Shown here: positions 1 through 64,000 of the stretch, piece after piece | Layout: every line of letters starts with the position of its first letter | Numbering within the stretch: the first letter of the stretch is position 1 | Program-made: the position numbers and the translations under genes | Assembly: GCA_030430075.1 (NCBI GenBank) | Contig: JAUIGN010000004.1 | Coordinates: 1-64,000 of the forward strand | Direction: 5' to 3' | DNA length: 64,000 bases | Source of the DNA: a bacterium | GTDB lineage: Bacteria > Planctomycetota > Planctomycetia > Pirellulales > Pirellulaceae | Notes under the pieces: generated by a model | Databases searched by the model: none | The model's input: the letters and a program-made list of their open reading frames with translations, nothing else | Told to the model about the DNA's origin: nothing

Positions 1-286
1 TCCTAAGCGATGGCGAGCTCCTGCGTGGATTCGTTGACAAACGCCCCATCTCTCCCTTCTCACCTCGTTGCCGTTCCGCATCCCTGGCGAACGCACCCTG
101 AAAAACTACGAACGTCTTCCTACGCCCGCACCGGGCGACCCGGCGGCCCCCAAACGGCCCGGAAAAACCACGCCGACGCGGACCGGGCGGGGATGGCCGA
201 GAGCCAAGCGAATCTCGACCACCAGGTGGGCTATTCGAGGGTAATGGGGTAATCTTGTACCGGTGGCCAACACCACGGTTCGTCGC
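1..286. other. No supported gene at window start
   Basis: I see no convincing gene here. A short open frame on the plus strand (10-252) has an unstructured, Pro/Arg-rich translation typical of chance frames in GC-rich DNA. The TAA at 4-6 could be the end of a gene starting before the window, which cannot be judged. Confidence 0.4.
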
Positions 287-465
287 GGGCCTCCCGACCT
301 GCTCGGCGCAGGATTCCCGATCTGCTCGTCGCAGGGCTCCCAACCTGCTCGGCGCAGGGCTCCCGACGTGCTCGGCGCGGGTCTCAGACGTGCTCGGCGC
401 GGGTCTCCCGACCTGCTCGGCGCGGGTCTCCCGACCCCGCCGAAACCGCCGACCGCAGGTCTCCC
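287..465 (+). repeat. Dispersed GGTCTCC repeat, copy A (amplified)
   Basis: About seven degenerate head-to-tail units of 23-24 bp (pattern CTCCCGACCTGCTCGGCGCGG) are followed by one cap segment with CGACCCCGCCGAAACCGCC and GACCGCAGGTCTCC. The same cap occurs at 1482, 12152, 24345, 33800 and 48692. The array is open in more than one plus frame, so a naive gene caller would extend rsmE upstream through it. Bases 466-629 hold only the rsmE 5' region. Confidence 0.9.
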
Positions 466-629
466 ACGCTTCCCAACCTAAGCAATCTAAGTTCTTTCAT
501 AAAAGCACCTTACAGCCATTTTGCCCGACCGGACCGGGCCGCAGCGGACCGGACGAGCGCCTGCGACCGGCGTTTACCGCCTGGTGGAACCCCACCCCGG
601 AAAGATTGCACACGAGAGAGGATCAGCCG

Positions 630-1343
630 ATGTCGCAACGCTTTTTCGTCGCGTCACCGATTCACGGAGACCAGGCTGAACTGACCTCGACCGAGGCCCA
701 GCATGCGTCCAAGGTCATGCGTTGCCGCGTCGGCGATCAGGTGACACTATTCGACGACAGTGGTGCTGAATTCTCTGCCGAGATTACGCACATCGACCGC
801 ACCAAGGTGCGCTTGCAGGTGGGCGAACGCCGACCGGTCGACCGCGAACTGCCCGTCCGGTTGACGCTCGGCGTGGCGCTCCCCAAGGGGGATCGGCAGC
901 GGTGGCTGGTCGAGAAAGGGGTGGAATTGGGTGTCGCTCGGCTCGTCCCGCTGATCACGGAGCGTGGTGTGGCCCAGCCGAGTGCTAAGGCGCTGGACCG
1001 GTTGCGGCGAGCGGTGGTGGAAGCCTCCAAGCAGTGTGGCCGTAACCGCTTGATGCAGATCGCCGAACCGGCCTCGGTGGCCGACTATTGCCGGATGGTG
1101 CCGCGGGAGAGTTGCCGCTTTCTGGCAAGCCCCGGCGGTCGGCCATGGCCCGCCGAACTGCCCCGCGGGACCGGGTCGGAAGTGGCCGCCTGCATTGGAC
1201 CGGAAGGTGGGCTGACTGCCGAAGAAGAAGCCGCGGCGGTCGGCCAGGCGTGGACTCCGGTCAGCTTGGGTCAACGGATTCTGCGGATCGAAACCGCGGC
1301 CATTGCCGTCGCTGCGGTTGTGGCAGTCCAGGCGGACTCGTGA
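630..1343 (+). CDS. rsmE: 16S rRNA (uracil(1498)-N3)-methyltransferase
   Basis: 237 aa, the usual RsmE length. RsmE methylates N3 of U1498 in 16S rRNA using S-adenosylmethionine. The start begins MSQRFFVASPI, followed by a PUA-like N-terminal domain (about residues 1-70) and a SPOUT methyltransferase domain. The SPOUT knot signatures near the C-terminus are visible: CIGPEGGLTAEE and then LGQRILRIETA. The ATG at 630 is preferred over an open frame reaching back to 255, because the upstream part is translated repeat DNA. The stop TGA lies inside a 17-bp tandem repeat. The gene sits between two inverted copies of the dispersed repeat. Family assignment is confident. Confidence 0.95.
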   Translation: MSQRFFVASPIHGDQAELTSTEAQHASKVMRCRVGDQVTLFDDSGAEFSAEITHIDRTKVRLQVGERRPVDRELPVRLTLGVALPKGDRQRWLVEKGVELGVARLVPLITERGVAQPSAKALDRLRRAVVEASKQCGRNRLMQIAEPASVADYCRMVPRESCRFLASPGGRPWPAELPRGTGSEVAACIGPEGGLTAEEEAAAVGQAWTPVSLGQRILRIETAAIAVAAVVAVQADS

Positions 1344-1373
1344 GACCGTCGAATAAGTGAGACCGCCGAATAA
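1340..1373 (+). repeat. 17-bp tandem duplication at the rsmE stop
   Basis: Two copies of GTGAGACCGYCGAATAA, one base different, at 1340-1356 and 1357-1373. The first copy contains the rsmE stop codon, and each copy adds further in-frame or near stops. Confidence 0.85.
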
Positions 1374-1481
1374 GACTGGATGGTCGCGATGTGACATGCC
1401 TGGCGGGTCTGCACATGTTTGGGGAGCGACCCGGATGTTGGTCCGCGACCGGTTGGATTTGGCCTTGCCGCGACTGGGATT

Positions 1482-1619
1482 GGAGACCTTCGGTCAGCGG
1501 TTTCGGCGGGGTCGGGAGACCCGCGCCGAGCACGTTGAGAGACCCGCGCCGAGCACGTTGGGAGACCTGCGCCGAGCACGTCGGGAGATCCGCACCGAGC
1601 GGGGTCGGCGGTTTCGACG
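1482..1619 (-). repeat. Dispersed GGTCTCC repeat, copy B (inverted)
   Basis: Reverse-oriented copy of the element at 287-465. Reading plus strand it begins GGAGACCTTCGGTCAGCGG, then GGCGGGGTCGGGAGACC, then about four 23-24 bp units built on CCGCGCCGAGCACG. Together with copy A it forms a large inverted pair around rsmE. It lies between convergent gene ends (rsmE and the minus-strand gene ending at 1629). Confidence 0.88.
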
Positions 1620-1628
1620 GGCCTCAGT

Positions 1629-2171
1629 CTATTCGGTCTCGTCCTCGGCCGACTCCTTCTCGATCGTGCCGAACAAGTGGCCGCCGACCTCGCCGTGGCT
1701 CCAGGTGCCCGCATACTTGTTGCGGTAGATCACCACCCGCGCGCTGAAGGTGCCCATGCCGGGAATCGTGAAATCGGTCAACGTGATGACGGGGGTCGTG
1801 CCGGCCCATTGCACATCAAGGGGCAAGGGGACTTCAACATCCTTGTCGCCGTACTTGATCCGAGTCGTGAACGCCCAGGTGTCACCCTGGGGCAGCTTCT
1901 TGACGCTACGAATGGTGTACTCTTCCTTGCGGAGCGGGCCCTCCTTGCCCAAGATCGTAAAGTTCCCCACCAGCTTGACGTTGGACAACTTGTCTTCAAA
2001 TTGCTTGAACAGCATCTGTTGCTGCGTGTCTGCCTTTTGGTCCCCAGCATCGGCCTGTGCTCCATCGGCCTGTGCTCCATCGGCCGGTGGCGCCGCGACG
2101 CACTGGGTGGCTCCCCATCCGGTTACCGAAACCATCAACGCGATCAGGGTGGACGCGATTCGAATCTTCAT
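1629..2171 (-). CDS. Small secreted protein of unknown function
   Basis: 180 aa beginning MKIRIASTLIALMVSVTGW, a clear Sec signal peptide likely cut after the CVAA region. A short linker contains ADGAQ repeats, encoded by a 15-bp tandem duplication at 2051-2080. The rest (about residues 55-175) is a beta-rich domain with phrases such as KLVGNFTI, WAFTTRIKYGDKDVEVPLPL and NKYAGTWSHG, suggesting a lipocalin-like or ligand-binding beta structure; this is inference from the pattern only. The open frame extends to 2426, but the signal peptide fixes the start at 2171. I do not recognise a named family. It is followed upstream (minus strand) by a sugar-isomerase-like gene. Confidence 0.8.
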   Translation of the reverse strand: MKIRIASTLIALMVSVTGWGATQCVAAPPADGAQADGAQADAGDQKADTQQQMLFKQFEDKLSNVKLVGNFTILGKEGPLRKEEYTIRSVKKLPQGDTWAFTTRIKYGDKDVEVPLPLDVQWAGTTPVITLTDFTIPGMGTFSARVVIYRNKYAGTWSHGEVGGHLFGTIEKESAEDETE

Positions 2172-2322
2172 CGTCTGCTCCTCGGTGCTGTTCCGCGATT
2201 GGCTGCCCGTTATCGTATTCGCCGTTCCAGGCAGGGGCAACCAAGTCTCGCTCGCCCGCTCGCCCGGGGCTTTCTCCCGATCGCCGTGGGGCGGCGAATC
2301 GACCGCGCTGCCGGCGGCTCCG

Positions 2323-3105
2323 TTAGAGATTTCGCAAGTACTGAATTGCCTGACCGATCTCCGCCGGCGGGTCCTCGGCATGTTCCCGTTCGACGGAGAA
2401 ATAGCCCCGGTAATTGTGTTCTTCAAGGACGCCGATCAGTTCCGGAAAATCGACGGAGCCCCTTCCCAGGGGCGTCTCGAGACCACGCCCTCGAGCCAGG
2501 TCACGCACCGCGTCTTTGGCGTGGACATGCGTGACGTACGTTCCCAAAGCGTGGATTGCGTCGTGGGCCGAAAACCCGTTAATGATCAGGTTGCCCGGGT
2601 CGAAGGCGACCGAAAGTGATCCCGGCGGGAGGGCCTCGATCAGGCGGGCCAGATCCTGGCCATCTTCGGTGCCGGTTTCCGCCGCCAGGCAGGCACCGAC
2701 ACGTTGCCCGTAGTTTCCCAAGTCGCTGAGGACCTCCTGCAACGTCTGCCAACCGGGCGCCTCATCCGAATCCGGGACACGTCCGATCTGGTTGACGACC
2801 ACCGAGCTCCCCAGGTCGTAGGCGAATTGCATGGCTTCCTTGGTCGCCTGAACGCGACGATCAAGGTCCTGCAGCGCGTCGTAGCCCCGGCGCGTCGGGA
2901 AGCGGACGGCACACACTCGTAGATTGTGGTCCTCCAGCGTCTTGCGAAGCTGGCGGAGGCCGGTCCGCGTGAACTCGCTTGGTTTGAGTTGGCTCCGGGC
3001 ATCCACCTCGACGGCGTCGGCACCCAGTTTTGCTGCCATCAGCAACGCTTTCTTGAACGGGAGCCGCAAATTGGTCAGTTGGATTCCAACGCGTAGCTGG
3101 GGCAC
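2323..3105 (-). CDS. Sugar phosphate isomerase/epimerase-like TIM barrel protein
   Basis: 260 aa with the pattern of the xylose-isomerase-like TIM-barrel family (AP endonuclease 2 fold). Visible features are RVGIQLTNLRLPFKKAL at the N-terminus, GADAVEVDA (first metal-side strand), the AAETGTEDG strand, LSVAFDPGNLI, THVHAKDA (metal ligand His) and a final YFSVEREHAEDP with the catalytic-side Glu. Such proteins isomerise or epimerise sugars or cleave related substrates, and the substrate cannot be read from sequence. The GTG at 3105 is chosen because it follows an AAGGGA ribosome site and starts at the first barrel strand; an upstream GTG at 3162 in the same frame would add 19 unconserved-looking residues. 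Confidence 0.85.
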   Translation of the reverse strand: MPQLRVGIQLTNLRLPFKKALLMAAKLGADAVEVDARSQLKPSEFTRTGLRQLRKTLEDHNLRVCAVRFPTRRGYDALQDLDRRVQATKEAMQFAYDLGSSVVVNQIGRVPDSDEAPGWQTLQEVLSDLGNYGQRVGACLAAETGTEDGQDLARLIEALPPGSLSVAFDPGNLIINGFSAHDAIHALGTYVTHVHAKDAVRDLARGRGLETPLGRGSVDFPELIGVLEEHNYRGYFSVEREHAEDPPAEIGQAIQYLRNL

Positions 3106-3365
3106 AGTGGTCGATCCCTTCGAGAGTGGTGGAAGTCGGGTTGGTTGTGGCGCGTCTGACACCAGACACTCATTCTAGCCGCCAGCCGGCCTGCGCAAAC
3201 GGACGGCACCAGGGTGCGCGACGACGCCTCCGCCGGCCGAGTCGGAGTGTGCTCGTTTGCCCCTCCGCAGAATCGCTGCCGGGGCGCACCAGTGGAGGTT
3301 GATCGCACCGGTTGGTAGAGTGGCGGTCTGTTGCCTGTCAGATCCTCCCCGCTTCGGGTGCCTTC

Positions 3366-4169
3366 ATGTTGCTTGCCGACGTCTGTCAGTTTCTCAACGA
3401 TTTTGCCCCCCCAGGCCTCGCGGAAGATTGGGACAACGTGGGGCTGCTGGTCGGCGACGCCTCGCGACGGGTCGAGAGGATCATGACCTGCCTGACCGTC
3501 ACGCCGGACAGTGCCGCCGAGGCCGTACGTGCCGAGGCGGACCTGATCGTCACCCATCATCCGCTCCCCTTTCGTCCACTCAAGCGGCTGACCACGGAGA
3601 CCGTGCCAGGACGCTTGTTGTTGCAGTTGATTGAGTCTTCGATTGCCATTTACAGCCCGCACACCGCTTTTGACTCGGCGGCCGCCGGGATCAACCAGCG
3701 GTTGGCGGAGGGGCTGGGACTGGAAGGGATCCAGCCGCTCGTGCCGCACGCCGACGAAGGGTCGGGTGATGTGCCCGGTCTGCTGGGAGCGGGCCGATTT
3801 GGAATCCTGCCGGCTGCCCGCGAGCTGGCGGACGTTGCCCAGCAACTGAAGCGAAATCTGGATGTGGCCGGGCTCCATCAGGTTGGGGCAGGCGCCAGGT
3901 CGATCCATCGAATTGCGGTCGCCTGTGGAAGTGCCGGAGAGTTCCTCGGCCCGGCCCGCAGCCAGGAATGTGACCTGCTGGTGACCGGAGAGACGACGTT
4001 CCACACCTGTCTGGAAGCCGAGTCGACCGGTGTGGCCTTGCTCCTGCCGGGCCATTACGCCAGTGAGCGGTTTGCCGTCGAACAACTGGCCCAGCGGCTG
4101 GCAGAAGAGTTTCAGGAACTCACCATCTGGGCCAGCAGCGACGAGCACGATCCGCTGCAATGGGTCTGA
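3366..4169 (+). CDS. NIF3/YbgI-family dinuclear metal-binding protein
   Basis: 267 aa, typical for the short NIF3-like family. Key residues: EDWDNVGLLVGD near residues 20-31, the metal-binding THHP motif (His64, His65), SPHTAFD in the middle, and the C-terminal metal ligands in GHYASERFAVE. The family forms toroidal hexamers with a dinuclear metal site; its biochemical role is unsettled, with proposals around GTP cyclohydrolase-like and DNA/RNA metabolism functions. The start ATG at 3366 begins MLLADVCQFL, matching the family N-terminus; an earlier in-frame ATG at 3312 would add 18 residues. Confidence 0.92.
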   Translation: MLLADVCQFLNDFAPPGLAEDWDNVGLLVGDASRRVERIMTCLTVTPDSAAEAVRAEADLIVTHHPLPFRPLKRLTTETVPGRLLLQLIESSIAIYSPHTAFDSAAAGINQRLAEGLGLEGIQPLVPHADEGSGDVPGLLGAGRFGILPAARELADVAQQLKRNLDVAGLHQVGAGARSIHRIAVACGSAGEFLGPARSQECDLLVTGETTFHTCLEAESTGVALLLPGHYASERFAVEQLAQRLAEEFQELTIWASSDEHDPLQWV

Positions 4170-4304
4170 TTCGCCTTCGACGGGCGATGCCATGTGCTGC
4201 GAGGCGTTTGGCATCGCGGGCCGTTTGCTGCGGCCCGACAGGCGACGATTGCGACCGTCGTGTTTCGCGATCTTGGGGACCTGCGAAGCGCGGCGCCGTT
4301 GGGT

Positions 4305-4310
4305 TACAAT
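4305..4310 (+). promoter_or_regulatory. -10 box suggesting a leaderless mRNA
   Basis: TACAAT lies 7 nt before the ATG at 4318, preceded by TGGG (extended -10-like). Usual spacing would put the transcription start at about 4317-4318, so the HAD gene mRNA would be leaderless. No good -35 is visible. Confidence 0.4.
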
Positions 4311-4317
4311 TCGAGCC

Positions 4318-4995
4318 ATGCATACACTTCTCTTTGACATTGACGGAACGTTGGTGAACACGGGCGGCGCGGGTGGCGCGGCGTTGACCGGCTGCTTTTG
4401 CGACGAGTTCAACATTGCCGAGCCCGCCAGCGTGGCCTTTAGTGGGCGAACCGATCGGGCGATCGCCACGAACCTCTTCGAAGAGCACGGCATTGAGGAC
4501 TCGGAAGAAAACTGGCAACGTTTGCGGTCCGGCTATCTAGCTCGGCTGGGCCACGAATTGCCCCGTCGGCAGGGGTGTGTTCTCCCGGGCGTCCTTGAAT
4601 TGCTGGAACGCGTGCGGACGTTGGAACACGTGGCCGTCGGTCTGCTGACCGGGAACCTGGCCAAGGGTGCCGAAATCAAGCTCGATTATTACCGGCTCGA
4701 TGCTCATTTTGCGTTTGGCGGCTACGGTGATGTTCACCGCAGCCGCGACGATGTTGCCCGCTCGGCCATCGACGCGGCACGCGAGCATCTGGGCGATCGA
4801 TTTCGGGAAGACCGGGTGTGGGTCATTGGCGACACGCCCCACGACGTCTCCTGCGCCCGGGCGGTCAATGCCAGGGTGCTGGCCGTCGCGACCGGCATTC
4901 ATCCCAGCGAGGAACTGGCTGCCTCGCTGCCCGACGAGCTGCGCGACGATCTCTCCAACACGGATCAGATCCAACGGCTCTTACTGGGGTCGTGA
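4318..4995 (+). CDS. HAD-superfamily hydrolase (phosphatase)
   Basis: 225 aa. All HAD motifs are visible: motif I FDIDGTLVNTGG (nucleophile Asp7, acid/base Asp9), motif II LLTGN, a Lys in the LAKGAEIK region, and motif IV VIGDTPHDVSCARA. The cap is a helical type similar to phosphoglycolate phosphatases. It probably hydrolyses a small phosphorylated metabolite; the exact substrate is unknown. The ATG at 4318 is chosen because motif I normally begins within about 10 residues of the start; the longer open frame upstream overlaps the NIF3 gene. A TACAAT box sits just before the start. Confidence 0.9.
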   Translation: MHTLLFDIDGTLVNTGGAGGAALTGCFCDEFNIAEPASVAFSGRTDRAIATNLFEEHGIEDSEENWQRLRSGYLARLGHELPRRQGCVLPGVLELLERVRTLEHVAVGLLTGNLAKGAEIKLDYYRLDAHFAFGGYGDVHRSRDDVARSAIDAAREHLGDRFREDRVWVIGDTPHDVSCARAVNARVLAVATGIHPSEELAASLPDELRDDLSNTDQIQRLLLGS

Positions 4996-5236
4996 TCGGC
5001 GGGGCCCGCGGGTCGGCGGCGCGACCGCCGATCGCTTTCCTTCCGGCTGGTTGAACCGCGGGCGAAGCCCCTCAATAATGCGGCACCGAACGCATGGCGA
5101 CGCACTCCGCCTTCCCCGGCGATGCCTCGCGCATTGATCACGTCGGTGCCGCACGCGCATCCCGGTCTCGACCACGACCCCGTTCCGCGGCCGCGCAGCC
5201 GCCAGTTCCCGATGCCTCGGAGTTAGAAAGCATGCC

Positions 5237-6349
5237 ATGGGCAAATTGATCAAGTCTCTCCCCAAGCCGAGCGTTCTGTTGCTGTTCCTGCCCGTCGCCA
5301 TCGTTCTGCAGTTGATGCATGTCGACGGCCTCCCCCTGTTCCTGGTGTCCGGGCTGGGGATCCTCGGTACGGTGACCCTGATCGGCAAAGCGACGGAAGA
5401 AGTGGCCATCTACACCGGGCCGCTGTGGGGAGGGTTGCTGAACGCTACGTTTGGCAACGTGACCGAATTGATCATTGCCATGATCGCGCTCACCAAGGGG
5501 CCCTCGATGTATCCAATCGTGCTGGGATCGATCGCCGGTTCGATCCTGGGCAACTTGCTGCTGGTGTTGGGAGGCGCCATGGTTTACGGCGGCATGAAAT
5601 TCCAGATCCAGCGGATTTCAAAAACGGGTGCCAACGTCAACCTGGGCATGCTCTGGGTCGTCTTGATCACGCTGATGGTTCCCAGCCTCGTGCACATCGC
5701 CTATCACGTGAATCCGGAAGCCTTTCCCGAGCTGACGGCTGCTTCCGCCGATCTGATGGTCGAAGAGCTTTCGATCGTGGCCGCCATCATGTTGCTGGTG
5801 CTCTACGGCCTGGGACTGATCTTTTCGTTCCGCACGCACCGCTACCTGCTGATGCCTGACGCCGACCACGGGGAAACGGCCGAGTGGTCGGTGAAGACGT
5901 CCGTCATCATGTTGCTTTCCGCAACCCTGATGGTCGCCTATTTGAGTGAAGCGTTTGTCAGTTCGATCGAGCACCTCAAAGAGTCCGGAACGATTGCCAT
6001 GAGCGAGATGTTCATCGGCGTGATTGTCGTGGCGGTGGTCGGGAATGCGGCCGAAGGGATGGTCGCTGTCTGGGTGGCTCGGGAGGACAAGATGGAACTC
6101 TCATTTCAGATCGCCATGGGGTCCTGCCTGCAAGTGGCCCTGATGGTGGCGCCGGTGTTGGTGCTGACGTCGTATTTCCTCGGCGACCTGATGACGCTGG
6201 CCTTCGATCCGTTCATTCTCATGTCGTTGGCCGCGGCCACCGCGATCGCCTCGGCGTCGTTGGCCGACGGCGAATCCAACTGGCTGGAAGGCACGATGTT
6301 CCTGGTCGTGTACCTCTTCTTTGCCATGGTGTTCTGGTTTCATCCGTGA
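5237..6349 (+). CDS. CaCA-family Ca2+/H+ antiporter (CAX type)
   Basis: 370 aa with about 11 hydrophobic segments. It exports Ca2+ in exchange for protons across the inner membrane. The two family signature repeats are clear: GNVTELIIA (residues 73-81, Glu77) and GNAAEGMVA (269-277, Glu273), which supply the ion-binding acidic residues of the alpha-repeats. An acidic, more hydrophilic break lies between the two halves (around MPDADHGE). Upstream 4996-5236 shows no gene; I see no recognisable riboswitch there. CaxA/VCX assignment is confident at family level. Confidence 0.95.
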   Translation: MGKLIKSLPKPSVLLLFLPVAIVLQLMHVDGLPLFLVSGLGILGTVTLIGKATEEVAIYTGPLWGGLLNATFGNVTELIIAMIALTKGPSMYPIVLGSIAGSILGNLLLVLGGAMVYGGMKFQIQRISKTGANVNLGMLWVVLITLMVPSLVHIAYHVNPEAFPELTAASADLMVEELSIVAAIMLLVLYGLGLIFSFRTHRYLLMPDADHGETAEWSVKTSVIMLLSATLMVAYLSEAFVSSIEHLKESGTIAMSEMFIGVIVVAVVGNAAEGMVAVWVAREDKMELSFQIAMGSCLQVALMVAPVLVLTSYFLGDLMTLAFDPFILMSLAAATAIASASLADGESNWLEGTMFLVVYLFFAMVFWFHP

Positions 6350-6510
6350 TTTGGCGGCGCCGGCAAGGTAAGCTGGAGATCGGCAGACTGCCGTCCCTGG
6401 TGCCGCTTGGCCGATCACGGGGGCAAGCCAGGGTGGCCTGCCTTGCCGGCCCAGCGAGGGGGCCGCGGTGAAGCTTGCCGTGACGGAACCCGACGCCGCG
6501 CCGACGAGCT

Positions 6511-6631
6511 GCAATCTGGCAGACTGCAATCTGGCAGACGTAGCGACGATGCATGTGGCGAACCGTACCATGTCCAACGCGTGCGATCGATGGGCCCAAC
6601 GCGTGCGATCGATGGGCCCAACGCGTGCGAT
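6511..6631 (+). repeat. Two short tandem repeats before a secreted-protein gene
   Basis: A 15-bp unit GCAATCTGGCAGACK is duplicated at 6511-6540. A 22-bp unit beginning CCAACGCGTGCGATCGATGG is present 2.6 times at 6574-6631, ending directly before the ribosome site of the next gene. Each copy of the second unit carries the self-complementary CGATCG and GGGCCC cores. Confidence 0.88.
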
Positions 6632-6646
6632 GAAAGGAGCTTGCTG

Positions 6647-7228
6647 GTGAACGACTGTCCGGGAAACGCGCTTCGCCCATGGATCATGCTTGCCGCCGCG
6701 CTCTGCCTGACCGGGCCGCTGGCGGCGCAGCCAGCGGCAGCGCCGCGTGATGCCGCCGAACCGACCGCGGGTGAAGCCGAGAAGCTTCGCGCGCAGCGTC
6801 TCATGCCCGCGCCCCTCGATACGATCGAATCGAACCTGCGGGACTTGGAGGAGAACGGCTTGCTGACGGTCGTGAGCGGCAGGCAGAAGTTCATCAACGA
6901 CGGCCAGGATCAGGCGATTGTCTGGACGATCCGCGCCAATCGGCTGCTAACTTGCCGCTACATCATGATGCAGATCGAAGACTTCAGCGACGTTCGCTTC
7001 TATAAGACGCTGGGAAAGGACAGGAACACACCGTCGCTGCATGAGGTCCATTCCAAGCTGCTGTATTATTCGCCCAGCCTGGAAGACCGGGCCGCCGGCA
7101 GCGGCCTGTTTGCCCGCGATGACACGTTCCAGGTTTGGATTTACCTTGATCCCGTCGAGGCGAGGAAGATCCGTAGTCTGCAGGCGGATCAAGCCGTCTT
7201 TCGTGCACCCCGCCGTAGACCGCGATGA
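6647..7228 (+). CDS. Secreted protein of unknown function
   Basis: 193 aa starting from GTG at 6647 (AAAGGAG at 6633-6639, 8 nt before it). The N-terminus NALRPWIMLAAALCLTGPLAAQP is a signal peptide. The mature part has a mixed alpha/beta composition with phrases DTIESNLRDLEENG, IVWTIRANRLLTCRYIMMQIEDF and DDTFQVWIYLDPVEA. I recognise no family. The C-terminus is short and Arg-rich (FRAPRRRPR). Tandem repeats end just upstream. The downstream minus-strand purQ gene is convergent. Confidence 0.75.
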   Translation: MNDCPGNALRPWIMLAAALCLTGPLAAQPAAAPRDAAEPTAGEAEKLRAQRLMPAPLDTIESNLRDLEENGLLTVVSGRQKFINDGQDQAIVWTIRANRLLTCRYIMMQIEDFSDVRFYKTLGKDRNTPSLHEVHSKLLYYSPSLEDRAAGSGLFARDDTFQVWIYLDPVEARKIRSLQADQAVFRAPRRRPR

Positions 7229-7334
7229 CCGGGCGGTCCAATCCACCACGAGCTGTCCGCGCCATGCGTTGCGCGACGATTCGCTCGGCGCTCCACGCAG
7301 CCGCCCACCGGCTGACATTTGATCCTGGCTCGGG

Positions 7335-8156
7335 CTATGACTGTGTCTGCAGCGAGTCCGCAAAGTAGTGGACGGCGTTGCGGAAGATGGCCAGCCCGTC
7401 GCCATCTTCACGCCGGTCGATCCGCGTCCATCGCGGATGATGGGTGTGCTCGATGTACCGTTCCGGGTGCGGCATCAGCCCGAAGACTCGCCCGGAAGGA
7501 TCGCAAACGCCGGCCACGTTGGCTTCCGAGCCGTTGGGGTTGTGGGGGAACGGTACCGGCGTGTCGAGATCCGTCTCGCAACCCGCGGCGGCCGGTGCCG
7601 GTGCGGCGTAGCGGAGAACCAGTTGCCCGCGATCGGCCAGTGCGTTCCGCACTGGGGCATTCGAAGTGACAAATTTCCCTTCCGCATGGGCAATCGGCAG
7701 ATACATCGATTCCACGCCGCGCAGAAAAACACAGGCGGTTCCGGCGGGGACCAACTGCACCCAGCGATCCTCGAAACGCCCCGAATCATTCCAGGTCAGC
7801 GTCGCGGGCGGCGCGCCGTCAGCGTGGTCCAGAAGCAGCCCGGACTTGAGGAGAACCTGGAAGCCGTTGCAAATTCCCAGAATCAACTTCTCCGCCGCCT
7901 TGAATTCGTGCAGCACATCATCCAGATGATGTCGTATCTGGTTGGCCAGGATGCGACCGGCGGCGATGTCGTCACCGTAGGAAAAACCGCCGGGCAGGCA
8001 AAGGATCTGGAACGCGTTGGGCAGCCGCCGGTCTTCCAGTAAACGATTGATGTGCACCAGCTCGGTCTCTGCCCCGGCGCGTTCGAAGGCGAAGGCCGTC
8101 TCCTGGTCACAATTGGTGCCCGGTGCTCGCAGGATGAGGACGCGTGGGGTTGCCAT
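7335..8156 (-). CDS. purQ: Phosphoribosylformylglycinamidine synthase, glutaminase subunit
   Basis: 273 aa class I glutamine amidotransferase. It releases ammonia from glutamine for the FGAR-to-FGAM step of purine synthesis, working with PurL and PurS parts. The catalytic triad is visible: Cys96 in ILGICNGFQ, His230 and Glu232 in PHPERY. The N-terminus VLILRAPGTNCDQET is typical of PurQ. The gene follows purL on the minus strand with a 56-nt gap, so the two are probably co-transcribed. There is no strong ribosome site before the ATG. Confidence 0.96.
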   Translation of the reverse strand: MATPRVLILRAPGTNCDQETAFAFERAGAETELVHINRLLEDRRLPNAFQILCLPGGFSYGDDIAAGRILANQIRHHLDDVLHEFKAAEKLILGICNGFQVLLKSGLLLDHADGAPPATLTWNDSGRFEDRWVQLVPAGTACVFLRGVESMYLPIAHAEGKFVTSNAPVRNALADRGQLVLRYAAPAPAAAGCETDLDTPVPFPHNPNGSEANVAGVCDPSGRVFGLMPHPERYIEHTHHPRWTRIDRREDGDGLAIFRNAVHYFADSLQTQS

Positions 8157-8212
8157 AGTTGGGCCCTTGGAACGAATTGAATCAGGATTTCAGGCGGGGG
8201 GCAGGGCGGCGA

Positions 8213-11143
8213 TTACCATTGGAGGGGCGCTTGCCAGGCTGTTTTCAACGTTTCCAGGGCGGCGGCGATCAGCGGTTCGCCGTTTGCCGTCCGGCGGATC
8301 GTCAGGCGAGTTTCGGCGGTGGTTTCACCGATCCGAGCGAACGGAAGACCGGCCATGGTGTTTTCGAAAGCCGCCTGCTGATCGGGGCGCACTTCGCAAA
8401 GGAACCTCGAGTTCGATTCGGCGAAAAGAAGGGTCAAGGCGAGTTCGTCGTCGTCGGCGTTCTCGATCGCGTGCGGCACCGAGTCCAATTGCAGGGTTGC
8501 GCCGCAACCGCCGGCGAACGCCATTTCCGCGGCCGCAACGGCCAGGCCGCCTTCGCTCAAATCGTGGCAGGCGCGAACCAGGCCGGATCGAATGGCCTGG
8601 TGGAGGGCGGCGAACGTCTGTTTCGCCCGCTCTGGATGGACGGTCGGAACGGCGCCTCCGGTCAAGCCTTGGACGAGCGAGAAATGGGACCCGCCCAGTT
8701 CGTCGTGCGTGAGACCGACGAGGTACAAGCCGCTACCCGGCCGCTTGAGGTCCATGGTCACACAGTGGCGCACATCATCGATCTGCCCCAGGGCGCTGAT
8801 CAGCAGGGAGGGGGGAATCGAGATCGTTTCCTTCCGGCCGTCAACGTGGTGGCTGAATTCGTTGTTGAGGCTGTCCTTGCCGCTGATGAACGGCGTGCCC
8901 CAGGCGACCGCCAGGTCATGGCAGGCCAGGGCGGCGCGGACCAGCGAGCCCAGCGTTTCGGGACGGTCCGTATACCCCCAGCAAAAGTTATCAAGGATGG
9001 CGATGCGGCGCGGATCGGCGCCGACCGCGACGCAGTTCCTGACCGCTTCGTCGATCGCGCTGGTCGCCATGTGATAGGTGTCGTAGTCACCGTAGTGGGG
9101 ATTCATTCCGCAACTGATCGCCAGTCCCTGTTGTGAGTCGAGCACGGGGCGGACGACGGCGGCGTCGCTGGGACCGTCATTCGCCACACCCACCAGCGGC
9201 TTGATGACGCTCCCGCCCTGCACTTCATGGTCGTACTGGCGAATCACCCACTCCTTGCTGGCGACGTTCAGCGCGCCGAGGATGCGCGTCAGGACGTCGC
9301 CGGCATCCGTCTCCGGTGCGGGTGTCAGTGCAGTGACCTGGGGCGGCTCGTAAACGGCATCGCGTATGATCGGCGGTCGACCGCCGTGCAGAAAATCCAT
9401 GCTCAAGTTGGCCACTTCGTGGTCCTCATACTTGAGAACCAGTCGACCGGTCGGCACGAACTTGCCCAGGATGGTCGCCTCGACGCCTTCCGCGGCACAA
9501 AGCGCCTCGAATTCTTCCCATTTCTCAGGCGGGACGGAAAGGACCATCCGCTCCTGGGCCTCGGAGATCCAGATCTCCGTGTACGAGAGGCCTGCGTACT
9601 TGACTGGGGCCTTGTCCAGCCAAACTTCGGCGCCGACGTCTTCGCCCATCTCGCCGATGGCGCTGGAGAATCCGCCGGCACCACAATCGGTGATGGCGCT
9701 GTACAGGTTGCGGTCCCGGGCAGCCATGACCACATCCAGGACCATCTTTTCCATAATCGCGTTGCCGATTTGCACGGCGCCGCCGGAGAGCGTGTCGCTC
9801 TCACTGGTCAGCTCGGCCGAACTGAAGGTCGCTCCGTGAATGCCGTCCCGGCCGGTGCGCCCTCCAAGGGCCACGATCCAGTCGCCCGCCTGCGTTTCCT
9901 TTGCGGATTTGTCGCGGGGAATCAAGCCGACATTGCCGCAGTAGACCAAGGGGTTGCCGAGGTACCGGGGGTCGAAGTAGACCGCGCCGTTGACGGTCGG
10001 GATCCCCATTCGATTTCCGTAGTCGCGGACGCCGGCCACGACCCGTTTCATCACGCGGCGCGGATGGAGGACGCCTTCCGGCAGGCTGTCCGCCGGTGTT
10101 TCCGGAGGTGCAAAACAGAACACGTCGGTATTGCAGATCGGCTTGGCGCCCAGGCCGGTCCCCATGGGATCCCGGATCACGCCGCCGATCCCCGTGTTGG
10201 CACCGCCGTAGGGTTCCAAGGCGGACGGATGGTTGTGCGTCTCGACTTTGAACACGACATTGTAGGACTCGTCGAAACGGACGATGCCGGCGTTGTCCTT
10301 GAACACGCTGACGCACCAGTCGTCGCTTCCGAGCGACTCGCGGATCTCGACGGTGGCCGCGAAAATCGTCTCCTTGAGCATGTTCTCAAAGTGGCGTTCG
10401 CCCCGCTCGTCCCGATACGCGATGCGTCCTGCCAGCGTCTTGTGGCTGCAATGTTCGCTCCAGGTCTGGGCGACGCTCTCGAGCTCCGCGTCGGTCGGCT
10501 CGCGTCCCAGTTCTCGAAAATGGGCCTGGATCGTCTGCATTTCGACAAGCGTCAGGTAGAGTTGCCCGCTGCGGCTCAACTCCATTAACTGGTCGTCGTT
10601 CAAGTCACGCAGTGGAACATGCACCAGCTCGAACTGATACGGTTCACCGACATCCAGTCGTTCCAGTTCCAAGGGGCCCGGCACAACCTGCTCGATGGAA
10701 TCATTCGCCAGGATGCGGCCGCAGACGCGCGCCAAAAGATCGTCGGGAATTTCATCCAGCCAATACTTGCGGAGGGTGCGGACGGCGTCCGCCTTGATGC
10801 CAAAGTCGGCGATCGCCTCCAAGGCGCTCTGCGCGACCGGGTCCATCACGCCCGGTTTCGGCATCACGTGGACCAGCCGCGAACCGGGCTTGGGCGGGGT
10901 GCTCAACACCTGGTCGCCGACCGGGGCGACGACGGTTCGTTGGACCACCCCGTCGGCAAACAATTCGTTGGCCAGCTGGTGCGCCTGGGCGCGGTCGAGG
11001 TTTCCTTGAATCAGGAAGCCGCAAACGCTCTGCGCTGCCAGATCCGAGCAAATACCCAGCTCGGCCGCATCGGCGACGACCGTCTGTCCCAGCAAATCCG
11101 GCTGACCTTCGGCTGGATAAATGTCAATTTCCCAAAGATTCAC
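8213..11143 (-). CDS. purL: FGAM synthase with N-terminal PurS-like region fused to PurL
   Basis: 976 aa, longer than small PurL (about 740) but lacking the C-terminal glutaminase of large PurL (about 1300). The first 200 residues resemble Pur[12 protein letters not shown] at the start, then [25 protein letters not shown]. The PurL ATP-binding and catalytic region follows, with [20 protein letters not shown] and the GGVIRDPMG loop, and a second half carrying [12 protein letters not shown] and HDLSEGGLA. It makes FGAM from FGAR, ATP and ammonia supplied by the adjacent PurQ. The GTG at 11143 is chosen because it starts at [10 protein letters not shown]; it overlaps the end of tyrA by 20 nt, suggesting translational coupling. 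Confidence 0.95.
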
Positions 11144-12002
11144 GATGTTGTTTTCCCGCTTCGAGGAGTAGCAGCAGACGGTCCTGGTCGTCACTTTCCA
11201 GGGCCTCTCGGAAGGTCGCCAGCACTGTCTCAAAACTATCCAGCGACTTCAAGACGTGCCCCCGATTGTCGGACAGAATCTGCTTCCAGAGTTCGGCGTC
11301 CGCGGCTGCCACGCGTGTGGTATCCCGCCAGCCGCCGGCTGCCAGACAGATATCCCGAGGCGGCGTGGCCGTCGCCAGGGCCGAGGCGACCAGGTGGGGC
11401 AGATGGCTGATCGCCGCCACCAATTGATCATGCGCTTGGGGCGACTTTTCGACGACGTTCGCACCCAGGCTCTTCCAGAGCCCGATCGTCCGCCGGACGG
11501 CGGCAGGGGGAGATCGACGCGTTGGCGTAACAACGACCGCGCGGTCGACAAAGAGGTCAGCGCGGGCGAATGCGGGTCCCGTCTTCTCGCTGCCGGCCAG
11601 CGGGTGGCTGCCGACGAACGTGGCTCGACCGACCTCCTGCCGGACACGCGGATCCGGTCGGTTGAGCGCCCGATCCAGTGCTTCCACGATGTGCTGTTTG
11701 GTACTGCCGACATCCGTGATCAGAGCGGACGGGGGACAGGCCTCGGCCACTTCAAGGACCTGGGAGACAATGTTGCCCACCGGTGTGCAGACGACCACCA
11801 GGTCGGCGTCGGCAACGCCTCGGGCCAAACTAGTGGTGGTGCGGGTCACTGCCCCGCACTGTCGCGCTTTTCGTAAACTTGCGGCGCGTCTCCCGATGCC
11901 GACCACGTGCTCGGCCAGCCCCCGCTCACGTAATGCCAATCCGACCGATCCTCCGATCAGGCCCACGCCCACGACTGCTACGGTGTCCCATTGCTTGATC
12001 AT
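11124..12002 (-). CDS. tyrA: Prephenate dehydrogenase
   Basis: 292 aa. It oxidatively decarboxylates prephenate in tyrosine biosynthesis using NAD(P)+. The N-terminal Rossmann motif [17 protein letters not shown] is followed by [15 protein letters not shown] and [13 protein letters not shown], which holds the His-Pro of the prephenate site, then [14 protein letters not shown] in the helical dimerisation domain. No fused chorismate mutase or ACT domain is seen, so feedback by tyrosine through ACT is not expected. The ATG at 12002 begins [10 protein letters not shown]; the open frame extending to 12308 is repeat-derived. A candidate -10 (TACAAT on the minus strand, 12055-12060) lies 53 nt upstream. 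Its stop overlaps the purL start. Confidence 0.94.
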
Positions 12003-12151
12003 TCGTGGCCGGGCTTGAACAGGTCGGTCGGCTTGCCAGCGGTCAGAAACGCCGATTGTACCAGATCCCGCACCAGCTTGAATGCGGGGAGGCGATCGCT
12101 TGCTCAAGGCAAACGTGGGGTCAACGTTCATTGTCTGTTCAACGGTTCGCC

Positions 12152-12278
12152 GCGCGTCGCCGACCCCGCCGAAACGGCAGTTCCTGTTCGGCCCGGATCT
12201 CCCGACCCCGCGGAAACGGCAGTTCCTGTTCGGCGCGGGTCTCCCGACCCCGCCGAAACCGCCGACCGAAGGTCTCCC
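12152..12278 (+). repeat. Dispersed GGTCTCC repeat, copy C
   Basis: Two roughly 42-bp units containing CGAAACGGCAGTTCCTGTTC, then the standard cap with CGACCCCGCCGAAACCGCC and CCGACCGAAGGTCTCC. The internal CGGCAGTTCCTGTTCGG segment is unique to this copy. It lies between the divergent tyrA and GspF-like genes. The rest of the 12003-12446 gap shows no gene. Confidence 0.88.
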
Positions 12279-12446
12279 TTCCCTGTCGCCTTGCGCGATC
12301 AACGGCACGCGCCGTCGATTACTCCCACACGCCCCGCCCGTGGAAATGGGGCGGCGATTGCTGGCAGATTCCTTCGCGTCGATAGGACACTACACTTCCG
12401 GCTCTGGGCAGCATAAGCTGAAGGAAACGCCCCGAGGAGCGCGACG

Positions 12447-13556
12447 ATGGCAAATACCCGCGATTTCGACCGCCCCCACGATCCGCCGCGCCGGACATTC
12501 GACCCGCCGGATGGGAAATCGAGGAAGATCTCGTTTGGAAAGATGGGGCACAAGAGTCTGGCCCGCTTCTGTCGGAATGTGGGGAGCGGCCTGCATGCGG
12601 GCGTCGAAATTCGACGCCTGTTCGAGTCCGAAGCGGCCCGTGGGTCGGCCCGGCAGCGGAATGAAATGGCGGACGTCCTGGATCGCATCAACGGGGGGGC
12701 GTCGCTGGCGGCCGCCATGACGGCGGCGGACGACTACTTTCCCACCCTGCTGATCGAGATGGTCGACGTTGGGGAACGGACGGGACGGCTCGAACGCGTC
12801 TTCTTCAAGCTGGCCGAACATTACGATCAGCGGGTCAAGATGAAGCGAGATTTTCTCACCGGTATCGCCTGGCCGATGATCGAATTGTTCATCGCCGTGC
12901 TGGTGATCGGCTTGATGATCTTCATCCTGGGGATGATCGCCAAGGGTGACCAGCCGCCCGGGATTACTTTTTTCGGCCTCTACGGGACTCGCGGCCTGCT
13001 GATCTATATGGCGATCATCGCGGCCATCGTCGGCAGCATGGCCGGTCTGATCTTTGCCGTCAAAAACCAGTGGATCAACATTGATCCGGTGATCCGGATG
13101 TGTATGCAGGTGCCCGGCCTGGGACCCGGAATCAAGAATCTGGCCATGTCGCGCATGACCTGGGCCTTGGCGATGGCGACCGATACGGAAATTGATCCTT
13201 GCAAAGCAATCGAGCTCTCCGTCCGGACAACGCAAAACACGTACTACACCACGCAGATCGGTGCCATGCAGCGCGTCATCACCGGCGGCGGGGAGATGAT
13301 TGACGCGTTTCAGCAAACCCACCGGTATCCGGATGACTTTCTGGACGCTTTGCAGACCGGAGAGATTGCCGGGCGGATCAGCGAGACCATGGAGGTCTTG
13401 GCGCGGGAATACGAAGACCGTGCCAAGATGTTCTATCGAATGTTGACGGTGGCCGCCGGCGTGCTGGTCTTCATCGTGGTCGGGATCGTGATCATTTCGG
13501 TGATCTTCGCCATCTTTTCACAGTACCTCGGTATCCTCAACGACCTCACCCCGTAG
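12447..13556 (+). CDS. Type II secretion/type IV pilus inner membrane protein (GspF/PilC family)
   Basis: 369 aa with the T2SS F architecture. Two homologous helical cytoplasmic halves are seen: one with LARFCRNVGSGLHAGVEI to VGERTGRLERVF, and one with MTWALAMATDTEI to ALQTGEIAGRISETM. Membrane segments lie at about residues 148-166, 187-207 and a C-terminal hydrophobic pair near 335-360. In the family this protein anchors the assembly ATPase in the inner membrane. A GAGGAG ribosome site is 7 nt before the ATG. It stands alone, with no GspE, GspG or pilin gene adjacent, so its partners must be encoded elsewhere. The N-terminus is charged and Pro-rich. Confidence 0.92.
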   Translation: MANTRDFDRPHDPPRRTFDPPDGKSRKISFGKMGHKSLARFCRNVGSGLHAGVEIRRLFESEAARGSARQRNEMADVLDRINGGASLAAAMTAADDYFPTLLIEMVDVGERTGRLERVFFKLAEHYDQRVKMKRDFLTGIAWPMIELFIAVLVIGLMIFILGMIAKGDQPPGITFFGLYGTRGLLIYMAIIAAIVGSMAGLIFAVKNQWINIDPVIRMCMQVPGLGPGIKNLAMSRMTWALAMATDTEIDPCKAIELSVRTTQNTYYTTQIGAMQRVITGGGEMIDAFQQTHRYPDDFLDALQTGEIAGRISETMEVLAREYEDRAKMFYRMLTVAAGVLVFIVVGIVIISVIFAIFSQYLGILNDLTP

Positions 13557-13720
13557 GATGAATGCCGGGTGTCGGATGGTCCGCGTGGTCCGTGGCCGTC
13601 GCATTGCCTTCGCGGCTTTCCCACTGCCTTTGTGTCTGGCGCTGTTCGCTGGACCATGGATGGTGCGCGACGGCGCGCCGCTTGGCGACCGTCGGTATCG
13701 TGCCTGCAAATCCGGCTCAC

Positions 13721-13766
13721 CCAAGTCCGGGTCCCCACAAATTCGGGTCCCCACAAATTCGGGTCC
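13721..13766 (+). repeat. 16-bp tandem repeat
   Basis: Two exact copies of CCACAAATTCGGGTCC (13735-13750, 13751-13766) preceded by a degenerate CCAAGTCCGGGTCC. The array lies 76 nt before the kinase gene. A possible -10 TACATT follows at 13791-13796. Confidence 0.85.
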
Positions 13767-13841
13767 GCTGCCAAGCCGAACTGAATCCGTTACATTGAGG
13801 GCTGTCTACGGGCCGCCAAGGAGGAGCCAGGGAGATACTGC

Positions 13842-14828
13842 GTGATGACGGATGCAAGGCAAGACTTCTACCAGGGAATCTATCTATCCACGACCGACAG
13901 CGGGTTCTCCGACGACTTCACCAATGACTTCAAGAAGTACTGCAACTTCAAGCAGATGACGGGGGGTGGGGCCGGGGTGCTGATGTCCTGTGTTGATCGC
14001 AACCTGGGACGAACTGTCGCCATCAAGCAACTGGCGCCCGACAGTCGCAATGATGTTGTCCAGCGACGCCGGTTGTTGCGCGAGGCGCGGATCACCGCCC
14101 AGTTGGCCCATCCCAACACCGTGCCTGTGTATGAGATCGGCAAGGACCACGAGGGCAACATCTACTTTGCCATGAAGAAGGTCGAGGGGGAGAATCTGTT
14201 TCAGATTTTCTGCCGGATCGCGCAGGGTGACCAGCAAACCAGGGATGCCTACTCGCTCGATCAGTTGCTGGAAGTCCTAGTGCAGGCAAGCAACGCCCTC
14301 GCCTTTGCCCATACCTCGGGCGTCATCCACCGCGACGTCAAACCGGAGAACATCCTGGTCGGTTTCTTCGGCGAGGTCTACTTGATGGACTGGGGCGTCG
14401 CCAAGGTCTGGGGAATGCCCAATGAAGTTGGCTTGGAAGATATCCTGTTGAGTTCAGCGCACGATACGGTTCCCGGCACGGGGAGACGGCCCGGGACCCC
14501 CCTCTACATGTCACCTGAACAAGTACGGGACCGGCCGGTCGACGAGCGCACCGATATCTTCAGCATGGGGGTGGTCCTTTACGAGCTGCTGGCCCTGCAG
14601 GAGCCCTTCAAGGGTCGCAATATCAAGGAGACGTTCGACAATATCCTGCACTACTCGCCGCCCCCACCCAGCCAGGTTTCACAGCACCTGACCGTACCCA
14701 AACGGCTGGACGCGATCTGTGCCCGGGCCATGGAGAAGAATCCCAGCGACCGCTATGAAAACATGCGGGAGATGATTCAGGACATCAGCAAGTTCCGCGA
14801 CGATTCCATGCGGGCCTGTAGCGTGTAA
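13842..14828 (+). CDS. Soluble Ser/Thr protein kinase (Hanks type)
   Basis: 328 aa, kinase domain only, with no transmembrane or sensor region. Visible are a Gly-rich loop GGGAG (41-45), the VAIK lysine (Lys62), Glu81 of helix C, the catalytic loop HRDVKPEN (Asp165, Lys167, Asn170), MDWG in place of DFG (Asp183), SPEQV in place of APE, and DIFSMGVVLYEL. All residues needed for activity are present. The family phosphorylates Ser/Thr on target proteins; the target is unknown. The start could be GTG 13842 or ATG 13845; a GGAG at 13831-13834 fits both. It sits alone between the GspF-like gene and glnII. Confidence 0.93.
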   Translation: MMTDARQDFYQGIYLSTTDSGFSDDFTNDFKKYCNFKQMTGGGAGVLMSCVDRNLGRTVAIKQLAPDSRNDVVQRRRLLREARITAQLAHPNTVPVYEIGKDHEGNIYFAMKKVEGENLFQIFCRIAQGDQQTRDAYSLDQLLEVLVQASNALAFAHTSGVIHRDVKPENILVGFFGEVYLMDWGVAKVWGMPNEVGLEDILLSSAHDTVPGTGRRPGTPLYMSPEQVRDRPVDERTDIFSMGVVLYELLALQEPFKGRNIKETFDNILHYSPPPPSQVSQHLTVPKRLDAICARAMEKNPSDRYENMREMIQDISKFRDDSMRACSV

Positions 14829-15148
14829 GCCGGCCGGCCATGGACGCGCCTCAGGGAGTCCGTTTTGCCTGCGGAGCGGTCAATGGCTGCCTAAAACAGA
14901 GGCAATGGGACGGGTGGATTGCGGGGCACGTGGTCCGAACGCGACGCCGGCGAAGACGTGGAGCAAGTTTCCTGGAGCTGGTGGACCTGGCGGTTGCCGG
15001 CCTGACCGGTTGTACAGATCTCCACAAAACCTTCGCGAGACGATCATGTTTCCGTGCCGGGCGGTTGGCCAGCCGGAGAACGGCGGTCCATCCGGGCGGC
15101 TTGCAATCGGTTGCCAATCTCCTACGATGGCCGTGCCGAAAGGGTGTT
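14829..15148. other. Intergenic region upstream of the glnII promoter
   Basis: No gene is supported. This is where enhancer sites for a sigma-54 activator would be expected, but I could not find a convincing NtrC-type TGCACC/GGTGCA dyad by eye. Confidence 0.4.
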
Positions 15149-15163
15149 TGGCACAAGTCTTGC
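15149..15163 (+). promoter_or_regulatory. Sigma-54 (RpoN) promoter for glnII
   Basis: TGGCACAAGTCTTGC matches the -24/-12 consensus TGGCAC-N5-TTGC exactly. The GG (15150-15151) and GC (15162-15163) are separated by the required 10 bases. Transcription would start near 15175, leaving a leader of about 210 nt before glnII. The leader contains a perfect hairpin GCCCCTC-GTCGGA-GAGGGGC at 15202-15221. Nitrogen-controlled expression of a glutamine synthetase through RpoN fits known biology. Confidence 0.8.
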
Positions 15164-15384
15164 AGAGGGAAGCGAGAGCCCAGGCAGGCGATCCGATCGT
15201 CGCCCCTCGTCGGAGAGGGGCCAGAGGCTTCGGCGAAGGCGCACCGAGGCTGTCTTCTTCAAGAGTGTTCGTGCCGGTCGGCCCGATCTCTCCCACATGG
15301 ATGTCTCGCACGCGTCGAAACCGAGAAAAACGGTCGTCGAAAGAAACAGACATTTTCAGATTTTGGTAAGGAGTCAATTCCAAG

Positions 15385-16395
15385 ATGGTTGCCAAGTTAG
15401 AGTACATCTGGCTCGATGGTTACAAGCCCACCCAGAGCCTGCGGTCCAAGACCCAAGTGAAGAAGAAGTTTGGCGGGACCCTGGAGGAGTGCCCCGTCTG
15501 GTCGTTCGATGGAAGTTCGACGGAGCAAGCCGCAGGCGGAGATTCGGACTGCCTCCTGCATCCCGTCGCCATCTTTCCGGACCCCTGCCGGAAGGACGCC
15601 TTCCTGGTGATGACGGAAGTGATGAATGCCGACGGGTCGCCTCACGCGACGAACGCCCGCGCCACGATCGATGACGACGACGACGATTTCTGGTTTGGGT
15701 TCGAGCAAGAGTACTTCCTCTGGGACATCAAGACGAACCTTCCTCCAGGTTTTCCGCCCGCCGGATTCCCCGCTCCGCAGGGTCCTTACTATTGCTCGGT
15801 CGGCGCCAAGAACGCCCACGGCCGCACGTGTGTTGATGAACACCTTGACATTTGCCTGGAAGCCGGCATCAATGTCGAAGGGATCAACGCGGAAGTTGCC
15901 GCCGGCCAATGGGAATTCCAGGTCTTCGCCAAAGGCGCGAAACGGGCCGGCGACGAGACCTGGGTCGCCCGCTACCTGCTGGAGCGGTGCGGCGAGAAAT
16001 ACGGGTACGCCATTGAGTGGCATCCGAAGCCCTTCGGCGCCCTGGACTGGAACGGCTCGGGGATGCACGCCAACTTCTCCAACGGCATCATGCGTGAAGC
16101 CGGCAAGGAAGAGGTCTTCACCAAGATCTGCGGCTCGTTCGGCGGCCAGATCCCGCGTCACATCGGCGTGTATGGTGCCCACAACGAACAACGTCTGACC
16201 GGTGAACACGAGACGCAGTCGATCGATAAGTTCAGCTACGGCGTGTCGGATCGAGGTGCATCGATTCGTATTCCGATCGCCACCATCGAAGACGGCTGGA
16301 AAGGCCGCCTGGAAGACCGCCGTCCTGCTTCCAACGCCGACCCTTACAAGGTGGCCGCCGCCATCATCACGACGGTCAAGGAAGCCGGCGTCTAG
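15385..16395 (+). CDS. glnII: Glutamine synthetase, type II (eukaryotic-like)
   Basis: 336 aa, the short GSII form rather than the 470-aa GSI. It makes glutamine from glutamate, ammonia and ATP. GSII landmarks are LEYIWLDGYKPTQSLRSKT at the N-terminus, WSFDGSSTEQAAGGDSDC, the metal-ligand FGFEQEYFLWD, GINAEVAAGQWEFQVF, and NGSGMHANFSN for ATP/glutamate binding. It lacks the GSI C-terminal adenylylation tyrosine loop, so control is expected to be transcriptional. A near-perfect sigma-54 promoter lies 220 nt upstream. GGAG before the ATG is rather distant (11 nt). A hairpin follows the stop. Confidence 0.95.
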   Translation: MVAKLEYIWLDGYKPTQSLRSKTQVKKKFGGTLEECPVWSFDGSSTEQAAGGDSDCLLHPVAIFPDPCRKDAFLVMTEVMNADGSPHATNARATIDDDDDDFWFGFEQEYFLWDIKTNLPPGFPPAGFPAPQGPYYCSVGAKNAHGRTCVDEHLDICLEAGINVEGINAEVAAGQWEFQVFAKGAKRAGDETWVARYLLERCGEKYGYAIEWHPKPFGALDWNGSGMHANFSNGIMREAGKEEVFTKICGSFGGQIPRHIGVYGAHNEQRLTGEHETQSIDKFSYGVSDRGASIRIPIATIEDGWKGRLEDRRPASNADPYKVAAAIITTVKEAGV

Positions 16396-16429
16396 GGCGA
16401 GCTGGTCGTTGGCCCCGGGTAAGTCTTCG

Positions 16430-16462
16430 CAAGGCCCTCGAGCAGGATGCTCAAGGGCCTTG
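16430..16462 (+). terminator. Hairpin terminator after glnII
   Basis: CAAGGCCCT then GAGCA pairs with TGCTC then AGGGCCTTG around a GGA loop, a 14-bp stem with one mismatch, 35 nt after the glnII stop. It is followed only by GTTTCGT, so it is a strong hairpin with a weak U tract. Confidence 0.65.
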
Positions 16463-16713
16463 TTTCGTATCGGGATGTACGCCGACAAGGGGCGGGCAGC
16501 AGCGCCGCGGGCTCCGGGCTTCCGTCCTCGATCGACTGGTCGACGAATCCGCTGCTTTGCAAGGAACCTCCGGGGTTGGTTGCCCTGCCTTAGCCAGGAC
16601 CCGTGGGCGGCCAGATTGGCCCGTGAAGATTGGCCGGTTGGGAAACCGGAAACGAAGATGAGGCGGTGACAGGTCGTTTCTGGATGGCGATTCGAATTGC
16701 TGGGAAAAAGTTC

Positions 16714-16743
16714 TTGACGCGGTCTTGATGCGTCGATTAAATA
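16714..16743 (+). promoter_or_regulatory. Housekeeping-type promoter for an orphan RNA
   Basis: TTGACG (16714-16719) and TTAAAT/TAAATA (16737-16743) are spaced 17-18 bp apart, a good sigma-70-like match in unusually AT-rich local sequence. No protein gene follows for 980 nt; instead a structured region and an intrinsic terminator follow. Confidence 0.55.
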
Positions 16744-16749
16744 AGAGCA

Positions 16750-17111
16750 GAGCATCTCTTCTGTTCTGCATCTCTTCTCTTTCATGTGGAGGGCATCTAT
16801 GCAAGAACCACCACAGCAGTCTCGATGAGGTTTTGCACTTCGCATCTCCTCAAGTTGTCGTCCAGAAAACCATGAGCTCCTGTTCAACCGTTCTTGGTTG
16901 GCGAGAACTGGCGGCTCACTGCATTTTGGAGCGGACTCGGTCTTGCGATTGGGTCACTTTGCACCAAACAGGTAGCGACTTCGGTGCGTGACAAGCTCGC
17001 AATGAGCCAGGCTCGATCGGCTCGCAGCAATTCGCTTTGAACGCCAGTTCGGGATCTCTGAATCACACCAGCGGCTCTCGCCTCATCGTAGATGGCGAGG
17101 GCCGTTTTTTT
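16750..17111 (+). ncRNA. Candidate structured small RNA of unknown family
   Basis: About 360 nt between a promoter and a strong intrinsic terminator, with no convincing protein frame. The best structure is a nested hairpin at 16943-17002: TTGCGA pairs with TCGCAA, GTCAC with GTGAC, and GCACC with GGTGC, giving 16 bp around a 17-nt loop. A second hairpin (TGTGGAGG with CCACCACA, one mismatch, 16785-16821) would hide a GGAGG followed by ATG at 16799, which opens a 9-codon frame MQEPPQQSR. C/T-rich direct repeats GCATCTCTTCT occur near the 5' end. I looked for landmarks of tmRNA, RNase P RNA, SRP RNA and 6S RNA and found none. The next gene downstream encodes a CsrA fusion, but GGA motifs are few (about four), so a CsrB-like sponge is not well supported. 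Confidence 0.5.
17072..17111 (+). terminator. Strong intrinsic terminator of the orphan RNA
   Basis: CGGCTCTCGCC (17072-17082) pairs perfectly, with one G-U, to GGCGAGGGCCG (17094-17104) around an 11-nt loop, followed by seven T. This is a textbook Rho-independent terminator on the plus strand with no upstream protein gene between it and the glnII hairpin. Confidence 0.85.
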
Positions 17112-17390
17112 GTTGCCAGGCCGCCGGACGGTTCGGGCCGCGCGGTGTGCGCCCGTTTGTCAGCCCGGATCATTCATGGACGGGCAACGATTCAGTGAAA
17201 GACGTTGTTTCGCCAGCGTTGGTAGGGTACTTGTTGATACTTGCGCAGCGAATGGACCAGGACGACCAACGGGAGTCCGCAGATTATTCGGCCGCGCGTT
17301 GCTTGCCGAAGGCTCATTTGCCGCGCAGCCGTCGATAGCTGCAGCCCTGCGCAGATCCGCCGGAACGCGTTCGCGCCTGGTTTGTTCCGG

Positions 17391-17430
17391 CGATCGACGG
17401 AACCGGGGCTAACGCCCAGCGGCTGATGCA
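17391..17430 (+). repeat. Second dispersed repeat family, copy 1
   Basis: CGATCGACGG, AACCGGGGCTAACGCCC and AGCGGCTGATGCA in a row. The reverse complement of nearly the same sequence occurs at 55366-55401. A degraded second unit (CCGCCCAGCGGCTGA) follows at about 17440-17455. The core GGGCTAACGCCC can form a small hairpin. The remaining parts of 17112-17723 show no gene. Confidence 0.8.
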
Positions 17431-17723
17431 AAGTCCGGGTTGCCGCCCAGCGGCTGAAGAATCATCCGTGTTGGCAGGCGAGCGACGAGCCCGCGCAGAA
17501 CCTCCGCATCATCCCCAACCTGCTCTTGTCAGCAGTGACAGCAACGGTGGGAAAAACTGATCTTGCCTCCGATTGGATTTCTCACGAGAATCCCCCGACA
17601 AGCTGCCTTTCGGAATGACTCCAACTGTCTGTACGGACTACGAGGCACGACGCCTCACGCTTGTTTGGCATTCGGCTCACGAAACGTCAATCGACAAGTA
17701 GTCAATCAATTGGAGGTCATCGC

Positions 17724-18440
17724 ATGCTGGTGCTTTCACGCAGAGAATCCGAACGGCTCGTCTTACCCACGCTGGGAATCACGATTGAAGTCGTCGGCGT
17801 GCAGGGCAAAAAGACGCGTCTGGGTATTGATGCGCCCCCCGATGTTCCGATCCTGCGGAGCGAGTTGGCCGACCTGAAGGGGATCGATTTCACGCCGGAC
17901 GGGACCACCGCGAACCGGAAGTGTTCCCGGTTGGCGACTGCAGTCCGGTCCACCGTCGGCTCGACCGCGGAAATCTTGAACCGCCTGCACGCCGGATTGG
18001 AAGGTAACGAGTCGGCGCAGCAGCTCGTCCTGGACGCGTTTCACGAATTGCGCGCCCTCGATCAGACCGTCGGCGAGACACTCGAGGAAATCGACCGGCG
18101 GCCGCCGCACGCGTTGCTCATCGACACGGACGCGAACGAACGGGAGCTGCTGGCCAGTTGTCTGCGGTTGAGCGGATTCGAAGTCGTGATTGCGTCGGAT
18201 GCCGAGGACGCGATTGGCTACCTGTCGATGCATTCGCGGCCGGACGTGGCGCTGCTTGATGCTTCGCGCGTGGATGCCGAAGACGTCGAGCGTCTGCGTT
18301 CCACGGAAGCCTGTCAGGACATCAAGTTGATCGGGCTGGGCGAACGTCAACCGGGCGTCGATCAAGCGTTCGCTCGACCGATCAACGCCGAGCAACTGGT
18401 GGACGCATTGACCCGCGAGTTGACGGTCGTTGCGGTTTGA
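17724..18440 (+). CDS. CsrA domain fused to a receiver-like domain
   Basis: 238 aa. Residues 1-50 are CsrA-like: MLVLSRRESERLVL, ITIEVVGVQGKKTRLGIDAP, DVPILRSEL. The RNA-contact residues Leu4, Arg6 and the C-terminal Arg (Arg45) are kept. CsrA binds GGA motifs in mRNA leaders and blocks or stabilises messages. Residues 51-127 look helical. Residues 128-235 resemble a response-regulator receiver: LLIDTDANERELL (acidic Asp134, Asp136), VALLDASR (phosphoacceptor-position Asp179) and FARPINAEQL. The conserved Lys is Arg218 and the Thr/Ser position is not conserved, so phosphorylation is uncertain. A TGGAGG ribosome site is 7 nt before the ATG and itself contains GGA, so autoregulation is possible. 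No kinase is adjacent. Confidence 0.85.
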   Translation: MLVLSRRESERLVLPTLGITIEVVGVQGKKTRLGIDAPPDVPILRSELADLKGIDFTPDGTTANRKCSRLATAVRSTVGSTAEILNRLHAGLEGNESAQQLVLDAFHELRALDQTVGETLEEIDRRPPHALLIDTDANERELLASCLRLSGFEVVIASDAEDAIGYLSMHSRPDVALLDASRVDAEDVERLRSTEACQDIKLIGLGERQPGVDQAFARPINAEQLVDALTRELTVVAV

Positions 18441-18661
18441 GCGAAGGGCGATCACGGCGGGAAACTTCGCCAGGAGCCCGTCGGGCCTGGCTTCCGCAGA
18501 TTCAGTGTTGCCGCCGTGGCGGAATTGCGTATTGATATGTGCCCGTTCGACAACCGGCCGCGTTGGATCATGCACAGCATGACCTGCGCCGCACGCCGCG
18601 GCACGGTTGCATCGTGCTGGAGACCCGTTCTCGCGTCGTGGCTTGACGTACCGTGTACCGG

Positions 18662-19957
18662 CTATGATTTCCAGTAGGCCGATGTCTGGGGAGCCTGATA
18701 TTGCACATCCATGTAAGGCGTCTCGATGCGCTTTCCGTGGTGCAGGGATTGAACGCCCGCTTCAACCAGACCCCCGGTCAGCAACGTTCGTTCGACCGGG
18801 TACGGCGCCTGCCCGGTCAGAAACGTCTCTTCCGCTTGAGACATCAGGGCCGCCGAATAGACGACATTGGGGACCGAGGGCAAATAGAACAGTGTCGAGA
18901 CGGGTTCCGCCTGGCCCTTGACGCGGGCGGCGAAGTTGAAATCGCCGACCAGTCCGTTCATCATCATCATCGTGGCTCGCAGCCCGTCCCGGTATTGGTA
19001 GCGATAGACAATCGGATCTTCAACCCACTGGCGGATTTGAGCGCTGGTCGGATAGCGGTGACTGAACGTGTCCGGCTGGGCCAGCGTCTGGCTGCGGCAC
19101 AGGCAGGCCTGGAATAGTTGAGGATCCCATCCACCCTGGTCCCACGATCCTGCTCGCATTGCTTTCCAGACCGCGTCGCCGCGCAACGCCTCGACCCAGG
19201 CGACCCCGGTTTCGCCACCGCGGCGACGTTCGGCCATGCACTGAATCATCTCCAGGCAGTGAAAGTCGTAGCTGTCGATACTGCCGATGGAGACCCCCAT
19301 CACTTCTTCCACGTCAGCTTGCCAGGGCATATCGATGGACGGCATCCGCCACGTGACCGGCAGCGAGGAGCCGGCCAGGTAGGGAAAGTCCAGGTCCCGC
19401 GCGGTCTGGACCATCTCCTTGGCCCAAGCCCACTTCCACGACAGGTGCTTGTCGTTAAACATCGGCACGCACCGTCCGTCGGCCCGAAAGACATCCACAA
19501 CCTGTTTGAAGAATTCGTAGCGAGGGTATTTCTTCTGGCCATATTCGTTTCTCGGATAGTTGCCGTGCTCGCCAATCACGAGCACTGCGTCGACGGCCAG
19601 TCGGTCCCCGCCGCAGCGCAGGGCTGCGGCGATGCTGGGATAGAGGGGAAAGCCGAATTCCTGTGAGCGGCGACGACTCAGGTCATTGGCCGGTTGTTGG
19701 TCGACGTAGGCGGCAACGACCTCCAGGGGAGGATGGTGCCACGCGCCTTGGCGGGGATAGCCGACCAGGAACCGTTCACCCATATGCCAGGCATGCGAGT
19801 GGAATCGCCATTCGGTCGTCACGATGGCCAGCCGCTTCCGCGGTCCGGCGGGAGGGGATGCCTCAACGCGTTGCGGTTGTGTCTCGCCGCCAAGTGCAAT
19901 CTGCCGAGCGGCCAAGCCGCCCCCCACGCATCCCAGGAACTGTCGTCGATCTAGCAT
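18662..19957 (-). CDS. Twin-arginine secreted protein of unknown function
   Basis: 431 aa beginning MLDRRQFLGCVGGGLAARQIA, a Tat signal with DRRQFLG. The mature protein has no motif I can name. It contains LAIVTTEWRFHSHAWHMGERF, VDAVLVIGEHGNYPRNEYGQ, CVPMFNDKHLSW and GGETGVAWVEAL, which looks like a conserved globular secreted enzyme or binding protein common in planctomycetes (recalled, not searched). It follows the oxidoreductase gene ending at 19976 with an 18-nt gap, so the two are likely one transcription unit and may act on the same sugar-like substrate. That is inference from context. Confidence 0.8.
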   Translation of the reverse strand: MLDRRQFLGCVGGGLAARQIALGGETQPQRVEASPPAGPRKRLAIVTTEWRFHSHAWHMGERFLVGYPRQGAWHHPPLEVVAAYVDQQPANDLSRRRSQEFGFPLYPSIAAALRCGGDRLAVDAVLVIGEHGNYPRNEYGQKKYPRYEFFKQVVDVFRADGRCVPMFNDKHLSWKWAWAKEMVQTARDLDFPYLAGSSLPVTWRMPSIDMPWQADVEEVMGVSIGSIDSYDFHCLEMIQCMAERRRGGETGVAWVEALRGDAVWKAMRAGSWDQGGWDPQLFQACLCRSQTLAQPDTFSHRYPTSAQIRQWVEDPIVYRYQYRDGLRATMMMMNGLVGDFNFAARVKGQAEPVSTLFYLPSVPNVVYSAALMSQAEETFLTGQAPYPVERTLLTGGLVEAGVQSLHHGKRIETPYMDVQYQAPQTSAYWKS

Positions 19958-19975
19958 TGGTGAATCTCACGGAGG

Positions 19976-21013
19976 CTACGGAATGCGGACGGTGCGTCCC
20001 GTGGACGCTCCCTCGTAGATGGCGAACACCGTCTTCAGGGCGCGCAGGCTATGGGCGTTGCTGATCGGCGGATCGGACATGTCGGCACACGCGCGGACGG
20101 CCTCTCGCACGAACGGCGTATACCCTCGTGGCTTGTTGGTGCCCTCCCAGATTTGGACCGTGTTGGCCTGGTCGCCCCGGGTCGTGTACCACGACAAGGG
20201 TTGATCCCGCAGCGGTTCCAGGTGCAGCCACCCCTGCGATCCCCAGATCTTGATGTGGGAGTGGTAGCTCTTGTCGAGGTAGTACCCGGAAGTGAGCGTT
20301 CCCAGCGGGCCGTCGTTCAGGCGGAAGGCGGCGGCCGCTGAATCTTCGACGTCAATCGGCTGGCCTCCCACGTTCGCGATAAACCCGGTCGCCTCGGTGA
20401 TCGTCATTCCGGTCAAGTGCATCGCCAGGTCCAGCCAGTGAATCCCCAACCAGATCAAATGGCCGCCGCCTGCCCGCGACTTGTGAGCGAACCACTGCTG
20501 ATGATAGCTGGGACGCGTCAAGCGGGTTTGATCCGCGATCAGGTGCATTTCCAGCCCGTACACGTCACCGATCCGACCCGACTGGATTAATTTGCGACCG
20601 GCGACGATCTCCGGATTCGTGCGGTTGGCCAGGGCGAGCATCAAGTGGCGATGCTTGGCGTCGGCGAGGTCGACCAGCGGCCCGAAGTCCTCGACGCGGA
20701 CGCACGCCGGCTTCTCGGCAAACACATGACAGCCGGCCTCCAGGGCGTCGCGAATGACGGGTGGCGCCAGCCGAGCCTCCATCGTGACCAAGGCCATCAC
20801 GGGCGGATCGTGGCGGAACAGCGGTCGGTGGTCGGTCAAGACTTCCCGGAGTTTGCCGCCCAGGACCTGTCGCGCTTCGTTCTGCCACTTGCCGTCCGGA
20901 TCGACCAGCACGACCTCGCCGCATTGGTCGGCCGCGGCCAGCGCTTGCAGGTACGCACCGACGTGAGCGCCGCCGGCATGCGTGATCAGTCCGACCTTGA
21001 TGCTATTGGCCAT
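19976..21013 (-). CDS. Gfo/Idh/MocA-family oxidoreductase
   Basis: 345 aa. The N-terminal Rossmann fold carries IKVGLITHAGGAHVGAYLQAL, a variant of the usual GxGxxG, and the family lysine motif EKPACVRVEDF. The C-terminal alpha/beta domain includes GGGHLIWLGIHWLDLAMHLTG with the catalytic-side His. The family oxidises or reduces sugars and related polyols with NAD(P). No signal peptide is seen, unlike the Tat-type paralogue at 58466. GAGGAG lies upstream of the ATG. It is followed closely by the Tat-secreted protein gene. Confidence 0.88.
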   Translation of the reverse strand: MANSIKVGLITHAGGAHVGAYLQALAAADQCGEVVLVDPDGKWQNEARQVLGGKLREVLTDHRPLFRHDPPVMALVTMEARLAPPVIRDALEAGCHVFAEKPACVRVEDFGPLVDLADAKHRHLMLALANRTNPEIVAGRKLIQSGRIGDVYGLEMHLIADQTRLTRPSYHQQWFAHKSRAGGGHLIWLGIHWLDLAMHLTGMTITEATGFIANVGGQPIDVEDSAAAAFRLNDGPLGTLTSGYYLDKSYHSHIKIWGSQGWLHLEPLRDQPLSWYTTRGDQANTVQIWEGTNKPRGYTPFVREAVRACADMSDPPISNAHSLRALKTVFAIYEGASTGRTVRIP

Positions 21014-21203
21014 CGCCTCAAAGCTCCTCGTTGCCAGTCTGGGGAGCTTCGACTATAGCGACTTCCGGCCGCCAATGCGAAGCCGACGGCCGCGAGCTGC
21101 CAGGCGCGGAGGTCGTTGTCGCGCGATCCCGCGGGCCATGCTGCACATGACGAGGTGAGGCGTCAGCCTGCAGGGCCGTCCGGCACCTGGGGCAGGGTAT
21201 CGG

Positions 21204-22970
21204 CTATTCCGCGTAGACCAGCTTCGCAGGTGGGACGTTGGCCGCGATGCGGCGGAAGGCGTCGAGCAGCTGCGATTCCATCTCGGCGACGGTCGAGCCG
21301 CCCGGAATGTCGATCCAGATCCCGTTGCCGGCAAAGGCGATGGCCTTCATCAGGTCGCGGTCGGCCCCCGCACCGACGCTCATCGTGTGCACGGTGACGC
21401 CGCCGCGAATCGCCTCGACCGCTTCCCAGAACGCATATTTCTTTTTGCTGCTGCTGGTCGCGTAGTCCGGCGTTCCATCATCGTTGTAGTCGGTCCACTC
21501 GGCCCAGTCCCAACCTGCCGGGAAGTTGAACCCGGACGGCCCCTGGTTGGTTTGCCCGTCGGTCATCACGATCATGGTCGGCCGGGCACCGTAGCGCGTG
21601 TGGCCTCGATCTGCCGGGTTCGAAGGATCGCCCAGCAAGAGCTCCCTGGCGTCACGGATTCCGTAGCCCATCCCCGTCCAGGGATCGTAGTGCCCTGCCT
21701 GCTTGTGGCGCTGAATGGTGTCGATGTCGTGATAGTCGCCCGTAATCGGATTCGCTCGGATGTCGACGTAAGCTTCGCCGTCGTCGAGCAGCGTCTCAGT
21801 CTGCGAGTAGCCGCCGTAACTAACCAGTCCCACTTCGTCGCCGAAATCGAGCTCGCCCAGGAAGTCCAAGAACAGCGAGGCGCCTTCCTTCACGGCGTGG
21901 AACGGGTAGTGGGGCGTCCGCCACAGGTCTTCCGAGCGGTCGCTTCCATACCGCGCTTCCTGCAGATAGTTCATCAGGGTGCGGTACCCGTAACGCCGGT
22001 GGTAGCTCCCTTTGAGGTTCTTCACATAGTTGATGTAGCCGTACCAGAGATTGCGGCTGGTCGAAGCACCGGGCCGCCGCTTCGGGCGGCCGTCCCCGTC
22101 ACGGCCCGCCTGGGGGAAGGGATACCTGGGGATCCCGTTCACCGTTTGATCGAGACCCAGATAGCGGAAGATCGTTCCCGTATTGCTGCTGTTGACGTAA
22201 CGGCCCCGGTGCGAGTCCAGCTTGCCGAACCCGCCGGCCGGGAATTTCGCTTGCGACGTGCCGGGCCACGCGGGCCGTTTGGCGACGAGTGCCTCCCACA
22301 TGCCGTCCAGCGAGGCTTCGACGTTCGCCTGCCCCAGCTTTGAAAAGGCGCGGATGGACGAGTCGTCGTTCATGGAGGCGGAGAAATCCAACACCAATAC
22401 GATGTCGCGTGCTTCGACATAGGCGGCGGACGCCGTCTGCACCGGAACCGATTCCATTCCGACGGCCCAACCAAACGACAGCTTGACTTCGCCGTTGGCC
22501 TGGTTCGTGTCCGGATTGTCGCGGCGGGCCGTAACCTTGACCACGTTGTAGGGCGACACGCCCCACTCGATCGGCCAGGCACCCGTTGCGGGATCAAACG
22601 TTCGCTTGCCGAACACCACGTCGACCTGGGGGTCAATCGCAACGCCGTTGGCCGCCGCCACGCGTTCTGCCATGCGACGCGCATTCGCGACAGCGATCGA
22701 GTTGAAGTCGATCGTTGCATCGCCGCCGGTCTCACCCGCCTCCATGACGGCCCCGGAGATCTCCTGGGAGGCTGCCAGGGACGCCGCGTCCACGGCGTTC
22801 TGCATGTTGGTCCGAGCCAACGCGATCAGGCCCGTATCCACGGCGAAGGCGACGAAGGCAAAGACAACCACCAGCAGCAAGGCGGCCAGCACCGTGATGA
22901 TGCCCCGTCTTGTTCGCCGGTCGACGGGCTGCTGCCGGCCGCCACGCCCGTTGTTGGATGGGCCCTTCAT
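21204..22970 (-). CDS. TadG-like protein with von Willebrand factor A domain
   Basis: 588 aa. An N-terminal Arg-rich segment precedes one membrane helix (about residues 24-46), followed by the TadG-like stretch TNMQNAVDAASLAASQ. A VWA domain starts at about 188 with the MIDAS motif DFSAS (Asp195, Ser197, Ser199) and continues to MIVMTDGQTN, with large insertions between. TadG proteins are minor pilus-associated components of Flp/Tad systems and VWA domains bind partners through a metal. The start at MKGPSNN is chosen; the frame extends slightly upstream. It is the last gene of a TadE-TadE-TadG run. Confidence 0.85.
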   Translation of the reverse strand: MKGPSNNGRGGRQQPVDRRTRRGIITVLAALLLVVVFAFVAFAVDTGLIALARTNMQNAVDAASLAASQEISGAVMEAGETGGDATIDFNSIAVANARRMAERVAAANGVAIDPQVDVVFGKRTFDPATGAWPIEWGVSPYNVVKVTARRDNPDTNQANGEVKLSFGWAVGMESVPVQTASAAYVEARDIVLVLDFSASMNDDSSIRAFSKLGQANVEASLDGMWEALVAKRPAWPGTSQAKFPAGGFGKLDSHRGRYVNSSNTGTIFRYLGLDQTVNGIPRYPFPQAGRDGDGRPKRRPGASTSRNLWYGYINYVKNLKGSYHRRYGYRTLMNYLQEARYGSDRSEDLWRTPHYPFHAVKEGASLFLDFLGELDFGDEVGLVSYGGYSQTETLLDDGEAYVDIRANPITGDYHDIDTIQRHKQAGHYDPWTGMGYGIRDARELLLGDPSNPADRGHTRYGARPTMIVMTDGQTNQGPSGFNFPAGWDWAEWTDYNDDGTPDYATSSSKKKYAFWEAVEAIRGGVTVHTMSVGAGADRDLMKAIAFAGNGIWIDIPGGSTVAEMESQLLDAFRRIAANVPPAKLVYAE

Positions 22971-23028
22971 GGTCTCGTTCCTTTGCGCCCTGAACCGTCG
23001 CTGTCCCCCGCACGTCACCCCCCGCACG

Positions 23029-23508
23029 TCACCTGGCGGCAACGGCCCTGGCGTTGCGGAAGATCACTTTGGCGCTCATGATCATGTGCTTACGTGAAGA
23101 ATTGCTCAGTCCGCTGACGGCGGAGTACGGCATCTCGATACGCAACTCGAACAGCCGCAGGTCGTTGTCGGGATCGTCGAGGTCAAATACGGAGACATGG
23201 TCTGCGGCGTCGACAAAATAAACACGCGCCTGCTCGCCTTTCAGTCCGTTCGAGGTAAGGAAATTCTTGATGTCTGCTTCGATCTTCGCGTTGGTCGATT
23301 CGTTTCGGTAGAGCATTCCCTTGCGGTCCATGGAGGCAAGCCGCGCGCCTTCACGGGCCGCCACCGCCAGTTCGTTCTGTGCGTCAAACAGCGTGCTGAC
23401 TTCCGTGACGCCCATCAGCACGACGAGCAGGAGCGGCGCGACAATCGCGAATTCGACCGAAGCGACACCCTGAGGTCGTTGGCAACTGCGGCGTCTTGTT
23501 CTGGCCAT
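23029..23508 (-). CDS. TadE-like pilus assembly protein (second)
   Basis: 159 aa. A short basic N-terminus RTRRRSCQRPQG is followed by VASVEFAIVAPLLLVVLMG, the TadE hallmark (Gly, then VEFA, then a hydrophobic helix) that resembles a pilin signal cleaved by a TadV-type peptidase. The region after the helix (STLFDAQNELAVAAREGARLAS) is also characteristic. TadE/F proteins are pseudopilins of Flp pili. GAGGT lies 7 nt before the ATG. It lies between another TadE gene and the TadG/VWA gene with short gaps of 39 and 58 nt. Confidence 0.88.
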   Translation of the reverse strand: MARTRRRSCQRPQGVASVEFAIVAPLLLVVLMGVTEVSTLFDAQNELAVAAREGARLASMDRKGMLYRNESTNAKIEADIKNFLTSNGLKGEQARVYFVDAADHVSVFDLDDPDNDLRLFELRIEMPYSAVSGLSNSSRKHMIMSAKVIFRNARAVAAR

Positions 23509-23547
23509 GGTCGTGACCTCGGGTTGCTGGACAAGTTGTTGCGGGAG

Positions 23548-24030
23548 CTATTCGTGTCGCATGAACGTCTGACCGTGCAGGCGGGCACCCTCGAGGATCG
23601 TGAAGGGCGCCAGGGCGACGTCGTTGTAGGCCACCGTGGCGCGCACCAGGAACAGTTGCCGGGGCGCTGCTTCCGCCAGTTCCAGATCCGGCAAGGCCGC
23701 GAATTCGGCCGCGGTCGTCGGCAGCGGCGCGCCCTGATCCAGGCCTTCCGCATTCTTGACCATCACCGTCAGCTTGGAAGCGTCGACCGCCGCAGCCATG
23801 ACGCGATGGACGCGTGCTCGCACGTTCGCCGTGTCGATCCCGTCCATCGCGCCTTGCCGCGACGCTGTGCGACAGGCGGTCTTGAGCATGTGGTTGACCA
23901 TCGCCAGACGACCGTATTCGACCAGGCCGAAGACAAACGCCAGGAAGACGGGAAGCACAAACGCGACTTCCACGATCGTGGTTCCGGAACGTTTCTTGCG
24001 GTACGTCGATCGCGACATGCGTGTCGTCAT
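23548..24030 (-). CDS. TadE-like pilus assembly protein (first)
   Basis: 160 aa with the TadE pattern: basic start RSTYRKKRSG, then TTIVEVAFVLPVFLAFVFG as the VE-containing signal/helix, then VNHMLKTACRTASRQGAMDG. It is probably a pseudopilin of a Tad/Flp system. It begins the minus-strand run of three Tad genes. No TadA ATPase, TadB/C or major Flp pilin gene is in the window, so the rest of the machine lies elsewhere. Confidence 0.87.
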   Translation of the reverse strand: MTTRMSRSTYRKKRSGTTIVEVAFVLPVFLAFVFGLVEYGRLAMVNHMLKTACRTASRQGAMDGIDTANVRARVHRVMAAAVDASKLTVMVKNAEGLDQGAPLPTTAAEFAALPDLELAEAAPRQLFLVRATVAYNDVALAPFTILEGARLHGQTFMRHE

Positions 24031-24344
24031 GATTCGACCCTCAGGCTATCCAGAACATCCGGGCCCGCGGAAACGACCCGCAGAGAGATTCCCCATCGGT
24101 TGGATAACGGAGTTCGTGTTGCTCTTCAGCGGCCTGGCAATCTCGCGTGAACGACGAGACCCATGGCTTTGCGACCCGATCTCGCGACCGGTTTGCGTTT
24201 TTCGAGGAACGTTGCCTGAGTTCCGCGGAAAAGGAAAAGACTTGATGTGCATTAAAACAGATAGGTCACAACTGGCCGATTGTCAAATCGGCACCGGTTC
24301 CGGAAATGCCCGGCTCCATACTCCCTCAACGCGGGTTCCCACAC

Positions 24345-24420
24345 CCGCTCCACCCGCTCACCCGCTCCCCGCTCGGCGCGGGTCTCCGACCCCGCCGAAA
24401 CCGCCGACCGAAGGTCTCCC
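24345..24420 (+). repeat. Dispersed GGTCTCC repeat, copy D
   Basis: A short CCGCTCACCCGCTCCCC-rich lead-in is followed by GCTCGGCGCGGGTCTCCGAC, CCCGCCGAAACCGCCGACCG and AAGGTCTCC. The part CGGCGCGGGTC-TCC-GACCCCGCCG can fold into a hairpin of about ten pairs with one bulge. The rest of the 24031-24580 gap has no supported gene. Confidence 0.88.
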
Positions 24421-24580
24421 TCCACCCCCGAAGCAACCTGCACCAACCACCCCATCAACAATTTCCCGCACGACCAGATCACTGAATCGTCGGCGGCGAT
24501 TCCGAAGGTAACTTCCAACCGGCAACGAGCCGAACGTCTTACGGCCGGTGCATCGTTTCGGGCTTCGGCCTGCCTGGGAG

Positions 24581-26128
24581 TTAGTGGTCATCCTGGATCT
24601 GTTTTAGTGTCTCCAGCAGACGGGCGACCACTTCCGGTTCGTCCGCGTAGCGGTTGTTGGTTTCGCCAAGATCCTGGGCCAGGTTATAAAGTTGGCCGGG
24701 CGGATCGGAGGGGCCCGGCTTGAGGCGTCGGGGACGGGAGAATCCGCCAGAACCGAGGCCCGTGATCAGCTTCCAGTCGCCGGCGCGGACGGTCATCAAG
24801 CCGCCGCCAGAACGCATGACCAGCGCCTTGCGAACGGGTTGGTTTGCCGGCTGGGTGCCCAGGAGGACGGCCGCAAAGTCGACGCTGTCGGGCCCCGCGC
24901 CGTCAGGCAGTTTGAACCTGGTCAGCGAGGCGAAGGTTGCCAGCAGGTCGGTAAAACAAATCGTCTGATCGGAGACCGAGTGCGGCTCGACGCATCCCGG
25001 CCAGCGCACGATGAATGGCATCCGATGCCCGCACTCCCAAGCGTCCGCCTTCATTCCGCGAAGTCCGCCGGAGGCGTCGTGATGGAACCGTTCCACATCT
25101 TCGTCGTACCAGACCGGTCCATTGTCCGACGTGAAGATGAGCAGCGTATTGTCTGTCAATTCGTGGCTGTCCAGACAATTGAGGACTCGGCCAATCATGG
25201 CATCGACCATCGTGGCGAAGTCGCCGTACATTCCGGCGCCGCTCCTGCCGACAAACTTCCGGGCCGGCAACCAGGGAGTGTGGGGCGCCGGGTAGGCCAG
25301 GTAGAGCATCAACGGCTGGTCGGTGTCACGCTGCGCGTTCTCCGCGACATGGCGATCGATCACGCGGATCGCTTCGTCGGTAAAGCGGGGCAGGACGTCG
25401 GCCAGGTTCAAGTCGGGCGCGATGCCCCCTTTGCGCCAGAAGGCACCTTGAATGGGCGACCAACCCGGGCTGTTATTGGCGGCGATCGTCTTGGAGGGCG
25501 GCGAGACCGCTCGGTCGTCACGAATATAAAAATAGGGCGGGATATCGGTCGACGCTCGGATCCCGAAGAAACCGCCAAAACCGCGGTCGACCGGACCACC
25601 GGGAAGCGGCCGATCATAACCTTGTTCGTGAAAACCGAGGTGCCACTTTCCGACCATCTCCGTGCGGTAGCCTTGCGCCCGCAGCAACGAAGCAATGGTC
25701 ACCTGGTCCGCCTGGATCAATGGTTGCTTCGGCCATCGCGAAACATCGGTCCGAAAAGGATAGCGGCCGGTCAGCAAACCGTAGCGCGACATGTGACAGA
25801 GCGGACCCGGCGCGTGGGCGTCGGTGAACCGCATGCCGTCGCGGGCCAGCGAATCAATATGAGGCGTGGGAATCTTGGAGCTGGGGTTGTAGCAGCCCGG
25901 GTCTCCGTATCCCATGTCGTCGACCATGATCAGGACGATGTTGGGCCGGGCCGGGGGCGCGTCGAGCCCGGTCGCCCAGCCAGGTCCCGGTGGCGTGGCG
26001 ATGCTTAGCCAGACGATGGCGAACGTTCCAGTCAGACCGATCATCTTCGGTCGGCACGCCCGCCGGATGCATCTTCCTTGACCATTGGGTGTCGTCTGAG
26101 CTCCGGTCGTGATCAGCATCGTCGTCAT
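24581..26128 (-). CDS. Arylsulfatase-type sulfatase
   Basis: 515 aa. Metal-binding VDDMGYGDPGCYNP and PTPHIDSLARDGMRFTDAH lead to the active-site segment PGPLCHMSRYGLLTGRYPF, where Cys111 is the residue converted to formylglycine. The usual third position is Pro or Ala (CxPxR); here it is Met (CHMSR). Later landmarks are MVGKWHLG, HTPWLPA, TSDNGPVW and the CGHRMPFIVRWPG strand. The family removes sulfate esters, for planctomycetes usually from algal polysaccharides. A CGGAG site precedes the ATG at 26128; a signal peptide starts at about residue 29, which leaves an unusual N-terminal extension. It is a class S1 sulfatase by pattern. Confidence 0.92.
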   Translation of the reverse strand: MTTMLITTGAQTTPNGQGRCIRRACRPKMIGLTGTFAIVWLSIATPPGPGWATGLDAPPARPNIVLIMVDDMGYGDPGCYNPSSKIPTPHIDSLARDGMRFTDAHAPGPLCHMSRYGLLTGRYPFRTDVSRWPKQPLIQADQVTIASLLRAQGYRTEMVGKWHLGFHEQGYDRPLPGGPVDRGFGGFFGIRASTDIPPYFYIRDDRAVSPPSKTIAANNSPGWSPIQGAFWRKGGIAPDLNLADVLPRFTDEAIRVIDRHVAENAQRDTDQPLMLYLAYPAPHTPWLPARKFVGRSGAGMYGDFATMVDAMIGRVLNCLDSHELTDNTLLIFTSDNGPVWYDEDVERFHHDASGGLRGMKADAWECGHRMPFIVRWPGCVEPHSVSDQTICFTDLLATFASLTRFKLPDGAGPDSVDFAAVLLGTQPANQPVRKALVMRSGGGLMTVRAGDWKLITGLGSGGFSRPRRLKPGPSDPPGQLYNLAQDLGETNNRYADEPEVVARLLETLKQIQDDH

Positions 26129-26593
26129 GGTGCGACTCCGTGATTTCTACTGGTTAAACGAACGACGGCGAACTGGATCTGGCGACGCCACTTCTCGCTG
26201 GTGGATCCGCCGATCTCAGTCGACGATGCGGCCGATCCCCGGTGTTGTTCCCCGGCGACCGGCGCGAGCACCGACGGCGAAGGGGCCAGGCGGATGGATT
26301 GCAGTACCGATGCCTGCAATCTCGCTTCGCCTGGTCTGCGGAGAACTGCATTATGGCGAGCCGTGCGACGCCAACAACCGCGGGAAAACGGTCCACAGGC
26401 CGGCCAATGATGTTAAGATACGGAGAGACCGAGCTTGGCTCACGCATCGATTTGCCCGCTGGGACCGCCCGGCACGCCGGCATCCGTTCCGATCTCCGCC
26501 AACGGGATCGCTCGCCAACCATCCGCTTGCGCCTCATTTGATCTCGCCGCACCCGACTTTGCTTCACGCCGCGCCTTGCCGCCTGACCCAACC
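26129..26593. other. Intergenic region between divergent genes
   Basis: 465 nt separate the sulfatase and PSCyt1 genes. I see no RNA gene, repeat or clear promoter pair. Open frames here are poorly structured. Confidence 0.4.
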
Positions 26594-29500
26594 ATGCAGA
26601 CCGCTCGATCCACCTTTGCTTGGATAGCCCTTTCGGCGTTGCTGGCTACTGCCGCCGGCTGGGCATGCGTCGTTCGGGCGGATGATCCCGTCGGCTTGGC
26701 GGACGGTTGGAAGATGTCGGAACAGGGCGGTGTGCAGTTCGCGATCCGCGGCACGGGGGACCGCAACAATCCGGTGCGCCGCAAATTGCTGAAGCCGTTT
26801 ACGGGTCCGGAGCTGTTCGTGCATTTTCGGATGCAATACGACGCCGGCGGCATCGACACACCGGCTGACGGTGACGGCGAATTCTTTGTCCTTTGGCTGG
26901 ACGACGTCGACGGCGGTGACCGTGCCGCACATCAGGGCGGCGTCCCCAACGTCGGCGTGCATGTTGCCGAGCAGGAAAATCGTCTGATGGTGCGCTACCA
27001 TTCGAGCCAGCAGCACTTCAGCCGGATTGCCCTGGAGGGCGATCGTGAGTACCAGATGATCGTGCGGCTGGGTAAGTCCAACGCGGGGCCGGATCAGCCG
27101 TTCGACCAGCTTGCGCTCTGGGCGGATCCACTGGTCCATGAACGTGAGAACCCGGCGGTCAAGGCGACCAGCCACGACGCCATCCGTCGTGTGCAGTGGC
27201 TCGGTTTCGCCACGGGGCGGAAGACCGAGCCGACCGATACGATTCGGATTTCGGACGTTCGCGTCGCCGCGTCCTGGCGCGAAATCCTGGGCCTTTCGGC
27301 CGCCGTGGCTGCCAAGGCGGCGCCATCTGCGGCGTCACCGGCACCACCGCAGCATGTGGAAAAGACGGTCGACTTCACGACTCACGTGTTGCCGATTCTC
27401 GAAACGGCCTGCTTCTCCTGCCACGGGGGTGCGGATGCAGATTCCGGCGTGCGCCTCGATGTGTTGGACGAACTTTTGAATCAGGTGACGCCGCGTGACG
27501 CCGCCGCCAGCCGCTTGATGGAGTTGGTCCGGTCGACGGACTTGGAGACGCGCATGCCGCCGCCGGGCGAGGATCGGGTTGCCTTGACCCGCCAGCAGAT
27601 CGAGACCTTGGGGACCTGGATCGACGAAGGAATTGACTGGGATGACGGCCGCTTGCCGACGCCCGTTCCGCAGACCGACCATTGGGCGTTCCAGCCGATC
27701 GTGCGGCCCGAACTGCCGCAGGTCACCAACCGCGGCTGGATCCGCACGCCCGTCGATGCATTTATTGCGCGGCGGCACGAACTGGCCGGGATTGGGCCGG
27801 CACCGCTGGCCACACCGGAGACGCTCGCCCGGCGCCTGTCTTTGAACCTCACCGGGTTGCCCGGTCCGCGGCCCAGGACCGCGGCGGCGGGGATTGCGAC
27901 GGCGGAGGTCCCTCCACCCCCTACGACGGCGGCGGGTGACTCGACGGATGATGCGCTCGTCGCCACCCGTGATCCGGATCGTGCCGAGGCGACGCACGCG
28001 GTGGCGGACGTGCTGGTCGACGAACTGTTATCGACGGTCGCTTACGGCGAACGTTGGGGCCGTCACTGGTTGGATCTGGCGCGGTGGGCGGAGAGCAACG
28101 GGCACCAGCACAATCGCGAGCGGCCGCATGCCTGGCGATATCGCGACTATGTGGTCCAGAGCTTCCACAGCGACAAGCCGTACGACCGCTTCTTGCTGGA
28201 ACAGATTGCCGGCGACGAGCTGCCGTATGCGGATGAGCACCTGGTGGCGACGGGCTTTCTAGCGGCCGCTCGCTACAGCGGAAATGAACTCGATCACGAG
28301 ATTCAGCGCAACGACATTCTCGTCGATGTGGTCAACACCACGGCCCAGACGGTGCTGGGGCTGACCCTTGAATGCGCCCAATGCCATACGCATAAGTTCG
28401 ATCCGTTTTCGCTCCGCGACTACTACCGGCTGCAGGCATTCTTTACGCCCGGCCAGCCGGGCAATGTGGTTCTGCAATCAGACCCGGCCACCGCGCACGC
28501 GCTGATTGAATCGCGGTGGCAGATCTTCGACGACGTGCACCGCCGATTGGTGGCCGGGCGGCGGGCGAGCGGCGTCCCCGAGCCGGTGCTGGTCATTCCC
28601 AAGTCGGTGTTCCGGGCGATGAAGGGACCCGAGCGGACGCTTTTTCAGCGGACCGAGGCTGCCATCGCCCAGCTGCCCCAGTCCTGGTCGTGGACATCGC
28701 TGACCTCTGCGGACGCCCCCCTGGCCATCGCGCCGCATGAGATGCGTTGGCCCCTGCCGCGCCAGGGTACCGGCGCGTCGGCGCCAAAAACGTACCTTCG
28801 CCTGCGCGGCGACGTCAAGTCGGTGGGACCGGAAGTCCGCCCCGGCTGGCCGGCCGTGTTTGGCAAAACGCCTGCCGGGCTGGCGAGGCCGCGGACGACG
28901 TTGGCGACGTGGATGACATCGGCGGACAATCCGCTAACCGCCCGCGTCTGGGTGAACCGGATCTGGCAATGGCATTTCGGGACAGGTCTGGTCGAGACGT
29001 CGGGAGACTTCGGCACACAAGGGACTCCCCCCTCCCACCCGCAGTTGCTGGACTGGCTGGCTTGCGAGCTGATCGAAAGCGGCTGGAGCACCAAGCATAT
29101 CCAGCGGTTGATTGTGGGTTCGAATACCTTTCGCCAGGATTCCCGTTTTTCGCCTCAGGGCCACGCCGTCGATCCGGACAATCGCCTGCTCTGGCGGTGG
29201 CGTCCAAGGCGGCTGGAAGCAGAGGCCATTCGCGACAGCACTTTGGTCGTTGCCGGACAATTGGATCCTCAGGCCGGTGGCGGTAGCGTGCCGGTGTCGC
29301 AAGCCGGCCGCTCGCGGCGACGCAGCATCTACCTGCAACAGAAGCGGGATAACCTGCCTGAGTCACTGACCGTCTTTGACAGCCCGCCGGCCGTGGCCAG
29401 CTGCTCGCGCCGCAACGTCTCCACGGTTGCCCCGCAACCCCTGTATTTGCTGAACAGTCCATTTATGCAGACGATGGCTCAGTCGATGGCCGAGCGGGTG

Positions 29501-29674
29501 CGTGAGGCGGCGAGCGATCCGGACGCGCAGGTTCAGGTCGCTTTTGAGATGGCGTTGGGCCGGCGGGCGGAGGCAAGCGAACTACAACGGGCGACCCAGT
29601 ATCTGGCCGACCATACGCTAACATCGTTTTGCCATGCCCTGATGAATCTGAACGAGTTCTTGTACGTCAATTGA
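26594..29674 (+). CDS. PSCyt1/DUF1549/DUF1553 secreted cytochrome c protein
   Basis: 1026 aa. A signal peptide (about residues 1-30) leads to a lectin/glucanase-like beta domain (FAIRGTGDRNNPVRRKL to DVRVAASW). A planctomycete cytochrome c domain follows with CFSCH (Cys273, Cys276, His277), then DUF1549 with WIRTPVDAFIARRH, RLSLNLTGLPG and a second CAQCH (594-598), then DUF1553 with NPLTARVWVNRIWQWHFG and FGTQGTPPSHPQLLDWLA. These domains are nearly specific to planctomycetes, and their role is not established; haem binding by both CxxCH motifs is expected. The next gene encodes a DUF1501 protein, the usual neighbour. Confidence 0.93.
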   Translation: MQTARSTFAWIALSALLATAAGWACVVRADDPVGLADGWKMSEQGGVQFAIRGTGDRNNPVRRKLLKPFTGPELFVHFRMQYDAGGIDTPADGDGEFFVLWLDDVDGGDRAAHQGGVPNVGVHVAEQENRLMVRYHSSQQHFSRIALEGDREYQMIVRLGKSNAGPDQPFDQLALWADPLVHERENPAVKATSHDAIRRVQWLGFATGRKTEPTDTIRISDVRVAASWREILGLSAAVAAKAAPSAASPAPPQHVEKTVDFTTHVLPILETACFSCHGGADADSGVRLDVLDELLNQVTPRDAAASRLMELVRSTDLETRMPPPGEDRVALTRQQIETLGTWIDEGIDWDDGRLPTPVPQTDHWAFQPIVRPELPQVTNRGWIRTPVDAFIARRHELAGIGPAPLATPETLARRLSLNLTGLPGPRPRTAAAGIATAEVPPPPTTAAGDSTDDALVATRDPDRAEATHAVADVLVDELLSTVAYGERWGRHWLDLARWAESNGHQHNRERPHAWRYRDYVVQSFHSDKPYDRFLLEQIAGDELPYADEHLVATGFLAAARYSGNELDHEIQRNDILVDVVNTTAQTVLGLTLECAQCHTHKFDPFSLRDYYRLQAFFTPGQPGNVVLQSDPATAHALIESRWQIFDDVHRRLVAGRRASGVPEPVLVIPKSVFRAMKGPERTLFQRTEAAIAQLPQSWSWTSLTSADAPLAIAPHEMRWPLPRQGTGASAPKTYLRLRGDVKSVGPEVRPGWPAVFGKTPAGLARPRTTLATWMTSADNPLTARVWVNRIWQWHFGTGLVETSGDFGTQGTPPSHPQLLDWLACELIESGWSTKHIQRLIVGSNTFRQDSRFSPQGHAVDPDNRLLWRWRPRRLEAEAIRDSTLVVAGQLDPQAGGGSVPVSQAGRSRRRSIYLQQKRDNLPESLTVFDSPPAVASCSRRNVSTVAPQPLYLLNSPFMQTMAQSMAERVREAASDPDAQVQVAFEMALGRRAEASELQRATQYLADHTLTSFCHALMNLNEFLYVN

Positions 29675-29711
29675 ACGAAATGTTGTTCGATCGAACGACC
29701 GTGAGAAACGC

Positions 29712-31079
29712 ATGCATCGTCGAACCTTACTGCAATACGCCGGCTTGGGAGCAGGTTCCCTGGCCTTGCAGTCGTTGCTTCGCGCCGAGGATGAACGGCG
29801 GCCGCAGACCCACTTTCGACCCACGGCCGAGCGGGTAATTTTTCTGTTCATGTCGGGTGGGCCGAGCCAGGTGGATACGTTTGATCCGAAGCCGGACCTG
29901 CAGCGGTACGACGGGGATGACGTTCCCGAGAGCATTGCCCAAACCGTCCCCAAGATCAAACGGGCCGGGCTGAAGAACCTGATGGCGTCACCGTGGCGAT
30001 TTCAGCCGCATGGAGAGAGCGGGATTGAAGTTTCGGAGCTCTTCCCGGAGACGGCCAGGCATGTGGACCAGTTGTGCATCGTGCGTTCGATGCAGCATCG
30101 CAACCCGGTTCACGGGCCGGGCGAGTGCGTTGCGCTGACCGGGACGGGGGCCGGCAATCGGCCCAGCATCGGCGCCTGGTCGCTGTATGGACTGGGCAGT
30201 GCCAACCAGAACCTGCCCGCATTCATCACCATGAACATCCACTCCGACGGCATGCAGTATCCCCAGGCCGCGGGTTGGGGGACCGCGTTTCTGCCGTCAC
30301 GGTTCCAGGGGACCCGGGTCGATCCGCGGGTCGGCGTGCGGCATGTCACGATGCCCGCCGAGCAGGCCCGCGAGGATCGTCGCGACCAGTTGGAGCTGAT
30401 TGAGTGGCTGAATCGGCGACACCTTCAGTCCGTGGGTGAGCATAGCGAGTTGGAGGCGCGGATCCGCTCGTATGAGACCGCGTTTCGAATGCAATCCGCG
30501 GCGCCCGAGCTGTTTGATCTCAGCGGCGAAACCCAGGCGATTCGGGACCGTTACGGGCTTGACGCGTCGCCCACGGAGCTGGCCGGGCGGACCTGCCTGC
30601 TGGCACGCAGGATGGTCCAACGGGGCGTCCGCTTCGTGCAAGTGCGAATCGGCGGCTGGGACGCGCATGGGAATATCAAGGGCAACCACACGCGGATGGC
30701 CAGGATCAGCGACCAGCCGATTGCTGCCCTCCTGGGTGACTTGAAACAGCAGGGCCTGCTGGACTCGACACTGGTCGTGTGGGGCGGCGAATTCGGACGA
30801 ACACCCACCATGGAAGGACGCGGCAAGGGGCGTGACCACTCGCCCGCCGGTTACACGGTGTGGATGGCCGGCGGCGGTGTCCAGGGTGGCCGGTTGATCG
30901 GACAGACCGACCCGCTGGGTTACGTCGCGACGGAGCGTCCGGTCTCTCCCCACGATTTTCACGCCACCATTCTGCACGCCCTGGGATTCGACGCGAATCG
31001 GCTGACATACCTCCATCACGGTCGCGAGGAAGTGCCGACCGTCTTTGGAGGTTCCGCCGTTAAGGAGGTGTTTGCCTAG
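29712..31079 (+). CDS. DUF1501 secreted protein, partner of the upstream cytochrome protein
   Basis: 455 aa. The N-terminus HRRTLLQYAGLGAGSLALQS is a Tat-type signal. Family phrases: FLFMSGGPSQVDTFDPKP, the arylsulfatase/alkaline-phosphatase-like fold motif region WDAHGNIKGNH, and VVWGGEFGRTPTMEGRGKGRDH. The fold is related to alkaline phosphatase and sulfatase but the reaction is unknown. It lies 37 nt after the PSCyt1/DUF1549/DUF1553 gene, so the two are probably co-transcribed, a pairing typical of planctomycetes. Confidence 0.92.
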   Translation: MHRRTLLQYAGLGAGSLALQSLLRAEDERRPQTHFRPTAERVIFLFMSGGPSQVDTFDPKPDLQRYDGDDVPESIAQTVPKIKRAGLKNLMASPWRFQPHGESGIEVSELFPETARHVDQLCIVRSMQHRNPVHGPGECVALTGTGAGNRPSIGAWSLYGLGSANQNLPAFITMNIHSDGMQYPQAAGWGTAFLPSRFQGTRVDPRVGVRHVTMPAEQAREDRRDQLELIEWLNRRHLQSVGEHSELEARIRSYETAFRMQSAAPELFDLSGETQAIRDRYGLDASPTELAGRTCLLARRMVQRGVRFVQVRIGGWDAHGNIKGNHTRMARISDQPIAALLGDLKQQGLLDSTLVVWGGEFGRTPTMEGRGKGRDHSPAGYTVWMAGGGVQGGRLIGQTDPLGYVATERPVSPHDFHATILHALGFDANRLTYLHHGREEVPTVFGGSAVKEVFA

Positions 31080-31275
31080 GGTCATGGGGCCAGTCGAGTC
31101 GCCTGTTGTGCCGCGAATGGTGCCCAACTGCGGGGACCGGCAAGGCGCGTCGGCAGGCTGCGGTCCGGATCGCCGCTGCCAGGCCGGCTCGCTCGCCCAA
31201 CCGGTTCTCACGCTCGCTCGCCGCGCCCCGAATTGCCTTCCCTTCCGTTGCCTTCCTTCACGTCGAGGATCACCA

Positions 31276-32193
31276 ATGTCACGCCAGGTCTATCTTTCCG
31301 GTCAGCTTGTCGACGAAGCTGAGGCGAAGATCTCGATCTTTGACAGCGCGGTGTTGTTAGGCGACACCGTAACGGAATCCACGCGTACCTTCGGACATGT
31401 CCCGTTCAAGTTGGAGCAGCACGTCGAGCGGTTGTATCGTTCGCTGAAGGTAACCCGGATCGATCCCGGGATGAGCGATAGCGAAATGGTCCGTGTTACC
31501 GGCGAACTGCTGGCGGCAAATCTGCCGGCGTATGCTGCTCACGAAGACTGCTGGATCGTGCATAACATTTCACGCGGTCGATCTCTCCAGGGGCCCGACC
31601 CAACGGTCCAGCGGAGCGCTGCCACGATCATGATCTTCACCCAGCCGCTCGACCTGACCGGCTGGGCCAGGTTTTACCGTGAGGGGTGCCATGCCGTCAC
31701 GGCGATGAGCCGGATGATCCCGTCCCAATCGCTTGACGCCCGCATCAAGAACCGCAGCCGCATGGCCTACACGCTGGCTGAGATGGAAGTCAAGCTGGTC
31801 GACCGGGCAGCCCAAGGCATCATCCTGGATGTTGATGGGAATGTTGCGGAGAACAAGGGAGGCAATATCTTCGTCGTCCAGGGAGGTGTATTGAAGACAC
31901 CCACGACGGCCAACTGCCTGGCGGGGATCAGCCGAGAAACGGTCATTGAACTGGCCGGCCGGCTGGGCGTCGCTGTCGAAGAAACCACGCTCCAGCCGTA
32001 CGATCTCTACACGGCCGACGAACTGTTCTTTACCAGCACTCCCTACTGCATCATGCCGGCAACCATGTTTAATGGGTTGCCGGTGGGCGACGGTGAGGTT
32101 GGGTGGATTACGCGGCAACTGCTGGCCGCCTGGAGCGAGCTGACGGGGCTGGACATTATTCAGCAGGCGCTCGCTCAACTTGACGCGACATGA
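31276..32193 (+). CDS. Class IV PLP-dependent aminotransferase (IlvE-like)
   Basis: 305 aa fold-type IV enzyme. The PLP lysine is Lys158 in LDARIKNRSRM, and the conserved Glu lies in GNVAENKGGNIFVV. The N-terminus YLSGQLVDEAEAKISIFD and FTSTPYCIMPATMFNG also match. Candidates are branched-chain amino acid aminotransferase, D-amino acid aminotransferase or aminodeoxychorismate lyase; the overall pattern fits IlvE-like best, but specificity is not certain. The ATG at 31276 is preceded by GAGGAT. It is placed between two DUF1501 genes, with about 200-nt gaps on each side, so co-regulation is not obvious. Confidence 0.85.
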   Translation: MSRQVYLSGQLVDEAEAKISIFDSAVLLGDTVTESTRTFGHVPFKLEQHVERLYRSLKVTRIDPGMSDSEMVRVTGELLAANLPAYAAHEDCWIVHNISRGRSLQGPDPTVQRSAATIMIFTQPLDLTGWARFYREGCHAVTAMSRMIPSQSLDARIKNRSRMAYTLAEMEVKLVDRAAQGIILDVDGNVAENKGGNIFVVQGGVLKTPTTANCLAGISRETVIELAGRLGVAVEETTLQPYDLYTADELFFTSTPYCIMPATMFNGLPVGDGEVGWITRQLLAAWSELTGLDIIQQALAQLDAT

Positions 32194-32261
32194 CCGTTCG
32201 TGCGTGGTTGCCCACGGCGAGGCCGCTGGGAAACCTGGCCAGAGAGAGTCAAAGATCCTGA

Positions 32262-32289
32262 TTGCGATTGACCGAGACATATCTATAAT
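32262..32289 (+). promoter_or_regulatory. Candidate promoter for second DUF1501 gene
   Basis: TTGCGA (32262-32267), 16-bp spacer, TATAAT (32284-32289): a consensus -10 with a moderate -35. The start would lie near 32296, about 93 nt before the ATG at 32389. Confidence 0.45.
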
Positions 32290-32388
32290 GATCGATGGGT
32301 GCCGCCGGCTGGGCGAGAGACCGCTGTGCGCACTCCGCCAATCCAAAACGTTGGCTTGGCCGGGCTCGAGTTTTCACGGGTAAACAGA

Positions 32389-33729
32389 ATGACGGTTTTC
32401 AAGAATTGCGAAGGGATCACGCGCCGCGACAGCCTGCGGCTCGGCCTGGGGACGTTGTTGGGCGGCGGGTTGGTTGATGCGTTGCGGGCGCGGGGAATGG
32501 CGGCGCAGTCATCGGCGACAGGTGCCGCGGCGAAGGCTTGCATCTTGATCTGGATGGACGGTGGTCCGACCCATTTTGAGACCTTTGATCCGAAGCCCAC
32601 TGCACCGGCAGAGATTCGCGGCGAGTTCGGTGCCATCTCGACCAAGGTGCCGGGGGTCCATTTTTCCGAGCACATGACGCGGCTGGCGGCGAACCTCGAT
32701 CGGTTCGCGATGGTGCGTTCGATTCGCCACAACCAGGGCAACCACGGGGCCGGGAACCACTATATGATGACCGGGGCGCCGCCCCGGATTCCGGTCGGTT
32801 GCGGTGCCTTCGTCAGTTTTCATCCCAGCCTGGGAAGCGTGGCGGCCAAGGAACTGCAGCGGGACAACGCTTTGCCGGGCTATTTCTCCATGCCCCAGAT
32901 GTCGCGCTCCGGCGGCCCGAATTTCCTCGGCGCCCGTTACGCCCCGTTCGTCGTGGGCAACGATCCGAATCGACCCAACTTCCAGGTCCGGGACGTCAGT
33001 GTTCCCAAGGATCTCCTGGGGGATCGGTTCCAGCGCCGAGCGGACCTGCGTTCGCTGGTGGACACGATGAAACGAATCAATGATGAAGCTGCCGGGGATC
33101 CGGTCACCGCCCTCGATTCCTATTATCGGCAAGGCTTCGACCTGATTCATTCCAAGGAAGCCCAGGCGGCGTTCGACATCGAACGGGAAGACGCCAAGAC
33201 GCGGGAAGCGTATGGCCGCAACGCCTTTGGTCAACGTTGCCTATTGGCCCGCCGACTGGTTGAAGCGGGCGTTCCCTTCATTACGGTCTACGATGGCGGA
33301 TGGGACAGTCACGCGAATCTGTTCGGGTCACTCGCCAAGCGGCTGCCGCAATGGGATTCGACAGTGTCCACGCTGATCACGGACCTGGAAGACCGCGGCA
33401 TGCTCGATTCAACCCTGGTGATCGCGCTGGGTGAATTCGGCCGGACGCCGAAGATTTCTACCCTGGCCGGTCAGACCAAGGCGGGTCGGGACCACTGGGC
33501 CAATGCGATGTCCGTCTTGATGGCGGGCGGGAAGATCCCCGGCGGTACCGTGGTCGGCTCGACCGACCGCACGGGGCATTCGGCCGTCGAACGCGTCTTG
33601 TCGCCGGAGAACTTTGTCTCCACCGTTTACTCCAAATTGGGGATCGATCCCGACAAGATTCTTTACACGCCGCAAGGCCGGCCGACGCATCTGGTCAGCG
33701 ATCCCCGGCCCATTCGGGAACTGGTTTGA
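32389..33729 (+). CDS. DUF1501 secreted protein
   Basis: 446 aa, paralogue of the protein at 29712. The N-terminus has ITRRDSLRLGLGTLLGGGLV, a Tat-like signal. Motifs: LIWMDGGPTHFETFDPKP, YDGGWDSHANLFG and IALGEFGRTPKISTLAG with RDHWANAMSV. Function unknown beyond the alkaline-phosphatase-like fold. Unlike the first copy it is not preceded by a cytochrome partner gene; the aminotransferase is upstream and a promoter of its own is visible. A dispersed repeat copy follows its stop. Confidence 0.9.
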   Translation: MTVFKNCEGITRRDSLRLGLGTLLGGGLVDALRARGMAAQSSATGAAAKACILIWMDGGPTHFETFDPKPTAPAEIRGEFGAISTKVPGVHFSEHMTRLAANLDRFAMVRSIRHNQGNHGAGNHYMMTGAPPRIPVGCGAFVSFHPSLGSVAAKELQRDNALPGYFSMPQMSRSGGPNFLGARYAPFVVGNDPNRPNFQVRDVSVPKDLLGDRFQRRADLRSLVDTMKRINDEAAGDPVTALDSYYRQGFDLIHSKEAQAAFDIEREDAKTREAYGRNAFGQRCLLARRLVEAGVPFITVYDGGWDSHANLFGSLAKRLPQWDSTVSTLITDLEDRGMLDSTLVIALGEFGRTPKISTLAGQTKAGRDHWANAMSVLMAGGKIPGGTVVGSTDRTGHSAVERVLSPENFVSTVYSKLGIDPDKILYTPQGRPTHLVSDPRPIRELV

Positions 33730-33799
33730 ATTAGCCAACCAACCTCATCGGGGCCGACCACGGTCAAGTTATCCGAGACCCACATCGGTTCAACCCGAG

Positions 33800-33875
33800 T
33801 CGCTCGGCGCGGCTGTCCACGAAGTCGCTCGGCGCGGGTCTCCGACCCCGCCGAAATCGCCGACCGAAGGTCTCC
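33800..33875 (+). repeat. Dispersed GGTCTCC repeat, copy E
   Basis: GTCGCTCGGCGCGG is duplicated, then TCTCCGACCCCGCCGAAATC and GCCGACCGAAGGTCTCC (one base differs from other caps, AAATC for AAACC). It lies between convergent gene ends (DUF1501 and the lipoate ligase-like gene). Confidence 0.87.
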
Positions 33876-33958
33876 ACGTCCCGATCGCTCCAGCGCGCAC
33901 CAGGTCCAAGCGTCGCCCAGTTCCAGCCAGGTCCGCCAGGTTGGCCGAGGCGCGGCCT

Positions 33959-34681
33959 TCAGCCGGTTGAGATGCGCCACTTGGATTGTGCGTATCGGGT
34001 GGCGATGATCTCGCGCATCCGATCCAGGGGCGGGTCGCTCAACGGCGCAGTGGCCTCCCAGACTTTGGCCAGTTGGCGGCGGAGCAGGTCAGGGTCGACC
34101 GGTATGTTGGCCACGAAGTCCTCGTGACGTCTTCCCGCCCGATATTCCGGTTGACGAGCCGGCGTACCCAGGCACTCGGCCATCAGCCTGGTGGAGAAAT
34201 CGTACACGACCGTTCCGTGGTACAGCAGGTGGTGTTGCCGGCAGCGCAGACTGTTGCCGGAGCATTTCTTTCGATTCAAGACCAGGTCGCTCGTCCCCGC
34301 GGAATCGATTCCGAGGACTTGGGGTGCGATGGCCTGCCGCAGGCGTTCCAGGACGAATTGATGGGCGGCTTCGATCATTCTCAGTTGGGGGCGCCGCTGG
34401 TAGCTGAGCACGACGGCGTACATCAGGCAGCCGGGTCCGATCACGACCGTGGTCCCGCCGCTTGTTCTCCGCAGGACAGGGATCCCCCGGCGCCGACAGG
34501 CGTCGAGGTCGACTTCGGTCTCTGCATTGGACGAACGGCCCAACACGACGACATGCTGGGGCGATTCCCACAGTCGCAGAACCTCGCTCGGCCGGCCGTT
34601 CGCTTCGGCCGACTCCAGCAACGCCTCGTCCAGGGCGAGGTTTTCCTCGGGAGAATCCAGGGCCAGGTCGAGGAGTTTCAT
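33959..34681 (-). CDS. Lipoate-protein ligase A-like protein
   Basis: 240 aa BPL/LPL catalytic domain. Visible: LRLWESPQHVVVLGRSSN, VLRRTSGGTTVVIGPGCLMY (the usual RRxSGGG loop has Thr in place of the third Gly), and DLVLNRKKCSGNSLRCRQ with the catalytic lysine, then LYHGTVVYDF. Such enzymes attach lipoate or octanoate to E2 and GcvH proteins; some relatives attach other acids. No separate accessory domain is present, so a LipL/LipM-type or short LplA role is possible. It lies downstream of the HhH/HTH protein gene with a 69-nt gap. Confidence 0.87.
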   Translation of the reverse strand: MKLLDLALDSPEENLALDEALLESAEANGRPSEVLRLWESPQHVVVLGRSSNAETEVDLDACRRRGIPVLRRTSGGTTVVIGPGCLMYAVVLSYQRRPQLRMIEAAHQFVLERLRQAIAPQVLGIDSAGTSDLVLNRKKCSGNSLRCRQHHLLYHGTVVYDFSTRLMAECLGTPARQPEYRAGRRHEDFVANIPVDPDLLRRQLAKVWEATAPLSDPPLDRMREIIATRYAQSKWRISTG

Positions 34682-34750
34682 GGACGGGCGATTCCGTTCT
34701 GTGCCGGTCGCGCCGACGGCCGGCAGGGGGTCGGAATGCGGGGCGTCCGG

Positions 34751-35863
34751 CTACGGTCGGACGGCGACCGGTTCTTGAACTGGCAGTGGTTCCAGCGGTT
34801 CAGCAAGGTGGCGTGTTTCCTCGCGAACCGGGAATGCCAGGTGGTGGGTCGCCTCAAAGAGACTGCGGCCCGGGTCCCGGCGGTCCAGCGGCGAGAACTT
34901 CTCGGCCAGTTCGCCCAGTTGGCGACGACCTTCCGGCCAGCGCACGCGCATGATCTCGCCGCAGGTATCCAGCAACTGGTAAATCCTGGCGCGGGTCACG
35001 TCAAGCCTGCCGGCCTGGGCGCGGACGCTTTCCGGTGCGGATTCGATGCCGAGCCGTCCAGCGGCGAGTTGGTGGACCGTGTCACCCCCGTCGATGAGGA
35101 CTTGATTCAACAGGGGCAAGGTCAGATTGTCACGTACCGACGGTAACTCGGGCGGTTCCTGCCGCTGCAATGCTTGCTGGATCCACTGTTCGATCGGGAG
35201 CACAAAACTGGGACGGAGTGCCACGCGGAACCGCGCGTGCTTCCCGGCCTCCTCAAGAATCGAGTTCACAGTGTAGAAGACTTCCAGAACGGCCTGAATG
35301 CGTTTCTCACCGTGGGTCTTCAGGCCCTGCAGATCCTCGAGCGAATAGTCCAGATAGACGCTCAACTCCGTATTCCAAATGACCGTCGGCAGGGACTGCA
35401 GCGATGGCGACAACTGACCCAGCATTTGGGATTCGAGCCCATGATTGCGGACCGTGGTGCGCCACGCTTCCCACATCGATTCCGAGACCGCGTCCGCCTC
35501 GAAGGCCTGGTCGGCCACCTCTGGGGGTGGTGCCAGGCTGGCTTTCGCAACCGGCTCCCGATCGTGATACGCGCGACGGAGAAGGACGATCAGCGACGCC
35601 AGTTTCTTGGGACCAATTCCCGGCGTTGCCGCCAAATCCGCGTACGGCGTATTGATGAGCTCGCGGACCGTGTAGCGGAGGAGTGCGTAGGGGAGCCGCC
35701 GATCACCCTGGCGGGCCCAATGCGAAATCGACCGGTCAAAGCAGCTCAGACGACTGTCGGCCGCGAGTTGCCCGCGAATGTCCTCGAACGCTGACATCAA
35801 TGAAAATTGATCTGTGGCGATCGCATTCACCATGTTCATGGTGGGCTCCGGGGAAACTTCCAT
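34751..35863 (-). CDS. Protein with RpoA-CTD-like HhH segments and sigma region 4-like HTH
   Basis: 370 aa, no named family recognised. Residues about 61-100 read VRELINTPYADLAATPGIGPKKLASLIVLL (shown here as its key parts: helix-hairpin-helix with PGIGPKK). Residues about 160-204 resemble the RNA polymerase alpha C-terminal domain, with YSLEDLQGLKTHGEKRIQAV. Residues 283-312 carry RLDVTRARIYQLLDTCGEIM, close to sigma-70 region 4.2 (VTRERVRQIE). The combination suggests a DNA-binding or transcription-associated protein; cytoplasmic, no signal peptide. A TTAGGAA site lies before the ATG. Function cannot be stated from sequence alone. Confidence 0.75.
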   Translation of the reverse strand: MEVSPEPTMNMVNAIATDQFSLMSAFEDIRGQLAADSRLSCFDRSISHWARQGDRRLPYALLRYTVRELINTPYADLAATPGIGPKKLASLIVLLRRAYHDREPVAKASLAPPPEVADQAFEADAVSESMWEAWRTTVRNHGLESQMLGQLSPSLQSLPTVIWNTELSVYLDYSLEDLQGLKTHGEKRIQAVLEVFYTVNSILEEAGKHARFRVALRPSFVLPIEQWIQQALQRQEPPELPSVRDNLTLPLLNQVLIDGGDTVHQLAAGRLGIESAPESVRAQAGRLDVTRARIYQLLDTCGEIMRVRWPEGRRQLGELAEKFSPLDRRDPGRSLFEATHHLAFPVREETRHLAEPLEPLPVQEPVAVRP

Positions 35864-36311
35864 GTGTTCCTAAGTTGCTGCAGTAAAAGAAGATGGGGGG
35901 TGGTGGGCGAGATGGCGGTGGTGGTGGCAGGCGGCCCGGGGGAGGCGGTCAACGCCCGCACAACGGGCCATCGCCGGGGTGAGGAGACGGAATTTCGCGG
36001 CTGGTAGGTTCATGGTCCGGACCGTTTCCGTGTGATTCTTTGCAACGCAGGTGGCTTCGTCAAGGACACCGCAATCACCACGTCCCGCGAGGCGCGCGGA
36101 GCGCTCGAACGGGGTGCCTGCAAAACCGGGGAAGGAGCCGCTTTTGGCCTCCCGTGGCGCGCGGAAAATTGCCGAAAACGGGCTGGAAGTTCATGGAAGG
36201 TTCATCATCGGCACACGCGGGACCCGCCAATGGACGATCGGCGCGTCGACCGGCCGCCAACGGCCGGGCCAAGCGGGGTGCAGCAGCGGACGCTTGATCG
36301 ACGTCCGTGAA
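35864..36311. other. Intergenic region, no supported feature
   Basis: 448 nt between two minus-strand genes. G-rich runs (GGGGGGTGGTGGGCG near 35893) are present. No gene, RNA or terminator is convincing; a long plus-strand frame starting at 36051 is antisense to the RND gene. Confidence 0.4.
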
Positions 36312-39300
36312 TCAGCCGGGCGAACTGGTCACGATCTCGGGAGTCAGTTGCTCGTCCTGCTCGGCGGCGTCTTCCTCCCGGTCGGCATCGGCGGGGGGAT
36401 CCGAACTCGATTGCCTGGGCGGCACGTCCACGGCAGGCGGATATCCCAGGATCAAACGCCCGTAGATCCAGAAGAAGGCGGGCACCAGAATCAGGACCAG
36501 GAGCGTGGCCAGGGCGAGCCCGAAGCAGAGGCTGTTGGCCATCGGAATCAGGACCTGCGCCTGGAACGAAGTTTCCATCAGGATGGGTGTCAGGCCGGCG
36601 ATCGTGGTGAGCGACGTGAGGACAACCGGCCGGAAACGGCGAGACCCCCCGGCCACGATGGCCGTTTCCAAGTCGTCGCCGGCGGCCAGCCGCTTGTTGA
36701 TAAAGTCGATCAAGACGATCGAATCGTTGACCACCACGCCGGTCAAGGCAACCAGCCCGAAGAGGCTGAACATGGTGATCGGCAGGTCCATGGCCCAGTG
36801 TCCCAGGATGGCGCCGGTCAATCCGAAGGGAATCGTGCAGAGGATAATCAGCGGCTGCAAATACGAACGAAATACGAGCGTCAAGAGGGCGAACATGGCA
36901 AACATGGCGACCATGAAACCGATGCCGAGGCTGGCCATCGATTCGTTCGATTGTTCCTGCTGGCCCTCCCAGCGGATGGTGACGTCGGGGTACTTGGCCA
37001 GGAAACCGGTCTCCGCTTCGCCGGTTTGGGGCTGGGGCTGGGCACCCGCCAGGCGTGCCGCCAGCTTGGCGATCAGCGGTGGCTCGGGCGGGCCCATCAT
37101 GGCCGTTTGCAGCTTCCTGACCGTTTCACGAGCGTTGCCTTGCCCTTCGATGATGTCGGCGGTGACGGTAATGGAGCGCAGTTGATCGACGCGATTGATT
37201 TCGCTGTAGCCACGTTCCACATGGAACTCGGCGAACTCCGTGATTGGACGTTCGTTCTCCTGGTCGGTGCGGATTCGAATTTCGTCCAGGGCTGCCAGCG
37301 ATTTGCGATCCCGCTCCGGGTAGCGGACCATCAACTTGACTTCATGGCGGCCCCGTTGCAGGCGCATCACTTCCGCCCCGTAGAACGATGCCCGTACGGT
37401 CTCGGCCAGATCCATGGCAGAGATCCCCATCGACTTGGCGGACTCTTTGACCCTGAGCTGGTACTCCCACTTGCCGGGCCGCGAGTCGTCAACAATGTCG
37501 ACCACGCCCGGGTATTTTTCGGCACGCGCCAATTCCGCTTTGCACTCTTCGATCGCCGCCTCCAACTGGTCCATCTTGTCGGCCGGCGCCAACAGTTTGA
37601 ATTCAACCGCCGACCCGCCCGGTCCCATTTCCGGGGTTCCGAAGGTGAGACTGTCGACACCCGCAACGGGTCCGGTAGTTTCTCGCCATTGCGAGAGGAT
37701 CTGCTCGCTCTTGAGCGATCGCTGCGAGGTATCGTGCAACTCCACGAACACCATTCCCACGTGGCTGCCGGTGGTGCGGGAATCCGGACCCAGTGCCCCC
37801 GGCGCCATGACCTCGCCCACGCTGCGATGGATCAGCTTGACCAGCGGAGCGCCCCGGTCGGCATGCCCCCGATTGACTTCGGCCAAGGCGGCTTCCAGCT
37901 TCTGGGTGGCGGCATCGGTCATCGCCGTGGGTGTGCCGTCCGGGAAAGTCACCCGGGCATGGATCCAGTTGCTGTCGAGTTTGGGGAAGATGTTCCAGGG
38001 CGTAATACCGGCTGGGATGAACCCGACGGTGATCAGGAACAGCGAGAACGCCAGGGCCACAACGATCGAGGCGTGCCGCACGGCCCACCGCAAGCTGGGC
38101 TGATATGCCCGCTGGATGAGCGTGTCCAGCCAGTGCTCCATCCGGCCATTGATGGCATGCAGGAGCCACCCAATCGGCCGCAACAGATAGAAGACGGTGC
38201 CAATCACGCCGAAAAACTTGTGATGCGTATGCGCCAAGTGGCAAGGCAGGATGAAGGTGCTCTCCAGGAGCGAAATGACCAGCATCGCGATCACGGCCAC
38301 CGGCAACACGGCGATAAACTTGCCCATCACGCCAGAGACGAACAGCAGCGGGACGAAGGCGATGATGGTCGTCGAGACCGAGGCACTGACCGAGGGCAGC
38401 ACTTCGTAAGCGCCGTTGATCGCCGCTGTCGTTAACTTCTCGCCCTTCTGCCGGTGCGAATAGATGTTTTCTCCGATCACGATCGCGTCGTCGACGACAA
38501 TCCCCAGCGCCAGCAGGAACGCGAATAACGAGATCATGTTGAGCGATTGTCCCGTGGCCCAGAGGATGGCGCAGGAACCGAGCACGGCGACGGGGATCCC
38601 CAGCGCAACCCAGAATGAGAGCCGCAAATCGAGGAAGATGGCCAGGACGACGAAGACCAGCATCAACCCCTGCAGCCCGTTCCACTGCAACAGCTCCATG
38701 CGGTCGCGGACGTCGACGGCCGTGTCCTGCCAGGTAATCAGCTCGTACCCGGCAGGGAGATCGGCCGTCTTCACATAGTCGTGGACCTGGTTGCAGATCT
38801 GCAGGAGATCTTCGTTGGCGGTCCGATCGATGCTGATCGTCATGCCGGGCGAACCGTTGATCAGATTGATCGACGCCTCATCCGTGAATTCATCTTTGAC
38901 GACGCCCAGATCGTTCACCGTCAAGACGAGCCCGTCGCTGCGCGTGATCAGCGGAATCCTGCCGATCTCTTCGCCCGTCAGGTACTTGTTCTTGCCGCGC
39001 AGCAAGACTTCCTGCGACGCGGTCTTCATGCTCCCGCCGGGAAGTTCGATGTTTTCGCGGCGGACGATGTTGGCGACCTGGTCGAGCGACAGGTCATACT
39101 TCCGCAGCGTCTCCTCGGGGATCTCGATGTCGATCTGGTAGTCCCGCGTGCCGATCATGTTGGCCTGCGAGATGCCGGGCAGCAGGAGCAGATCGCTACG
39201 AACCTTTTCGGCAACGCTGCGGAGTGCCAGTTCGGCGTCGGCCTTGGCGTCGGGCTCCGCCACGTCCGGGCCAAGGACGCCCAGTTTGATGGCGACCTGC

Positions 39301-39701
39301 CGGAGCGTGATCTGCTTGACTTCCGGATCCTCGGCCAGGTCGGGGAAGCTGGGGATCCGGTCGATCTCCGAGCGGACTTCGTTGAGCACCCGTTGGACGT
39401 TGACTCGCGGATCGAGTTCCAGCACGAGGTGGCCCGCGCCTTCCTGGGCGACCGCCGTCTGCTTCTTGATGCTGTCGACCGCTCGGACGGCCTCTTCCAG
39501 CTTCTGGCAGATGCCCTCCTCGATCTCGCTGGGACTCGCTCCCGGGTAGGGAACGGAAATCAGGATCACCTCGAGGTCGAACTCGGGAAACACCTCGCTG
39601 CGCATCTTGCTCAGGCCGGCCACCCCGACCACCAGGACGGCCACCATTAACGTGTTCATGGAGGGCGCGTTGTGGATCGCCCAGCGAATGACGGATTTCA
39701 T
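36312..39701 (-). CDS. RND-family multidrug efflux permease (HAE-like)
   Basis: 1129 aa. Twelve transmembrane segments in the AcrB layout: one N-terminal helix (MNTLMVAVLVVGVAGLS), a large periplasmic loop, helices 2-6, a second loop, then helices 7-12. The proton-relay Asp pair of helix 4 is visible in LALGIVVDDAIVIGEN (Asp404, Asp405). The RND motif PGASPSEIEEGICQKLE is near residue 55. It exports toxic compounds by proton antiport as a trimer with a membrane-fusion protein and an outer-membrane channel. It overlaps the upstream MFP gene by 4 nt (ATGA). No TolC-like gene is in the window. The acidic C-terminal tail is long. Confidence 0.95.
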   Translation of the reverse strand: MKSVIRWAIHNAPSMNTLMVAVLVVGVAGLSKMRSEVFPEFDLEVILISVPYPGASPSEIEEGICQKLEEAVRAVDSIKKQTAVAQEGAGHLVLELDPRVNVQRVLNEVRSEIDRIPSFPDLAEDPEVKQITLRQVAIKLGVLGPDVAEPDAKADAELALRSVAEKVRSDLLLLPGISQANMIGTRDYQIDIEIPEETLRKYDLSLDQVANIVRRENIELPGGSMKTASQEVLLRGKNKYLTGEEIGRIPLITRSDGLVLTVNDLGVVKDEFTDEASINLINGSPGMTISIDRTANEDLLQICNQVHDYVKTADLPAGYELITWQDTAVDVRDRMELLQWNGLQGLMLVFVVLAIFLDLRLSFWVALGIPVAVLGSCAILWATGQSLNMISLFAFLLALGIVVDDAIVIGENIYSHRQKGEKLTTAAINGAYEVLPSVSASVSTTIIAFVPLLFVSGVMGKFIAVLPVAVIAMLVISLLESTFILPCHLAHTHHKFFGVIGTVFYLLRPIGWLLHAINGRMEHWLDTLIQRAYQPSLRWAVRHASIVVALAFSLFLITVGFIPAGITPWNIFPKLDSNWIHARVTFPDGTPTAMTDAATQKLEAALAEVNRGHADRGAPLVKLIHRSVGEVMAPGALGPDSRTTGSHVGMVFVELHDTSQRSLKSEQILSQWRETTGPVAGVDSLTFGTPEMGPGGSAVEFKLLAPADKMDQLEAAIEECKAELARAEKYPGVVDIVDDSRPGKWEYQLRVKESAKSMGISAMDLAETVRASFYGAEVMRLQRGRHEVKLMVRYPERDRKSLAALDEIRIRTDQENERPITEFAEFHVERGYSEINRVDQLRSITVTADIIEGQGNARETVRKLQTAMMGPPEPPLIAKLAARLAGAQPQPQTGEAETGFLAKYPDVTIRWEGQQEQSNESMASLGIGFMVAMFAMFALLTLVFRSYLQPLIILCTIPFGLTGAILGHWAMDLPITMFSLFGLVALTGVVVNDSIVLIDFINKRLAAGDDLETAIVAGGSRRFRPVVLTSLTTIAGLTPILMETSFQAQVLIPMANSLCFGLALATLLVLILVPAFFWIYGRLILGYPPAVDVPPRQSSSDPPADADREEDAAEQDEQLTPEIVTSSPG

Positions 39702-41083
39702 GGCGACTCCTCGAGCTCGATCGGCATGCCATCGGTCACGGCGGTCAAGGTTGAAACAACGATCTGGTCTTCCGGCAACAGCCTGGAAGCGGTCGCGTCG
39801 GCAATCCAGTACCGGCTCTCCGTACCCGGTTCGGGGTCGGCCAGCGAAATCAGGCGGAGCGTCTTGATGACCCGCAACTGCGATCCTCGGGCGACCCAGA
39901 GGACTTTTCCTGGGCGGATCGCGTATTCGGGAATCCGCACCAGTTCGCCGACGCCGGTGAGCTCGATCTTGACATCGACGTACATTCCCCGGACCAGCGC
40001 GGGGGGCCCGACGTCGGTTGTCGGGCGGTCCGCAACGACGCGGACATTCAAGGGATCGTTTACATGAACTCGGCAGGGAACGGTCCGCGTCCGTTCGTCC
40101 AAACCGATGCCGTCATAGCGGGAGAGCGTGCCGCGCCATTCGTAGCGAATATCGGATTGGGGCAATTGGTACGAGACCGTGACCGGTGCCTGGGGAATCT
40201 GGTAGCGACCGGCCGGCTGCAGCGGTTGTGAAGCGTCCCGGTCGCGGCCGCGCCACAACCAGTAGAGCTCGTCCATCTGCAGGCTGCACATCACCTCGAC
40301 GGCGGACGTGTCCTCCAGCATCACGAGGGATTCACCCTTCTGCACGTAGTCACCCTGTTCGACGAGGTCCTGAACGATCACGCCGTCCGTGACGGCTACG
40401 ATTTCCGTTCGCTGAATGTCGAGCTTCGCTTTCTCTAACTGGGCCTCGATAAACTTGCGGCTCGCGTCCAGCCGACTGCTCCGCGTCGTCTGCAGATTGA
40501 GTTGGTTTTCCAGGACGGCCAAGGCGTTGCGGGCCGCCAGCTCTGCCTGCCTGGTCCGATCCAAGTCGGACTCGGTCACCACGTTGCTCTGGGCCAGGTT
40601 CGTCATCCTGGCCAACTCACGTTGCTGCAGGCCAAGGTCTTCGCGCGCCAGCTCGATCAACTTCTTGGTGTTGGTGATTTCCGCCGAGAGCTCTTCGATG
40701 CTGGCGTCGGCTTCACGTAACTGGTGCGTCAACTGCAGCGCCTGCAGCTCGTAGTCCTGGGGATCAATCTGCAGCAGACGCGTGCCGGCCGAAACGAAGT
40801 TTCCCGCGTCGCACTCGGCCGCCTTGAAGATCACCCGCCCGGCAACCTCCGCACTGGTAGAGATCTCACGAAACGGCACCACGGATCCGTCCACGGCGAT
40901 CTGCAGACGGGATGTATGCGGTTCCAGCGGGATCGTGGTGACCACCGGGGCTCGAGCCCGCGGCGCCTCCGCGGCCGGCGCCTTTGGCTTTTGGAACAAC
41001 CACAGGAAGCCGCCGACCCCGACAACCAGGATGCAGCAGGAAATCAAGGCGCTGACGATATGGTGCGAAAGCTTGGAACGCAC
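39698..41083 (-). CDS. RND efflux periplasmic adaptor (membrane fusion protein)
   Basis: 461 aa. One N-terminal membrane anchor (ISCCILVVGVGGFLWLF), a lipoyl-type half (STSAEVAGRVIFKAAE), a coiled-coil hairpin of about 120 residues rich in Leu/Glu/Arg (QALQLTHQLREADASI to LEKAKLDIQRTEIV), a second lipoyl half (VTDGVIVQDLVEQGDYVQKG), and a beta-barrel with membrane-proximal domain. The adaptor links the RND pump to the outer-membrane channel. It lies 12 nt after tetR and overlaps the RND gene by 4 nt, giving one operon. Confidence 0.93.
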   Translation of the reverse strand: MRSKLSHHIVSALISCCILVVGVGGFLWLFQKPKAPAAEAPRARAPVVTTIPLEPHTSRLQIAVDGSVVPFREISTSAEVAGRVIFKAAECDAGNFVSAGTRLLQIDPQDYELQALQLTHQLREADASIEELSAEITNTKKLIELAREDLGLQQRELARMTNLAQSNVVTESDLDRTRQAELAARNALAVLENQLNLQTTRSSRLDASRKFIEAQLEKAKLDIQRTEIVAVTDGVIVQDLVEQGDYVQKGESLVMLEDTSAVEVMCSLQMDELYWLWRGRDRDASQPLQPAGRYQIPQAPVTVSYQLPQSDIRYEWRGTLSRYDGIGLDERTRTVPCRVHVNDPLNVRVVADRPTTDVGPPALVRGMYVDVKIELTGVGELVRIPEYAIRPGKVLWVARGSQLRVIKTLRLISLADPEPGTESRYWIADATASRLLPEDQIVVSTLTAVTDGMPIELEESP

Positions 41084-41095
41084 GAGGCATGTCCT

Positions 41096-41779
41096 TTAGT
41101 CAGGGATCGTTGTCGATCTGGAATTCGTTCGGGTACGGGGACGAAGCCCGCGCTGACCCGGCGGGTCCGCCCCGCCAGCGTTCCGCAAAGCGGCCAACGT
41201 GAACCGCCAGATGTGATTCGCCACCTGGTTTTTCGAAAAACATGACTCGCGCTCCTCCGCGGGAGTCAGCATCGAAATCACGCTCCCCGCCACGCGGTAA
41301 TGAAGGCACTGGCCGACCACACTGAACCCGACCCGCCGGAGTTGGGCGGCCGACGTCCCGGGAGCAACCAGTTCGCCAAGGACCTGCAGTAAGATCTCGA
41401 AATGCGGCCGCATGTAGGCTTCGACCAGTTCGCCGCAGGCCGATGTGGGCCGAAGGATCTCGCGCATCATCAGCCGCGCTTGCCAGGGTTGATCTCCGTC
41501 GAGAAGACGGGTCAGAAGCGTGTGAATGAAATCGTACAACCGAGTCTCCGCAGACACGTCGGGCGGACGTGTGGGCAACGGGAACCGTTCGATCTGCTGC
41601 TGCCCAGCCAGTTTTACCGACTCGACATACAACCGCTCCTTGTCGCCGAAGTAATAGTTGATCGCCGCCCCGTTCACGCCCGCCGCTTTGCAGATTTCAC
41701 GCACCGTCGAGTCCTGATATCCCCGTTCGGCAAAGATCGGCCCGGCGGCGCGAAGGATCTGCAGCTTGACGTCTTCCAT
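41096..41779 (-). CDS. TetR-family transcriptional repressor of the efflux operon
   Basis: 227 aa. N-terminal HTH: ILRAAGPIFAERGYQDSTVREICKAAGVNGAAINYYFGDKERLY (key residues only: helix 3 NGAAINYYF). The C-terminal domain resembles the CecR/DUF1956 group (LRRVGFSVVGQCLHYRVA). It is the first gene of the tetR-MFP-RND operon and probably represses it, with release by a toxic ligand. The promoter 60 nt upstream contains a clear palindrome placed over the start point, which fits autoregulation. The last about 30 residues are Arg/Pro-rich and likely disordered. Confidence 0.92.
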   Translation of the reverse strand: MEDVKLQILRAAGPIFAERGYQDSTVREICKAAGVNGAAINYYFGDKERLYVESVKLAGQQQIERFPLPTRPPDVSAETRLYDFIHTLLTRLLDGDQPWQARLMMREILRPTSACGELVEAYMRPHFEILLQVLGELVAPGTSAAQLRRVGFSVVGQCLHYRVAGSVISMLTPAEERESCFSKNQVANHIWRFTLAALRNAGGADPPGQRGLRPRTRTNSRSTTIPD

Positions 41780-41836
41780 CGGTCCCTCTCGGCGCCGCCC
41801 CCCGAACGGACGGCACCCGAAAACTTGTTTGAAACG

Positions 41837-41878
41837 CTTGTTTTAAACAAGTATATAAAACGAATGTTCGTCCGGCAA
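41837..41878 (-). promoter_or_regulatory. Promoter and operator of the tetR-efflux operon
   Basis: On the minus strand, TTGCCG (41873-41878), a 17-bp spacer, then TATACT (41850-41855). The perfect palindrome CTTGTTTTAAACAAG (41837-41851, 7+1+7) overlaps the -10 and start region, and a further half-site ACTTGTTT lies at 41823-41830. The spacer holds a second imperfect dyad ACGAA-TG-TTCGT. This is where TetR-type repressors normally bind. Confidence 0.72.
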
Positions 41879-41879
41879 T

Positions 41880-42472
41880 CTCTGCTTGAATTACGCAACT
41901 TTCCAACGTCTGGTAACCCGCAACGTTCCTCTCAACGGGGCCGCGGGGAGGAGGGCAGCGGGGAGGACATCTGTTGTCACGTGATCTCTCGCTGTGGCCT
42001 CCAGACCGCAACGGTTGAAAAACGATCCGGCTCAGGCAGCGGACGCGTTCCGTGCGCCCCCTTGGAATCCGAGCTCTTCCAGGAGGTAGCGTGGCTGACC
42101 GGACGCGTTCGTGCGCGACCTCAGCTTTATAGTGCGAGCCGTCCCCGCTGGAAGTCCCGTTGCGACAACGATTTCCGGGGTAGGGGCAAGTGACCGGCAG
42201 TGCGCGGTGCGATCACGGAGCAGCGAGTCGAGAACCTCCATCAATCCAGCCGGACGGACGTGCGAGAGGTCGTTGAAGACACCGTTCCAGCCTCGCGCCG
42301 GACCGCATTCCGTCATGCAAAGCGTGACGTGCAAAGCGTGACTTGCGAATCTAACGACGACTTCGATCGGCCGGTTGCTACCGTCCGGCGACGGTGGGAA
42401 GGTTGGGGCGGTCATTGCTGACCGGATGCTGGGGCCGCTGTCGCCACGCCCTGTTGTTGCCTGGCCAGCCCA
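41880..42472. other. Intergenic region with a 14-bp tandem duplication
   Basis: About 590 nt without a supported gene. A minus-strand frame at 42032-42415 (127 codons, GTG/ATG) has no recognisable domain and may be chance. GCAAAGCGTGAC is duplicated with 14-bp period at 42317-42342. Confidence 0.4.
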
Positions 42473-42853
42473 TCAGTCGTCGTAGACGACGTCGTGTCGG
42501 CGGCTGCGGGCGTAGCGACGACGTCGGCGTCGGGGCACTTCACCTTCAATGAAAAAGTAGCCGCCCAGCAATTTGTAGAAGAAGAGCAGAATGAACGCGC
42601 CGCCGGTGGCCACGCCGAAACCGATGGGGCTGATCGGCGTGATTCGTTGCGCCGAGGACGAGAAATATGCGAAAACACCGCATCCAATGACGGTTCCCCC
42701 CACTCCCATGGCCAGTGTCGCGATGGCACCGCCCGGATCGCGGCCCGGCATGATGCCCTTGGCGATCAGTCCGACGACGGTCCCAAACCCAATCCAGACC
42801 AGGACATCGTTCGTCCATTGTTCGAATAGTTGCAGGGTTTCAGGGGTCATCAT
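42473..42853 (-). CDS. Small membrane protein, transglycosylase-associated (YeaQ/GlsB-like) family
   Basis: 126 aa. Three hydrophobic segments: VLVWIGFGTVVGLIAKGI, GGAIATLAMGVGGTVIGCGVF and IGFGVATGGAFILLFFYKLL. The pattern IAKGIMPGRDPGGAIATLAMG is close to the small GlsB/YeaQ/YmgE stress-response membrane proteins, although this one is somewhat longer. The C-terminus is strikingly basic then acidic (PRRRRRRYARSRRHDVVYDD). Cellular role unknown; relatives are induced by stress. Two ATG codons stand in tandem at the start. Confidence 0.8.
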   Translation of the reverse strand: MMTPETLQLFEQWTNDVLVWIGFGTVVGLIAKGIMPGRDPGGAIATLAMGVGGTVIGCGVFAYFSSSAQRITPISPIGFGVATGGAFILLFFYKLLGGYFFIEGEVPRRRRRRYARSRRHDVVYDD

Positions 42854-43115
42854 TCTCGGCTCCAGAAGGACTGGGCTTGGTGGACACTCACTCCTATATC
42901 GACTGAGGGCAGAACTTGACTGGACGGTTTTCTCCAGAGAAACGCCAAGCGTAGGGCGGATTTCCTGGATTTCTCTTGCCAGACTGTCGCGTTTCGAGAA
43001 TCATTAAGACAGAGGTCGTGTTGCCGCAGCACGACGGACTGTTGGCCCGCGAAGAAATCGTATCTTTTGGCACAGCGATTGAAGCGGGGTGTCGCCAGTG
43101 GAAAGGAGGTGGTTC

Positions 43116-43157
43116 GTGAATTATTTCTGTATTAGCCAACGAGGTGGCGCTGCCTGA
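43116..43157 (+). CDS. Candidate 13-codon leader peptide
   Basis: GTG at 43116 follows AAAGGAGGTGG (43102-43112) with ideal 6-nt spacing from GGAGG, one of the best ribosome sites in the window. The frame reads VNYFCISQRGGAA then TGA. Its last codons and stop lie in the 5' arm of a hairpin (GCTGCCTG at 43149-43156 pairs with CAGGCAGC at 43180-43187, with an inner GCGG/CCGC stem). An intrinsic terminator follows at 43239. This order (peptide, hairpin, terminator, gene) resembles attenuation, but no regulating amino acid stands out. Confidence 0.35.
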   Translation: MNYFCISQRGGAA

Positions 43158-43238
43158 TGGCAGTCGGCGGGCTGTCCGCCAGGCAGCCACCCGCTCGCCG
43201 GTGGATCTTTCTGCGATTCATCCTGCGAGAAGAACATG

Positions 43239-43273
43239 CCCGGCCTTTCCATGGGGAAGGGTCGGGTTTTTTT
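43239..43273 (+). terminator. Intrinsic terminator upstream of the thioredoxin lipoprotein gene
   Basis: CCCGGCCTTTCC (43239-43250) pairs with GGAAGGGTCGGG across an ATGG-type loop (12 pairs, two wobble), followed by seven T. No protein-coding gene upstream on this strand needs it. As at 17072, the T run is followed by GTTGCC. It may be a leader attenuator or the end of a small RNA. The remaining part of 42854-43395 shows no other gene. Confidence 0.75.
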
Positions 43274-43395
43274 GTTGCCATCACAATGGTCGACAGGCAC
43301 CCAATGGCGAGGGGAGCGGAATCAGGGCTGCTTTGTTCCTGGTCGTTGGCATACAATGGGCCGTCCCCTGAATTCCCCATTCCCCGAGGTGCTTG

Positions 43396-46362
43396 ATGAC
43401 CCTCCAGCTTACTGTGTCTCGCTCCCTGCACGTCACGCTCTGGACAGTTGGCGTGCTGACCATCGTGGGCTGCGGTGGTGACCCTGGCCCGATCACGTCC
43501 GCCAATACCAAGTACGAGGTGGCGGACGGAGAGGACGCTGCCACGGCGCCCGGAGATTCGAATCCGGCCCCGGGGACCGGCTCGATCGGCAATGAATCCG
43601 GCGGTTCCGCGCCGGGTGCCACCTTCGAACCGATTCCGCCGGCGGCTGGCGAATCACCGCGTCAACCGCCGTCGTCACCGCAGCGTCCGCCCACCACGCC
43701 GCCGGCCGGCGCGCAGGGGCCGGCCAGCGACGCCCCGGAAGACCTGATGGCCTACGTCACGCAGCTCGGCACGCGGGAGCCATCCGGGACGACGCAAGAC
43801 GAAGTGGTTGCCGATTTCCTCCGGACGCAGGGGGAGATTGTGGAAATCAGCGAGCGGGTGTTTGCGATGGATACGACCCCGGAGCTCAAGTTGGCCGCCG
43901 CCAATGCGAAGGTCCGTTCCCTCTCACAGATGTCCCAGCTCGGCAACCCGACGGCGGTCCAGCAACTCAGCGACTTCGTCGAGACGCTGAACGCCACCGA
44001 GGACAAGGCGCTGCGGAATCTCGGTTTTCAGCTCGGCTTCAGCAACAAAATGGAAGCCCTGCGGACCGGCAAGCAGGTGGATGTGGCGAGCATCATTGAC
44101 GACCTCCAGCAACTGATTGACGGCGAGGAAAAAGATGAAGAGCTGCTGCGGATCGGCAGTACCGTCGCCGCAATTCTGGAGCAGACGGGGAATTCCGAAC
44201 AGGCCGTCCAAGCGTTTCGGATGTTGGCGGCCACCTTCCGCACTGCCGAGGATACGCGCCTGGCGGCCGAGGCGGATGGATTGAGCGAACGGGCTCAACT
44301 ACTGGAGTCAGACATCACGACCCTGTTGTCGGCGGTCCTGGAAGAGAAAGAAGGTGCCGGACCTCCGTTTGTCGCGGCGGCCGAGTCCTTGCTGCAGGCG
44401 GAAGGCGCCAGTTTCGTGACGCTCGGATTCTTCCAGCAGTTCGCACCGACACTGGAGATCGCCGCACCGGACGTGGCATCCAAGGTCTACGCCGCAATCG
44501 GAACCGCCTTCAAAGGCAACTCGAATGAAAACCTGGCCAAGGCAGCCGACCAGATTGCGGCCAGCTACACCAAGCGGAGCACCCTGGCAGGCAAACCTTT
44601 CGTGGTGGAAGGCACCACACTGGATGGGAAGCCGCTCGACTGGTCCAGCTACCGTGACAAGGTTGTGCTCGTCGTCTTCTGGACGACGCAGATTGAAGCC
44701 AGCCTGGCAGAGATGGCCAACATTCGTGAGAACTACGACCGATTCCACGAACTGGGATTCGAGGTCGTGGGCATCAACCTGGACGCCGATCAACAGTCGT
44801 TGCGTCGTTTCCTCTCCATCCAATCGTTGCCCTGGCCGACGGTGTTGGGTAGTGACCCTGCCACCCGACAAAGCCCGCTGGCCGAAAAGTACGGCGTCGT
44901 TTCCATTCCTTTTCTGGTGCTGGTCGGTAAGGACGGCAATGTGCTGGCTGCCAATCTGCGCGGCAACGAACTGGGTGAACGGTTGGCCGACCTGTTCCCG
45001 GGCGTTCAACCGGTCGTGCCTGCCGAACAGGTCACGCCGCAGCCCGATGACCCGGCCTCCGCCGATGACCGGGCTAAGACGGGCGAAGACGAAGCACCGG
45101 TTCCGCTGACGCCGCCCAAGTCAGCGCCGCCTGCAGACCAGGGTGCCGGCAAGCTCGACGCCCTCCGCCCTGCCGCATTCGCCGCCCGCACCCTGCGTGC
45201 CCCCCAGGCCGGTTTCGTTGCCGCGGGCTGGCCCGCTGAAACGACGACTCCCGCACGTGGCGGCCAGGGGACCCTGCGGCCTGCCACCCCGGCGGTCCGT
45301 CTGCCAGAGGCCGGCGATTGTTCGGACGACGGGCAAACCGTTGACGCCGAGGACGCGGCAAGCGACGTCAAACCATATTCGCCACCTGGCGGCCTCTCGC
45401 CGCGGCAGTTGGTCGATTTCATCTTCTCGATGCAGGAGAAGCCGCGCACGATCCAACGCCGTCCGGGCTTCGCCTCGGCGATCGCCGAGGCGGCGGATCA
45501 GGTGCTGGCTGCCGACGCACCGAACGCGCTGCAGATCGTGGCGGCGGAAGCAAAGTTCGACGTGCTCCACCAGGCGGCGTCGCTGGGGGACGAAGATGCC
45601 GACCAGCAGTTGCTCGAGTTTGCCCGTAGCATGCAGGAGGATACGCGGCCGCGGATCGCCAGGCAGGTCGAGTTCTTTCTGCTCGAACAACGGGCCCTCG
45701 ACGCTGATGCGCTGCAGATTGCCGACGTCCCCCCGTTGCTGGACGACTTGCAGGCTTACTACGCAGAGCACCCGTTGCAGGAGAAACACCTCCGCATCGC
45801 ATCGGCGACAATCCACGCCGCCAATCGGCTGGAGAATGCCGAGCAGCGGGAAGCGTACTTCAAGAAATTCGGCTCGCAGTTCGCGGCCAGCAAGAACAAG
45901 GAACTGGCCCGGTATGGTCGCAAGATCGGCCAGCCGCCCGCGCAACCGGCCACAGATCTGGTCGGCCAGCCGCTCGAATTGGCCGGAGTCACTGCGTTGG
46001 GGACATCCTTTGAATGGGCAGCCTATCGAGGCAAAGTCGTTGTCGTCGACTTCTGGGCGACCTGGTGTGGGCCGTGTCGCCGCGAGACGCCTCACCTGCA
46101 GACTCTGGCCAAGACGTCCGACCAATTGGAGGTGGTTGCAGTCAACCTGGATCGGGACTTGGAAGCGGTCGAGAAGTACCTCGATCAGCACCAGATCGAA
46201 TGGACGAACCTCGTCGGCCAGGAGGCCGCCCAGATCGCTCGCAAGTACGGAATTCGCGCCATCCCCACCATGCTGGTCGTCGACGTGGACGGCAAAGTGG
46301 CCGCGATCGGCAATCGCGTGGCGGACATTCAATCCAAAGTCCGCCAGTTGCTGGACGGATGA
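43396..46362 (+). CDS. Lipoprotein with two thioredoxin-like domains, the first lacking cysteines
   Basis: 988 aa. Signal with lipobox LTIVGCGG (lipid-modified Cys26), a Pro/Ser-rich linker (about 45-110), a helical region, thioredoxin-like domain 1 (about 400-535), a Pro/Ala linker, a second helical region similar to the first, and thioredoxin-like domain 2 (about 855-985). Domain 2 has a normal active site VDFWATWCGPCRRETP (Cys891, Cys894) and cis-Pro RAIPTML. Domain 1 reads VVFWTTQIEASLAEM at the same place, so both cysteines are replaced (Ile433, Ser436). The helical-plus-thioredoxin unit looks duplicated within the gene. Family: TlpA/ResA-like periplasmic thiol proteins. A TACAAT -10 lies at 43352-43357 and GAGGT precedes the ATG. 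Confidence 0.9.
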   Translation: MTLQLTVSRSLHVTLWTVGVLTIVGCGGDPGPITSANTKYEVADGEDAATAPGDSNPAPGTGSIGNESGGSAPGATFEPIPPAAGESPRQPPSSPQRPPTTPPAGAQGPASDAPEDLMAYVTQLGTREPSGTTQDEVVADFLRTQGEIVEISERVFAMDTTPELKLAAANAKVRSLSQMSQLGNPTAVQQLSDFVETLNATEDKALRNLGFQLGFSNKMEALRTGKQVDVASIIDDLQQLIDGEEKDEELLRIGSTVAAILEQTGNSEQAVQAFRMLAATFRTAEDTRLAAEADGLSERAQLLESDITTLLSAVLEEKEGAGPPFVAAAESLLQAEGASFVTLGFFQQFAPTLEIAAPDVASKVYAAIGTAFKGNSNENLAKAADQIAASYTKRSTLAGKPFVVEGTTLDGKPLDWSSYRDKVVLVVFWTTQIEASLAEMANIRENYDRFHELGFEVVGINLDADQQSLRRFLSIQSLPWPTVLGSDPATRQSPLAEKYGVVSIPFLVLVGKDGNVLAANLRGNELGERLADLFPGVQPVVPAEQVTPQPDDPASADDRAKTGEDEAPVPLTPPKSAPPADQGAGKLDALRPAAFAARTLRAPQAGFVAAGWPAETTTPARGGQGTLRPATPAVRLPEAGDCSDDGQTVDAEDAASDVKPYSPPGGLSPRQLVDFIFSMQEKPRTIQRRPGFASAIAEAADQVLAADAPNALQIVAAEAKFDVLHQAASLGDEDADQQLLEFARSMQEDTRPRIARQVEFFLLEQRALDADALQIADVPPLLDDLQAYYAEHPLQEKHLRIASATIHAANRLENAEQREAYFKKFGSQFAASKNKELARYGRKIGQPPAQPATDLVGQPLELAGVTALGTSFEWAAYRGKVVVVDFWATWCGPCRRETPHLQTLAKTSDQLEVVAVNLDRDLEAVEKYLDQHQIEWTNLVGQEAAQIARKYGIRAIPTMLVVDVDGKVAAIGNRVADIQSKVRQLLDG

Positions 46363-46487
46363 TTGGCCCAGGTGATCATCTGCGTGACGTCATTCCATAC
46401 GTCCGGATTCCGCACTTCCGTAGATCATGCTTGGCATGACATTCCGTACGATCACCGGCGTCGGATTCGAATCGAACGGTATTCAGG

Positions 46488-46934
46488 TTAGTCCGCCGTG
46501 CCCACTCGATGGCTCGGCAGGGTCCTCAGGAACCGTCCGCCGTTGACGTACAGTCCATGGTGTCCGAACCGGCACCAGGTCAATTCCGTGAGCAGTTCAA
46601 CCGGTTCGGTGTCGCCGCATTCGAGCCGAATGATCACCTTTCGCTCGGCGATCGGTTCATGGGAATAGAAGTCCAATCCACCTGCCGACAGGTGCTTCCC
46701 CACGACGGTCCACCCGCTGCCGACCGTTTCCAGCGTACCGCCCAAGACGTATCCCGGCCGCACCGGCCACATTCGAATCGGGTAAGGGTAAGCGTGGCGA
46801 GGCGCGCGCCGGCGCTCGATGAAACGTTGCGCGCCCTTGAGCGTGCGCACAACCTGTTGGACGATTCCCCCAACCTGGCTCGCGGACGATTCCTCGGCAA
46901 GGGGCGTAACGGGTAGGTCGGCTGCTGCGATCAT
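46488..46934 (-). CDS. PilZ-domain protein
   Basis: 148 aa. A short helical N-terminus (about 1-38) precedes a PilZ-like beta-barrel. The c-di-GMP signature RxxxR is seen in ERRRAPRH (Arg42 to Arg46). The second signature (D/N)xSxxG appears as HLSAGG (His81, Ser83, Gly86), so the first position is His. Weak or altered c-di-GMP binding is possible. AGAGGA lies 8 nt before the ATG at 46934; the longer open frame to 47210 is rejected. No signal peptide, so cytoplasmic. Confidence 0.8.
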   Translation of the reverse strand: MIAAADLPVTPLAEESSASQVGGIVQQVVRTLKGAQRFIERRRAPRHAYPYPIRMWPVRPGYVLGGTLETVGSGWTVVGKHLSAGGLDFYSHEPIAERKVIIRLECGDTEPVELLTELTWCRFGHHGLYVNGGRFLRTLPSHRVGTAD

Positions 46935-47231
46935 GGTTGAATTCCTCTCGCGACACCGCCAGGAATGCGTTCCGTAGGCGACGCGCGCCGAAATGCGAAG
47001 TCGATGCGGGGCTCGAGTCGGACGAGCGGCCGGCGACCGCATGGCGTGCGGTCGGCAATTGATGCCAGCGCAACCCACGGTGACCGCATGCGGGACGAAA
47101 TGGAAAATCACCGCCCGAACGGGCAAATGAACGTTGCGGCAGGGAATCTGCCGATTTTGGCGATCTGCGCGACGACTGAGAGAAGCAGACGATCGTGGCC
47201 GGCAGGGCACCCAAAGGTATATAGGTCACGA

Positions 47232-48512
47232 TCAGGCGTTGGTCAATTTTTGGGCCTGACTTTTCAACCTTGGATTGTCAGGCTGCCGCGCTAATCCGGA
47301 TTCTAGGAGCGTCCTTGCCGCGGCCGCTTGGCCCTGGTCGAGCCGCCACCTGACCGCTTGCAGGATCGAGTCCGATTCGTACTGCCGGACGTCGGCCCGA
47401 TCCGAGAAACGCCGGCGCGCCTGGTCAAGCCGCTGCAGACCTTCGTCGTCACAGCCCAGGCGAAACAGGTGGCCTGCCCACATCCCGTAGACGACCAGCC
47501 GCCCCTGGTCGAACAGATCGACATCGGGGCGTCGCCGGTGGCACCGCTCCAGCAGCTCCAGCGCGTCGGCGAACTGCTCCCGGCGGCAGAGGTCCAAGGC
47601 CCACTGCTGGTGGACGTGCAGGTCGTTTACCTGGAATGGACCGTAGCCTGGGTGAAGCCGGCCGCCTTCAGTGAGCAACTCGGCGGCAGCCGCGAATTGC
47701 CCTGTGTCGCATAGCTGCAGGGACCAATTATTGAGCGTCGCAAGCAGGTTTTCGCGCGCCGAGCGATCTGCGGCGTCCAGTGCCAGCGAGACGCGCAAGA
47801 GCCGGCAGGCGGCCGCGAAGTCGTTGCTATCCAGTCGATCCGTGGCCCGATTGTAGAACAGCTTGCCCAGCACCTGCACGTCGGTCAGCGAACGGAGCTG
47901 CGCGTCCGACCGGTGGGCCGGATGAACGGAGATCAACTCTGAATCCACCGGGACATCGAACCACTGGGGGCACGTCGTCTCCACCACGAGGTCGTTGCCC
48001 AGCGGGTAGCGGCAGAAGACGTGCGAGGGCGTGGCGACGATCTCCGGCGTCGCGCCCAACTCGGCGCTCAAACAGCGAAAGAGAATGGTTGAAGCGACGC
48101 AGTTGTAATGGCCCGTCCGCAGTGCCTCGTCGACGCGTGTCGACTCGATTTGATACGTGGCGGTCAGGATGTCGCGATGTAGGTACGTCATCACGGCGGA
48201 CGCCAGTGCTCGGCAGTTGGTCTGGTCGAGCTGGGTTACGAGATACGGATGCTGCGAACGAAATCGCGCACAATGACGCTCGAAGCGATCCGCGAATTCC
48301 GCCAACTGTTGCGGATCGCTGACGCCGCTCGCGATGAGGCTCGCATCCAGTAACGAAAACGAGTCCAAACGGCCGTCTGCCGCATCGTGCAACAGTTGGT
48401 CTTCGAGGGCTGCCCGGGGCATCGTCGCCGGTACGCCTGCCCAGACATTGCCGGTTGCAACGCAGATAACGATAACGCCGGCCAGGCCGATGATGGGCTG
48501 CCTGGGGATCAT
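47232..48512 (-). CDS. Secreted transglutaminase-like and TPR-type protein
   Basis: 426 aa. A signal peptide (IIGLAGVIVICVATGNVWAG) is followed by a transglutaminase-like core: the nucleophile in GHYNCVASTILFRCLSAELG and the His in TPSHVFCRY, similar to the SirB1/transglutaminase-core-2 group. The second half consists of helical TPR-like repeats (FAAACRLLRVSLALDAADRSA, FAAAAELLTEGGRLHPGYG, FADALELLERCHRRRPD, EGLQRLDQARRRFSDRA). Protease or crosslinking activity is possible but unproven. The start at MIPRQP is chosen by the signal peptide; the longer frame reaches into repeat DNA. Confidence 0.8.
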   Translation of the reverse strand: MIPRQPIIGLAGVIVICVATGNVWAGVPATMPRAALEDQLLHDAADGRLDSFSLLDASLIASGVSDPQQLAEFADRFERHCARFRSQHPYLVTQLDQTNCRALASAVMTYLHRDILTATYQIESTRVDEALRTGHYNCVASTILFRCLSAELGATPEIVATPSHVFCRYPLGNDLVVETTCPQWFDVPVDSELISVHPAHRSDAQLRSLTDVQVLGKLFYNRATDRLDSNDFAAACRLLRVSLALDAADRSARENLLATLNNWSLQLCDTGQFAAAAELLTEGGRLHPGYGPFQVNDLHVHQQWALDLCRREQFADALELLERCHRRRPDVDLFDQGRLVVYGMWAGHLFRLGCDDEGLQRLDQARRRFSDRADVRQYESDSILQAVRWRLDQGQAAAARTLLESGLARQPDNPRLKSQAQKLTNA

Positions 48513-48691
48513 CGTGACCCGTTTGGCGGGGACGGATCGATCATGGTTCGACGTCGAGGCGTGTTGAGCGGTTTCCAAGGCGTTTTCCAGTGCGGCGCGC
48601 GCGGCAATTCCAGGGAACGGGCAGGCGAATGGCCAAGCGTACGTTGCAAAACGGCAGCATGTTGTATTTTGGCAACATTTTTTGGTGTTCC

Positions 48692-48762
48692 CCGCGGGTC
48701 TCCGCCTCGACCCGCTCGGCGCGGGTCTCCGACCCCGCCGAAACCGCCGACCGCAGGTCTCC
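48692..48762 (+). repeat. Dispersed GGTCTCC repeat, copy F
   Basis: CCGCGGGTCTCCGCCTCGAC, then CCGCTCGGCGCGGGTCTCCG, then ACCCCGCCGAAACCGCCGAC and CGCAGGTCTCC. It lies between divergent genes. The rest of the 48513-48975 gap has no gene; a weak hairpin ATGTTG-CAACAT with a T run is at 48659-48683, and a TACAAT box is at 48930-48935. Confidence 0.88.
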
Positions 48763-48975
48763 AATCCTTCGTGTCCCAGCCTGCATCGCGAAACGCGAAA
48801 ACAAGATCGCCTATCGCTTCGCGAAGGTACCCGGCCTGCACGGCTACCATGCCACGAGAGTCGTCGAAGTTGTTGTATTCGTCGTCCTCTCGATGACTGG
48901 ACGGGGCTGCCTGCCTTGAGCCGGGGTCGTACAATGGGCCGGCGAACCAGACCAACCTTGCAACCGGGGAACCCC

Positions 48976-49845
48976 ATGATTGCCTTTGCTGCGGCAGTTT
49001 GTCTGTTGGCCGCCGAGCCGACTCGGGATGCGGGGGAGGTGGTGATTCAACCTGGCGTCGCGGATGCCGACGGCGTCATCGTGCATTCGGTCACGTCACC
49101 GTTCCAAGCGGGTACGACCAGGATCAAGGTCTTGCTTCCGCCGGCCACGGAGAGCCCGCCCCCCTGGCAGACGCTCTTTCTCCTGCCCGTGGAAGCCCTG
49201 GACGGTCGCGTCTGGGGAGACCCCCTGGCCGACGTGAGGAAGCACGGATTGCACGTCCGGCACGGCCTGTTGTGCGTCGTGCCGACGTTCTCGCATTTGC
49301 CCTGGTATGCCGATCATCCGACCGACCCGGAGATTCGCCAGGAACGCTATTTTCTCGAAGTGGTGCTGCCTTTTGTCGAGCGAACGTACGGTAGCCGTCT
49401 GGCGACGGGAGCGGACCCATCGTCGCGGTTGCTGGTTGGCTTCAGCAAGTCCGGCTGGGGCGCATTCAGCCTGATGCTGCGCCATCCTGACTTGTTCGGC
49501 CGGGCGGCTGCCTGGGATGCCCCGTTGCTGCAGGCTCAGCCAAACCAGTTCGGGATGGGCCCGATCTTCGGCACGACGGAGAACTTTCGCCGATACCAGC
49601 TCTCCCGACGGCTGGAGGATGCGGCGGAACCGTTCAAGAATTCACCGCGGCTGATCCATATCGGGTACGGAAATTTTCGCGACCACCACCAACGCCTGGA
49701 GCGATTGCTCGTGGACCACGGTCTGCAACATGTCTACCAGGATGGGCCTTACCGAAAACACCATTGGAACAGCGGCTGGCTGGCCGGTGCGGTTGAGTTG
49801 CTGATGCGTGCGGATGGCAGTGCAACGGTCCACCGGGTGCCGTGA
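48976..49845 (+). CDS. Secreted alpha/beta hydrolase, esterase-like
   Basis: 289 aa. Short signal peptide MIAFAAAVCLLAAEP. Alpha/beta-hydrolase landmarks: LFLLPVEALDG for the oxyanion region, and LLVGFSKSGWGAFSLMLRHPD for the nucleophile elbow (GxSxS rather than GxSxG). Asp and His of a triad are likely in AAAWDAP and YRKHHWNSG. It resembles the esterase D/putative esterase group that hydrolyses acyl esters on sugars. GGGGA precedes the ATG. The next gene, DUF6807, is on the opposite strand with a 6-nt gap between stops. Confidence 0.82.
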   Translation: MIAFAAAVCLLAAEPTRDAGEVVIQPGVADADGVIVHSVTSPFQAGTTRIKVLLPPATESPPPWQTLFLLPVEALDGRVWGDPLADVRKHGLHVRHGLLCVVPTFSHLPWYADHPTDPEIRQERYFLEVVLPFVERTYGSRLATGADPSSRLLVGFSKSGWGAFSLMLRHPDLFGRAAAWDAPLLQAQPNQFGMGPIFGTTENFRRYQLSRRLEDAAEPFKNSPRLIHIGYGNFRDHHQRLERLLVDHGLQHVYQDGPYRKHHWNSGWLAGAVELLMRADGSATVHRVP

Positions 49846-49851
49846 TCGCGG

Positions 49852-51147
49852 CTAGCCTTCCCGGGGCGGGAACGGCGGCGTCTGTTGATATGCCCGTTGA
49901 TGATCGGCGATGCGTGCGCCAGCGGCATCACTCCGGTGAATCACCAGACGATGCCGCAAGACCAGCGGCGATTCGGCAGACAATCGAATGGGGCGGCGGC
50001 CCGGGTACACGACGTTCTGCATACCGTAGAAACGTAGCAGCCACCGCGGCGGATACTCGGCGAGCGACGGATGGGAGAGCACGGCGATCCCGGACCGTCG
50101 CTCGCCGGCGGAGAACTGTCCGGAAACGTCGATCCAGCGTGAATGCGAGCCGACCGCATCGTCGCTCAACGTGTCGGAATCCGTTTTGATCGTCATCGAT
50201 CGCGGCGGCCGGACTCGGAGTGTGAATCCCGAGTAGCCGCGTTCGTTGTCGGCGCCGCCCAGGCGAACGTCGTCGAGCAATGGTGTGAGTTGCACTTCCA
50301 CATCGACCAGTTGCGTGTCTGCGGCAGCACGAAACAGGCGAATGCTCGTCGTCTCTTCAACGATCGCCCGTCGCTTGCCACTCCGGTCGACCAGCCGCGG
50401 CGATGTCCAGTGAAGGCGGGCACGGAGTGTGGCGAAAACGGGTCCCTGATCGAGGACTCGAACCTGGCGCGTCTCCGCCAGAAAATCGTCCGTCGTCCAC
50501 GGGTCGCCGATTGCTTGATCGCCAACCCATAGTTGGTGCCAGGCCCAGAAGAGCCCGTGGTGGTGGCGATGGTCGGCGGGAAACACCTGTGTGAGAATCT
50601 GCCCGTCGAGGCTGTGGATCGGATGCACGAAACCATTTCGCGTGAACCGGCCGTCGTGCGACTGCGGCGTGCTTGTGTAGCGGAGAACCGGTCGACCGGC
50701 ATCGGCGAATTGCCAGCCTCCGTCGACCTCTACGATAGCGACGGTCGGCGTTGTATTCAGCGGTGCGGAGGTCACGGTGGCGGTCGTGCCGCGCAATTGG
50801 GGGTCGGCCAATCCGGCGATCATCCAGCAGCGGGTTGAATCGGCCTCCTGTTGGGCGACCAGTCTTGCAGGCACCAGTCCGGGGACGTGGATCGCCATCG
50901 TTCTGCCCGGTCCGGCGTCCGACGCATCGGGATGTCCTGGAGATTCGCGACCGGTGGTCGCGTTTGGTTTGTCGGGCGACCGGGCTCGTACGTCGCCCGC
51001 CAGGACCGTGGTCAGTTGGTCCGGCCAGTCGATCCCGACTTGCACCGCCACGCTGCGGCGATTTCCATCGCCGGCGGCGGGCACTGCTGCGGTCAAGCAC
51101 GCGATGACGACCAACAGTCGAATCGGTTGGACGGTGTCAGGATTCAT
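49852..51147 (-). CDS. DUF6807 (PmoA-related) secreted protein
   Basis: 431 aa. The signal peptide LLVVIACLTAAVPAAGDG is followed by a domain with the conserved GFVHPIHSLDGQILTQVFPADHRHHHGLFWAW motif region (His-rich; key residues HHHGLFWAW), SGFTLRVRPP, and YGMQNVVYPGRRP. In databases such proteins are labelled PmoA family or DUF6807, but no monooxygenase role is implied. They are common in planctomycetes and often near sugar catabolism genes. GAGGAG precedes the ATG. Function unknown. Confidence 0.85.
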   Translation of the reverse strand: MNPDTVQPIRLLVVIACLTAAVPAAGDGNRRSVAVQVGIDWPDQLTTVLAGDVRARSPDKPNATTGRESPGHPDASDAGPGRTMAIHVPGLVPARLVAQQEADSTRCWMIAGLADPQLRGTTATVTSAPLNTTPTVAIVEVDGGWQFADAGRPVLRYTSTPQSHDGRFTRNGFVHPIHSLDGQILTQVFPADHRHHHGLFWAWHQLWVGDQAIGDPWTTDDFLAETRQVRVLDQGPVFATLRARLHWTSPRLVDRSGKRRAIVEETTSIRLFRAAADTQLVDVEVQLTPLLDDVRLGGADNERGYSGFTLRVRPPRSMTIKTDSDTLSDDAVGSHSRWIDVSGQFSAGERRSGIAVLSHPSLAEYPPRWLLRFYGMQNVVYPGRRPIRLSAESPLVLRHRLVIHRSDAAGARIADHQRAYQQTPPFPPREG

Positions 51148-51545
51148 CTCGTCGTCTCCTCAATGCGAGCGGCCGAATGTCATTGTAGCGAGAGAGCTGG
51201 TCCCGATTGCCGCAGACCGGAAAATTCGCGCGGCCAGGTCGGCGAAGCAGGCCGCTCTGAGTGGGATGACGCGGTTCCGCATGGTACAATCTGTGTCACG
51301 CGCACCTTTGTTTAACCGTCCTACCCGGATCTTTCATCAGTCGTAGGGGGTCGGCCCCCGGGGCCATTGATCGCCGAGCGAAGCGGACGCGGAGGCGTTC
51401 CCGCCGAGAGGCGCGGTACCACTGTACGTTGGGTCGGCCCACGGCACACGGTTGCGACACAGCGACTTGCACGGGGCCGTTGTACGTTGATGAATGATCG
51501 GGGATGAATGAGCGGGGCGAACGCCTGGAATCGGAGAGCACCAAG
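51148..51545. other. Intergenic region with a short tandem repeat
   Basis: 398 nt. GATGAATGATCGGGG-type units of 14 bp are duplicated at 51489-51516, just upstream of the next gene. A TACAAT box is at 51285-51290. No gene or RNA is supported. Confidence 0.45.
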
Positions 51546-52304
51546 ATGATGAGAAGAGACATGATTTCGCTGAAACTTACCCTGCTGGCCGCGGGCCTCG
51601 GTTGCGTCCTGCCGGCGGAGGCGGCCGATGACCCAACCGCTGCCGTGCTTCCCAAGCCGGGCACCGTGGTCGTGGACCAGGCGAAGGGAGAGTTGATTCT
51701 CTCCGCACAGGTGCAGTTTCCCGAAGACAAGCCGTGCATCAATGAGTACGGGCAGCGCGTTCAGGCATTCGCCGGTTGTGCGACGGCGGCGGGCGGCGAT
51801 GCCAAGATGGCCGCTTACTTCGTCTTCCTGGTGGATGTCGAAACAGAAAAGGTATTCGACGGCCTGATGAAGCTCGGCTGCCGCCCCAGCGTCCATTACA
51901 GCATTCAGGAGGGCCGAAAACGGAGCGGCCTGAAATCCGAAACGACGCCGGACGACTACCTGCAGGGCGACCCGGTCGTTCTTTCCGTATTCTGGAAGAA
52001 CCAGGACGGTAAGTGGGTCGAAAAGGCGTATCAACATTTTGCCACCGAGCTACAGCAGGTGGGCGATCGGCAAATTGAGAAGCCGTGGACGCCTCACTTC
52101 GTGTTCCATGGCAGCGGCGCGATTCACAAGTCGGGGACGGGATGCATTGCCTGTCCTTGCGATTGTCCGGGTGGAATCATCGCGGATAATCGCTTTCCCA
52201 TCTACGATCCCAAGCCGACCGTGCGATTCGACATGTCGAAGGCTCCCCCGCCCGGAACGCAGGTCTACGTCCGCATTCGCCCCATTGCTTCGCGCTCCGA
52301 GTGA
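51546..52304 (+). CDS. Secreted YdjY-like protein
   Basis: 252 aa. Signal peptide ISLKLTLLAAGLGCVLPAEA after a short basic N-terminus. The mature part shows GTVVVDQAKGELILSAQVQFPEDKPC and SVHYSIQEGRK, EVEVFWKN-like strands (VVLSVFWKNQDGKWVEKAY) and a Cys cluster GCIACPCDCPGG with IIADNRFPIYDP, matching the YdjY-domain proteins of planctomycetes (recalled pattern). The Cys cluster may bind metal or form disulfides. GGAGAG precedes the ATG; a second start at 51561 is possible. Confidence 0.75.
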   Translation: MMRRDMISLKLTLLAAGLGCVLPAEAADDPTAAVLPKPGTVVVDQAKGELILSAQVQFPEDKPCINEYGQRVQAFAGCATAAGGDAKMAAYFVFLVDVETEKVFDGLMKLGCRPSVHYSIQEGRKRSGLKSETTPDDYLQGDPVVLSVFWKNQDGKWVEKAYQHFATELQQVGDRQIEKPWTPHFVFHGSGAIHKSGTGCIACPCDCPGGIIADNRFPIYDPKPTVRFDMSKAPPPGTQVYVRIRPIASRSE

Positions 52305-52418
52305 ATTGGTGTGCGGCAGCGTGTTCCGGCTGAGGGAAGCGAACCGGCCGCCGGTCGATTGCCTCTCTGGTTGCCGATTCCATTCCGCACTGCCGCCGCA
52401 GAACGGTCCGCTGCCTTG

Positions 52419-53480
52419 ATGAATCCAGCACCTGTACGCTCGACGACCCTCCTGGCGACGGCGACGATTCTGGTCGCCCTTGCCGCAATCCCCGGCTGCT
52501 CCAGCTTGGCGGCGGAACCGATCGCCTTGGAGGGCCATGACGAGTACGTTTACATGGTCTCGTTTTCCCGTGACGGGAAGCTGATGGCGACAGCCGCTGG
52601 CGACAATCGGGCCATCGTCTGGGACTTTGCCGCACGCCAGCCGTTGCACGTCCTGGATCACGAGGCCGCGGTTTATGCGGCGGCGATTTCTCCCGACGGG
52701 AAGGTGGTCGCCACGGGAACGGGCGAACGAACCCTTTCGTTGTGGAACGTCGACGACGGCCGCCGCATTCGCCAACGTGAGGCCCATCGGGACGCCCTTT
52801 ATTGCGTCGAGTTTTCACACGACGGCCGGCGGCTGGCGTCGGCCGGGGGAAGCACCGATGGGGGCGACCGGACCTGCCGCCTGTGGACGGCGGATGACAT
52901 CGGGGAGGTCGCTGAATTCGAAGGGCACGCGCGACAGATCTACGGGCTGGCGTTTTCGCCCGACGATACGTTGCTGGCCACCGGCAGCAGCGACAAGACG
53001 ATTCGCATCTGGCAACTTGCGAGCCGCCGTTGCAGAGTCCTCGAGGGGCATACGAGCGACGTCTACCGCATCGCCTTCTCTCCCGACCAGCGGCAACTGG
53101 CCAGCGTCGGTCAGGATGGTGCGGTGCTGGTCTGGGATCTCGACACCGGCCAGGCAACCGAAATCCATGCGGGCGGCAAGCGGAATCCCACGTACGCGGT
53201 GGCGTTCGACCGCGGCGGAAAATCGCTGGCGGCCGTGGGGGACGACGGACGCTTGCGCTCATGGCGGGTGAGCGACTGGAAGCTTGAATCGGAGCTGCGC
53301 GTCTCCAAGCTCCCCCTGTATGCCATTGCCTTTCCGCCCGGCCAATCAATGGCTGTTACCGCCGGCGAAGACGGCAAAGTCTATCTCATCGGCAGAACGG
53401 TTCCCGCCGATACCACCGTGCCCCAGCCGTCGAGCCGGCATAACGGCAATGCGTGCTGTTCGCATTGTAAGGGATGGTGA
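52419..53480 (+). CDS. WD40-repeat lipoprotein
   Basis: 353 aa. A lipobox AAIPGCSS near residue 25 suggests a lipid anchor. The rest forms seven WD40 blades, for example GHDEYVYMVSFSRDGKLMATAAGDN, GHARQIYGLAFSPDDTLLATGSSDKTIRIWQL and GHTSDVYRIAFSPDQRQLASVGQDGAVLVWDL (given here as recognised blades). Such propellers act as interaction platforms; the partner is not known. The C-terminus ends CCSHCKGW, with three Cys that might bind metal. No ribosome site precedes the ATG, as for many genes in this window. Confidence 0.88.
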   Translation: MNPAPVRSTTLLATATILVALAAIPGCSSLAAEPIALEGHDEYVYMVSFSRDGKLMATAAGDNRAIVWDFAARQPLHVLDHEAAVYAAAISPDGKVVATGTGERTLSLWNVDDGRRIRQREAHRDALYCVEFSHDGRRLASAGGSTDGGDRTCRLWTADDIGEVAEFEGHARQIYGLAFSPDDTLLATGSSDKTIRIWQLASRRCRVLEGHTSDVYRIAFSPDQRQLASVGQDGAVLVWDLDTGQATEIHAGGKRNPTYAVAFDRGGKSLAAVGDDGRLRSWRVSDWKLESELRVSKLPLYAIAFPPGQSMAVTAGEDGKVYLIGRTVPADTTVPQPSSRHNGNACCSHCKGW

Positions 53481-53599
53481 CGGCAATCGCGGTCGTAGGG
53501 CGGCGTTTCGCTGCAGCCAATCCAGACAATCGTCGATGGCAACAATACGCAATCTGTAACGGCTGGTTGCCCCACAGGTTCATGGAGGCGAACGTTTCT

Positions 53600-53614
53600 T
53601 GGCACGTCGTGCCA
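53600..53614. promoter_or_regulatory. Palindrome upstream of the porin gene
   Basis: TGGCACGTCGTGCCA is a perfect 6+3+6 inverted repeat 20 nt before the ATG at 53635 and just before the GAGGAG ribosome site. It could be an operator or a hairpin in the mRNA leader; no other copy was found in the window. Confidence 0.45.
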
Positions 53615-53634
53615 TCATACGAGGAGAATAGGCG

Positions 53635-55305
53635 ATGGATCGCTTGAGTTTGTCGTGGCCCTGTGTGGCCCTGCTGGTCGGATGCTCGCTGTGGCAAAGC
53701 GGGTTGCTGAACGCCCAGGAGTTGCAGCTTCCCGAGTCGACGCTGGCTTCCGGCCGGCCCGTTACGGAAGTGAGCGCTGTTTCTGAGGCCGAGCTGTTTG
53801 CCGCCTGTGATTGCCCCCGCTCGACCAACTGCCGCGGGCGCTGTGTCGATTGGAGCAGCGTCCCAGGCAGCATTCGACCCTTGCATCGCCCCGGTAACTT
53901 CCCGGTTCCGCCGACCGGACCGGGCTACTATTCGCTGACGGACGCGATGCACGGCATTTGCCGCGACAAGCCGCGCAAGAACGGATATCCCCCCTTCGCT
54001 CTCATGCCGCCGTCGTACTTCGACGCCGACTTCCGGTACGTGGAATCGTTGCCCTTTTCCGATCGTACGCTTTCTGAGCGGCTCAAGCGCTGGCAGCTCT
54101 CCGATTGTGCAACGTTCAGCACGGGCGGGCAGTTCTGGACGCGCTACATGAGCGAGCGTAACAGTCGACTTTCTCCCAACAACAACGACTACAACTTAAG
54201 CCGGGTCCGCGCCTTTGGCGACCTGTTGATCGGAGACCGCATTCGCTTCTACGGCGAATTCATCTGGGCGGATTCCTTCGGTGAAGACCTGGCCCCGCTT
54301 CCGATCGACGTGAACCGGGGTGACGCGCTGAACCTGTTCGTCGAAGTCAAACTGTTCGAGACGCACGACAAGCCGGTCTATGCCCGAGTGGGACGCCAGG
54401 AGTTGTTGCTGGGATCCCAGCGGCTGGTCTCCACGCTGGACTGGGCGAACACACGCCGCACCTTCGACGGTGTGCGCGTCTTCCGCCAGGGTGAGCAATG
54501 GGACCTGGATGTATTCTATACGGCGTTTGTGCCACCCAATCCGAACGGCCTCGACCAACTGGATGACAACCGTGAGTTCGCCGGTGCCTGGGCAACGTAC
54601 CGTCCGCAGAAAGGGCACTTCGTCGACTTCTTCTATCTCTATGCGGAGAATGAAAACGCAGTCGCCCAGCAACGAATCGTTCGTGCGCCGGCCGACATCC
54701 ACACGATCGGCACGCGGTACGCAGGTGACCACTGCGGTTGGCTCTGGGATTTCTGGGGAGCGATGCAGTTCGGCGAACTAAACGGCCAGGATATCGTAGC
54801 CGGAGCGGGTACGGCCAGCGTCGGCCGGAGCTTCAAGCAGGCCCTCTGGTCGCCGGCCGCCTGGATCGCCTACGACTACGCCAGCGGTGACTCGGACCCC
54901 ACCGCCGGCAACGCCCATACCTTCAACCACCTGTACCCGTTTGGCCACTATTACCTGGGTTGGGCCGACCAGGTGGGACGTCAAAACATTCATGACTTGA
55001 ATGCCCACCTGTACCTCTATCCGGCAAACTGGATTACGGTCTGGTTGCAATACCATCATTTCTGGTTGGACGAGAGCCGCGACGCGCTGTACAACGCCGG
55101 CGGTGTCGCCATTCGCCGAGATGCGACCGGTGCTGCCGGAACCAATGTGGGCGACGAGATCGACGTGGTCATGAACTTCCACCTGGCCAACAATTCCGAC
55201 CTGTTGCTCGGCTACTCCTACCTGTTTGGAGGCAGCTTCCTGACGAACACGTCTGGGCCGGACAACATGTCGCTCTTCTACTTGATGTTCCAACAACGGT
55301 GGTAA
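53635..55305 (+). CDS. Alginate-export-type outer membrane porin
   Basis: 556 aa. A signal peptide (LSWPCVALLVGCSLWQSGLLNAQ) and a Cys-containing N-terminal segment (CDCPRSTNCRGRC) lead into a beta-barrel rich in alternating aromatic/polar strands: LLIGDRIRFYGEFIWAD, KPVYARVGRQELLLGSQRLVS, WDLDVFYTAFVPP, LHLYPANWITVWLQYHHFWLD, LLLGYSYLFGGSFL. RVGRQELLLGSQRLV is typical of the AlgE/alginate-export family. It ends in the aromatic QQRW, typical of Bam-assembled barrels. Likely exports or admits charged polysaccharides or other solutes across the outer membrane. GAGGAG lies before the ATG; a palindrome sits upstream. Confidence 0.87.
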   Translation: MDRLSLSWPCVALLVGCSLWQSGLLNAQELQLPESTLASGRPVTEVSAVSEAELFAACDCPRSTNCRGRCVDWSSVPGSIRPLHRPGNFPVPPTGPGYYSLTDAMHGICRDKPRKNGYPPFALMPPSYFDADFRYVESLPFSDRTLSERLKRWQLSDCATFSTGGQFWTRYMSERNSRLSPNNNDYNLSRVRAFGDLLIGDRIRFYGEFIWADSFGEDLAPLPIDVNRGDALNLFVEVKLFETHDKPVYARVGRQELLLGSQRLVSTLDWANTRRTFDGVRVFRQGEQWDLDVFYTAFVPPNPNGLDQLDDNREFAGAWATYRPQKGHFVDFFYLYAENENAVAQQRIVRAPADIHTIGTRYAGDHCGWLWDFWGAMQFGELNGQDIVAGAGTASVGRSFKQALWSPAAWIAYDYASGDSDPTAGNAHTFNHLYPFGHYYLGWADQVGRQNIHDLNAHLYLYPANWITVWLQYHHFWLDESRDALYNAGGVAIRRDATGAAGTNVGDEIDVVMNFHLANNSDLLLGYSYLFGGSFLTNTSGPDNMSLFYLMFQQRW

Positions 55306-55365
55306 AGGGAAAAGGGAAACGAGTGCCGGGGCAACCGGGGCGGGCTAACCTGCTCGTGGCGATCA

Positions 55366-55401
55366 TGCATCAGCCGTCGGGCGTTAGCCCCGGTTCGATC
55401 G
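55366..55401 (-). repeat. Second dispersed repeat family, copy 2
   Basis: TGCATCAGCCGTCGG, GCGTTAGCCCCGGTTCGATC: the reverse complement of the element at 17391-17430 with a few changes. Confidence 0.8.
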
Positions 55402-55844
55402 AAGGCCGCACAGACCGTGCGATTCCGCGTCCTGGCCGATAGCCGCGGCGCTGTGGGCAAGGTTTTAACCAGCGATTGCGCCACAACGACTTACCCTGCA
55501 TGGTTGTTCATTCACGAACAACATTCACGAACAAACAGGTAGCTCGCGATCGGCCCGTGGCCCAACCTCGCAAGCGGCAAGTCGCTGGTGCCCGGCGTGA
55601 ACCGCTCGCACCGCCGGCCCGCAATGAACTCGGTTCCGTTCGGACGCTTACCCTGCCCGGGAATACTCCGGCGATTTTGGCCGAGCCGGAAGCCCGCGCC
55701 GGGCGGCGGTTCCTGAAGTCAAGTTGCTGCCGGACAGCAGGACGCTTGGCATCATGCGCTGCATGACCTGCGGAAGCCCGTAACGCTCCATGGACAATGA
55801 CCGCACTTCGCCGGTAACCACCGCTGCAGGGCGGTGGACCCTGA
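55402..55844. other. Intergenic region with a 13-bp tandem duplication
   Basis: ATTCACGAACAAC is repeated with 13-bp period at 55510-55536. No gene is supported; the plus frame at 55476-55766 is low-quality. Confidence 0.4.
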
Positions 55845-56702
55845 TTACGGGAAATGGTAGGCCGAGTTGCCGGGATCGAAGTCCCGGTCCGTCAGTCCGA
55901 CGTTCAGTTTCAGGTTCAGGTAGGTGTATTCTTCCAGGAGAACGGGATCGCCGCCTGGCGTCTCGGGCCAGCTCCAGGCCGCATACCGAATGGGGAGATT
56001 CAGTTCGTCATCAATGAAGATCCGCGCCCGGTAGAAGTCGAAGTGATCGCGACGGTGCGGATGCATGACCTGAATCATCGTGCATTTGCGCTTGTTGATC
56101 TTCGTGTTGCGGAAGAATCGCACGTCGCACTCACCGTATTTCCGCTGGCCTTCGCCCTTGATGATCAGCTCTTCGACCAGATTCTGAATCCCGATTTTCG
56201 TGATCGGATACCGTTGTCCCATCATGGCAATCGTCCCCTTGGGATCAAGGTGGACGGTCAGCACGCCAAGCAGCCCGGTTTCATGGGCAACCAGCTTGCC
56301 GTCATACTTGTCTTCCACCCAGATCACTTCGCGTCCCCGCAGGGAATCCGGCTTGAGAAAACGCATATAGACGGCGAACGGTGTCACCAGTTTTCCGTCT
56401 TTCTCCTTGCGGTTGCGGATCTTGGCGAAGAGATACTGCTCATCCCCCAGCTTGTCGCCGATCCGTTCCCGTTTGACGATCGTCGCCGTATAGTCAACGA
56501 CATGTTCTTTGATCTCGGCGACGCACGTCCGGGCCAGCTTCATCGCCTCGTCCAAGGCATGGGGGGCGGCCGGTGGCGGTACGCTGCGACTCGCCTCCGC
56601 GTCGGCGGCACGAGCAGTTCGCACCGCGTCCGGCAGCAGGACCAACGTGAACAGGAGGGCACAAGACAGGGCGATTCGCGCCAACCAAGAATTCGCAGTC
56701 AT
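55845..56702 (-). CDS. DUF1571 secreted protein
   Basis: 285 aa. Signal peptide WLARIALSCALLFTLVLLPDAV. The mature part carries the DUF1571 pattern: VVDYTATIVKRERIGDKLG, PFAVYMRFLKPDSLRGREVIWVEDKYDGKLVAHE and SWPETPGGDPVLLEEYTYLNLKLNVGLTDRDFD (recognised as blocks). A beta-rich, LolA/outer-membrane-lipoprotein-sorting-like fold is possible, but function is unknown. GAGGA precedes the ATG at 56702. It is divergent from the FG-GAP gene. Confidence 0.87.
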   Translation of the reverse strand: MTANSWLARIALSCALLFTLVLLPDAVRTARAADAEASRSVPPPAAPHALDEAMKLARTCVAEIKEHVVDYTATIVKRERIGDKLGDEQYLFAKIRNRKEKDGKLVTPFAVYMRFLKPDSLRGREVIWVEDKYDGKLVAHETGLLGVLTVHLDPKGTIAMMGQRYPITKIGIQNLVEELIIKGEGQRKYGECDVRFFRNTKINKRKCTMIQVMHPHRRDHFDFYRARIFIDDELNLPIRYAAWSWPETPGGDPVLLEEYTYLNLKLNVGLTDRDFDPGNSAYHFP

Positions 56703-57043
56703 CGTGAATTCCTCGACTCGAAAAGAAATCGCTTGGGGCTCAAGTGCATCAATGCGGACCGGGTCACCCGTCAACCTAAACGACGGTTTCGGGATTCGCA
56801 ACGGGCACTCGGCGGCGGTTCCGTCCCCCCGAGGTGCGGCGGCGGCGGCGACGTTGTTGCCTCGCTTCAGTCGATCGTGTCTACTGGTTTCGCTGCCGGA
56901 TGGCGAGTAAACCGCAGCCGGACCGGCCGGCAGGGGCGACGACGATCACCGACGAAGGGCCACACCCGGTGGTCCACCGACCTTGCTGCCCGTCTTCCCA
57001 GGCGGTCTGGACAAGTTTCATTCTATGCGCGAGGTATCTCAGG
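56703..57043. other. Divergent promoter region
   Basis: 341 nt between DUF1571 (minus) and the FG-GAP protein gene (plus). No clear -10/-35 pair, repeat or RNA was seen. Confidence 0.35.
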
Positions 57044-58276
57044 ATGAACCTGGTTTTTCGGCGGATTCTCGGCGTCGGTTGTCTTTTGCTTGCCTGGCTG
57101 GCGACGCATGCACCGGTCGGGGCGGACGAGTTTGCCTTTCGAGGTCAGGAGTTGCCGACCCGTTTGACGGTCGGCTATGCCGTCCGGCTGCTCGACATGA
57201 ATGACGATCAGCGGCTCGACATCGTGATTGTCGACAGCAAACGGATCCTCTGGCTGGAGAACCCCAACTGGCAAGAACACGTGATGATCGAGGATCGGTC
57301 GCAGCGCTTCGACAATGTCTGCTTCGCACCGTACGACATTGACGGGGACGGCCGGCGGGACTTCGCGGTGGGCGCCGACTGGCAGTTTGGGAATACCGAG
57401 TCCGGTGGCACCATCGGGTGGATCTCGCCCGGTGACACACCGCAGGCACCTTGGGTTTACCATCCGATTGGCCAGGAGCCGACGGTCCACCGCATGCAGT
57501 TTGCCGACCTCGACGGGGACGGACGGGCCGAACTGGTGGTCGCCCCGCTGAAGGGCCGCAACACGACGGGGCCCGACTTTGCCGAGAACGGCGTGCGGCT
57601 GTTGGCTTTCGAGATTCCAGAACAGCCGGCCCGGCAGCCGTGGAATTCGACCGTGATCACGGACGAACTTCATGTGATGCACAATTTCTGGCCGACCCGC
57701 CTGGCGGATGCCGGCTCGACGCAGTTGCTGACCGCCAGCTTTGAAGGGGTCAGTCTGCTCACCCGTGCGCCCGCTGGCGGCTGGCAACGATCCCGCTTGG
57801 GAACCGGCGATCAAGGCTCGGCGCCGAATCGCGGTGCCAGCGAAATCAAGAACGGCAAGCTGGCCGGCGGCCAGGATTACATTGCCACCATCGAACCGTG
57901 GCACGGCAACCAGGTGGTGGTTTACACGCGGCCGGAATCGGATGCGGCGAAGTCCGGTCTTTGGGCGCGTCACGTCCTGGATGACGAACTGAAATGGGGG
58001 CATGCCGTGTGGTGCGCAAATATCGACGATGATCCCGCCCAGGAACTGTTGATCGGAGTGCGCGATGACCAGAGCCCCAAGCACCGGCGTGGCCTGCGAA
58101 TCTACGATCCGCAGGATGCCGAGGGGACCACTTGGAAGCGGCAGATCGTCGATCCCGGCAGTGTGGCCATTGAAGATCTGGCGGTCGGCGATCTGAACGG
58201 TGACGGCCGCCCGGATGCTGTGGCGGTGGGACGACAGACACATAACGTGAAGATCTATTGGAACGAAACGAAGTAG
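57044..58276 (+). CDS. Secreted FG-GAP/VCBS-repeat protein
   Basis: 410 aa. Signal peptide ILGVGCLLLAWLATHAPVGA. It contains at least four FG-GAP/VCBS calcium-binding motifs: LDMNDDQRLDIVI, YDIDGDGRRDFAVG, ADLDGDGRAELVVAP and GDLNGDGRPDAVAVG, which would form a beta-propeller. Such proteins are secreted and often act with sugar-degrading systems. Function unknown. GAGGT lies 8 nt before the ATG. The next gene is a Tat-type oxidoreductase. Confidence 0.86.
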   Translation: MNLVFRRILGVGCLLLAWLATHAPVGADEFAFRGQELPTRLTVGYAVRLLDMNDDQRLDIVIVDSKRILWLENPNWQEHVMIEDRSQRFDNVCFAPYDIDGDGRRDFAVGADWQFGNTESGGTIGWISPGDTPQAPWVYHPIGQEPTVHRMQFADLDGDGRAELVVAPLKGRNTTGPDFAENGVRLLAFEIPEQPARQPWNSTVITDELHVMHNFWPTRLADAGSTQLLTASFEGVSLLTRAPAGGWQRSRLGTGDQGSAPNRGASEIKNGKLAGGQDYIATIEPWHGNQVVVYTRPESDAAKSGLWARHVLDDELKWGHAVWCANIDDDPAQELLIGVRDDQSPKHRRGLRIYDPQDAEGTTWKRQIVDPGSVAIEDLAVGDLNGDGRPDAVAVGRQTHNVKIYWNETK

Positions 58277-58465
58277 CTGGACGCCGGTCGGAAATACCGA
58301 GCAGATGACGACCGGTCCGAGCTGGAAGTTGGCCGGGGCCGATCAGACGGGACGCGATCGGCGGAAGACGTTTTCGGCGAGTCTGTCCGGGAGCTGACGT
58401 GCTGCCACCCGGTGCTGTTTTGATGTCGCGGAACTTGGCCCAGTATCGTTGCAGAGGAGGACCCC

Positions 58466-59776
58466 ATGAAACCGACCGACCGCCGCAGCTTCTTGCAGAC
58501 CACGGCTTTAGGGGCCACAACGGCGACCGTCGCCACGGCCTTATCGATGCGGCGAGCGCACGGCGCGGCCGAGCGGACGCGGTTGGCCCTGATCGGCTGC
58601 GGCGGACGGGGGACGAGTGTGATTCGCGAGTTCGCCAGGCTCCCCAACGTGGACATCGGTTATGTCTGTGATCCGGATGCAGGGCGGGCGACGCGGGCCG
58701 TCGAAGTCCTGTCGAATCAGGCGCGGCCGCTGAGTGATTTTCGTCGAGCCCTCGATGATAAGTCGATCGACGGGGTCGTGATCGCCACTCCCGACCACTG
58801 GCACGCGCCGGCGGCGATCCTGGCAGCGGCAGCCGGGAAGCATGTCTATGTCGAGAAACCGTGTTCCCACAATCTTCGTGAAGGTCGCCTGTTGGTCGAA
58901 GCAGCTCGGCGGAACAAGCGGGTCGTCCAACACGGCACGCAGAGCCGGTCGAATGATCTTGTCGTGCAGGCCATCACACTGTTGCGGGAAGGTGCGATCG
59001 GCGATGTGCTCATGGCCAAAGCGTGGAATGTGCAACGGCGAGGTGAAATCGGGCATGCCGAACCGTCGGCGCCTCCGTTCGGCTTCGACTATGACGCCTG
59101 GGTCGGGCCGGCACCCATGGTTCCATTCCAATCCAACCGGCACCACTATACGTGGCACTGGTGGTACGACTTCGGGACTGGCGACATGGGCAACGATGGT
59201 GTTCACGAGTTGGACATCGCCCGCTGGGGCCTGGGCGTGGAGACGCACCCCAGCCGCATCACGGCCATCGGCGGTAAGTTGGCCTTTCACGATGATCAAC
59301 AGTTTCCCGATACGCAGTATGTCGGGTTCGAGTATCCCGCCGCCGGGTCGAACGCGGGAGGCAAACAGTTGGTCTTCGAAATGCGGCTGTGGTCGCGATA
59401 CGGTTTGGAAGGCGTCGACAACGGCAACGCATTCTACGGCACGAACGGATGGCTGCTGGTGAGCAAGCGGGGAATCCTCCGGCGTTTTGACGCCCTCAAC
59501 CGGCCGCAGCCGGTCCCGGAGAGCCGGCCCCAGTTGACCAGCCACTTTCAGAACTTTATCGATGCCATGCGAGGTGAAGCCGAGCCGCGGGCGGGCATTG
59601 AAACCGGCCACCTTTCTGCTTCACTCTGCCACTTGGGGAACGTGGCCACGCGCATCGGGCGTTCGCTGCAGTTCGATCCCGCTACGGAAACGATTGAGCA
59701 GGACGCGGAAGCCAACGCCCTGCTCGGTCGCACCTACCGCGCAGGGGGCCATTGGGCGATTCCGGCCACAGGATGA
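58466..59776 (+). CDS. Tat-exported Gfo/Idh/MocA-family oxidoreductase
   Basis: 436 aa. Tat signal TDRRSFLQTTALGATTATVA. Rossmann fold: RLALIGCGGRGTSVI, family lysine motif EKPCSHN, and GDMGNDGVHELDIARWGLG with the catalytic His. The family is NAD(P)-dependent; Tat export allows folding with bound cofactor before export, which is a known feature of planctomycete members. GAGGAGG lies before the ATG. It is preceded by a secreted FG-GAP protein, suggesting sugar metabolism in the periplasm (inference). Confidence 0.9.
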   Translation: MKPTDRRSFLQTTALGATTATVATALSMRRAHGAAERTRLALIGCGGRGTSVIREFARLPNVDIGYVCDPDAGRATRAVEVLSNQARPLSDFRRALDDKSIDGVVIATPDHWHAPAAILAAAAGKHVYVEKPCSHNLREGRLLVEAARRNKRVVQHGTQSRSNDLVVQAITLLREGAIGDVLMAKAWNVQRRGEIGHAEPSAPPFGFDYDAWVGPAPMVPFQSNRHHYTWHWWYDFGTGDMGNDGVHELDIARWGLGVETHPSRITAIGGKLAFHDDQQFPDTQYVGFEYPAAGSNAGGKQLVFEMRLWSRYGLEGVDNGNAFYGTNGWLLVSKRGILRRFDALNRPQPVPESRPQLTSHFQNFIDAMRGEAEPRAGIETGHLSASLCHLGNVATRIGRSLQFDPATETIEQDAEANALLGRTYRAGGHWAIPATG

Positions 59777-59918
59777 GCGCTCCCGGCGGGCTGGGTGGCA
59801 GGACGTCTGCCGGCGGATGGCGGGAAGAAACGACGAGGCCACTGCCCGCTTACTACGGGACAGTGGCCAATCGACGTGGTGCCGACATCGGCAGCGTGCC
59901 GGCTGAGTCCAGGCAGAG

Positions 59919-60587
59919 TTAGCGGCAGCGGCGTCGAGCTCGCAACCGGCAGAAAAGCCGCTTCTTCTTATGGCACTTGCCGGCACCGACGGCCCACGTT
60001 CCGCCCTTTTGAACCGCACCACCCTTTTGCACGGCGGCACCCTTCTGGACCGGACCGCTGGGCGCGGCGACCGCATCGTCTCCCGGTGCGGAGATGTCAC
60101 TGGGAGAGGCGACGGCGCCCTCGTTTTCTTCCGCCGCACCACGTTCAGCGGCCGCGGCTTTTTCAGCAGCCGCCTTTTCAGCAGCGGCTTTCTCAGCGGC
60201 CGCTTTCTCAGCGGCGGCTTTCTTCTCCGCCGCAGCTTTTTCGGCGGCAGCTTTCTTCTCTGCGGCCGCTTTCTCTGCGGCCGCCTTTTCCGCCGCAGCT
60301 TTTTCCGCCGCAGCTTTATCGGCAGCCGCTTTCTCAGCAGCCGCTTTCTCTGCAGCCGCTTTCTCTGCAGCCGCTTTTTCGGCCGCGGCTTTCTCTGCAG
60401 CCGCCTTCTCTGCTGCTGCCTTTTCCGTGTCCGCCTTCTCGTCGGCCGCCTTGGCCGGGGCGGCTTCGGCTGCTTGCTCGGCCTTCTTCTCGTCTGACTG
60501 TCCGTACGAAACAACGACAGGGCCTACCGCCAGAACGGCCAGCGAAGTGGTTAATAACAAAATGGTCAGATGTCGGTTGGTGATCAC
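59919..60587 (-). CDS. Secreted Ala-Glu-Lys repeat protein
   Basis: 222 aa from GTG at 60587, 7 nt after AAGGAG. Signal peptide [15 protein letters not shown]. Residues 55-147 are almost entirely AAAEK pentads, with phase shifts where KK occurs, a composition that favours a single long charged alpha-helix. After a Pro/Gly region with three QKGGA-type units, the tail is strongly basic with three Cys ([19 protein letters not shown]). A role as a periplasmic spacer or nucleic-acid/polyanion binder is possible but unproven. Repeat DNA makes the opposite strand and other frames open too. Confidence 0.75.
60147..60425 (-). repeat. 15-bp coding minisatellite
   Basis: About eighteen degenerate 15-bp units encoding AAAEK within the gene at 59919-60587. 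Variation in codon third positions (GCA/GCG/GCC/GCT) shows the array is old, or has been corrected little. Phase changes occur at the extra Lys codons. Confidence 0.85.
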
Positions 60588-61045
60588 GGGGCATCTCCTT
60601 AGTAGAGCAAGAGTCGGTTGCGGCATCGGGGCCGCGGGGCGATTTTCGGGCCGATGACATGGCCCAACGCAACGCGTAATCTACCTAGACTCTCAGGGTT
60701 GTGCAATTGCCCAGAATGTCGCAGGCCGGTGGTCTTGACGTGACCTGTTCCGCGCCGCGACGCCGGTCTTCGTGCGGCCTGTTGGCCAAATCTTCAGCCG
60801 TACACGTTTGATTCTCGGACGAATTGCAGTCGCCACGGCAAGGCCCAAGATCCGCGGCCCGCACGCTCGATTGACCACCGTCCCACGCCTTCTTCGTCCT
60901 GGATCGCGGCGGCAGTTGGCTGCAGTGCGCCCAAACTCGTGGTATCATCCTTCTCCCTAAGACGAGGGTCCAGCTTGCTCTTAGATTGTCTACGGCGCCC
61001 AAGCATCCTGACGTGGAAGTAATGTCCATCAATCTGGAAGGCAAT
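60588..61045. other. Intergenic divergent region
   Basis: 458 nt between the repeat-protein gene (minus) and the giant surface protein gene (plus). No gene, RNA or repeat was identified. Confidence 0.35.
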
Positions 61046-64000
61046 CATGTCGCTTCAAGCACTTCTCGCTCGTGCCGCTCGCCAGGTCCGCTCTGCCAAG
61101 GGACGATCACGGCGGGATCCTGGGGCACGCCAACGGTTCCTCCGCTCCTTGGAGCGTCTGGAAGAACGGGCCCTGCTGGCAACCGATTTGTTTACCCAGC
61201 AGACGACGATCACCGGCGGTTCTGGCAGCCTGGATGCCGTTGACGGGGACCTGGATGGAGACGGCGACCTGGACCTGGTAGCCGTCAACCGCGACGCCGA
61301 TACCGTATCTGTTTTCCAGAACAACGGCGTGGGCCTGTTTACGCAGACGGCGACCGTCACGGTGGGAGACGCCCCGCAGTCGGTCACGGTTGCCGACGTC
61401 GATGCGGACGGACACCTTGACTTGCTGGTTGCCAACTCGGGTGACGACACGTTCTCGATTGCCTTGGGCAACGGTGATCTTACGTTCCAACCACGTGTGG
61501 ACTTCGCAGCCGGCAGCGATCCACGTTCCATCCAAGTCGCGGATGTTGACCAGGACGGTGCGTTGGATGTCGTGGTCATCAACGCCGCAGACGACCGGCT
61601 TGCCGTCGCGGCGGGAGTGGGTGACGGGACGTTCCTGGCCGTTCAGCGATTCGCAACAGGTGCCGGGCCGCAATCGGTGACCGTGGCTGATGTGACGGGG
61701 GACGGGATCCCGGATCTCGTCACAGCCAACTCCACTGCCGATTCGATCTCGCTGCTGGTCGGAAACGGCGATCGCACCTTCCAGGCCCGAACCGACCACG
61801 CCGTCGGCGGTGGAGCGGCGTTTGTCGAAGCGGCCGACCTGGACGCCGATGGAATGCTGGACCTGGTAACGGCCAACCGGATCGCGGGGACGGTCACCTA
61901 TCTGAAGGGGCTGGGAGGCGGCACATTCGCTCCGCCGGCCCATATCGGCGTGGGCAGTCTTCCCCAGTCGCTCGCCGTGGCGGACATCGACCTGGATGGC
62001 CAGCTGGACGTACTGGTCGCCAACTACGGCAGCGACACGCTGACCTACTTGCCGGGCCAGGGAGACGGCACGTTCGCCACCCCGCTCGACCTGGCCGTCG
62101 ATGACGGGCCGAGCCAGGTTGGGACGGCCGACCTGGACGGTGACGGGGACTTGGACGCCTATACGGCGAATGTGGATGCCGGCTCGGTGTCGATCCTCTC
62201 GATCGAACCAATTGCACCGACCGTTCGCTGGGTCCATCCGACGGGTGGCGACTGGGATGTGCCGAGCCACTGGAGCACGGGCCAGGTTCCCGGCAGTGGC
62301 GACATTGTCTTGATTGATGTGCCCGGCGACGTCGAAATTCGACCCATCAACACGGTTTCACTCGCCGGTCTCTACAGCAACGAAAGAATCGTGGTTGGTG
62401 GCGGGACCTTGGACCTTGACGGCCCGAGCCTGTTGGCGGCTGGCCTGCAATTGCATGGCGGCCAACTGACCGGTAGCGGTGAGGTCCGGTTGAGAGGCGC
62501 AAGCGCCTGGTCGGGCGGCGCGGCATTCGCCGTCCAAGGCGCTGTCACGAATGAAGGGACGTTCACGATGACCGGCGGTGGTGATCGCCGCCTGCATGGG
62601 ACGCTGCGGAACGCCGGCGTGATGGTCAATTCGCTTTCTCAGAATCTCGAGTTCGACAGCGGAACGCTTGTCAACCTGGCCGGCGGTGTCTTCGAACTGC
62701 GTTCGAGCGAACTGGTCGACCTGGCCGGAACGAACCTGTTTGTCAATGCGGGATCCTTCATTCAGCCGGGCGGAATGCCGCGTGGTGAGATCGACGTCCC
62801 CTTCCACAACCTGGGCGGTGTGGTTGACGTGATGGCAGGCGAACTGCTCGTGAATTCCGGCGGGCTGTCCGAGGACGGCGCCTATCGAGTGGCGGCAAAT
62901 GCCAAGCTGACGATTGCCAACGGGACGCACACGTTTTCGGGAGACAATCGAATCGAAGGCGACGGCGCGTTCCTTCTCAATAACGACAGCGGTCTGATCG
63001 CCGCTGCCGGGGCGATTGTCACCTTCGACTTTAGCAGTGCTGCGGCCGAACTCCGCGGGAGCTACCTGGGCGGCAGTGGCGAATTCGTCAACGCAGGGAG
63101 TCTCTCCTGGCAGGGCACTCGGCTGCAGGCATCAGGCGGGTTCAGCAACGAGGGCGTGTTCACCATTCCGGATGGAGGAGATCGCCGGATCTCCGGTCCC
63201 TTTACGACGGCCGGCAGGGTGGTGGATCGGTTCGGGGGTGTGGTCGAAGTGATCGACACCACGTTGACCATTGCCGCGGGCGGCGTCTACGAGTTGCGGG
63301 CCGGCAAGCTGGACTACGCCGGCTCTGGGAGACTCGTTAACCAGGGAACGCTGCAGACTTCCGGATCGGGCGAACGACAGACCGATATCCCCTTCGACAA
63401 CGGGGGGCTGGTCGAAGTCCTTTCCGGCACGCTGCTGGTTCGCAGAAACGGCACGCACGACGGGGGCACGTTCACGGTTTCGGATGGTGCACTGCTCCGC
63501 TTCCGCGATGCTACGCACAACTTCTACGGCGCGAATACCATCAATGGCCCAGGCTCCGCCCAGATCGAGGGCGGTACCTTTCATGTGACCGACGGTTCAA
63601 CGTTGACCTACGACCTTCCGTCGCCCGGCTTTCGCCAGTGGAACGGAGAGTTGAACGGTACGGGCACGCACCACAACCTGGGCGTGTTCCAGTGGAACGC
63701 GGGCACCGTGCGGGGCGACGGCCAGTTCCTTAACGAGGGGACGTTCAACCTGACCGGCGGCGACCGGAGGTTCCTGTGGGGCAACTTCAACAATGCCGGA
63801 GCGTTCGAGGACACGGCGACTGGAGATCTGGAGATGGTCAATGCGACCTTCACCAATACGGTCGACGGGTACTACCACCACACGCGCGGCCGAATTGATC
63901 GCGACGGCGGCTTCGCGCGCTTCGACAACCTGGGGACCTACCGGGCCGATGGTGGTTCGACGGAAGTTGTTGTCGATGTGGTCTTCAACAATACGAGCAC
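61046..64000 (+). CDS. Giant surface protein: LEPR-XLL-like start, FG-GAP propeller, then beta-repeat region (incomplete)
   Basis: 985 codons are open to the window end, so the C-terminus is missing. The N-terminus has a basic stretch and LRSLERLEERALLA, the planctomycete extracellular LEPR-XLL-type motif. Residues about 55-385 hold seven FG-GAP/VCBS units such as DGDLDGDGDLDLVAVN, ADVDADGHLDLLVAN and ADVTGDGIPDLVTAN. After WVHPTGGDWDVPSHWSTGQVP the protein becomes repetitive beta-strand sequence with NEGTFTMTGGGDRRL, NEGVFTIPDGGDRRI and NEGTFNLTGGDRRF, likely a beta-helix like large autotransporter or adhesin passengers. GGAAGG precedes the ATG. It is probably a cell-surface or secreted adhesin. 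Confidence 0.87.

Follow-up and report, generated by a model that had tools for sequence, protein, structure and literature searches.

A candidate family of small-RNA genes in Pirellulales with a conserved diprolyl mini-ORF and a hairpin at its stop codon

The DNA analyzed here, referred to as the window, is a single stretch of 64,000 nt. Within it, glnII (Pfam Gln-synt) lies upstream, and a gene encoding a CsrA domain fused to a response-regulator receiver domain (weak match; 17725-18440) lies downstream, of a region for which a sequence-only reading had proposed an orphan structured RNA with its own promoter and terminator and no gene; the domains of the flanking genes bore out this location. 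An inverted repeat, AGGCCCTCGAGC...GCTCAAGGGCCT, at 16424-16465 after glnII is likely to be the terminator of glnII and to divide this gene from that of the RNA. The promoter was found as the sequence-only reading had described it, with the −35 element at 16714-16719, a 17-nt spacer and the −10 element at 16737-16742 (Table 1). A simple promoter scan did not flag this site, terminator-like sites were as frequent in shuffled DNA as in the window and, as bare patterns, the promoter, hairpin and terminator are no better than chance. The RNA strand from 16747 to 17112 had a better folding energy than dinucleotide shuffles (z = −3.8). The promoter, fold and terminator of the window copy were judged to be real because they are conserved.

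Table 1. Features of the RNA locus (window coordinates)
Feature	Position	Strand	Conservation or other support
Promoter TTGACG-N17-TTAAAT	16714..16742	+	Present in window; ortholog has TTGACA-N17-TTAAAT at the corresponding site
5′ hairpin UGCAU-CUCUUC / GGAGGG-AUGCA over the Shine-Dalgarno sequence and start codon	16767..16803	+	Predicted in both same-genus sequences
Shine-Dalgarno sequence GGAGGG, 5 nt ahead of AUG	16788..16793	+	Conserved family-wide
Mini-ORF MQEPPQQSR-stop	16799..16828	+	Pro-Pro kept while third codon positions change
Stop-codon hairpin UGAGG...CCUCA	16826..16852	+	Family-wide covariation
Long-range helix GAACUGGCG / CGCCAGUUC around the 3′ structured domain	16903..17050	+	Window and ortholog differ by compensatory changes
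40-nt hairpin without differences between the two species of the genus	16953..16992	+	Exact match in G001
Intrinsic terminator, an 11-bp stem (one G-U) followed by 7 T	17072..17111	+	Compensatory change in ortholog stem

An ortholog with 76% identity was detected in one of 98 relatives, a species of the same genus (G001), and it also lies between glnII and csrA. This ortholog retains the −35 element (TTGAC[G/A]), the 17-nt spacer, the −10 element, the terminator and the fold, and its folding energy relative to shuffles was even further from chance (z = −5.6). Alignment of the two sequences with RNAalifold identified 11 base pairs in which both sides had changed; several of these belong to the long-range helix, which in this form was seen only in the genus. 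Comparison with relatives, as proposed in the sequence-only reading, yielded both a conserved ortholog and compensatory changes. The consensus energy relative to column-shuffled alignments had a z score of −7.7 for these two sequences and −9.8 for nine members of the long class described below, while the 3′ part without the terminator gave −4.1 for the window and ortholog. The nested hairpin on which the sequence-only reading had focused (16943-17002; TTGCGA/TCGCAA, GTCAC/GTGAC and GCACC/GGTGC) is present and its inner 5+5 bp are invariant in the ortholog, but the outer 6 bp are lost there. Similarly, the terminator, described as a perfect 11-bp stem with seven T, has the stem (CGGCTCTCGCC / GGCGAGGGCCG) and the T run, ending at 17111, but includes one G-U pair. 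The 40-nt hairpin was not found, allowing up to three mismatches, in the 239 other genomes of the bacterial family. A 32-nt match in another genome (G083), considered as a second ortholog, was attributed to chance, there being no further similarity at that locus. An 88-amino-acid ORF at 16725-16991 was rejected as a gene, as gaps in the ortholog break the frame.

Searches with the Rfam 15 covariance models detected nothing above the gathering threshold at this locus or, among 19 further members, at their copies of the RNA; with relaxed thresholds included, a chance match to a nematode snoRNA (16 bits) was all that was obtained. The known RNA landmarks are, as had been stated, absent from the locus. 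The tmRNA model RF00023 matched another contig of the same genome (G000:C97:27583-27942) and hence the locus is not a missing tmRNA. It resembles tmRNA in being a structured RNA of about 360 nt with a short reading frame but differs in lacking a tRNA-like domain and in having a mini-ORF with its own Shine-Dalgarno sequence and AUG.

This mini-ORF, GGAGGGCATCT-ATG CAA GAA CCA CCA CAG CAG TCT CGA TGA, lies inside the region that had been thought to contain no gene. With the hairpin at its stop codon it forms the most widely conserved part of the RNA, upstream of the hairpin previously highlighted. The ortholog encodes MQEPPQRSR-stop, with five synonymous changes including a switch of the stop codon from TGA to TAA. 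The 5′ hairpin has no varying pairs between the two same-genus sequences and so gave no covariation signal.

A first covariance model was built from a 97-nt part comprising the mini-ORF and the hairpin module. The matches it produced in other genera were weak yet extended over the full length, and all had a Shine-Dalgarno sequence, AUG, Pro-Pro codons and a hairpin, with one exception: of the eleven rows, one (L014) did not have this anatomy and was left out. A strict exact pattern with 20.5 specified bases was scanned over 84,980 species genomes and produced 17 matches, 16 in records labelled as planctomycetes and the other being the G001 ortholog, whose record is labelled only "bacterium." A second covariance model, built from 18 sequences, had matches with E values up to 0.1 in 87 of 240 genomes of the bacterial family and, at the level of the order, in 103 of 396; the weak end of both sets includes chance matches. 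With a third model and laxer filters, matches at the same E value limit were obtained in 23 of 40 relatives, some with two copies. Because not all candidates are scored in any one search, the counts are lower bounds for sensitivity and, at the weak end, upper bounds for specificity, and covariance-model searches are biased towards sequences resembling the training set. Overall, 74 distinct loci from across the Pirellulales were analyzed and 16 more were confirmed, so that the window RNA is one member of a spread family rather than an orphan. The full module was also present in two loci from another group of the class (L116 and L117). Weak matches outside the class (22 to 24 bits) and matches in two genomes within it (L120 and L121) looked like chance and were rejected; phage records searched for the RNA locus contained no match.

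Multiple copies were observed in several genomes. The window's own genome has a second module (L096 4213-4302, minus strand; G000:C48:213212-213301; MQDPPDWMPRGEARV...), which has no stop at codon 10. In L126, L134 and L137, two family mini-ORFs were arranged in tandem about 104 to 190 nt apart, and two modules were 817 nt apart in G403 (L107).

The stretch is apparently one copy of an undescribed RNA gene family in planctomycetes. The family was not found in the literature on planctomycete small RNAs and small ORFs that was covered, which mostly did not extend to subscription papers. One planctomycete candidate RNA, the Rhodopirellula-1 motif of Weinberg et al. (2010), has no Rfam accession in the published table but is listed as probably cis-regulatory and as present also in Proteobacteria (PMC2864571); it was set apart by this description only and may be identical. 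More than half of the sampled relatives carry this gene family of an RNA and micro-peptide, which adds to a phylum with little small-RNA work.

The family mini-ORFs follow the pattern M-x-[D/E]-P-P-[G/D]-x-x-x-stop, with 7 to 13 codons and most often 9. Among the 74 distinct loci, the information per position was lowest at the third base in each of codons 2 to 6. Codon 4 was CCA, CCG or CCC, codon 5 was CCG, CCA, CCT or CCC, and codon 6 was mostly GGC, GGT or GGA or else GAC or GAT; leucine at codon 2 was spelled in four ways (CTA, CTT, TTA and TTG), and in some members GTG replaced the ATG start. Aspartate or glutamate preceded the two prolines in 73 of 90 loci and glycine or aspartate followed them in 59, while a stop was present at codon 10 in 56 and absent from about a third of members; these 90 loci combine the 74 with 16 added through a pattern requiring CC.CC, a filter that did not apply to the 74. 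A minority of members had PPK, PPY or PPC, or PS or TP in place of PP. Given that the start and the DPP and PPG/PPD residues are maintained despite variation at third positions, the mini-ORF is likely to be translated. Conservation of the Shine-Dalgarno sequence, AUG and CC-rich codons as RNA sequence only, in a purely non-coding structured RNA, would fit with the location of the window's Shine-Dalgarno sequence and AUG inside a predicted hairpin and with retention of the 5′ arm of the stop-codon hairpin where the stop codon is lost. This alternative was considered highly improbable in view of the third-position variation, the synonymous leucine and proline codons, the interchange of ATG and GTG and the frequency of the codon 10 stop. 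The peptide itself is unlikely to be the point of the gene because conservation is limited to the first six codons and the peptide, mostly of nine residues, has a variable end.

The 5′ arm of the stop-codon hairpin contains the stop codon of the mini-ORF and begins 27 nt past the A of AUG in the window. Across the family this arm is positioned at nt 27/28, even in members without the stop codon. The TGA-to-TAA change between window and ortholog is compensated by a change from CCTCA to CCTTA. In the family alignment, 90.9% of cells were paired as compared to 44 to 56% when the arms were slid by 1 to 3 columns, 100 cells had changes on both sides versus 30 in shuffles, and all eight pairs had such changes; this alignment was fitted to the structure, and an independent MAFFT alignment of 18 sequences agreed with it. 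A switch involving pairing of the Shine-Dalgarno sequence to the 3′ arm was rejected, as pairing within a member (−10.2 kcal/mol) was no better than that between random members (−10.4 kcal/mol).

Upstream of the mini-ORF, promoter scores reached the cut-off in 32% of family members versus 3.8% of control positions. Most modules are followed, 0.1 to 0.5 kb on, by terminator-like stems and T runs, located around +105 to +220 in members of a short class and +270 to +490 in those of a long class, which includes the window. The terminator stem recurs as GGCCCTCG...CGAGGGCC in other long-class members, and nine members of this class have the terminator and parts of the 3′ domain in common. A structured RNA with its own promoter and terminator, the core of the sequence-only reading, is thus supported by the ortholog, the folding z scores and these family-wide signals. 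The mini-ORF, hairpin and terminator are also leader-like, and the csrA fusion is the next gene in both species of the genus, as would be expected for a transcription-attenuation leader. The next gene varies among members, however, and no csrA gene lay close to members elsewhere in the contexts that were read; according to a rough longest-ORF call, the following gene is antisense in 44 of 72 loci, and the family is therefore not a cis leader. In the window, moreover, the csrA start is 613 nt past the terminator, and a leader of the csrA-response regulator gene was regarded as very improbable. The locus may well be an independent small-RNA gene, whose transcript would extend from about 16749 to 17111.

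A ribosome on mRNA extends some 15 nt beyond the first nucleotide of the codon in its P site. When the P site contains the Pro5 codon (nt 12-14), the predicted ribosome edge lies at nt 27, which is also the hairpin's base. An arrest device is preferred over a peptide gene chiefly because the two coincide, even in members that have lost the stop codon. The best explanation, to which we assign a probability of roughly 0.5 from comparative sequence evidence, is a free-standing small RNA with a mini-ORF for diprolyl ribosome arrest or drop-off. A ribosome would translate the short, Shine-Dalgarno-led mini-ORF and would pause or drop off once Pro5 had reached the P site and the Gly or Asp codon at position 6 the A site. 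This would be expected because DPP, PPG and PPD strongly arrest ribosomes in an EF-P-dependent manner and because the nascent peptide is so short. The leading edge of the paused ribosome would then touch the hairpin base at nt 27/28. The least certain steps are that EF-P activity, the prolyl-tRNA supply or Mg2+ would decide passage and melting of the hairpin and that the two resulting RNA states would differ in stability or in binding of a target in trans. Published work has identified APP, DPP, PPD, PPG and PPN as arrest motifs, with relief by EF-P for DPP, PPD and PPG (PMC6544042), has shown that PPD and PPG cause pauses and that an aspartate upstream of PPX stimulates pausing (PMC4140641), and has reported that drop-off, which EF-P alleviates, readily occurs when a nascent chain is very short and contains consecutive prolines (PMC8934632). 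Diprolyl arrest contexts (DPP, PPG and PPD in XPPX) are found in the family; the EPPQ of the window, with Gln at codon 6, fits less well than the family DPPG, and this copy may be a weaker arrest site than the consensus. The genome contains two EF-P-family matches (G000:C40:207692-207850 and G000:C4:354607-354768), one of which is on the window's contig.

Alternatively, the translated mini-ORF may merely protect or stabilize a structured regulatory RNA, either dual-function or ribosome-guarded, with no meaningful Pro-Pro stall and with the function residing in the variable 3′ domain. The invariance of the 40-nt hairpin within the genus and the presence of long, structured 3′ domains in one class and short ones in another are compatible with this explanation, which nevertheless is rather unlikely given that the DPP[G/D] codons are the most conserved part across the family and the 3′ domain the least, and that Hfq was not found in the window's genome. 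Less probable again is an MgtL-like sensor in which an early acidic and proline-containing chain intrinsically destabilizes the ribosome and aborts in response to Mg2+ or an ABC-F protein such as EttA. The D/E then P-P within the first five residues does resemble the EPDP of MgtL, on which ribosomes have been reported to stall when Pro3 is in the P site and to drop off (PMC11282234), and short peptidyl-tRNAs are prone to drop-off (PMC8934632), but the family mini-ORFs mostly have just one acidic residue, their preference for PPG/PPD suggests slow peptide-bond formation on proline, and there is no Mg2+ transporter or other constant gene downstream.

The family shares features with several known systems. 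Arrest leader peptides and uORFs (MgtL, mgtQ and pyrL-type attenuators) also have a very short, Shine-Dalgarno-led ORF with early acidic and proline residues, overlapping a hairpin and followed by RNA hairpins and an intrinsic terminator, but these leaders act in cis whereas this family has no constant co-directional downstream gene. An independent promoter and terminator, a structured RNA and a small ORF, here probably translated to judge by its codon-level conservation, are features of dual-function small RNAs, and the family may be such an RNA in the broad sense, differing in that only six codons are conserved and the peptide end is variable. More tentatively, the family could be a class of trans-acting RNAs in which an arrested Asp-Pro-Pro-Gly ribosome would serve, through the hairpin at its leading edge, as a sensor of EF-P activity or translation state with no cis gene. 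If the arrest reading is true, diprolyl stalling would be put to use by an RNA that stands alone and not by a leader, and what senses EF-P activity here would be directly testable with a 9-codon construct.

The location of the window copy, a free-standing RNA near csrA, recalls the CsrB/RsmY-type RNAs, but no repeated conserved GGA loops were apparent by inspection; in the alignment of the two species the GGA of the Shine-Dalgarno sequence was, again by inspection, the only GGA in common. Elsewhere in the window, a c-di-GMP-I riboswitch at 24125-24207 on the minus strand (57.6 bits) was the only Rfam hit, and a von Willebrand/Tad-like ORF (21204-23042) is located on the same strand as this riboswitch.

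Follow-up and report, generated by a model that had tools for sequence, protein, structure and literature searches.

The window (the whole 64 kb stretch of planctomycete DNA analyzed here) carries on its forward strand, at 17724..18440, a gene coding for 238 amino acids plus a stop codon, in which a CsrA RNA-binding domain, a helical hairpin and a receiver-like domain are joined. The reading frame begins with ATG, and a Shine-Dalgarno-like GGAGG, read from the sequence, lies 7 nt before it on the same strand (17712..17716). Full-length homologues confirm that this ORF is real. Elsewhere in the window, a c-di-GMP-I riboswitch lies on the minus strand at 24125-24207 (Rfam RF01051, 57.6 bits against a gathering threshold of 35); the minus-strand ORF directly downstream of it (23548-24030) resembles a TadE-type pilus protein on visual inspection.

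The CsrA domain occupies residues 1-49 (17724..17870, forward strand). Its match to Pfam family PF02599 scored 54.9 bits against the curated cut-off of 27 (E 8e-15), and a PF02599 search of the window's own genome found it again. In an alignment of 37 homologues, residues M1, L2, V3, L4, R6, G28, G34, A37, P38 and R45 were invariant. The RNA-contact positions L4, R6 and R44 (R45 in the window protein) are present, in the numbering of E. coli CsrA. An earlier note, made from the sequence alone, had called residues 1-50 a clear CsrA with Leu4, Arg6 and Arg45 kept and had proposed the PF02599 search; both the assignment and the residues were borne out. CsrA binds RNA that contains GGA and does so as a domain-swapped dimer; the window protein would be expected to dimerize and to bind RNA likewise. 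Nine genes for CsrA occur in the window genome, free ones among them, and one of the free genes adjoins the only FliW gene. Around the window gene we observed no enrichment of ANGGA motifs (19 compared to 27.6 expected), and Rfam gave no CsrA sponge RNA within the 64 kb window.

A monomer model made by AlphaFold2 from a 37-row alignment showed the CsrA strands, two long helices (residues 61-91 and 96-121) and a complete (beta-alpha)5 receiver, with pLDDT of about 95. The helices form a hairpin at residues 61-121 (17904..18086, forward strand), and the receiver-like domain spans residues 129-237 (18108..18434, forward strand). Foldseek matched the predicted structure to solved receivers in the PDB with target TM up to 0.85. 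The Response_reg family (PF00072) matched residues 131-180 with E 1.5e-4; the 22.3 bits of this match stayed below the curated cut-off of 30.2. The resemblance of residues 128-235 to a receiver, proposed in the earlier note together with this HMM search, is thus upheld by the fold, while Pfam gives a visible match below its threshold.

Distribution of the fusion family

Homologues of the fusion were detected at E 1e-10 in 77 of 298 genomes of the class, a count that may be low because few candidates were scored per genome. Most of these were full-length and a few covered one part; the survey of planctomycetes that had been suggested did recover the same architecture. When a profile was searched across the phylum, all full-length sequences among the matches listed came from the same class. 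The named genome records with full-length matches were those of planctomycetes (Pirellulaceae, Pirellulales, Isosphaera, Thermoguttaceae and others).

An apparent fusion in Ignavibacteria (L161) was rejected, as it consisted of separate genes (3051-4954): an ORF of two FliW-like halves is followed by a free CsrA gene, and the receiver is encoded by a third gene after that. The window genome also encodes a different fusion of CsrA with a receiver-like domain (L034, G000:C35:274015-274554, minus strand). It has 180 amino acids, no hairpin and SNN where the acid pair would be, and no full-length relative of it was found among 40 related genomes.

A phylogenetic tree was built with 67 rows. The hairpin His and the receiver residues were intact in 55 rows and both lost in seven; four rows had lost the His alone and one a receiver residue alone. 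No fewer than three changes on this tree are needed to account for the loss of both the His and the receiver residues.

The hairpin and its likeness to DHp domains

In most members of the family the hairpin carries the motif H-x-x-R-N-x-L and is joined to a canonical receiver. Fifty-nine rows were picked because they have the His of the hairpin and the Lys of the receiver; all 59 have D179 and a Ser or Thr at position 206, and 58 have an Asp at position 135. When the hairpin profile was aligned by hhalign with the HisKA domains of the window genome and of the partner kinases described below, we obtained 96% with scores of about 41-43 (42 for the window genome), in the register of the H-box. 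The control scores were 8.9 on average and 16.6 at most for 200 column-shuffled profiles, 9.2 for the reversed profile and 11.3 for a coiled coil. HisKA was also the commonest match of isolated hairpins in Pfam (9 of 32), with the best E of 6.5e-4 below the cut-off; the likeness to HisKA is therefore strong at the profile level and carries no formal family assignment.

Other searches with the hairpin and the family gave the following. No family member matched SPOB_a over the cut-off, and a single member reached 4e-4. The hairpin profile searched against PDB sequences matched chiefly TPR, coiled-coil and designed helical chains; the rows from VIA-align span just the receiver. A HATPase_c domain was not detected by Pfam in the window protein at E up to 1, nor was it among the 25 families listed for 37 members.

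Neighbouring hybrid histidine kinases

A hybrid histidine kinase within 600 bp of the fusion gene was counted as adjacent. Such kinases were found at 34 of 47 H-box-positive loci compared to 2 of 13 H-box-negative ones (Fisher p 3e-4, a value that is only indicative because related loci entered at full weight). The count is conservative, since one locus (L147) was scored as partnerless though a partner exists. At one of the two H-box-negative loci with a hybrid kinase (L157), the His is still present and the Asn has become Asp. Pfam analysis of eight partner kinases revealed the order CheB-CheR-PAS-HisKA-HATPase-REC in six and DUF4118-HisKA-HATPase-REC in two. The window genome itself carries a canonical paralogue of the fusion (L038, G000:C44, in L126), with a CheB-CheR hybrid kinase 111 bp away. 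At another locus (L133, G088:C6), two fusions of CsrA and receiver stand 11 kb apart, surrounded by a number of large proteins with HisKA and by one receiver protein.

With a hybrid kinase as the partner, a His-Asp-His-Asp relay is the simplest model that fits the canonical family. The hairpin could instead be a mere dimerization spacer with a structural His, while the hybrid kinase would phosphorylate the receiver directly or would be no partner at all. Autokinase chemistry needs an acid at H+1, yet this residue is not conserved among family members, and 13 of the 47 H-box-positive loci had no adjacent hybrid kinase by our test; both points favour a spacer. However, 55 of the 59 rows whose receiver is intact keep the His, R+3 and N+4 of the hairpin sit in the HisKA register, and the DHp profile match lies far above the controls; we therefore regard a spacer as unlikely, though it deserves more weight than the other alternatives considered below.

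Apparent loss of phosphorylation chemistry within the window clade

The window protein belongs to a clade of nine sequences (support 98/93). In its hairpin, T72 stands where the phospho-accepting relay His would be and S76 replaces the Asn. The hairpin of the window clade gave 97.3% in hhalign against the canonical hairpin, compared to 0.4% directly against HisKA. By these alignments, the window hairpin corresponds to the DHp-like hairpin of its relatives in a decayed form.

The full catalytic set of a receiver (acid pair, phospho-Asp, Ser/Thr and Lys) is present in most relatives and incomplete in the window protein, which has D134, T135, D179, G206 and R218. Three of the five positions are lost: T135 stands for Asp, G206 for Ser/Thr and R218 for Lys. 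The earlier note had listed Asp134, Asp136 and Asp179 as kept and Lys as replaced by Arg218. We agree on D134, D179 and R218; however, the acidic pair aligns to residues 134 and 135 (D and T) rather than 134 and 136, which means the loss of one metal-binding Asp, and G206 at the Ser/Thr position was missing from that list.

Five members of the clade retain the receiver residues, except for Asn in place of Asp in L006, and have a broken hairpin motif (the Asn lost in three, the His in two). In the other four, the window protein included, the His, the second acid, the Ser/Thr and the Lys are all gone: T, N or R stands at the second acid, Gly at the Ser/Thr position and Arg at that of Lys. Hybrid kinases adjoin none of the loci of the clade; a single locus has a non-hybrid kinase, at 565 bp, and the flank of another (L002) is just 1.5 kb long. 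A search of the 64 kb window revealed no kinase of the HisKA type.

The receiver domain is nevertheless under purifying selection despite these losses. Between the window protein and its same-genus orthologue, pN was 0.143 in the receiver, 0.152 in CsrA and 0.265 in the hairpin, and omega of the receiver was 0.07, a rough figure given that dS (about 2) is near saturation.

Two further readings concern the window protein itself, and we hold both to be improbable. It could be a conventional response regulator in which a remote kinase, or acetyl phosphate, acts on D179 and so switches RNA binding. D179 is unchanged in all nine members of the clade, the degenerate ones included, and the window protein keeps D134 and D136, which leaves some chance of residual phosphorylation; the 21 HisKA matches elsewhere in the genome could serve an orphan fusion. 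Yet the substitutions in the four degenerate members and the lack of an adjacent hybrid kinase at every locus of the clade speak against phosphorylation. To about the same degree we doubt that the receiver-like domain is a useless remnant in decay, carried along by what is now a constitutive CsrA with a tail: the catalytic residues, the hairpin His and the partner kinase are indeed all lost, but the receiver diverges no faster than CsrA and none of the four degenerate orthologues has an interrupted reading frame. Finally, there is practically no chance that a sequencing or assembly error joined two separate genes, a refutation that the earlier note had offered against itself and for which only the Ignavibacteria case outside the phylum could be cited, with no support at the window locus: the same architecture occurs in dozens of independent planctomycete genomes, several of them single-contig, and the fusion is therefore no artefact.

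Proposed mechanism

The analyses show the three domains of the window protein, its descent from the fusion family, the lost residues, the lack of an adjacent hybrid kinase and the constraint on the receiver. In what we hold to be the most probable reading, the ancestral family was a phosphorelay from kinase to CsrA with the relay His in cis, and the window protein is an orphan of that family whose pseudo-receiver would work independently of phosphorylation.

In the canonical family, phosphate would pass from the kinase His to the Asp of the kinase receiver, then to the hairpin His and then to the Asp of the fusion receiver, and this last transfer would alter RNA binding by CsrA. The DHp-like hairpin may stand in for the missing HPt, as Spo0B does in the sporulation relay. 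In the window clade, as the tree suggests, the hairpin motif would have decayed first, followed by the receiver Asp, Ser/Thr and Lys. Since selection keeps the pseudo-receiver, we propose that the window protein acts as a CsrA dimer and that a protein or ligand on the pseudo-receiver may set how it binds RNA; a phosphorylation-independent allosteric input of this kind is possible.

The earlier suggestion that CsrA is coupled here to a phosphorylation or allosteric input thus divides. For phosphorylation it is plausible in the canonical relatives, which have an intact receiver, a DHp-like His and an adjacent hybrid kinase. It is unlikely in the window protein, given the lost catalytic positions and hairpin His and the failure to find a HisKA-type kinase in the window. 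More broadly, and tentatively, planctomycetes may possess a four-step relay that ends in an RNA-binding protein, from a CheB-CheR-PAS (or DUF4118) hybrid kinase to its own receiver, the hairpin His and the fusion receiver, so that translation would be under the direct control of a sensor kinase; the window lineage would have dropped the relay and kept the pseudo-receiver.

Significance and comparison with known systems

The links from sensor kinases to CsrA in well-studied bacteria are indirect and run through the induction of sponge RNAs (BarA-UvrY), or else FliW holds CsrA. Were CsrA itself the output of a kinase-linked protein, phosphorylation would act on translation by a direct route. The chemistry of the canonical relatives and the large sensor kinase that usually stands beside them suggest that some bacteria switch an RNA regulator directly by a sensor kinase. 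The window clade forms a natural series of relay loss, which makes the model testable.

The earlier note knew of no described CsrA-receiver fusion. A 2007 paper (PMC2222644), citing another source, lists CsrA among RNA-binding output domains of response regulators, so the bare fusion has been catalogued already. A literature search that covered few subscription journals returned no functional study of such fusions or of planctomycete CsrA. Within the same coverage nothing was found on the hairpin, on the pairing with a kinase or on the degenerate clade. The DHp-like hairpin in most relatives, the adjacency of hybrid kinases and the decayed window clade are new here.

The window protein resembles the CsrA/RsmA family (PF02599) in its N-terminal 49 residues and in L4, R6 and R45; free CsrA has about 60-70 amino acids, whereas here a hairpin and a receiver follow. 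Like RNA-binding response regulators, it unites a receiver fold with an RNA-binding domain, but it has the output domain at the N-terminus, with a DHp-like hairpin separating the two, and the receiver active site is lost. The canonical members share the hairpin with H-x-x-R-N-x-L with Spo0B-type phosphotransferases and HisKA DHp domains; Spo0B is a DHp-fold protein that acts in the HPt role. In contrast to these, the fusion hairpin is followed by no ATPase-like domain, has a receiver fused in cis, does not conserve the H+1 acid and, in the window protein, has lost the motif. Pseudo-receivers such as that of CikA (PDB 5jyu, among the Foldseek matches) likewise have a receiver fold without the full phosphorylation site; in CikA the pseudo-receiver is part of a kinase, while in the window protein it is joined to CsrA.
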